NCBI GenBank assembly: GCA_002747735.1
Contig: PDQE01000060.1
Span: 1-26,775 of the forward strand
Reading direction: 5' to 3'
Source: Flavobacteriales bacterium
Lineage (GTDB): Bacteria > Bacteroidota > Bacteroidia > Flavobacteriales > Flavobacteriaceae
Length of the DNA: 26,775 nt
Shown: positions 1-26,775 of the stretch, piece after piece
Numbering within the stretch: position 1 is the first letter of the stretch
Layout of the letters: each line of letters begins with the position of its first letter
The notes under the pieces: generated by a model
What the model was told of the DNA's origin: nothing
The model's input: only the letters and a program-made list of their open reading frames with translations
Databases searched by the model: none
Program-made: the position numbers and the translations under genes

Positions 1-54
1 CTGGCCAATGAGAATTTCATCACCAATAGTGATTATTTCTGCTTTAATGTCCAT
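1..54 (-). CDS. cinA: CinA-family protein, N-terminal fragment (cut by window edge)
   Basis: Only the first 18 codons lie in the window; they read MDIKAEIITIGDEILIGQ on the minus strand. This is the characteristic start of CinA (the MoaB/MogA-like molybdopterin-binding fold, damage/competence-inducible protein, often with a C-terminal nicotinamide-nucleotide amidase). The ATG at 54 was chosen because the family starts one or two residues before KAEIITIGDE and no other in-frame ATG lies before the upstream stop. A TAnnTTTG box lies just upstream at 78-85. The identification rests on a short but highly characteristic stretch; nothing can be said about the integrity of the rest. Confidence 0.85.
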   Translation of the reverse strand, partial: MDIKAEIITIGDEILIGQ

Positions 55-77
55 CTGTAATAAGTAATAATTAAGGA

Positions 78-85
78 CAAAGATA
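78..85 (-). promoter_or_regulatory. Candidate -7 promoter box (TATCTTTG) for cinA
   Basis: On the minus strand the octamer TATCTTTG matches the Bacteroidota -7 consensus TAnnTTTG. It ends 23 bases before the cinA ATG, giving a leader of roughly 17 nt. No clear TTG -33 element is visible, so this is a half-match only. Confidence 0.4.
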
Positions 86-184
86 AGGTAAATAACAGTT
101 TGAAATATTTAATTATCGCCATTGTCCTTTATAAATTTTTACAACATGTGGTTTTAAGAGTTTTATTCCTGTTTTTTCTATGGG

Positions 185-219
185 GTTTGATGCAAAACCA
201 ATAAATATTGCCATCAAAC
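185..219. repeat. Small hairpin in the cinA-guaA gap
   Basis: GTTTGATG (185-192) and CATCAAAC (212-219) are perfect inverted copies, and the pairing continues inward by CAA/TTG with one bulged base. It lies in the gene-free stretch 55-288, where I see no convincing coding region. A 33-codon ORF (180-278) overlaps it but has no supporting signals. Function unknown. Confidence 0.4.
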
Positions 220-288
220 TATCGATAAGCAGTAAAAAACACTTTGAAAAGAAGGATAGATGTGGTCGTGCCTGTTAGACTATATCAA

Positions 289-653
289 CCTGAATTCGAT
301 TAATATTGTGACCACAGCTTTCTTTATTTTTGATTAGAAATTTTATGAAATTTTCGAGTAATATGAGATGTTACGAGGAGATTTCGGGAAATTTATGGCA
401 AAAAGAAGAAAGTCTTAACAAGAAACGTATATAACACCTCATCTTTGCACTTAAAAACCTTTGAAATATAATGATGAATTTTTGTGATAGATAAGGCGTG
501 AAAATTAAGTATAGATAGCTATGATTTATTTTTACAACGCAGTATAGCTTAAAAAGGCACATTTTATTGAGTAATTTTGATGCAGAAATGGTATTAAGTA
601 CAAATCTAAAGTATTCTATACGTTCTGTGAAAACAATATTAACCGAATTCAGG
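289..653. mobile_element. R1 miniature inverted-repeat element, copy A (interrupted by an R2 element)
   Basis: The ends are 29-bp imperfect inverted repeats (289-317 and 625-653) starting CCTGAATTCG. The first 76 bases are identical to the reverse complement of the copy at 20701-20905, and a 36-base block before the right end is also identical. The identity shows the two copies share a recent origin. The middle is replaced by an R2 element (429-594). Taking AACCTG/CAGGCT as the outer ends, ATC flanks both sides, which would be a 3-bp target duplication. It encodes no protein, so it is called a MITE-like, non-autonomous element. Confidence 0.7.
429..594. mobile_element. R2 inverted-repeat element, nested inside R1 copy A
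   Basis: This 166-base segment aligns along its length with 22676-22841, which is also 166 bases. Both share TGATAGATAAGGCGT, a central TAGCTAT hairpin and GGCACATTTTATTGAGTAAT near the right end. The right end GCAGAAATGGTAT pairs with a degenerate left end. It sits between the two arms of the R1 element, replacing about 35 bases present in the uninterrupted copy. A 63-codon minus-strand ORF (371-562) in it is a by-product of the repeat. Confidence 0.65.
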
Positions 654-676
654 CTATCAGTATTTTTAAATTCTAT

Positions 677-696
677 GAGACTCCGGTATAGGTCTC
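677..696. repeat. Short hairpin upstream of guaA
   Basis: GAGAC (677-681) and GTCTC (692-696) form a 5-bp stem with a 10-base loop, about 100 bases before guaA. No Bacteroidota promoter box was found between 654 and 775, so how guaA is transcribed here is unclear. Confidence 0.3.
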
Positions 697-775
697 CAAA
701 ACCTTGTAGTTTTCTGTTGTTATTAGATTAAACCGTTTTTGCAATAATTATTTATCAACAAATGGCTCAACCCAA

Positions 776-2260
776 TTGATTGCCAGACGAATTAGGGAAC
801 TGAACATTTTTTGTGAGATTTTTCCTTATAACAAAAAGCAAATTGATTACACCACCTACAAAGCTGTTATTTTATCAGGAAGTCCCAGTTCAGTGAACGC
901 AGCTTTGGCTCCGAAAATAGATTTGGATGCTATAAGAGGTAAAATGCCTTTATTGGGTATCTGTTATGGAGCCCAGTATTTGGTAAAAGCCTATGGTGGC
1001 GAAGTAGGGGACTCCTCCACACGAGAATATGGCAGGGCGAGATTACATAAAATTTCAGGAGAAAATCCTTTGTTGGAAAACATTCCCGAAGGCAGTCAGG
1101 TATGGATGAGTCATTCAGATACCATAAAAAAACTACCGGAAGACTTTGTGAATATAGCATCTACCGAAGATGTTGAAGAAGCTGCATTTTTTATAAAAGG
1201 ACAGAGAACTTACGGTATTCAGTTTCATCCGGAAGTATATCACACTACAGATGGCAAAAAGTTATTAGAGAATTTTCTTGTGAATGTTGCGGGATTGGAA
1301 CAATCTTGGACACCGGACTGTTTTGTGTCTTTAACGGTATCAGAACTCAAAGAAAAATTGGGTAATGACAAGGTAGTTCTGGGAATCTCCGGTGGTGTAG
1401 ATTCCTCTGTGGCAGCAGTGTTATTAGATAAGGCTATTGGCAAAAATTTATATTGTATCTTTGTCAATAACGGTTTGTTGCGAAAGCATGAATTTGAACA
1501 AGTATTAGGTCAGTACAAAGGCATGGGACTCAATGTTAAGGGTGTGGATGCATCGGCACGGTTTTTGAAAGCCTTAAGAGGAATTTCGGAGCCTGAGTTA
1601 AAAAGAAAAGCCATTGGTAATACGTTTATAGAGGTTTTTGATGATGAGGCTCACAAAATAGAAGATGTAAAATGGTTAGCTCAGGGTACTATTTATCCGG
1701 ATGTTATTGAGTCCGTTTCGGTTACAGGAGGGCCTTCTGCCACTATTAAGAGTCATCATAACGTAGGCGGATTGCCGGATTTTATGAAGTTAAAAGTGGT
1801 AGAGCCATTGCGAATGATTTTTAAAGATGAAGTGCGGAGAGTGGGTAAGTCATTGGGTATGCCAAAAGATTTATTGGGTAGGCATCCTTTTCCCGGGCCA
1901 GGTTTAGGAATTAGGATATTAGGTGATATTACCGCCGATAAAGTAGCTATGCTGCAAGAAGTAGATCATATTTTTATCAGCGGATTGAGAAAATGGAATT
2001 TGTATGATGAAGTGTGGCAAGCCGGCTCCATGTTGCTGCCCGTAAATGCCGTTGGTGTTATGGGAGATGAACGGACGTATGAAAAAGTGGTAGCCCTAAG
2101 GGCGGTAACTTCTACTGATGGCATGACAGCAGACTGGGTAAATTTTCCTCATGAATTTTTACAGGAAATATCAAACAAAATTATCAATAACGTAAAAGGT
2201 GTAAACAGAGTAGTTTACGATATTAGCTCTAAGCCTCCCGCGACTATTGAATGGGAGTAA
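776..2260 (+). CDS. guaA: GMP synthase (glutamine-hydrolysing), 5' end damaged
   Basis: GuaA makes GMP from XMP, ATP and glutamine, the last step of guanylate synthesis. The class I glutaminase domain shows GICYG with nucleophile Cys at residue 63 and HPE at 151-153. The ATP-pyrophosphatase P-loop SGGVDS is at 205-210, and the C-terminal dimerisation domain ends in the expected KPPATIEWE. The 5' end is abnormal. The family begins with a strand containing LDFGSQYTQLIARR; here the frame reads [10 protein letters not shown], with the two codons for QY missing and the preceding residues unrecognisable. The frame has no ATG, only the TTG that normally encodes the Leu of QLIARR, and a stop lies upstream at 707-709. 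The ATG at 762 is out of frame and gives a 5-residue peptide. About 16 residues are therefore lost. It may be a pseudogene, poorly functional, or a sequence error. Confidence 0.9.
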
Positions 2261-2293
2261 ATGTAAAAAAAGTATAGAATTTAAATAAAAATT

Positions 2294-4213
2294 ATGCAAA
2301 AACTTAAGGTTTTCATAGTTGTTTTACTATTGCAATTTTCCGTGCTTTATGCACAAGAAAAACCTTATACTACGTATAAAGTTACCAAGGGAGAAACGCT
2401 ATATGGCCTCACTAAGAAATTTAATATAGATAAAAACGAATTACTTCGTTTAAATCCGGATATTCGTAATAATGCGGTTAAGGTAGATCAGGTAATTGTG
2501 ATACCAAATAAAAATTTTAAACCTGTTCCGGATGTAAACAAAGGCGATTATATCAAAGATGGTTTTGTTTATCATAAAGTGTTACCCAAAGAGAATTATT
2601 TTAGGCTGCGAAAAAAATACGGAGTTTCCAAAAAAACTTTACGAAAGTATAATGATATCCTAAAATATGACGATTTAAAAGTAGGGCAAATTATAAGAGT
2701 ACCTCAAAAAGCCGGCTATGATGTGGATGAGGAAAAAGCCACAAAACCAGATAAGAAAAAAAAGCCCTATCTGGTAAAATCTAAAGAAACCAAGCTTATG
2801 ATAGCCCGAAGATATGGTATTACGGTGGAGGAATTGGAAGAGATTAACCCCGAAATTAAAAATGGATTAAAGGCAATAACCATTATTTTGGTGCCTAATA
2901 CGAAAGAAATTCCCAGTGAAGATGACAAGTTTTTAGTCCATCAATTAGAAAAAGGAGATAACCTGTTTAGACTTAGCCAAAAGTTTGATATTTCGCGAGA
3001 TCAGTTGATAGAAACCAATCCTTTTTTAGAAGATGGTGTTAAGGTAGGGGCAGTGATTAAAATTCCTAAAGAACCCAAAATGGATGCGGATGCTAAATTG
3101 GACGACAGGTCATTGGCAGGTAAATCTTTAAATATTGCGATAATGTTGCCGTTTACTAATGGGAAAAAATTGGATTTTGAGAAAGACAGGACGCTTAATA
3201 TTGTAACTGACTTTTATCTGGGAGCCATTATGGCTTTGGACTCCATAAAAAAACATGGGCTTTCCGTCAATGTAAATGTAATTGACAATAAAAATAGTAA
3301 AACAGCTATTGCCAATGCCGTTAAAACTCGGAATTTTATTGATTTAGATGCAGTAATAGGCCCTTTATTTACCAATAATGTTAAGTATCTTACACAATAT
3401 TTAAATCGGACGGACGTGGCAGTAATTTCGCCGGTATCTTCGCAGAGCCATACTACTTTTGCTACCCGAAATTTGGTACAAGATACACCTACAGAGTGGA
3501 TTCTGAGAAATAGTATGCTCAATTATATAAAAGAGACCTATAATGGTGAAAATTTGGTGGTATTTACTGATGAAATTGCTGAAAACAAAGCCAATTTTGA
3601 TCAACTCATCAGCGATCTTAATGCGATGGATAGTTTGAAAGAAGTAGCAGTTTTAACACCTGAAGAAGGCTATATAAAACCCGAACTTTTTAGAAAAAAT
3701 ATTAAAAAGAAGAAAGAAAATTGGTTTGTAATACTTACAAAAGACCCTAATGTAACTGCTGATGTGGTGCAAAATCTTGGTGTAATGTCAAAACAAGACA
3801 GCATTACCTTATTTTCTTTATACAATACAGAAGACTTAGAAAAGTTACAAAATCAGCATTTGGCAAGGGTTAATTACCATTATCCTGCAGCCAATTTTAT
3901 TAATTACGAAAATAAAAAAGTACAGCAGTTTATAAATAAGTATAAAACTAAGAATTATATAGAGCCTTCTGAATTTGCTTTTAAGGGATTTGATGTAACC
4001 TATGATGCTTTGGTGCGTTTGGCTATTTTTAAATTTCCCGATTTTGCTTTTGCCAATGGAGTTACACAAAGGCTTAGCAGTAAGTTTGCATACAATAAGG
4101 ATAATACCGGAAGTTTTGTGAATAAAGGCGTGTATATTATAAAGTATAACGGTTTAAAGAGAGTAGCTGTAAAACAAAATCCTTCGCCGGAAAAAACAGT
4201 CGGAAAAAATTAA
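2294..4213 (+). CDS. LysM repeat protein with a periplasmic-binding-protein-like domain
   Basis: A 639-residue exported protein. A signal peptide covers about residues 1-20 (hydrophobic FIVVLLLQFSVLYA, then Q). LysM-type peptidoglycan-binding modules follow: a good one at about 27-71 (YKVTKGETLYGLTKKFNI, VIVIPNK), two weaker ones at about 92-137 and 158-202, and a fourth at about 214-258 (HQLEKGDNLFRLSQKF, KIPKE). From about 278 the sequence resembles the type I periplasmic binding fold of ABC-transporter receptors (LNIAIMLPF, DAVIGPLF, VAVISPVSSQ). No transporter genes are nearby, so the binding domain probably serves another purpose, such as cell-wall sensing; that is inference. It starts 33 bases after guaA and probably shares its transcript, a neighbour pair I associate with Flavobacteriia. 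Confidence 0.85.
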   Translation: MQKLKVFIVVLLLQFSVLYAQEKPYTTYKVTKGETLYGLTKKFNIDKNELLRLNPDIRNNAVKVDQVIVIPNKNFKPVPDVNKGDYIKDGFVYHKVLPKENYFRLRKKYGVSKKTLRKYNDILKYDDLKVGQIIRVPQKAGYDVDEEKATKPDKKKKPYLVKSKETKLMIARRYGITVEELEEINPEIKNGLKAITIILVPNTKEIPSEDDKFLVHQLEKGDNLFRLSQKFDISRDQLIETNPFLEDGVKVGAVIKIPKEPKMDADAKLDDRSLAGKSLNIAIMLPFTNGKKLDFEKDRTLNIVTDFYLGAIMALDSIKKHGLSVNVNVIDNKNSKTAIANAVKTRNFIDLDAVIGPLFTNNVKYLTQYLNRTDVAVISPVSSQSHTTFATRNLVQDTPTEWILRNSMLNYIKETYNGENLVVFTDEIAENKANFDQLISDLNAMDSLKEVAVLTPEEGYIKPELFRKNIKKKKENWFVILTKDPNVTADVVQNLGVMSKQDSITLFSLYNTEDLEKLQNQHLARVNYHYPAANFINYENKKVQQFINKYKTKNYIEPSEFAFKGFDVTYDALVRLAIFKFPDFAFANGVTQRLSSKFAYNKDNTGSFVNKGVYIIKYNGLKRVAVKQNPSPEKTVGKN

Positions 4214-4279
4214 TGATGTGGTTTTCTCTGTTTTTTATACGCTTAAATTTTATTAGTTAGTTAATAATAAGCATAATAA

Positions 4280-4308
4280 CTCATTTTTTACTTCTAACCG
4301 AAAATGAG
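4280..4308 (+). terminator. Weak hairpin after the LysM gene
   Basis: CTCATTTT (4280-4287) and AAAATGAG (4301-4308) are a perfect 8-bp inverted repeat with a 13-base loop, 67 bases after the LysM stop codon, followed by an A/T-rich tract. It is AT-rich and lacks a clean U-run, so it is only a candidate terminator. Confidence 0.3.
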
Positions 4309-4323
4309 ATAAAAATTATTATT

Positions 4324-4475
4324 ATACCAAATCTAATATATAATGCTATATTGGATTTGGGTGTAAACTTTCAGTTATACAAGGCAAAAAACGCAGACAT
4401 AGTCTTAGCTATGGCGAGTATTTTTAACGTAGTAGAAGTAAAAATTTATGTAGCATTATATATTAGATTTGGTAT
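4324..4475. mobile_element. R2-related palindromic element with perfect 25-bp terminal repeats
   Basis: The ends 4324-4348 and 4451-4475 are perfect 25-bp inverted repeats beginning ATACCAAATCTAATATATAA. The core (CAAGGC, AAAAA, a TAGCTAT-centred hairpin, TATTTTTAACG) aligns with the core of the R2 copies at 429-594 and 22676-22841. If the element is taken as TACC...GGTA, TTA flanks both sides (4322-4324, 4475-4477), a possible 3-bp target duplication. The left arm is also followed by TATATTGGATTTGG, which can pair locally with CCAAATCTAATATA (one mismatch), so two alternative folds exist. The remaining bases between 4214 and 4545 show nothing else clear. Confidence 0.65.
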
Positions 4476-4545
4476 TAGAAGCTACTGAGTAGTTATTAAG
4501 CTCTTATTTTTGTCAGTGCATTACTCCCAATAAATGCTGCTTATC

Positions 4546-4692
4546 TTATACCAACATCAACACCGGATTCTCTATATACTCTTTTAAAGTTTGCAAAAAC
4601 TGTGCTCCGGTTGCACCGTCCACAGTTCTATGATCACAGGCTAAGGTCATTTTCATGGTGTTGCCTACAACAATTTGACCATTTTTAACAAT
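4546..4692 (-). pseudogene. Out-of-frame 3' remnant of the pdhC (E2) gene
   Basis: This minus-strand stretch encodes 48 residues, beginning IVKNGQIVVGNT and ending ENPVLMLV before a TAA. It is the C-terminal end of dihydrolipoamide acetyltransferase, including the catalytic signature DHRTVDG. It has no start codon and lies one frame away from the upstream ORF, which stops at 4685. In the family, about 24 residues separate GMFGI from the VKNGQ motif; here only four bases do. The gap therefore reflects a net loss of about 68 bp, not a single-base slip. Confidence 0.85.
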
Positions 4693-6127
4693 ACGTTATG
4701 CCAAACATTCCCAGATTAGAAACAGTAAAAGTGCTGCCTTCCATTTCTTGGGGAGTCAATTTCTTGTTTCGTGCCTTGCCGGCGTATTCTTTTACGGCAG
4801 CATTAATTTGTGGTAGCGATTGTTCATTGGCAAATCGCAATACCGGTACTACCAATCCATCCTCAACGGCTACAGCTACACCAATATGTATGTGATGGTT
4901 GATTCTCATCTTATCATCAAACCATTGAGAATTAACTTGTGGATGCTTTTTTAATGCCAAGGCTACAGCTTTTATAACCATATCATTATAGGAAATTTTG
5001 GTGTCCGGCTGGCTGTTAAACTGCTCTCTAAAGGCAATGGCATTATCCATATTATACTCCACATTGAGGTAATAATGCGGAGCGGTAAACTTAGATTCTG
5101 CAAGCCTTTTGGCAATAACTTTACGCATTTGCGAATTGTTTATCTCTTCATAATGCTCCTCTCCGGAAGGTACAAAAGGCTGTGTGCCAACTCCTGCAAC
5201 TGCAGGTGTAAAGTTTTCAATATCCCGTTTTATAATTCTACCACCATCGCCTGTGCCTTTTACCTGATTGAGATTAATTCCTTTTTCCTCCGCCAGTTTT
5301 TTGGCCAGAGGCGAAGCTATAATTCTACCACTGGTACTTGTTGTGGTAGGTTTTGGTGTGGGGGTGGTTACAGCTTGCTCTTTCTTTTCCGGCTGGCTGA
5401 TTTTAGTTTCTTTTTCGGTTGCTTCTTTTTGGGGTTCTTCTTTGGATGTTGTTTCGCCGGATTTTTGAAAGCCCCTTTCTTTAATGGATTTTACCAATTC
5501 TTTAATGTCTGTGTCTTTTTTGCCAATAATGGCCAAAACACTATCCACCGGAGCGGTTTCCCCTTCTTTAATACCAATGTAAAGCAGGGTACCCTCATAA
5601 AAAGATTCAAATTCCATTGTGGCTTTGTCGGTTTCTATTTCTGCGAGGATTTCACCTTCTTTTACACTTTCCCCTTCCTTTTTTATCCACGTAGCTACGG
5701 TTCCTTCTTCCATGGTGTCACTCAACCGCGGCATGGTAATTATTTCTACTCCTTCCGGAACATTCACATTGGTTTTTTCTTTTATTTCTTCATTGGTTTC
5801 TGTTGCAGTCTCTTTCTTTTCTGCTTCTTTAACCGTTGTATTTTCATCTGAAGTGTTGATGCTTTCTAAAATTTTGGAAATATCTTCATTTTTTTCACCA
5901 ATAATGGCCAAAAGGGTATCTACTTTTGCTGTATTTCCTTCATTTATACCAATATACAACAGCGTACCTTCGTGGAAAGATTCAAATTCCATTGTGGCTT
6001 TGTCGGTTTCTATTTCTGCTAAAATGTCACCTTCTTCAACGTGATCACCAACTTTTTTTAACCATTTGGCAACGGTGCCTTCTTCCATAGTATCACTTAA
6101 ACGTGGCATATTTATAACTTCAGCCAT
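4685..6127 (-). CDS. pdhC: Pyruvate dehydrogenase E2 (dihydrolipoamide acetyltransferase), truncated by a frameshifting deletion
   Basis: E2 is the core of the pyruvate dehydrogenase complex and transfers acetyl groups from lipoyl arms to CoA. Two lipoyl domains are clear (about residues 3-78 and 128-203), each with the motif ETDKAT; the lipoylated lysines are K43 and K168. Linkers rich in Glu, Lys, Thr and Pro follow each. A peripheral-subunit-binding domain lies at about 269-306 (ASPLAKKLAEEKGINLNQVK, then GTGDGGRIIKRDI). The acyltransferase domain starts at about 328. The ORF ends at residue 480, a few residues after NLGMFG, and so lacks the DHRTVDG catalytic motif, which survives out of frame at 4546-4692. 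As written the protein could carry lipoyl groups and bind partners but not catalyse acetyl transfer. It lies 84 bases downstream of pdhA, probably in one operon. A true mutation and an assembly error are both possible. Confidence 0.9.
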   Translation of the reverse strand: MAEVINMPRLSDTMEEGTVAKWLKKVGDHVEEGDILAEIETDKATMEFESFHEGTLLYIGINEGNTAKVDTLLAIIGEKNEDISKILESINTSDENTTVKEAEKKETATETNEEIKEKTNVNVPEGVEIITMPRLSDTMEEGTVATWIKKEGESVKEGEILAEIETDKATMEFESFYEGTLLYIGIKEGETAPVDSVLAIIGKKDTDIKELVKSIKERGFQKSGETTSKEEPQKEATEKETKISQPEKKEQAVTTPTPKPTTTSTSGRIIASPLAKKLAEEKGINLNQVKGTGDGGRIIKRDIENFTPAVAGVGTQPFVPSGEEHYEEINNSQMRKVIAKRLAESKFTAPHYYLNVEYNMDNAIAFREQFNSQPDTKISYNDMVIKAVALALKKHPQVNSQWFDDKMRINHHIHIGVAVAVEDGLVVPVLRFANEQSLPQINAAVKEYAGKARNKKLTPQEMEGSTFTVSNLGMFGITYC

Positions 6128-6211
6128 ATAAATTTATTTTTTAGATTATTTTTGTAAATATTCAAAACTCATATCTAACGTCTGTTCATCCACCGGCCTG
6201 TTTCATATCTG

Positions 6212-7210
6212 TTACAAACGATGTTTTAAAAAAGGATAATTTTTTTGTTCATAGACTACATCGTATAACAATTGCTTATCAGGAAATGGTGATTCTTCGG
6301 CAAATTTTTCGCATTCGTCCACCATAGCTTTTACTTCATTGTCTATTTTCTTAATCTCTTCTTTAGTGGCGTATTTTTCTTTTTGAATAACGTCTAATAC
6401 TTGCTTTATGGGATCTATTTTTTTGTATTCTGCCACCTCATCTTTTGTTCTGTAATGTTGGGCATCACTCATAGAATGGCCTCTGTAGCGGTAGGTTTTT
6501 ACCTCTAAGAAATAAGGGCCTTCTTTACGGGCGTGCTCAATAGCCTCGTACATGCCTTCAGCAACTTTTACCGGATTCATACCGTCCACCGGTTTACAAG
6601 GCATTTCATAACCTAAGCCCAATTTCCAGATGTCTTCATGGCTGGCAGTTCGTTTTACGGATGTACCCATGGCGTATCCGTTGTTTTCAACTACAAAAAC
6701 TACCGGCAATTTCCATAACATAGCCAAGTTAAATGTTTCGTGCAACGAACCTTGCCTAGCCGCTCCATCGCCAAAAAAAGTTAAGGTAACGGCATCTCTA
6801 CCATTGTATTTATCGGCAAAGGCAATACCGGCACCTAGCGGAATCTGGCCGCCTACTATACCATGGCCGCCGTAAAACCGGTGCTCTTTGGAGAATATGT
6901 GCATAGAACCGCCCATACCGTGAGAAGTTCCGGTTTCTTTACCATACAATTCTGCCATTACCCGCTTGGGATCTACGCCTAAGCCAATAGGTTGAACGTG
7001 GTTGCGATATGCCGTAATCATTTTGTCGCCTTTCTCATGGTTCATAGCGTGTAAGGCTCCTGCTAATACGGCTTCTTGCCCGTTATATAAATGTAAAAAC
7101 CCTCTTACTTTTTGTTGGATGTAAACTTGGGCTAATTTATCTTCAAACTTTCGCCAGAAGAGCATGTTTTTATACCAATCCAGATAGGTTTGTTTAGTAA
7201 TTTTCTTCAT
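6212..7210 (-). CDS. pdhA: Pyruvate dehydrogenase E1 component, alpha subunit
   Basis: E1-alpha joins with E1-beta to decarboxylate pyruvate using thiamine diphosphate and reductively acetylate the lipoyl arms of E2. At 332 residues it has the usual length. The thiamine-diphosphate motif runs from GDG (147-149) to ENN (175-177). The phosphorylation-loop sequence YRYRGHSMSDA is at 240-250, and GMGGSMH (98-104) is typical. The start MKKITKQTYLDWYKNML is preceded by a -7 box at 7245-7252. The E1-beta and E3 genes are not in this window, so the complex must be completed from another locus. The gene itself looks intact, in contrast to the neighbouring E2. Confidence 0.95.
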   Translation of the reverse strand: MKKITKQTYLDWYKNMLFWRKFEDKLAQVYIQQKVRGFLHLYNGQEAVLAGALHAMNHEKGDKMITAYRNHVQPIGLGVDPKRVMAELYGKETGTSHGMGGSMHIFSKEHRFYGGHGIVGGQIPLGAGIAFADKYNGRDAVTLTFFGDGAARQGSLHETFNLAMLWKLPVVFVVENNGYAMGTSVKRTASHEDIWKLGLGYEMPCKPVDGMNPVKVAEGMYEAIEHARKEGPYFLEVKTYRYRGHSMSDAQHYRTKDEVAEYKKIDPIKQVLDVIQKEKYATKEEIKKIDNEVKAMVDECEKFAEESPFPDKQLLYDVVYEQKNYPFLKHRL

Positions 7211-7244
7211 GTTATCGTTTAATAAAAGTTAAGAAACGGAAGTG

Positions 7245-7252
7245 CAAAAGTA
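7245..7252 (-). promoter_or_regulatory. Candidate -7 promoter box (TACTTTTG) for pdhA-pdhC
   Basis: The minus-strand octamer matches TAnnTTTG and would place the transcript start about 28 nt before the pdhA ATG. No TTG is seen at the usual -33 spacing. Confidence 0.5.
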
Positions 7253-7278
7253 GCAATTTGAAAGAAGTTTTAAAAGTA

Positions 7279-8604
7279 TTAGAAATTTTTATTTTTATAT
7301 TTTCTGTTTTTTATAACTATTCCCAGCCAATTCTCTAAAGTTTTTACCAGCAATAATTTTTCATTTCCTGTCATATTAGCTATTCTTGCATTGCCATGGT
7401 GTTTGTTGTTAAGAAAAAACCATAGGCTGTTTACTTTTCTATTTACCGGAACCGCCGAAGCACTCCATGTATCAATGCCGCCATAGATGTATATAAAATT
7501 ATTGGCTTTATCAGATGCTAACCATTGGTTTACCTCTTGCAGAAGCTGGCCGTTAAAAGTAGTCTTTATTTTTTCGGGAACAAATGCTGCATGGGGGTTT
7601 TTATCTGTAGGCAAAGCTTTTAGTAAACCTTTAAAAGGCTTTGTTTCATAGCCGTAATAGCCCATCTCGGTAGCGGATTGATAGTAGTGAGAACCGTAAG
7701 CAGACATTGCTCTGTCACTAAAAAATGTTATGTCTGAGATGGATAGCAGATGCGATGCTAGTTTTTCAGGAGAGCTATTTTTGTCTGGAATGTTTTGGCA
7801 ATTATGGCCATATTGCCAAAAGGAAAACGGATATTCTAAGACCGTATATTCAAAAGCCGCTTCCGGCGACAGATACGTGTACTCTGCCCTTGCCCCCAGA
7901 CTGTAGAATTCCAGTAAAGGCTTAATTTGATTTTTCTTTTGCAAAACCGTTTTTTGGAAATCTTCAATTTTCTTTCGGCATTTTTTAGTACCTATGGTAT
8001 CAAAAAAAGTATAAATACGTTTTTCTTCAAAAGATCTGTTAATAGGGGCAACATATGGTACGCTTACGTCTACGTCGTTAGGGTAGAAATATCTGTAAAA
8101 GATAGTGGTAGCACCGCCTTTGCTGATGCCAGTACTCAACCATTTGCCGGAATAGAGTTCTTTAAATAACCTGTTTATCCTATGCAGGTCTGCGGTAGCC
8201 TGTTTCAGATTAAGATAATCATAATCTACGGAATCCGGTATGCTTTCACCAAAAAATCTGTGTTCAACCATAATTTGGTTTGCATGGAGCAAATCAGTTA
8301 GTTCATAGATTACATTGGAGTCTCTGTTGTATCCTTCTGTAATCATTACCATGGGGTGGTTAAAACCTACGTGTGTTAAGTAAGCTCTTTGGTAAAAATA
8401 GCCTTTAGCGGAATCGGTGTGGTCCAACGGTTGTTTTATTTTTAACAGATAGGAGGTAAGGTTGTCTTTATTTTCCAACTTCTCAAAAACCACATCTGGT
8501 AGATTAAAAAGTTTTAGTTCTAAATCATCATTTTGAGATGAGGCTATTAATCCGCTTAACAAAAAAGCCAGAATTAATAATGTTAAATTTTTAAATCGGT
8601 TCAT
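7279..8604 (-). CDS. Secreted S37-type (PS-10-like) serine peptidase
   Basis: A 441-residue exported alpha/beta-hydrolase resembling peptidase family S37 (prolyl tri/tetrapeptidyl aminopeptidases), which removes short N-terminal peptides. A signal peptide covers about residues 1-23 (LTLLILAFLLSGLIASSQ). The EHRFFGES sequence (114-121) is shared by S28/S37 enzymes. The nucleophile elbow GISKGG (159-164, Ser161) has the S37-like Ser-Lys-Gly rather than the S28 form. Likely acid and base are Asp378 in YGGIDTWSAS and His402 or His403 in NKHHGNA. The gene starts 10 bases after the gcvP stop codon, so it is probably read from the gcvP transcript, although no functional link is apparent. The substrate is not predictable beyond likely Pro/X-Pro peptides. 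Confidence 0.8.
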   Translation of the reverse strand: MNRFKNLTLLILAFLLSGLIASSQNDDLELKLFNLPDVVFEKLENKDNLTSYLLKIKQPLDHTDSAKGYFYQRAYLTHVGFNHPMVMITEGYNRDSNVIYELTDLLHANQIMVEHRFFGESIPDSVDYDYLNLKQATADLHRINRLFKELYSGKWLSTGISKGGATTIFYRYFYPNDVDVSVPYVAPINRSFEEKRIYTFFDTIGTKKCRKKIEDFQKTVLQKKNQIKPLLEFYSLGARAEYTYLSPEAAFEYTVLEYPFSFWQYGHNCQNIPDKNSSPEKLASHLLSISDITFFSDRAMSAYGSHYYQSATEMGYYGYETKPFKGLLKALPTDKNPHAAFVPEKIKTTFNGQLLQEVNQWLASDKANNFIYIYGGIDTWSASAVPVNRKVNSLWFFLNNKHHGNARIANMTGNEKLLLVKTLENWLGIVIKNRKYKNKNF

Positions 8605-8614
8605 ATTATTAAAC

Positions 8615-11458
8615 TTATTCCATATAATGTTCTATCGGATTACAACTACACACCAAATTTCTATCCCCATAAGCGTCATCTATACGCCTTACCGGCGGCC
8701 AAAATTTATTTTCGTACAAATAGGGTAGGGGAAAGGCTGCTTCCTGCCTTGTGTAGGAGTATGGCCATTTGTCTGCGGTAAGCATGGTTTGGGTATGCGG
8801 GGCGTTTTTTAACACGGAATCTTTGCCTTTTTCGTAAGCGTCTATTTCTTTTCTAATATTAATAAGAGCTTCACAAAAACGATCCAGTTCTGCTTTACTT
8901 TCGCTTTCGGTAGGTTCTATCATTAAAGTTCCGGCTACCGGAAAGGATAGGGTAGGAGCATGGAAGCCATAATCCATAAGGCGTTTGGCAATATCTGCCA
9001 CCTCTATGCCCTTTTCTTTAAATTTTCTAAAATCTACTATCATTTCGTGGGCGGCAAATCCATTAATGCCTGTGTATAAAATCTTATAATGTTTTTCCAA
9101 TTTGCTCTTTAAATAATTGGCATTTAAGATGGCGTATTTTGTAGCACGGGTTAAGCCGTTTACCCCCAGCATTTTTATATAACCATAAGAGATAATACTT
9201 ACCAATGCCGAACCCCATGGAGCTGCTGATATGGCTTCAATGGCGTGTTCGCCGCCGGTTTTTACTACAGGGTTTCCGGGTAGAAACTCTACCAAATGTT
9301 TGGCTACACAGATAGGCCCCACACCCGGCCCACCGCCGCCATGCGGAATGGCAAAGGTCTTGTGTAAATTTAGATGACAGACATCCGCTCCAATAGTGGC
9401 AGGATTGGTCAGCCCTACTTTGGCATTCATATTTGCCCCGTCCATATAAACTTGTCCGCCGTTATCGTGGATGATTTGGGTGATTTCCTTTATTTCACTT
9501 TCAAAAACACCGTGTGTGGAAGGGTAAGTTACCATTAATGCGGCGAGATTATCCTTATGTTGTTCTGCTTTTGAACGCAAGTCATCTACATCTATATTTC
9601 CATTTTCTGAAGTTTTGGTAACCACTACTTTCATACCTGCCATAACTGCTGATGCCGGATTGGTACCGTGTGCCGAAGCGGGTATTAAGCAGATGTTCCT
9701 GTGGCTTTCTCCATTTTTTTTATGATAGGCTCTTATGGTCATCAGGCCTGCAAATTCGCCTTGTGCACCGCTGTTTGGTTGGAGAGAAGTGGCTGCAAAT
9801 CCGGTGATGGTGCTGAGGCATTGTCCTAAATCTGACAGCATTTCCTGATAGCCCCGGGCTTGATCCAAAGGTACAAATGGATGAATACTGTTCCAATTGG
9901 CCATGCTCAACGGCAACATCTCTGCCGCAGCATTGAGTTTCATGGTACATGACCCTAATGATATCATGGAGTCGGTAAGGGAAATGTCTTTTCTTTCCAG
10001 CCGTTTTATGTACCGCATCATTTCGGTTTCTGTGTGATATTTGTTAAATACTTCATGTTGCAAATATTTCGAAGTTCTGCGTAAATAATCAGGAATGGTT
10101 ATTTCTTCTTTGTCTGCAATGGTTACCGGTTTTATATTTTCGGCTTCGGATAAAATATTTACAATTGCAGCCACATTGTGCTGTTCGGTAGTTTCGTTTA
10201 GGGATATACCAATAGTGGTATCATCGATAATGCGGAAGTTTACCCTGTTTTTTTCTGCAACTTCTTTTACTTTTTGGGCATTGGTAACTTTTACTCGCAG
10301 GGTGTCAAAATAGGTTTTGTTCAGTTGTTTGAGCTGTAAATTGGCCAGAACTTCATTTAGATTATTAGTAAACCCATGAATGCGTCTGGCAATATTTCTA
10401 ATGCCTTCCGGCCCGTGATACACGGCATACATACCTGCCATTACAGCTAATAATACCTGGGCAGTACAAATGTTTGACGTAGCTTTTTCGCGTTTTATGT
10501 GTTGTTCTCTGGTTTGCAAGGCCATCCGCAATGCACGGTTGCCATCTGCATCTATGGTTATGCCAATAATTCTTCCGGGAATATTTCTTTTATATTTGTC
10601 TTTGGTGGCAAAATAGCCGGCATGTGGCCCGCCATAACCCATAGGTATCCCAAAGCGTTGAGAAGAGCCTACTACTACATCGGCTCCCATTTCTCCGGGT
10701 GATTTTAATAAAGCCAAACTTAGTAAATCTGCGGCTACTACTATTTTTACTTCGTTTGCATTGGCCTCAGCTATAAAATTGGAATAATCTATAACTTCTC
10801 CGTTTTTATTGGGATATTGTAATAATCCGCCAAAAAAATTGTCGGATAAATTTACATTTTTATAATTGCCGTATACCAATTCAATGCCTTTTGGTTCTGC
10901 ACGGGTATTTAATATGGCCTTGGTCTGCGGTAAAACATCATCGGATACAAAAAAACGGTTGATGTTTCCTTTTTTTTGCATTCGGCTTCGCGTGTCAAAA
11001 AGCATACTCATGGCCTCTGCTGCTGCTGTTCCCTCGTCTAATAGTGATGCATTTGCCAGTTCCATTCCGGTAAAGTCTGCAATAGCCGTTTGAAAATTGA
11101 GCAAGGCTTCTAAACGACCTTGGGAAATTTCTGCTTGATATGGCGTATAAGAAGTAAACCAACTGGGGTTTTCAAAAATATTTCGCTGAATTACTGCCGG
11201 CAAAATGGTGGCATTATAACCTAACCCAATGTAGGAATCAAAGACCTTATTTTTATTGGCAAGTTTTTCAATATAAGTTCCAAATTCATATTCGCTTAGG
11301 GCTTTGGGTAAGTCCAATGGTTTTTCTAATAAAATATTTTTTGGGATGGTTTTTCTTATGAGTTCATCTAAATCTTTTACGCCTATGGCTGCTAACATTT
11401 CCGGCACCTCGTTTTCTCGTGGGCCAAGGTGTCTAAAAACGAAAGAATTGGTGTGCAT
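8615..11458 (-). CDS. gcvP: Glycine dehydrogenase (decarboxylating), P-protein of the glycine cleavage system
   Basis: GcvP decarboxylates glycine with pyridoxal phosphate and passes the aminomethyl group to lipoylated GcvH. At 947 residues it is the full-length, single-chain form: an N-terminal non-catalytic half starting [13 protein letters not shown] and a C-terminal catalytic half. The cofactor lysine is K700 in [18 protein letters not shown], with the glycine-rich stretch directly after it. [12 protein letters not shown] (503-514) and HGTNPASA (597-604) are also characteristic. The start at 11458 gives the expected N-terminus. GcvH, GcvT and the lipoamide dehydrogenase are not in the window. 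The S37 peptidase gene follows after 10 bases. Confidence 0.97.
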
Positions 11459-11504
11459 GTTGCTATATTTTTTATGCTTGATATAAAGCGTTTGTTAAAA
11501 GTTA

Positions 11505-11512
11505 CAAAAGTA
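11505..11512 (-). promoter_or_regulatory. Candidate -7 promoter box (TACTTTTG) for gcvP
   Basis: Matches TAnnTTTG on the minus strand, about 40 nt before the expected transcript start-to-ATG region of gcvP (ATG at 11458). No matching -33 TTG is evident. Confidence 0.5.
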
Positions 11513-11572
11513 ACTAAATTAGAATTAATCACTATGATTAGAATAGATAAGTTATGGACAAAAATTTGTTTG

Positions 11573-11580
11573 TACCTTTG
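11573..11580 (+). promoter_or_regulatory. Candidate -7 promoter box (TACCTTTG), implying a leaderless UbiA-like mRNA
   Basis: TACCTTTG matches TAnnTTTG on the plus strand. It ends only four bases before the ATG at 11585, so transcription would begin at or within a base or two of the start codon. No good -33 element is visible. Confidence 0.5.
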
Positions 11581-11584
11581 ATTT

Positions 11585-12427
11585 ATGCAAGGATTAAAAA
11601 ATCTTTTTAAATTTTATGTTTTTGGGAATTTTCATGTGGGGCTAAGTACATTTTGTTTGGTAAAGATTACCTTGTTAACCTATGGTGAAAAAGCTAATGT
11701 AATCCCATTTTTTGTAGGCTTAGCCACTGTAATGTCATATAATCTAATAAGAATAAAAGAGCATAAAAAATTACAACCTTGGTTTTATGAGTTTTTTTTA
11801 ATGAATAAGAAAGCCATTCTGTTGTCTGTAATGTTGTGTAGTGTCATAGTTTTATATTTATTTACTTTTTTAACTGTAGATGCGTTGCTGAGCCTTATCC
11901 CGATAATGATTTTTACATTTTTTTACAGTATGCCAATTAGGTTACATAAAAACGCTGTGTTTACTTTACGAAGTGTGGCATTTTTAAAATTATTTTTAAT
12001 TGCAGTTTCATGGGCGGTAGTAACCGTAATTTTTCCGCTGATACAATATCAAATTTCGATTGGCTTTAATGAGCTAATCATCACAATACAACGTTTTTTG
12101 CTAATTGCTGCTATTACTATTCCTTTTGATATTAGGGATGTAGAATATGACAGCACGGCCATTCATACCCTGCCGGCAACTATGGGCGTTGCCAATGCTA
12201 AAAGATTGGCACTATTATTTTTAATGCTGTTTTTGGGGAGTGCTTTATTCTTAAAAAATGCAGGCAAAAATAATTTACAAATACATCTTATGGTAGTAAT
12301 ACTATCAGCAATCTTAATTTTGAGAACACGAAAAGGGCAGTCAGTTTTTTATACTGCATATTGGGTTGAAGCTATTCCTGTTTTTTGGCTTATAGTGTTT
12401 TTGCTATTTAATCATGTAGTTGAATAA
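11585..12427 (+). CDS. UbiA-like integral membrane protein (putative prenyltransferase family)
   Basis: A 280-residue, very hydrophobic protein with about eight or nine membrane segments. The overall pattern resembles the UbiA family of membrane prenyltransferases, which condense isoprenyl diphosphates with aromatic or other acceptors. The second Asp-rich motif is recognisable as FDIRDVEYD (181-189; D182, D185, D189). The first motif, normally NDxxDxxxD, is replaced by YNLIRIKEHK (52-61), with no acidic pair in place. That makes classical Mg-dependent prenyl transfer doubtful. It is a lone gene between divergent gcvP and a convergent operon end, so context gives no substrate. Its proposed promoter overlaps the start (11573-11580). 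Family placement is moderate; function is unknown. Confidence 0.65.
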   Translation: MQGLKNLFKFYVFGNFHVGLSTFCLVKITLLTYGEKANVIPFFVGLATVMSYNLIRIKEHKKLQPWFYEFFLMNKKAILLSVMLCSVIVLYLFTFLTVDALLSLIPIMIFTFFYSMPIRLHKNAVFTLRSVAFLKLFLIAVSWAVVTVIFPLIQYQISIGFNELIITIQRFLLIAAITIPFDIRDVEYDSTAIHTLPATMGVANAKRLALLFLMLFLGSALFLKNAGKNNLQIHLMVVILSAILILRTRKGQSVFYTAYWVEAIPVFWLIVFLLFNHVVE

Positions 12428-12431
12428 ATAT

Positions 12432-12486
12432 TAACCCGTACTATTTACCAGATACATAGCAAATTACTGATAAAAAATACGGGTTA
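12432..12486. terminator. Inverted repeat between convergent genes
   Basis: TAACCCGTA (12432-12440) and TACGGGTTA (12478-12486) form a perfect 9-bp stem with a 37-base loop, between the UbiA-like gene and the convergent YceI-like gene. A third related copy, AACGGGTT, occurs near 12523-12530. It could act as a bidirectional terminator, but the long loop and lack of a U-run make this tentative. Confidence 0.35.
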
Positions 12487-12533
12487 GATCTTTCTATCAG
12501 CCCTAATATATTTTAAATTAGTAACGGGTTTTG

Positions 12534-13154
12534 CTATTCTGCTTTTTTGTTTAAATATATGGAGGCACCTATAGCTGCTTCTGGCCAGGTTTTACTTACA
12601 CCGTCAGGGCCTTTATGTAGTTCAAAACAGGCTTCATTTAAAGAGGCTAAGGCTTTGCCAAGGTTAAAGTCTTCAAAATTTAGCGTGCCATTAAGTTCCA
12701 CTAACTGCTCGCTGATAATGTAAGATATTGGAATTTGATGTTGGACATTGTTCATTCTTAGGTCTATGGTGCCATTTCCATCGCCGTTTAAATTTAGCGT
12801 TCCTTTTAATGAATTGGTGGCATCCATAACGCCAAAAAATAAGTCCTTGAGTTTAGAATCTCTAACACTGTCTTTGGAAAATAAACTGCTTACCGGAATT
12901 TCAAATTGTGTGCCGTTTAAAATACCAATGGCTGAAGTATCTATACTACCGGTTTTTAAAATGTTTATTTTTTCAAAAATGCCATTTACGGCAATTTTTT
13001 CGGTTGTTTTATAACCTGTCCAATTTATCGTTATGGTTTGTGGTTCTATTGAAAATTTTGCCGGTGTTTTTTTAACTTCTTTTTTACAGGTAACTGTAGC
13101 CAGAATAAAGGTTAAGGTTAAAAATACTGTAGTTATTTTTTTTAAAGTTTGCAT
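12534..13154 (-). CDS. YceI-like lipoprotein
   Basis: A 206-residue lipoprotein. A signal sequence ends in a lipobox at about residues 20-23 (ATVTC, Cys23), followed by KKEVKK, so it should be acylated and anchored to a membrane. The mature part is a beta-rich domain resembling YceI (a lipocalin-like barrel binding polyprenyl-type lipids): INWTGYKTTEKIAVNGIFEK near the start and GTLNLNGDGNGTIDLRMN in the middle. The match is partial because the sequence is divergent. It begins five bases after the acyl-CoA-binding gene and is the last gene of the rsfS-to-YceI run. Confidence 0.7.
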   Translation of the reverse strand: MQTLKKITTVFLTLTFILATVTCKKEVKKTPAKFSIEPQTITINWTGYKTTEKIAVNGIFEKINILKTGSIDTSAIGILNGTQFEIPVSSLFSKDSVRDSKLKDLFFGVMDATNSLKGTLNLNGDGNGTIDLRMNNVQHQIPISYIISEQLVELNGTLNFEDFNLGKALASLNEACFELHKGPDGVSKTWPEAAIGASIYLNKKAE

Positions 13155-13159
13155 GTTGT

Positions 13160-13429
13160 TTAAATTTTTTTATCGATTATTTTTTCTACCAGTCTTACGT
13201 ATTGTTTCTTTGCTTGTGTGCTGCTCATATTTCTAATCTGAAACCAGGCGTTTAACTTAAAAGCATTTCTTAAATTTTCGGAATTATCTAAATTCATTTT
13301 GGGCAAATCGCCTACTGTAGCTTGTTTATAGTAGGCATAGAGTTGCAACATTACATCAGGGGGTAATTTTTCATTAATATTTGAAGCGATTTTATATGCT
13401 TCTTCAAATTTTTTATCCAAGTTTTTCAT
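13160..13429 (-). CDS. Acyl-CoA-binding protein
   Basis: An 89-residue protein with the layout of acyl-CoA-binding proteins (ACBP), a four-helix bundle that buffers long-chain acyl-CoA esters in the cytoplasm. The hallmark YAYYKQAT is at 31-38, followed by the VGD turn and the AW pair at 61-62 in LNAWFQIRNMS; the C-terminal helix AKKQYVRLVEKI completes the fold. It overlaps the 3' end of psd by 17 bases, pointing to coupled translation and to a role in supplying or sensing acyl groups for phospholipid synthesis (inference). ACBP is best known from eukaryotes, and among bacteria it is patchy. Confidence 0.88.
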   Translation of the reverse strand: MKNLDKKFEEAYKIASNINEKLPPDVMLQLYAYYKQATVGDLPKMNLDNSENLRNAFKLNAWFQIRNMSSTQAKKQYVRLVEKIIDKKI

Positions 13430-14078
13430 CTATTTCGGCAATAACGGTTTCACCACCTCTTACTTTTTGATTGAGTTGTATTTTTACTGTGGCATTTAAG
13501 GGCAAAAGCACGTCCACTCTGGAACCAAATTTAATAAATCCGGAGTCCTTGCCCTGAACCACGGCATCGCCTTCTTTGGCATAATTTACAATACGTTTGG
13601 CCATGGCTCCGGCTATTTGCCTGTAGAGTATCTTTCCGGCTATTTTATTTTCTACTACTACCGTGGTACGTTCATTTTCTTCGGATGACTTTGGGTGCCA
13701 TGCTACCAGGTACTTTCCGGGGTGGTATTTGCTGTAGGCTATTTCTCCGCCAACGGGATAACGCGTTACATGAACATTTACGGGTGACATAAAAATAGAT
13801 ATTTGACGTCTTTTTTCGTTAAAATATTCTTTTTCAAAGACTTCTTCTATTACCACTACTTTTCCGTCCACCGGAGCAATAATATGGGCTTCGTTTAATA
13901 CTGTGTTTCTTTTGGGGTTCCTAAAAAATTGAAGTATTAATAGAAACAGTATCACCAAGGCCAGCATTAGTGTTTTTCTCAGCCATTCTATCTGTGCCAA
14001 AGCATCTATGGTAAAAATGAGAATTACCATTATTACCATACTCAAAAAAATGATTTTATAACCTTCTTTGTGAAACAT
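13413..14078 (-). CDS. psd: Phosphatidylserine decarboxylase proenzyme
   Basis: Psd converts phosphatidylserine to phosphatidylethanolamine at the inner membrane. At 221 residues this is the short bacterial/archaeal type. Two membrane segments lie at about 8-28 and 35-52. HIIAPVDGKVV (65-75) and the region ISIFMSPVNVHVTRYPVGG (93-111) carry the conserved Asp and His residues. The self-cleavage site is FGSRVD with Gly185-Ser186; the Ser becomes the pyruvoyl group of the alpha chain. It starts two bases after the cdsA stop codon and overlaps the acyl-CoA-binding gene, so the three probably form a tightly coupled lipid block. A phosphatidylserine synthase gene is not in the window. Confidence 0.95.
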   Translation of the reverse strand: MFHKEGYKIIFLSMVIMVILIFTIDALAQIEWLRKTLMLALVILFLLILQFFRNPKRNTVLNEAHIIAPVDGKVVVIEEVFEKEYFNEKRRQISIFMSPVNVHVTRYPVGGEIAYSKYHPGKYLVAWHPKSSEENERTTVVVENKIAGKILYRQIAGAMAKRIVNYAKEGDAVVQGKDSGFIKFGSRVDVLLPLNATVKIQLNQKVRGGETVIAEIDEKLG

Positions 14079-14080
14079 AA

Positions 14081-14875
14081 TTATTGAATAAGGTATAAAT
14101 ATACATAAACAAATGGCGAAGCGAAAATCAAACTGTCTAAACGGTCTAAAAATCCGCCGTGTCCAGGGATAAAATTACTGCTGTCTTTTACACCGGCTTC
14201 TCTTTTAAATCTGGATTCTATTAAATCGCCCAGCAATCCAAAGATAAAAACAATTAATGCAATTACCAACCAATGTTTTGTGGGTATTACCATAAAGTAA
14301 TTGGAAATAATTAAAGCGGCCACTAATGCCGCAATTAAACCGCCAAGAGCACCTTCTATGGTTTTATTTGGTGATACACTTTTGTATAATTTATGTTTGC
14401 CCAGTAAGCTGCCTGTTAAATAGGCAAAGGTATCACTGGCCCAAATAAGTATAAATATACCCAGAATTAAAGTGGGTTGGTATTCTCCTTTAAAAAATGG
14501 AATTTGAACCATAAGTGCAAACGGTATGGCGATATAAGCCAAAGACAAAAAATAATGTCCTAATTTGCTAAAAGTCAGTGTTATGTTGGGCTTAAATAAT
14601 TGATAAATTATAGGGACAAAAATACTGACTACTAAACTGATAAATACATATTTTTGAGGAATGAACGGTTGTTCTGTGGCATTGAGATAAATTAAGGAAG
14701 CTACTACTACGGTCCATTTATAGCTCAAGGCAATCAGGTTTTTAAATTCGTAAAGACACAATAGCATAAAGATGAAAAATAAGATAAGAAAAGTATCTTT
14801 AGAATATAATACCGCACTCAAAATCAGGGCTACATAAACCAAACTGCTCATTGCCCTTATAAAAAATCCTCTCAT
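14081..14875 (-). CDS. cdsA: Phosphatidate cytidylyltransferase (CDP-diacylglycerol synthase)
   Basis: CdsA makes CDP-diacylglycerol from phosphatidic acid and CTP, the branch point for membrane phospholipids. The protein has 264 residues with multiple membrane segments. The C-terminal family signature is clear at about 216-248: DLIESRFKREAGVKDSSN, then FIPGHGGFLDRLDSL, with the acidic metal-binding residues in place. The SPNKTIEGALGG stretch further upstream is also typical. It lies two bases before psd and 73 bases after the LUD gene, in the rsfS-ftsH run. The start at 14875 puts the first membrane helix directly after MRGFFIRAMSS. Confidence 0.95.
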   Translation of the reverse strand: MRGFFIRAMSSLVYVALILSAVLYSKDTFLILFFIFMLLCLYEFKNLIALSYKWTVVVASLIYLNATEQPFIPQKYVFISLVVSIFVPIIYQLFKPNITLTFSKLGHYFLSLAYIAIPFALMVQIPFFKGEYQPTLILGIFILIWASDTFAYLTGSLLGKHKLYKSVSPNKTIEGALGGLIAALVAALIISNYFMVIPTKHWLVIALIVFIFGLLGDLIESRFKREAGVKDSSNFIPGHGGFLDRLDSLIFASPFVYVYLYLIQ

Positions 14876-14948
14876 AATGTATAGGATTTAATGAAAATTG
14901 CATTTGAAGTTGTTTTCCGGCTTGGTGATAATTTCAAACTATTGCTGT

Positions 14949-15560
14949 TTATAAATCCTCTAAAAGAAGCAAAAATAGCTTTTTTGCATTTTTGTTGCCA
15001 TAGCTCAGAAAATCATCTTCCACTTTTTCCGGTTCGTAACATTTTATAGAGCTTATATTTGATGGATAATCTTTATTGTAATTTTGTTTTATGCTCATAA
15101 AAGCTTCCCGGGCATCCCTCACCAGTTGGCTGGTAGAGGCAAACACCACAAAATTATCCGGAAGTTGAGCTATTTTTTTATCGTGTACCTGATTGGATGA
15201 GAACATAATGCTGCCGGTGTCTGCCAATAGATTTTCGCATAGTGTAAAAAAAGGATAATTTTTACTTATCGTTTCGGTAGAGTCTAAGCCCAACATACTC
15301 ATTCTTTTTTCCAGATCCGGATTAAAACAAACGGCTTTTTTCCAATTGTTTTCTTCAAAGATATCCATTAGATGTTGATTTACCTCTTCTTGATGGGTGC
15401 AGTACAAAAACTTCCCTCCATTTTTTATAAATTGGCTTACAAAATATTCATCTAGCGGTTGAGTAGTTAAAGTAATGGTTTCTTTTTGAGATGAATCATG
15501 GCCGGATTCTTTATCGTTTTCGGTGGTAGCAGTGCTAAATATTTTTTTTATGAAATTCAT
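14949..15560 (-). CDS. LUD-domain (LutC-like) protein
   Basis: A 203-residue cytoplasmic protein of the LUD family, named after lactate-utilisation protein LutC. The N-terminal part (about 1-35) is polar and low in complexity. The body starts at LDEYFVSQFIKNGGKFLYC and contains the central region SIMFSSNQVHDKKIAQLPDN (about 117-136). The classical LutC ending with a GPSRTADI-like motif is not seen. LutA/LutB iron-sulfur partners are absent from the neighbourhood. The gene is placed 43 bases after ftsH and before cdsA, an arrangement I associate with Flavobacteriia, which suggests a role in envelope homeostasis rather than lactate oxidation (inference). Confidence 0.7.
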   Translation of the reverse strand: MNFIKKIFSTATTENDKESGHDSSQKETITLTTQPLDEYFVSQFIKNGGKFLYCTHQEEVNQHLMDIFEENNWKKAVCFNPDLEKRMSMLGLDSTETISKNYPFFTLCENLLADTGSIMFSSNQVHDKKIAQLPDNFVVFASTSQLVRDAREAFMSIKQNYNKDYPSNISSIKCYEPEKVEDDFLSYGNKNAKKLFLLLLEDL

Positions 15561-15603
15561 TTTCTAAATTGATAGTTATTCAAAAATAGAAAATAAAGAA
15601 AGT

Positions 15604-17664
15604 TTAAGCGAATTCTGTTGAAATCTCGCCCTCATTGTTTACATCTTTTTTATTCAAAGGCTGTTTTTCTTGTGTGGCTTTGGATTTTTCCGGTACATCT
15701 TCTTTTACAATGGTTTTTGATTTTTGCTCTACCAATGGTTCTTTTTTAAACGGTCTTTCACCAAATATTTTTACTAGGTCATCACTAAAGATAACTTCTT
15801 TTTCCAGTAATAATTCGGCTAATGTTTTGAGTTCTTCTTTGTGTTTTTCCAGAATTTTTATTGCTCTTTGGTACTGTTCTTCTATTAAGGCTGATATTTC
15901 TTCATCTATCAACTTAGCAGTATCTTCACTGTAAGGTTTTGAAAAAGTATAATCAGACTGTCCGCTGGAATCATAGTAGGTAATATTGCCCAGTTTATCA
16001 TTTAAACCGTAAATGGTAACCATGGCTCTGGCTTGTTTGGTAACTTTTTCTAAATCGCTTAATGCACCAGTAGAAATTCTTCCAAAGGTTATCTTTTCTG
16101 CTGCTCTGCCGCCTAATGCTGCACACATTTCGTCTAGCATCTGTTCAGTTTCTACTATAAGCCGTTCTTCCGGTAAATACCAGGCGGCACCTAAAGACTG
16201 GCCTCTGGGTACAATTGTTACCTTTACCAATGGAGCGGCGTGTTCCAGTACCCAACTTACCGTGGCATGTCCTGCCTCGTGGTAGGCAATGGTTTTCTTT
16301 TCTTTTTTGGTGATAATTTTGTTTTTCTTTTCTAGTCCGCCCACTATTCTGTCCACTGCATCTAAAAAGTCTTGATGGTGCACCGCCTTATTGTTTTTTC
16401 TTGCGGCTACTAAGGCAGCTTCGTTACAAACATTGGCAATATCTGCACCGGAAAAACCGGGTGTTTGTTTGGCTAAGAATTTAATATCTACATCCTCATA
16501 TATTTTTAAAGGCCTGATGTGTACTTCAAAAATTTCTTTACGCTCGTTCATGTCAGGCAGATCCACGTAAATCTGGCGGTCAAACCTGCCGGCACGCATT
16601 AGGGCTTTGTCCAGTACATCAGCTCGGTTGGTAGCGGCTAGTACAATAACGTTAGTGTCAGTGCCAAAACCGTCCATTTCCGTTAGCAATTGGTTTAAAG
16701 TGTTTTCTCTTTCGTCATTTCCGCCGGTGATGCTATTTCTGCCTCTGGCTCGTCCAATAGCATCTATTTCATCTATAAAAATAATAGAAGGCGACTTTTG
16801 GGCAGCCTGCTTAAATAAATCTCTAACTCTGGATGCCCCAACGCCCACAAACATTTCTACAAAATCCGAACCGGATAGTGAGAAAAACGGCACTTTTGCT
16901 TCACCGGCAACGGCTTTTGCCAAGAGGGTTTTACCGGTTCCCGGGGGGCCTACCAGTAAAGCACCTTTTGGTATTTTTCCACCCAATTTTGTGTATTTAT
17001 CAGGATTTTTTAAAAAATCTACTATTTCTTGTATTTCTTCTTTGGCACCTTCTAAACCAGCTACATCTTTAAAAGAAGTCTGAACCTTTTGGTCTTGGTC
17101 AAATAATTTAGCTCTGGATTTTCCAATGTTAAATATTTGGCCTCCAGGCCCACCACCACCACTGGCACCGGACATTCTACGCATTATATAAACCCAAATA
17201 ACAATTATAAGGATAAATGGCAACCACATAAAAATACCATCCCAAATACTGGTTTCTGTAGTGTAGCTGGTGTCAAAAGAAAGGTTATTTTCACTTTTTA
17301 ACTTTTCCAGTTTTTCTTGAAACTTTCCTAAGTCACCAAATTCGTGGAAATATGAGGCTTCATTTTCATTAAAAAACGGGCTTTCTTTTAATTTTTTGTA
17401 TTTGGGTTTGTCAAAAGCCTCTGGTTTTAAGTAGATTTTGGCCACATCGTCATTAACTACTAATATTTTCTTTACGTCATTTTGTTCTAAGAGTTGTGTA
17501 AACTCATTTTCTGATAGTTTTCCGGATGCCAAATCCGAACTGTTTAAAAATTGATAGCCTATAATTAAAGCAAATAAAATGGCGTATATCCAATAAAAAT
17601 TGAACTTAAATTTAAATTCTTTAAATGGCCTGTTGTCGTTATTTTTGTTTTTATTTTTCGTCAT
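15604..17664 (-). CDS. ftsH: ATP-dependent zinc metalloprotease FtsH
   Basis: FtsH is the membrane-anchored AAA+ protease that degrades misfolded membrane proteins and short-lived regulators. At 686 residues it is complete. Membrane segments lie at about 22-40 and 144-161, with a periplasmic domain between. The glycine-rich linker (GASGGGGPGG) is at 166-175. Walker A is GPPGTGKT (239-246) and Walker B is IIFIDEID (294-301). The arginine-finger region includes MRAGRFDRQ (356-364). The zinc site is HEAGH (462-466). The C-terminus ends in a charged tail from about 645. It begins 27 bases after rsfS and leads the block with LUD, cdsA and psd. Confidence 0.98.
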   Translation of the reverse strand: MTKNKNKNNDNRPFKEFKFKFNFYWIYAILFALIIGYQFLNSSDLASGKLSENEFTQLLEQNDVKKILVVNDDVAKIYLKPEAFDKPKYKKLKESPFFNENEASYFHEFGDLGKFQEKLEKLKSENNLSFDTSYTTETSIWDGIFMWLPFILIIVIWVYIMRRMSGASGGGGPGGQIFNIGKSRAKLFDQDQKVQTSFKDVAGLEGAKEEIQEIVDFLKNPDKYTKLGGKIPKGALLVGPPGTGKTLLAKAVAGEAKVPFFSLSGSDFVEMFVGVGASRVRDLFKQAAQKSPSIIFIDEIDAIGRARGRNSITGGNDERENTLNQLLTEMDGFGTDTNVIVLAATNRADVLDKALMRAGRFDRQIYVDLPDMNERKEIFEVHIRPLKIYEDVDIKFLAKQTPGFSGADIANVCNEAALVAARKNNKAVHHQDFLDAVDRIVGGLEKKNKIITKKEKKTIAYHEAGHATVSWVLEHAAPLVKVTIVPRGQSLGAAWYLPEERLIVETEQMLDEMCAALGGRAAEKITFGRISTGALSDLEKVTKQARAMVTIYGLNDKLGNITYYDSSGQSDYTFSKPYSEDTAKLIDEEISALIEEQYQRAIKILEKHKEELKTLAELLLEKEVIFSDDLVKIFGERPFKKEPLVEQKSKTIVKEDVPEKSKATQEKQPLNKKDVNNEGEISTEFA

Positions 17665-17691
17665 TTATACTTTCTCTAAAATGATTGGTAA

Positions 17692-18063
17692 TTAATAGGC
17701 AACCTCTATCGGCGTAATTTGTGCATCACCCCAAAGGCTTTCTAAATCATAATATTCTCTGATGTGTTTTTGGAAGACGTGAACCACTACATTAATGTAG
17801 TCAATTAGTACCCATTCTGCATTGTTCTCTCCTTCTACGTGCCATGGTTTTTCTTTGAGGGCTTTACTTACCATTTTTTGAACAGAACCCGAAATGGCGT
17901 TCACTTGCGTATTGGAATTTCCGTCACAGATAATAAAATAATTACAAACGGTGTTGTCTATATCTCTTAAATCTAATATTTTTATATTTGTGCCTTTAAC
18001 TTTTTCTATTCCGGCTATTATTTCTGTAATTAATTGGTCTGTACTAACTTTTTTCTTCGTCAT
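17692..18063 (-). CDS. rsfS: Ribosomal silencing factor RsfS
   Basis: RsfS binds ribosomal protein L14 and blocks subunit joining under nutrient limitation. The 123-residue protein shows the family core: ILDLRDIDNTVCNYFIICDG, NTQVNAISGSV, WHVEGENNAEWVLIDY and VVVHVFQKHIREYYDLESLW. It is the first gene of the minus-strand run ending at the YceI-like gene and faces birA across 73 bases. A -7 box at 18088-18095 is the likely operon promoter. Confidence 0.95.
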   Translation of the reverse strand: MTKKKVSTDQLITEIIAGIEKVKGTNIKILDLRDIDNTVCNYFIICDGNSNTQVNAISGSVQKMVSKALKEKPWHVEGENNAEWVLIDYINVVVHVFQKHIREYYDLESLWGDAQITPIEVAY

Positions 18064-18087
18064 TAAAAACTTTTATAATTCTATCTG

Positions 18088-18095
18088 CAAATGTA
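18088..18095 (-). promoter_or_regulatory. Candidate -7 promoter box (TACATTTG) for the rsfS-ftsH operon
   Basis: Matches TAnnTTTG on the minus strand, 24 bases before the rsfS ATG, giving a leader of about 18 nt. A -33 TTG at ideal spacing is not seen. No comparable box was found for the divergent birA. Confidence 0.5.
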
Positions 18096-18136
18096 TTACT
18101 TTTTAGGATATTTGTATATTGTATTAACATTTATAT

Positions 18137-18874
18137 ATGAAGATAGTCAAACTTAGTGCCACAAATTCTACCAATGATTATTTACGCAATTTGTTAAAAC
18201 AAAACAAGGCTAAAAATAATATGGTGGTAGTAGCTGATTATCAAACTTCTGGTAAGGGTATAGGGAGTAATATTTGGTATTCCGAAAAAGGTAAAAACCT
18301 GTTATTTAGCGTGTTAATATCTTTTGAGGATTTACCCGTAGCCAGACAATACTATCTGAATTTTGCGGTATCCATTGCTGTTTACAATGTGTTAAAATAT
18401 TACATCCCCGAAAAATTATTGATAAAATGGCCAAACGACATTTTGTCAGCTAATCAAAAAATATGTGGTATCCTCATAGAATGCGTGGTTAAGCAAGATA
18501 AAGTTATTCACGCAGTTATAGGAGTGGGATTAAATGTAAACCAAACTAATTTTTCTGATGATTTGTTTAATGTTACTTCACTCAAGCTATTACTAACTAA
18601 TGATGTGGATAGGGAAGATTTGTTGGAAAAAATGCTCATTGAGATACATTACCAGATATTATTTGTAAAAAAACAGGCCTTTTCTGAACTGAAAGATAAG
18701 TACGAAGCGGTATTGTACAAGAAAAACATTCCCACTGTTTTTAGTGATGCCAATGGCAACAAATTTATGGGTAAAATTATAGGAACAGCTTCGCAGACCG
18801 GAAATTTATTAGTGGAAATGGAAGATGAAACGATAAGAGAATTTGGTATAAAAGAAATACAGATGCTGGCTTAG
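18137..18874 (+). CDS. birA: Biotin--[acetyl-CoA-carboxylase] ligase
   Basis: This enzyme activates biotin as biotinyl-AMP and attaches it to the carboxyl-carrier domain of biotin-dependent carboxylases. The 245-residue protein is the catalytic domain only, without the N-terminal DNA-binding domain of E. coli BirA, so it should not act as a repressor. The start KLSATNSTNDYL (5-16) is typical. The biotin/ATP loop reads SGKGIGSNIW (38-47), a variant of GRGxxGxxW. The catalytic lysine lies in KWPND (97-101), followed by GILIE (111-115) and GVGLNVNQ (129-136). A short C-terminal domain runs from about 195. Its stop codon overlaps the stop of the convergent SRPBCC gene by four bases. Confidence 0.93.
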   Translation: MKIVKLSATNSTNDYLRNLLKQNKAKNNMVVVADYQTSGKGIGSNIWYSEKGKNLLFSVLISFEDLPVARQYYLNFAVSIAVYNVLKYYIPEKLLIKWPNDILSANQKICGILIECVVKQDKVIHAVIGVGLNVNQTNFSDDLFNVTSLKLLLTNDVDREDLLEKMLIEIHYQILFVKKQAFSELKDKYEAVLYKKNIPTVFSDANGNKFMGKIIGTASQTGNLLVEMEDETIREFGIKEIQMLA

Positions 18875-19278
18875 ATTTTGCCAATATTTTCAATTAAGGT
18901 ATTGATGAATTTCTGGATAGGATTTTTTATCATCATTGACATCATGGGGTTAAACTTTCCGTCAAAAACCAATTGTACCGTACAATTGTCTCCTTTTTGA
19001 GATGAGTTGGAGGTGTCTTCTTTAATTGTTCCGGTTAGCGTAAATGGAAATTTGTTGCTTGTTGAGCCCAAAACCACTTTGTCGTTTGGATGTGTTTCCT
19101 GCAATTGTAATGTTATCTCTGGCATGCCTTTAAGGGCAAAAATAAACTGATCATTAATTGCCTCAAATTTATCTATATTTTCAGGCATTAATTGTTCGTA
19201 ATTTTTAACATTGCTTAAAAAATTAAAGACTTCTGTTTGATTTTTAGCTACGGTTACAATATTGGTTTCTAAATTCAT
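18871..19278 (-). CDS. SRPBCC (START-like) family protein
   Basis: A 135-residue protein with the pattern of the SRPBCC/polyketide-cyclase fold, a helix-grip pocket for hydrophobic ligands: an N-terminal strand (TNIVTVAKNQTEVFNFL), the short helix NVKNYEQLMP, several beta-strands, and a long C-terminal helix (NPIQKFINTLIENI). There is no signal peptide. The ligand is unknown. It lies 87 bases downstream of pyrE and may share its transcript. Its stop codon overlaps that of birA tail to tail. Confidence 0.75.
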   Translation of the reverse strand: MNLETNIVTVAKNQTEVFNFLSNVKNYEQLMPENIDKFEAINDQFIFALKGMPEITLQLQETHPNDKVVLGSTSNKFPFTLTGTIKEDTSNSSQKGDNCTVQLVFDGKFNPMMSMMIKNPIQKFINTLIENIGKI

Positions 19279-19365
19279 TTTTTAAAAGTGAAGTTTGTTG
19301 TGGTATAACTTTTTGGATAGATGTTCTGATTTTTTTGACTTTGCCCGGACTAAAAAATAATATCT

Positions 19366-20007
19366 CTATTCGCTCCATTTTTGTGGATTTTTCCGCCATT
19401 CCTGTAATGTGTAAAAATCCTCATCATGAATATATTTTTTTTCAATGGCTTGCTCTATTAAGTGCCCGTAATCACTTACTGTGGTAAGTTCTATACCGGC
19501 ATCACTAAAATTTTCTGAGGCCACATCAAAACCATAAGAAAAAATAGCTACCATACCTTTTACAATAACTTTTTGATCTTGTAATGCAGCTACGGCTTGT
19601 AAACTACTTTTTCCTGTACTGATAAGGTCTTCTACTACCACTACGGTGTCATAGGCATGTATCTGGCCTTCTATTTGATTTTGTCGGCCGTGTTTTTTAG
19701 GTTCAGGCCTTACATAGATAAAAGGCAAGCCCAATTCTTGTGCTACCAATGCTCCAATAGCTATGGCTCCGGTAGCTACACCGGCTATGGCATCCGGTTT
19801 TCCGTATTTGTAATCAATAATTTTTGATAGACATTCCCGCACAAAAGTCCTAATCTGAACATGAGATAAAATCAATCGATTATCACAATAAATAGGTGAT
19901 TTCCATCCCGAAGCCCAAGTAAATGGATTTTTGGGATTCAATTTTATTGCCTTTATTTGTAAGAGAAACTCGGCAGTTTCCTTGGCTGTATTTATGTCGT
20001 AAACCAT
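19366..20007 (-). CDS. pyrE: Orotate phosphoribosyltransferase
   Basis: PyrE joins orotate and PRPP to make OMP in pyrimidine synthesis. I place the start at the ATG at 20007 (MVYDINTAKE), giving 213 residues. A longer frame to 20025 would need a TTG start, and its extra codons overlap a -7 promoter box. Evidence includes KLNPKNPFTWASGWKSPIYC (22-41), the catalytic flexible loop KKHGRQNQIEG (104-114) and the PRPP-binding motif VVVVEDLISTGKSS (122-135). A NUDIX gene starts divergently only 28 bases away. Confidence 0.95.
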   Translation of the reverse strand: MVYDINTAKETAEFLLQIKAIKLNPKNPFTWASGWKSPIYCDNRLILSHVQIRTFVRECLSKIIDYKYGKPDAIAGVATGAIAIGALVAQELGLPFIYVRPEPKKHGRQNQIEGQIHAYDTVVVVEDLISTGKSSLQAVAALQDQKVIVKGMVAIFSYGFDVASENFSDAGIELTTVSDYGHLIEQAIEKKYIHDEDFYTLQEWRKNPQKWSE

Positions 20008-20012
20008 AACTA

Positions 20013-20020
20013 CAAACTTA
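20013..20020 (-). promoter_or_regulatory. Candidate -7 promoter box (TAAGTTTG) for pyrE, implying a leaderless mRNA
   Basis: TAAGTTTG matches TAnnTTTG on the minus strand and ends five bases before the pyrE ATG, so the transcript would start at about the A of the start codon. It also argues against the longer TTG-started reading of pyrE. No -33 TTG is evident. Confidence 0.5.
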
Positions 20021-20035
20021 AACAATATTTAGTAA

Positions 20036-20662
20036 ATGGACGATAATTTTTTTCTCAAATCTCCTGTTTTCTTTAATGAAACAGCTATTTATTTGACTGA
20101 TGATACGAGTCATCTAAGAAAAATAAATTGTTTAAACGTATTAGATTTTAATCCAGATGCATTAGAGAAGTGGGCTTCATCTTCGCATCAGGAGATTTAT
20201 GTCTTTTATCCGGATAGAATTAAGTTATACGAATTGTTTAAAAAAAAATTTAAAATAATTGAAGCTGCCGGTGGAAAAGTCCGCAATCCGCATAACGATA
20301 TTTTATTTATTTATCGCTTGGGCAGATGGGATTTGCCCAAAGGTAAAATTGACAGCGGAGAAACTCCTGAAATTGCTGCTATAAGGGAAGTGGAAGAGGA
20401 AACGGGTATAACCGGTATAGAAATTATATCTGCGTTAAAAACTACCTTTCATATATATAAATACAAAAGTGATTTTGTACTTAAAGTTACCCACTGGTTT
20501 GATATGAAGAGCAGGTATTCCGGCCAATTAATTCCCGAAACAAAAGAAAATATAATTAAAGCAGTCTGGCTTTCTGATACTGAAATGGATAAGGTATTAA
20601 TCAATACTTACCCAAATATTAAACTGTTGTTTTGTAGGTGTGAGGGGGTAGTCCGGAAATAA
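20036..20662 (+). CDS. NUDIX hydrolase with an N-terminal extension
   Basis: A 208-residue protein. The NUDIX box is complete at about 103-126 (GKIDSGETPEIAAIREVEEE, then TGI), matching GX5EX7REUXEEXGU, so it should hydrolyse a nucleoside-diphosphate-linked substrate with Mg or Mn. The first 90 or so residues (MDDNFFLKSPVFFNETAIYL...) are not part of the minimal domain and are not recognised. The start at 20036 is 28 bases from the divergent pyrE start, so any promoter for this gene must lie in or beside the pyrE coding region. The substrate is unknown; the pairing with pyrE suggests a nucleotide-related role (inference). Its stop codon lies inside a terminator-like hairpin. Confidence 0.88.
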   Translation: MDDNFFLKSPVFFNETAIYLTDDTSHLRKINCLNVLDFNPDALEKWASSSHQEIYVFYPDRIKLYELFKKKFKIIEAAGGKVRNPHNDILFIYRLGRWDLPKGKIDSGETPEIAAIREVEEETGITGIEIISALKTTFHIYKYKSDFVLKVTHWFDMKSRYSGQLIPETKENIIKAVWLSDTEMDKVLINTYPNIKLLFCRCEGVVRK

Positions 20663-20681
20663 GAGATGTGTTGTTCCGGAC
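20651..20681 (+). terminator. Hairpin overlapping the NUDIX stop codon
   Basis: GTCCGGAA (20651-20658) and TTCCGGAC (20674-20681) form a perfect, fairly GC-rich 8-bp stem with a 15-base loop. The stem includes the last codons and the loop includes the stop codon of the NUDIX gene. The sequence AAAAGTTTAATT follows. Termination is plausible but there is no strong U-run. Confidence 0.45.
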
Positions 20682-20700
20682 AAAAGTTTAATTCTAAAAA

Positions 20701-20905
20701 CCTGAATTCGGTTAATCTTGTTTTCACAGAACGTATAGAATACTTTAGATTTGTACTTAAAAGCATGAAGAAATATCAAGATATTTCAAAGGTGCCATAA
20801 ATTTCCCGAAATCTCCTCATAATATCTGGATATTACTCGAAAATTTCATAAAATTTCTAATCAAAAATAAAGAAAGCTGTGGTCACAATATTAATCGAAT
20901 TCAGG
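20701..20905. mobile_element. R1 miniature inverted-repeat element, copy B (uninterrupted)
   Basis: A 205-bp element with imperfect 29-bp inverted ends (CCTGAATTCG...CGAATTCAGG), in the opposite orientation to copy A at 289-653 and identical to it over a 76-base and a 36-base block. Internal small palindromes include GAAATATCAAGATATTTC and TAATATCTGGATATTA. Counting AACCTG/CAGGTT as the ends, AAA flanks both sides, consistent with a 3-bp target duplication but uninformative in AT-rich DNA. No protein is encoded. It lies in the 367-base gap between the NUDIX gene and sulP. Confidence 0.7.
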
Positions 20906-20977
20906 TTAAAAATACTCAGCCTTTTGGTTGGAGGTTTTGGGTGAAGTAAAATATAACCAAATAAATCTGATATTGAC

Positions 20978-21007
20978 TTGCCTATCTTTAGATTAACTGT
21001 ATTTTTG
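20978..21007 (+). promoter_or_regulatory. Bacteroidota-type promoter for the SulP gene
   Basis: TTG at 20978-20980, exactly 19 bases, then TATTTTTG at 21000-21007. This fits the -33/-7 arrangement TTG-N19-TAnnTTTG. The transcript would start near 21013, leaving a leader of about 17 nt before the ATG at 21030. Confidence 0.7.
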
Positions 21008-21029
21008 CCGCTTCAAAAAGTATTACCCA

Positions 21030-22670
21030 ATGACTGAATTTATTAGAAGACGGACTAAAAATGTAGGGAATGATGTTCTAAGCGGGCTTACGGTAGCCTT
21101 GGCTTTGGTGCCCGAAGCGGTGGCTTTTGCCTTTGTGGCCGGTGTGGATCCGCTGGTAGGTTTATATGCCGCGTTTATGATTGGGTTAATTACTGCGGTT
21201 TTTGGTGGGCGTCCCGGTATGATTTCCGGAGCCACCGGGGCATTGGCGGTTGTAATGGTTAGTTTGGTGGCTGAGGGAAATGCTTTAGGAGCAGAAGGTG
21301 AAAATTTGGGCCTGTATTATCTGTTTGCAACAGTAATTTTAATGGGAGTTATACAGATGTTGGCCGGTGTATTTAAATTGGGAAAATTTGTACGATTGAT
21401 TCCGCACCCTGTTATGATGGGCTTTGTAAACGGCTTGGCTATAGTAATTTTTCTGTCGCAATTGGGAATGTTTAAAGAAACAGTGAACGATGAAAAAGTT
21501 TGGATGCATGGGGTAGATCTTTATCTTATGCTGGGTTTGGTAGCTCTTACCATGGGTATTATGTTTGGCTTGCCAAAAATTTCAAGAAAACTTCCGGAAG
21601 CTTTAGTTGCTATTTTAGTAGTTTCGGCTATTGTTATTTTAGGAAAACTTGATGTAGCTACGGTAGGTAGTTTTATTCGTGATGGTGGCGGTGAAGGCTT
21701 AAAAGGCGGATTGCCACAATTTCAAACTGAACTTTTTGCAAAGGTGCCTTTTACTTTGGCGACCCTCAAATTTATTGGGCCGTATGCTTTAATTTTAGCT
21801 GCTATAGGGCTGATAGAATCTTTAATGACATTAAATTTAGTAGATGAGCTTACGGAAACGAGGGGGAATTCTAACCGAGAATGTTTAGCACAAGGCGGAG
21901 CCAATATTGTAACCGGACTATTTGGAGGGATGGGAGGCTGTGCCATGATAGGCCAGTCTATCATTAATATAAAAGGTGGAGGTAGGACACGGCTTTCTGG
22001 TATTGTAGCTGCATTGGCTTTGTTGGCGTTTATTTTGTTTGGATCAGAATTAATTGAGCAGGTGCCTATTGCTGCTTTGGTGGGCGTAATGTTTATGGTG
22101 GTTGTTGGTACTTTTGCCTGGTCTAGTTTTAGAATAATGAATAAAATACCTCGATCTGACCTCTTTGTCCTTGTTTTGGTATCAGGCCTTACGGTAATTT
22201 TTGATTTGGCCATAGCCGTAATAGCCGGAGTAGTAGTGAGTGCTTTGGTTTTTTCATGGGAAAATGCAAAACGTATCCGTGCCAGAAAGCGTTTTAAAGA
22301 AGATGGTACTAAGATTTATGAAATTTGGGGGCCGTTGTTTTTTGGTTCTATAACGGCATTTAATGAAAAATTTGATGTAAAAAACGACCCCAGTAAAGTG
22401 GAAATAGATTTTGTGGAATCTCGTGTGGCAGACCATTCAGCCTTAGAAGCTATTTTTAATCTGGTAAATAAATATGAAGATGCCGGAAAACAAATTAAAC
22501 TAAAACATCTTAGTGAAGATTGTAAAGAATTATTGTACAAGTCCAATCCCAAATTTCACGAAGTAATTGTTGAAGACATAGAAGACCCGCGTTATCATCT
22601 GGCTGCAGACCCGGAAAAATTCTCTAAGGGTTTGGCCAAATATAAATTCCCGGATTTAAAAAAGGAATAA
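21030..22670 (+). CDS. SulP-family inorganic anion transporter
   Basis: A 546-residue membrane protein of the SulP (SLC26-related) family, which moves sulfate, bicarbonate or other anions, usually coupled to sodium or protons. The family signature region is clear near the start: ALVPEAVAFAFVAGVDPLVG (25-44), then GRPGMISGATGALAVV (60-75). Many hydrophobic segments follow to about residue 410. A cytoplasmic STAS-like domain occupies about 430-520 (FFGSITAFNEKF, VEIDFVESRVADHSALEAI). Substrate cannot be read from sequence; no cys genes or carbonic anhydrase gene are adjacent. It has its own well-formed promoter and stands alone. Confidence 0.9.
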   Translation: MTEFIRRRTKNVGNDVLSGLTVALALVPEAVAFAFVAGVDPLVGLYAAFMIGLITAVFGGRPGMISGATGALAVVMVSLVAEGNALGAEGENLGLYYLFATVILMGVIQMLAGVFKLGKFVRLIPHPVMMGFVNGLAIVIFLSQLGMFKETVNDEKVWMHGVDLYLMLGLVALTMGIMFGLPKISRKLPEALVAILVVSAIVILGKLDVATVGSFIRDGGGEGLKGGLPQFQTELFAKVPFTLATLKFIGPYALILAAIGLIESLMTLNLVDELTETRGNSNRECLAQGGANIVTGLFGGMGGCAMIGQSIINIKGGGRTRLSGIVAALALLAFILFGSELIEQVPIAALVGVMFMVVVGTFAWSSFRIMNKIPRSDLFVLVLVSGLTVIFDLAIAVIAGVVVSALVFSWENAKRIRARKRFKEDGTKIYEIWGPLFFGSITAFNEKFDVKNDPSKVEIDFVESRVADHSALEAIFNLVNKYEDAGKQIKLKHLSEDCKELLYKSNPKFHEVIVEDIEDPRYHLAADPEKFSKGLAKYKFPDLKKE

Positions 22671-22675
22671 TCGTC

Positions 22676-22841
22676 TTATACCAGTTCTGCTTTAAAAATA
22701 CTCAAAAAATAAAATGATAAATTTTTGTGATAGATAAGGCGTAAAAATTGAGTATAGCCGTAGCTATAGTTTATTTTTACAACGAAATATAGCATAAAAA
22801 GGCACATTTTATTGAGTAATTTTGAGGTGGAAATGGTATAA
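22676..22841. mobile_element. R2 inverted-repeat element, free-standing copy
   Basis: A 166-bp element starting five bases after the SulP stop codon. The ends TTATACCA...TGGTATAA are inverted, and the similarity continues inward (TACTCAAAAAATAAAATG against CATTTTATTGAGTA). The core has a second hairpin, GTAAAAATTGAGTATAGC paired with GCTATAGTTTATTTTTAC. It matches the nested copy at 429-594 in length and sequence. A 66-codon minus-strand ORF here (22676-22876) is a repeat by-product. Confidence 0.7.
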
Positions 22842-22884
22842 AAAACTAAAGCCATAACGCAGAGCGGACTCTTCATTATGGCTT
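22841..22884 (-). terminator. Rho-independent terminator of the orphan unit
   Basis: AAGCCATAA (22849-22857) pairs perfectly with TTATGGCTT (22876-22884). Inside, AGAG/CTCT closes a four-base loop (TCCG on the minus strand). On the minus strand the stem is followed by TAGTTTTTTATA, a U-rich tail. The plus side lacks one, so it belongs to the minus-strand unit. Confidence 0.7.
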
Positions 22885-23104
22885 AAGCCGAAACAGTTAA
22901 AACAAGTGTAATTACTTTTACATAACTACGCAACTATTCATTTCAAACAGTATCGCTTTTTTAAAGCTGTTTCAGATAAAATACAGTATAAAATTTACAG
23001 TCACAACAATTAAGTCGCTAAATCGTAAGGTTTTATACTTTACGTATTTTATGGATGTTGCCTTATCCAAAAGTTTTCCAATTATTCATGCTAAATACTC
23101 GGTT

Positions 23105-23176
23105 TCACTGAGATAAAACAACAAAGAAAGAACGTTCTTTCATCAGAAACTTTTCTTTGCCTTTAAACTTTCTCAT
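23105..23176 (-). CDS. Micro-ORF 2 of the orphan unit (23 residues)
   Basis: Encodes MRKFKGKEKFLMKERSFFVV followed by LSQ: a strongly basic first half and a hydrophobic SFFVVLS end. Its ATG overlaps the stop of micro-ORF 1 as ATGA, the classic layout of coupled translation. Its start lies inside the 23162-23212 stem-loop. The palindrome GAAAGAACGTTCTTTC forms part of its codons. No family is recognised. Reality as a gene is uncertain because a 23-codon ORF is expected by chance; the overlap and context are the reasons to list it. Confidence 0.25.
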   Translation of the reverse strand: MRKFKGKEKFLMKERSFFVVLSQ

Positions 23177-23212
23177 CCACCCTTTTTTAAGAGGGTTTGA
23201 CCAAAGTTTAAA
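23162..23212 (-). promoter_or_regulatory. Two-tier stem-loop enclosing the micro-ORF junction
   Basis: The outer stem is a perfect 10-bp inverted repeat, TTTAAACTTT (23162-23171) with AAAGTTTAAA (23203-23212). The inner hairpin is ACCCTTTT (23179-23186) with AAGAGGGT (23189-23196), seven of eight positions pairing. The ATGA stop/start overlap of micro-ORFs 1 and 2 (23173-23176) lies between the two stems, so folding could hide the second start until the first ORF is translated (inference). Confidence 0.45.
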
Positions 23213-23232
23213 TTAATGGCCTTAGATAACAT
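23173..23232 (-). CDS. Micro-ORF 1 of the orphan unit (19 residues)
   Basis: Encodes MLSKAINLNFGQTLLKKGG. Its ATG lies about five bases from the predicted transcript start, so it would be nearly leaderless. It ends in Gly-Gly, and the stop overlaps the ATG of micro-ORF 2. It may be a leader peptide that opens the stem-loop around the second start. No family is recognised, and chance occurrence cannot be excluded. Confidence 0.25.
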   Translation of the reverse strand: MLSKAINLNFGQTLLKKGG

Positions 23233-23242
23233 TTCTATGACA

Positions 23243-23272
23243 CAAATATAGTTTAAAGATAATATTTGTCAA
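23243..23272 (-). promoter_or_regulatory. Strong Bacteroidota-type promoter of the orphan unit
   Basis: On the minus strand: TTG (23272-23270, within TTGACAAA), exactly 19 bases, then TATATTTG (23250-23243). This is an essentially perfect TTG-N19-TAnnTTTG match and the best promoter in the window together with that of sulP. The transcript start is expected near 23237. Confidence 0.7.
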
Positions 23273-23325
23273 GTATTTTTAGGCTATACTTATTAGACAG
23301 ATATAAAGCCTTGTTATTAACAATT

Positions 23326-23492
23326 GTTAATAGCGGTCAAGAGCTTTGCGTAGTGGTGGGAAATTGAAGACTGAAGTTTGGATTTAGACGGAACGTAGTA
23401 AAAGCCAATTCTATTGGCCTTTTGCGGCATACGGATCCGAAATGTTCAATTTATCGAGAACTCTGCCATTACGCAAAACTGATGTTAGCGGT
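23326..23492. repeat. Large nested palindrome, attC-like, 3' of the DHFR-family gene
   Basis: Four inverted blocks share one centre near 23410: TTTGCGTAGTGG/CCATTACGCAAA (23345-23356, 23466-23477; one mismatch), AAATTGAA/TTCAATTT (23361-23368, 23445-23452), TTTGGAT/ATCCGAA, and AAAAGCCAAT/ATTGGCCTTTT (23400-23409, 23413-23423; one bulge). Related flanking sequences GTTAATAGCGGT and GTTAGCGGT occur at 23326 and 23484. The layout (large imperfect palindrome right after a single gene's stop) resembles the recombination site of an integron gene cassette. The strict attC core consensus RYYYAAC/GTTRRRY is not matched, so this is an analogy. Confidence 0.55.
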
Positions 23493-23510
23493 TCGGACTT
23501 TTGATATTCT

Positions 23511-24059
23511 TTATTGCTCGTCATAAACTATATTATAAGTCATAATTTGTAATCCATTTTCATAGTTTGAAGTGTCAATAAGCTGTAATTTATGTTTGGC
23601 AGTTGATTGTCCAAACAGTCTAATTCCATCGCCCAATATCAATGGATTGATTTTCAGTTTAAGGACATCTATTTTTTGATTGTCCAAAAGCCAACCTGCA
23701 AATTGTCCACCACCACATAAGTATATATCTGTTCCTTCGCTTTTTTGCAGTTCGTCAATTTCCTTAATATCTATTTTTTTTAATTGTACTTGTGGGTTAA
23801 GGTTTTCGAGTTTTAGATTATTGGAAAAAATGTAATGTTTCATATGTGGATAGGCAGGAGAAGGTTCTCCCGGTATAGCACCAAACTTATATCCGAACTC
23901 ATAAGTTGCTCTTCCCATAATTACGGTGTCATATGATTTTAGGTCACTTAAATATTTATCAATGCCATTTCCAGTATATATAAATTCGCTGACATTATCA
24001 TTTAATCCCGAGATAAAACCGTCAATTGAACTTGCAACGTAATAAACTATTTTTCTCAT
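23511..24059 (-). CDS. Dihydrofolate reductase family protein (RibD C-terminal-like domain)
   Basis: A 182-residue protein of the RibD C-terminal/DHFR-like family, NADPH-dependent reductases related to the riboflavin enzyme and to DHFR. The start MRKIVYYVASSIDGFISG, the TVIMGRATYEFG segment (45-56), the YIFSNN segment, IYLCGGGQFAGWLLD (112-126) and the NPLILGDGIRLFG region (138-150) are typical. Stand-alone members are common in Bacteroidota and mostly uncharacterised, so a role in folate metabolism should not be assumed. It stands alone, with an attC-like palindrome about 20 bases after its stop codon and ribosomal gene rplS 111 bases upstream. This suggests it was acquired as a cassette-like unit (inference). 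Confidence 0.85.
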   Translation of the reverse strand: MRKIVYYVASSIDGFISGLNDNVSEFIYTGNGIDKYLSDLKSYDTVIMGRATYEFGYKFGAIPGEPSPAYPHMKHYIFSNNLKLENLNPQVQLKKIDIKEIDELQKSEGTDIYLCGGGQFAGWLLDNQKIDVLKLKINPLILGDGIRLFGQSTAKHKLQLIDTSNYENGLQIMTYNIVYDEQ

Positions 24060-24095
24060 AATTGTTTTTTTTGATTTTTAGAGCAATATATCTTG

Positions 24096-24179
24096 GAGCG
24101 ATACAGTTTGTAGCCTGACCACTTAACAGCAAATAAAAACAAATGGAGTAAAAACGGAATAGGGAAAATACTATCGCTC
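24096..24179. repeat. Inverted repeat spanning the rplS 3' end
   Basis: GAGCGATA (24096-24103) and TATCGCTC (24172-24179) are perfect inverted copies; the second is the last codons and stop of rplS on the minus strand. A nearby variant, GAGCAATA, lies at 24081-24088. The 68-base loop is long for a terminator. The rest of the 111-base gap shows GTTAAGT on the minus strand (near 24122) but nothing decisive. Confidence 0.35.
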
Positions 24180-24515
24180 TTTAATTCTGGCTTTTTTACC
24201 GGTAAGTTTTCTAAAATAGAAAATTCGTGCTCTCCTTACGGCTCCTTTTTTGTTTATTTCTATTTTTTGGATAGCGGGTAAGTTAATTGGGAAAATACGT
24301 TCTACCCCCACAGTGCCGGACATTTTTCTTATGGTAAAAGTTTCAGTCCTGCCGCTGCCTCTTCGTTGGATAACAGTTCCTCTAAAAAACTGTGTTCTTT
24401 TTTTCTCACCTTCTTTAATCTCGTAATACACGGTAATGGTATCACCGGCAGCAAAGTCGGGGAACTCTTTTTTGGTAATAAATTCGTCTTCTACAAATTT
24501 TACTAAATTTCCCAT
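24171..24515 (-). CDS. rplS: 50S ribosomal protein L19
   Basis: L19 lies at the interface of the 30S and 50S subunits. Starting at the ATG at 24515 (MGNLVKFVEDEF) the protein has 114 residues, the normal bacterial length. The frame stays open to an ATG at 24554, but the 13 extra residues have no counterpart in the family. Typical sequence includes FAAGDTITVYYEIKEGEKKR, QFFRGTVIQRRGSG, TFTIRKMSGTVGVERIFP and the basic end RRARIFYFRKLTGKKARIKE. It follows trmD after 122 bases, a neighbourhood conserved in many bacteria, but probably has its own promoter. Confidence 0.96.
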   Translation of the reverse strand: MGNLVKFVEDEFITKKEFPDFAAGDTITVYYEIKEGEKKRTQFFRGTVIQRRGSGRTETFTIRKMSGTVGVERIFPINLPAIQKIEINKKGAVRRARIFYFRKLTGKKARIKER

Positions 24516-24589
24516 GATATCTGGTTTTAATCTGTTTAGTTTAAAAATCAACATTCACGGTTTTCGTCAGCGGTTAATTTTTGCGAGTG

Positions 24590-24597
24590 CAAATGTA
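24590..24597 (-). promoter_or_regulatory. Candidate -7 promoter box (TACATTTG) for rplS
   Basis: Matches TAnnTTTG on the minus strand. A TTG lies 22 bases upstream, slightly beyond the usual spacing. The transcript would have a leader of about 68 nt before the rplS ATG, long enough for autoregulatory structure, though none is obvious. Confidence 0.5.
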
Positions 24598-24637
24598 GTT
24601 ATTTTTTTGAGATAATAATCAACCTGTTAAATTTTTT

Positions 24638-25312
24638 TTAATCTAAAAGTTCTGGTTTTAATTTTTTAGTTAAAGCAATGGCTTGTTTGCTTCTCCATTG
24701 GTCAATTTTTTTAAAATCTCCGGATAAGAGTACTTCTGGTACTTGGGCATTTTTATAGTTGGCAGGGCGGGTGTAGAGAGGCGGAGCCAATAAATTATCC
24801 TGAAATGAATCGGACAGGGCAGCAGTTTCGTCATTTAATACTCCCGGAATTAAACGTATAATACTGTCGCACAATACTGTCGCTGCCAGTTCACCACCGC
24901 TTAAAACATAATTGCCAAGAGAAATTTCTTTTGTAATAAACAAATCGCGTACCCGCTGGTCTATGCCTTTATAGTGACCGCAAAGTAGAATAAGATTTTT
25001 TGTCAACGAGAGTTTATTGGCCACAGATTGGTTTAAAACTGGGGCATCTGGTGCCATATAAATAATCTGGTCATATTTTCGCTCGGACTGTAATTTTGTA
25101 ATACATTTATCTATAGGCTCTATCATTAAGACCATACCGGCTCCACCACCGTAAGGTGCATCGTCTATTTTTCCATAATTATTTACGGCAAAGTCCCTCA
25201 AATCATGAACGTGTATCTCAACCAGTCCTTTGTTTTTAGCCCGTTGGATAATGGAATGGTTAAAGGGGCTTTCTAATAATTTTGGCACTGCAGAAATAAT
25301 GTCAATTCGCAT
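24638..25312 (-). CDS. trmD: tRNA (guanine-N1-)-methyltransferase TrmD
   Basis: TrmD methylates G37 next to the anticodon, preventing +1 frameshifts. The 224-residue protein shows the SPOUT trefoil-knot sequences: YGGGAGMVL (54-62), [13 protein letters not shown] (109-121) and [11 protein letters not shown] (131-141). The likely catalytic pair is R153 (IIRLIPGVL) and D168 (SDSF), equivalent to E. coli R154 and D169. The knot motif has Asn where many homologues have Asp (GDYVL). It starts two bases after the AI-2E-family gene, so both share a transcript. Confidence 0.97.
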
Positions 25313-25314
25313 GT

Positions 25315-26376
25315 TTACTGTTTTTTAAGGGGAAATTTAACAGGATCGCCACTGCCGGATAAAATCCCCGCTATTACCCGCGTTTCTTTAAATTGTTCCA
25401 AAATAATTTTGATAAATACCGTAATGGGAATGGCCATAATCATACCGGGAACCCCCCAGATAAATCCCCATAACATCAGCATTACCAGTACTGTAATTAT
25501 GTTTATTGAAAAAGATTTGCCCATAAATATCGGTTCTAAAATACTGCCAAAAAGTACTTGAACTCCGGTAATGGTCAGGATAAAAAACAGTAAGTTTCCG
25601 GTGGGGTCCAGTTCTACAAAAGCAAACAAGGACAATAAGATTACGGTGGCAAATGACCCTACCATTTGGATAAAGTTAATCAGAAAAGCAAATAATCCCC
25701 AAAAAATAGGGAAACTCACATCAAAAAAGTAACAGGCCAGACCAGTGAAAATCCCTGTGCCAAGGCTCACCAGAAATTTTACCTTTATAAATATTATAAG
25801 ATCTTTTTCTATCTTGATAAATGTTTTTATCGAGGTGTGTTTCTGTTTTAGAATGGTGTTATTCATGAGTTTTTGAACGTTAATGGATTCCGCCAGCCAA
25901 AGAATAACAAAAAATATGGTTATCAATGTCATGCTTACTGTATTACCAATAAAATTTAATGTTCCGGAAAAATTATTTACGATGCTTTCTTTAGAGATAA
26001 TTTGATTTCTTATGCTGCCCTGTTCAAAAAATTGAATCCCAAAAAACGATTCCAAACTTATAATAAGAGTTTTTATTTTTTCCTGAGCCTTATCAAAAAA
26101 AACGTCATTGGTCGCTAAGATTTCCTTGCTGGTAAGTTGTATGAGTTCGCCGCCTATTTTTAATGCTCCTATTATTATTAAAATAACAAAACCAATGCCT
26201 ATTATTTTATTTACGCCTTTTCGTTTTAGCCAACGCATGAGCGGTAAAAATAACAAAGCTATAAACATGGAAAAAACCAGTGGAATAATAATAAATGACA
26301 GTAATTTTAACAGATAAAACACCACGGGAATTACCAGTATTAAAAGTAGCGTATTTGTTGTTTTTAAAGAGTTCAT
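25315..26376 (-). CDS. AI-2E family transporter (putative permease)
   Basis: A 353-residue membrane protein of the AI-2E/PerM/YdgG family, with about eight hydrophobic segments: an N-terminal pair (about 10-45), one at about 60-75, a polar periplasmic-type stretch (about 80-140), then further helices to about 330. The family name comes from a proposed role in autoinducer-2 export; other members are Na+/H+ antiporters or of unknown role, so the substrate is open. It lies two bases before trmD. A -7 box at 26398-26405 is the likely promoter. Confidence 0.85.
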
Positions 26377-26397
26377 TTTAAACAGTTATAGGGATTG

Positions 26398-26405
26398 CAA
26401 AGGTA
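26398..26405 (-). promoter_or_regulatory. Candidate -7 promoter box (TACCTTTG) for the AI-2E-trmD pair
   Basis: Matches TAnnTTTG on the minus strand, 21 bases before the ATG at 26376, giving a leader of about 15 nt. No TTG at the ideal -33 spacing. Confidence 0.5.
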
Positions 26406-26466
26406 GTGGAAAGATTATTTTCAAAGGCGAAAATTAACTTAAAAATAAATTTGTAAAAGGGCAGGC

Positions 26467-26775
26467 CTAATCGTTTAGTGATGCTTTTATCATTCTTTTA
26501 TTGCCTCTTATATCTCGCTTTATGGTTATTTTACTTGAAAATGAAGCCATTAATTGTTTGGTTTCTTCTGCGAGATACTGGTTAATTTCAAAATAGACAG
26601 TTCCGTTTTTTTTGAGTTTTTCTTTGGCTAAACCAATAATTTTTCGGTAAAAAACCAATGGGTCATTGTCTGTTACAAACAGGGCAAAATGAGGTTCGTT
26701 TTTTAACACGTTATTTTGCATTTCTGTTTTTTCCAAATCCCGAACATAAGGCGGATTACTGATAATGACATCAAA
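26467..26775 (-). CDS. prmC: Release factor glutamine methyltransferase, C-terminal part (cut by window edge)
   Basis: PrmC (HemK) methylates the Gln of the GGQ motif in release factors RF1 and RF2. The last 102 residues are present, running in from the window edge as FDVIISNPPYVRDLEKTEMQ. The NPPYV motif that contacts the target glutamine is intact. The following part (GLAKEKLKKNGTVYFEINQY) matches the end of the methyltransferase domain. The frame is open through the edge at 26775, so the start lies outside. Confidence 0.92.
   Translation of the reverse strand, partial: FDVIISNPPYVRDLEKTEMQNNVLKNEPHFALFVTDNDPLVFYRKIIGLAKEKLKKNGTVYFEINQYLAEETKQLMASFSSKITIKRDIRGNKRMIKASLND

What the first reader, a model, noticed from the sequence alone, without database searches (positions are those of the whole stretch)
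22841..23272. Orphan ~400-nt transcription unit with near-ideal promoter, terminator, and no ordinary gene
The minus strand carries TTG-N19-TATATTTG and, about 400 bases on, a 9-bp hairpin followed by TAGTTTTTT. Nothing longer than 23 codons lies between them, and I recognise no known RNA class. Such precise boundaries around an apparently empty stretch suggest a dedicated small RNA or peptide mRNA. It sits between two unusual repeats (R2 and an attC-like palindrome).
Basis: partly seen in the sequence, partly recalled or inferred. Interest (0 to 1): 0.7.

Follow-up and report, generated by a model that had tools for sequence, protein, structure and literature searches.

The report
Conserved flavobacterial structured noncoding RNA gene
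The apparently empty 400-base stretch is very probably a gene for a folded, non-protein-coding RNA that many members of the bacterial family Flavobacteriaceae carry at the same chromosomal spot, that matches no catalogued RNA family, and whose job is still unknown.

Summary
The minus strand of 23272-22840 encodes a ~395-nt RNA (predicted start 23238) of a structured RNA family conserved across Flavobacteriaceae, usually lying between rplS and icd. Its unit is an upstream array of GTTNATA half-sites, a sigma-A-type promoter, a multi-helix RNA and a strikingly conserved terminator hairpin.

A covariance model of the 3' domain hits 160 of 249 family genomes at E<=1e-6, including 83 of the 129 outside the main training draw, but 0 of 100 and 0 of 60 genomes of two other families. 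Models built without the window find it (46.5 bits, next place 21.0). In one clade 48 of 79 predicted pairs carry compensatory double changes, with 96% of cells paired against 40-47% in slid controls. The window RNA folds with z = -7. No Rfam family matches and no shared peptide was found.

It is probably not an icd leader, since it persists without icd. I rate it a new RNA family, most likely a trans-acting regulatory RNA (base pairing or protein binding). The F. psychrophilum sRNA Rfp18 could be its ortholog; I could not check this.

The parts
23289..23333 (-). upstream array of GTTNATA-type half-sites (CTATTAACAATTGTTAATAAC plus two degenerate repeats); putative binding site of a transcription regulator of the RNA
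   Evidence: Family consensus TTAT.AACaattGTTaATAA-N5-GTT.ATAa-N3-GTTgATat (88 loci aligned on the palindrome); 77 of 144 loci have at least 2 forward half-sites in the first 200 nt after rplS, against 2 of 691 background windows, while 33 of 144 have none in either direction; rare in genomes; present upstream of the RNA where the RNA has left rplS
23243..23272 (-). sigma-A-type (Bacteroidota) promoter TTGACA...TATATTTG
   Evidence: -7 box at -12 to -5 as in PMC9723704 (passage) gives a predicted start at 23238; a relaxed promoter pattern is found in the same stretch in 57 of 106 relatives against 9.5 in single-base shuffles, the strict consensus in only 7 of 106 against 2.2
22840..23238 (-). 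the RNA, about 395 nt
   Evidence: fold z-score -7.05 for 23238-22841; no shared peptide; homologs
23126..23141 (-). 5' hairpin GAAAGAACGUUCUUUC; family form UAAAGUAACGUUCUUUA
   Evidence: consensus tAAAGtaACGTTCTTTA; 137 of 155 tested pair cells are standard in clade A3, mostly UAAAG/CUUUA unchanged, so little covariation there; the window's outer pair G-C against family U-A is one double change
23078..23100 (-). GAGTATTTAGCATGAATAATTGG element shared with near relatives (L001, L005, L010, L104; variants seen by eye in L108, L130, L136, L013)
22967..22975 (-). 5' arm CUGAAACAG of the conserved pre-terminator helix (P-last)
   Evidence: aligned by models R1 and R3; family form UUGAAAUAG
22888..22896 (-). 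3' arm CUGUUUCGG of the same helix
   Evidence: two double changes (U-A to C-G) relative to the family form UUGAAAUAG/CUAUUUCAA (by eye); covariation counts
22840..22884 (-). conserved intrinsic terminator hairpin AAGCCAUAA...UUAUGGCUU plus U-run
   Evidence: outer terminator helix paired in 98.9% of cells over 111 sequences (rows were chosen by having such a hairpin, so this percentage is biased)

Best explanation
The locus is a stand-alone gene for a trans-acting, highly structured regulatory RNA of Flavobacteriaceae. Sigma-A RNA polymerase starts at about 23238, probably under a regulator that binds the upstream GTTNATA array. The ~395-nt transcript folds into a 5' hairpin domain, a large central domain closed (in one clade of relatives) by a long-range helix, and a 3' domain (P-last helix plus terminator hairpin), and ends at the conserved intrinsic terminator. 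It then acts in trans on mRNAs or a protein partner. Shown by sequence and comparison: gene boundaries, family conservation, helices, lack of a shared peptide, persistence without icd. Inferred: transcription in this organism, the regulator, acting in trans, and the choice between base pairing with mRNAs (my first guess) and protein binding.
For: Distribution: R1 hits 160 of 249 genomes of the Polaribacter porphyrae family group at E<=1e-6 (189 of 249 at E<=0.1). Many training rows come from the 120 genomes drawn first; among the 129 others 83 hit at E<=1e-6. None of 100 genomes of the group of Chryseobacterium G129 (best 2.4e-5) and none of 60 of the group of Pontibacter G126 (best 0.0014) hit at that cut. 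Synteny: in 9 of 9 further genomes fetched around an R1 hit the RNA follows rplS on the same strand, 8 of 9 with icd next; among the first draw, 69 of 73 genomes with both coordinates listed have it 0.69-2.15 kb downstream of the rplS leader (partly by construction). Window membership with models that exclude it and seven near relatives: R2 43.0 bits, E 5.9e-5; R3 46.5 bits, E 4e-7. Covariation: A1, 111 sequences, 89.6% of cells paired against 37-47% slid, 212 double-change cells against 67.9 in shuffles, 0 of 500; A2, 45 sequences, 94.9% against 38-49%, 55 cells against 15.1; A3, 33 sequences, 96.1% against 40-47%, 277 cells against 70.2, 48 of 79 pairs, 0 of 500. Window fold z = -7.05. Array and promoter accompany the RNA in G107, G108 and G110, where it has left rplS. 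The RNA is kept without icd in the stretch read (window; L001, L057, L163, L167, L184; G148), and 56 of 82 adjacent icd genes have an exact -7 box of their own. No Rfam match within the RNA in 29 scanned sources.
Against: No transcript has been seen here. The RNA evolves fast: the hold-out model R2 found only L012 and L001 (E 0.019) among ten sources, missing six relatives in which the array, the terminator or both are visible by eye, and outside the nearest clade only the 3' domain and the 5' hairpin align with the window. About a third of family genomes give no R1 hit at 1e-6, and about eleven of the 59 first loci with rplS have too little room after rplS for the RNA. 82 of 110 relatives have icd within 700 nt downstream, so a cis role in some lineages is not excluded. 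The strict promoter consensus is rare in relatives (7 of 106). Nothing directly identifies a target or protein partner. E-values of home-made models are rough.
Confidence: 0.6

Rival explanations
1. Cis-acting leader (riboswitch or attenuator) of icd: the folded RNA senses a signal and its terminator decides whether icd is transcribed.
For: A structured RNA ending in a terminator upstream of icd within 700 nt in 82 of 110 relatives; it stayed with icd and left rplS in G107, G108 and G110. 26 of the 82 icd genes show no exact -7 box of their own.
Against: In the window the next gene is the convergent SulP-type gene 21030-22670. The RNA also stands before other genes or convergent ones with no icd in the stretch read (L001, L057, L163, L167, L184; G148) or with icd further off (13 of 110). 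56 of 82 adjacent icd genes have a TAnnTTTG box after the terminator.
Confidence: 0.1
2. Protein-binding scaffold or sponge RNA, an RNP like 6S or the large ornate RNAs OLE/ROOL/GOLLD, rather than an mRNA-pairing sRNA.
For: Size and 15 helices in one clade; nearly invariant helices such as UCAA/UUGA (99.2% paired) and the terminator stem; a self-complementary loop core AACGUU in 57 of 107 that could kiss.
Against: No match to known RNP RNAs in Rfam. The palindrome is not kept: 30 of 107 lack the core and 9 have an imperfect one. No protein partner is known.
Confidence: 0.25
3. mRNA of a small peptide or a decayed gene.
For: A 23-aa ATG ORF and a 32-aa TTG ORF exist in the window unit; one homolog has a 68-aa ATG ORF.
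Against: No 5-residue word is shared by more than 9 of 107 homologs; median longest ATG ORF is 25 aa; compensatory changes speak for structure.
Confidence: 0.02
4. A DNA element rather than an RNA: a replication origin or DnaA-box cluster with adjacent AT-rich DNA.
For: The array resembles DnaA boxes (TGTTNATAA; recalled resemblance) and is rare per genome.
Against: Strand-corrected third-position GC skew in G063 is negative in 19 of 20 stretches sampled over about 400 kb on each side, with no change of sign at the locus (one genome only); helix covariation shows RNA-level selection.
Confidence: 0.03

Closest known systems
Rfp18 and the other Rfp RNAs of Flavobacterium psychrophilum (PMC9723704; abstract, one section and passages read)
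   Same: Stand-alone, structured, non-Rfam flavobacterial RNAs; sigma-A promoters with TAnnTTTG in that organism; Rfp11, 13, 15 and 18 are described as structured and conserved in other species; two metalloprotease mRNAs are lower without Rfp18
   Different: Position, length and sequence of Rfp18 are not in the main text passages I saw and supplements were not available, so identity is untested; it is called widely conserved in the genus, whereas this RNA spans the family
6S RNA, tmRNA, RNase P RNA, SRP RNA
   Same: Structured stand-alone RNAs
   Different: No Rfam or ARAGORN match; the paper lists these four as known RNAs in F. psychrophilum, apart from the newly described set
OLE, ROOL, GOLLD (large ornate bacterial RNAs; start of one abstract in the listing, otherwise recalled)
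   Same: Large, multi-helix, conserved bacterial RNAs
   Different: No Rfam match; smaller; different taxa; no evidence of oligomers here
icd and icd-II motif RNAs (PMC8632094; passages read)
   Same: Structured RNA upstream of an isocitrate dehydrogenase gene
   Different: Those are three-stem-junction leader candidates in Proteobacteria; this is a ~400-500-nt terminated unit that persists without icd

Membership tests
Family described here (rplS-downstream RNA of Flavobacteriaceae) | Lies downstream of rplS (or upstream of icd) on the same strand | tested here: met
   rplS 24554-24171 minus, RNA 23238-22840 minus; relatives
Family described here (rplS-downstream RNA of Flavobacteriaceae) | Upstream GTTNATA array | tested here: met
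   Inverted pair TATTAAC/GTTAATA at 23333-23313; the further repeats are degenerate in the window
Family described here (rplS-downstream RNA of Flavobacteriaceae) | 3' domain: P-last helix plus AAGCCAT terminator | tested here: met
   Hold-out model R3: 46.5 bits, E 4e-7, next place in the window 21.0 bits
Family described here (rplS-downstream RNA of Flavobacteriaceae) | Central domain closed by AUUGUUUUUUGA/UCAAGAAAAACAAU | tested here: inconclusive
   Present in the 33-sequence clade; in the window a different pairing is predicted and I could not align the region
Any Rfam 15 family | Score at or above the gathering cut-off | tested here: not met
Rfp18 | Same locus or sequence as F. psychrophilum Rfp18 | not testable with these tools
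   The passages and section seen give no location; supplements not available
icd leader riboswitch | Directly upstream of the regulated gene | tested here: not met
   In the window and several relatives no icd lies downstream in the stretch read; in most relatives it does
tmRNA | Found as tmRNA by ARAGORN | tested here: not met

The most novel reading that the evidence does not exclude
A family-wide flavobacterial master regulatory RNA: a 400-500-nt ornate RNA, made under a dedicated regulator that binds an array found almost only at this one promoter, works as an RNP or multi-target regulator of growth-phase or degradative-enzyme expression across marine, soil and fish-associated Flavobacteriaceae.
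Probability: 0.25. Interest if true: 0.85.

Novelty: new variant of a known kind. Interest (0 to 1): 0.68.

Why it matters
Stand-alone structured RNAs are a known kind, but this is a whole family of 400-500-nt RNAs with strong covariation that Rfam 15 does not list, found in about two thirds of the sampled genomes of a major environmental bacterial family (160 of 249), usually at one address. Fixed synteny makes it easy to find and delete in model strains. If the F. psychrophilum ortholog is Rfp18, a published mutant phenotype would already link it to protease expression, and a family-wide regulator would follow. The rare promoter array gives a handle on an unknown regulator.

Tried and rejected
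Replication origin: rejected for one genome by strand-corrected GC skew around the locus in G063; the coarse sampling of G003 was too noisy to use.

Regulon of the array: GTTNATANNNNGTTNATA gives 14 hits in 6 genomes against 16 for the reversed-pattern control. Four of the 14 lie at this locus; of the rest, two lie inside the same coding gene in two genomes (it looks like ftsQ, by recall) and I saw no common theme in the others. So no regulon was found.

Self-palindromic kissing loop as a defining feature: core kept as a perfect or G-U palindrome in 68 of 107, imperfect in 9, absent in 30; not upheld.

Weak Rfam leads (RAGATH-19 at E 2.2, Yfr21 at E 1.3; others) lie far below their gathering scores and were dropped.

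Plasmid and phage similarity: only the attC-like part matches plasmids (4 records), nothing in phages.

Literature: the listings showed no description of an rplS-icd RNA; two discovery papers were checked by term only. Subscription papers and supplements were not searchable.

Rows dropped: 35 of 146 downstream sequences had no recognised terminator and were left out of A1. L063, L105, L165 and L048 look like other terminators; they were kept in A1 but left out. A3 was chosen by shared sequence words and by eye (33 sequences), and its structure was derived from the same alignment. R1 was trained on A1, many of whose rows come from genomes searched again. On recheck the 5' hairpin showed almost no covariation within A3, so I no longer claim it.

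Full report
1. The observation. On the minus strand the unit runs from the promoter TTGACA...TATATTTG (23272-23243) to the hairpin AAGCCATAA/TTATGGCTT and TAGTTTTTT (22884-22840). In F. psychrophilum the sigma-A -7 box TAnnTTTG sits at -12 to -5 (PMC9723704, passage), which puts the start at 23238 and gives a ~395-nt RNA. No ORF of note lies inside: 23 aa with ATG, 32 aa with TTG. The promoter pattern alone is not remarkable: 3 in the window, 1.10 expected. The fold is: -110.9 kcal/mol against -77.2 +/- 4.8 in 100 shuffles, z -7.05.

2. Relatives. A TrmD anchor brought 80 loci, nearly all Flavobacteriia by their titles, the closest at 73% identity (pattern-limited search). A blastn of the RNA against them gave short hits in L001, L010 and L005, all just downstream of rplS, and a chance-level one (E 0.55) in L068. 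rplS was found in 59 of the 80; most of these have an ORF-free stretch of roughly 350-850 nt after it, often followed by monomeric isocitrate dehydrogenase, icd, while about eleven have no room for the RNA. Rfam's L19-Flavobacteria leader then located rplS in 109 of 120 genomes of the family group of G003, the genome of Polaribacter porphyrae (the tool names no groups). 90 of those 109 were fetched, giving 145 different downstream sequences with the first set.

3. Anatomy of the family. Consensus over 107 sequences: an array TTATgAACAattGTTaATAAC..GTT.ATAA..TGTTgATAT; a promoter; a 5' hairpin tAAAGtaACGTTCTTTA; a variable middle; a helix TTGAAATAG ... CTATTTCAA just before the terminator AAAGCCATaTCA...TGATATGGCTTTTgTTTTT. 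The window has each of these, the array in part. Its pre-terminator helix CTGAAACAG/CTGTTTCGG differs from the family form by two U-A to C-G double changes.

4. Covariation. In the 3' domain of 111 sequences (A1, chosen by the terminator, not by the helix) 89.6% of cells pair against 37-47% for slid partners, and 212 double-change cells occur against 67.9 in shuffles (0 of 500). In the pre-terminator helix all 10 pairs show double changes, for example G-C 51 / A-U 27 and U-A 33 / C-G 24; 79.6% of its cells pair, so it is not found or not aligned in every row. In 33 sequences of one clade RNAalifold predicts 79 pairs, 15 helices by the counting tool; 96.1% of cells pair against 40-47% slid, and 48 pairs have double changes. 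This clade has a long-range helix AUUGUUUUUU/AAAAACAAU that closes the centre. That helix could not be transferred to the window: the middle has diverged and folds differently. The 5' hairpin pairs in 137 of 155 cells in this clade but hardly varies.

5. Is the window a member? A model that contains it gives 54.7 bits, next 17.7. Two models built from 45 sequences without the window and without seven near relatives give 43.0 bits (E 5.9e-5, next 20.3) and, with the pre-terminator helix included, 46.5 bits (E 4e-7, next 21.0). Against this, R2 recovered only L012 and L001 of ten sources, missing L005, L010, L108, L130, L136 and L013, where the array, the terminator or both are visible by eye (L037 and L058 gave nothing either): the window's own subclade is divergent. 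R1 finds the L005 copy at E 3.2e-4.

6. Distribution. R1 hits 189 of 249 family genomes at E<=0.1, 160 of them at E<=1e-6 by my count of the table. 120 of the 249 are the genomes, from which many training rows come; of the other 129, 83 hit at E<=1e-6, though some of these may hold loci. Of the 60 misses 20 are listed, and 16 of those 20 have genomes of at most 2.2 Mb, while 8 of the 189 hits do. The RNA thus seems dispensable in small genomes, with 40 misses unlisted. Outside: 13 of 100 in the group of G129 (Chryseobacterium) and 2 of 60 in the group of G126 (Pontibacter) have matches at E<=0.01, none at E<=1e-6, with best values 2.4e-5 and 0.0014. Scattered hits down to about 0.002 also occur inside family genomes, so I read most of these as noise; the 2.4e-5 hit in G325 was not followed up.

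7. Independence of neighbours. Of 73 first-draw genomes with both coordinates listed (the hit list is cut at about E 2e-8), 69 have the RNA 694-2151 nt downstream of the rplS leader; this is partly by construction. In nine genomes outside that draw, fetched around their hits, the RNA follows rplS in 9 of 9 and icd is next in 8 of 9. The four exceptions among the 73 are a likely contig break (G055) and three genomes (G107, G108, G110) where array, promoter and RNA sit in front of icd but away from rplS. Conversely the window keeps rplS, and its next gene (SulP type, 21030-22670 plus) converges on the RNA; G148 and L167 are also convergent. Downstream of the terminator, icd is within 700 nt in 82 of 110 loci, further in 13, not in the stretch read in 13, and 2 stretches were too short (four of the 13, L048, L063, L105 and L165, are doubtful rows). 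56 of the 82 have an exact -7 box between terminator and icd, 26 do not. Hence I call it a gene rather than a leader.

8. What it is not. Rfam at gathering scores: nothing inside the RNA in the window, eight relatives and twenty more loci; the hits were L19 leaders, a 5S rRNA and, in L116, a Flavo-1 element upstream of rplS. Permissive scans of the window and two relatives gave only matches below gathering. No tRNA or tmRNA. No shared peptide. Not an origin in G063: strand-corrected skew is negative in 19 of 20 stretches on both sides.

9. How it probably works. I infer transcription by sigma-A polymerase, tuned by a regulator at the array. The array is rare: 9 of 18 genomes match TTATNAACWWWTGTTNATAA, all nine at this locus, with one further place each in G028, G029 and G065, and the other 9 genomes have no exact match anywhere; no regulon could be traced with a related pattern. 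The RNA then acts in trans. The conserved 5' hairpin loop and short unpaired conserved segments are candidate pairing sites; the many covarying helices equally allow a protein partner. I put base pairing first because a flavobacterial sRNA with a mutant, Rfp18, was predicted to pair with protease mRNAs, and its deletion lowered two of them (PMC9723704, section read). Whether Rfp18 is this RNA is unknown to me.

10. Verdict. A real, conserved, uncatalogued structured RNA gene by comparative evidence; function open. 'Not described' rests on Rfam 15 and on the listings only, and the F. psychrophilum supplement may already list the ortholog as a transcript.

Noticed in passing
window 23343-24059: A RibD_C (dihydrofolate-reductase-like, by recall) gene on the minus strand followed by an attC-like stretch sits between rplS and the RNA, like an inserted cassette; up to 76 nt of the stretch (23343-23418) match four Empedobacter/Chryseobacterium plasmids at 83-86%.
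   Followed up: partly
window 22707-22849 and 464-604: Two copies of a ~140-nt repeat (R2) with ATACC/GGTAT ends, 87-92% alike in two blocks; one copy abuts the U-run of the RNA's terminator. Looks like a small mobile element.
   Followed up: no
window 287-364 / 20830-20907 and 588-664 / 20690-20766: Two inverted repeat pairs about 20 kb apart, one 78 nt and 100% complementary, one 77 nt and 91%.
   Followed up: no
window 5481-5746 and 5856-6121: A 266-nt direct repeat at 74% identity inside the 480-aa ORF 4685-6127: perhaps an internal protein duplication.
   Followed up: no
L048 and L055, downstream of rplS: At the place of monomeric icd stands a 408-aa gene; in L048 its start looks like the other, NADP-dependent isocitrate dehydrogenase type (by eye; L055 judged by length only). 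L048 has a similar terminator before it, L055 only a 56-nt gap. Possibly non-orthologous replacement in place.
   Followed up: no
GTTNATA array upstream of the RNA in relatives (e.g. L255, L259, L262, L264): One inverted plus three direct half-sites 11-13 nt apart, rare in genomes; the binding protein is unknown.
   Followed up: partly
G029:C1:2338262, L013 downstream of the terminator, L108 near position 690 after rplS: A second copy of an array-like palindrome lies just after the RNA in a few genomes.
   Followed up: no
G325:C15:196211-196379 (L269): The best R1 hit outside the family group, E 2.4e-5, in the group of Chryseobacterium G129; chance or a distant relative.
   Followed up: no
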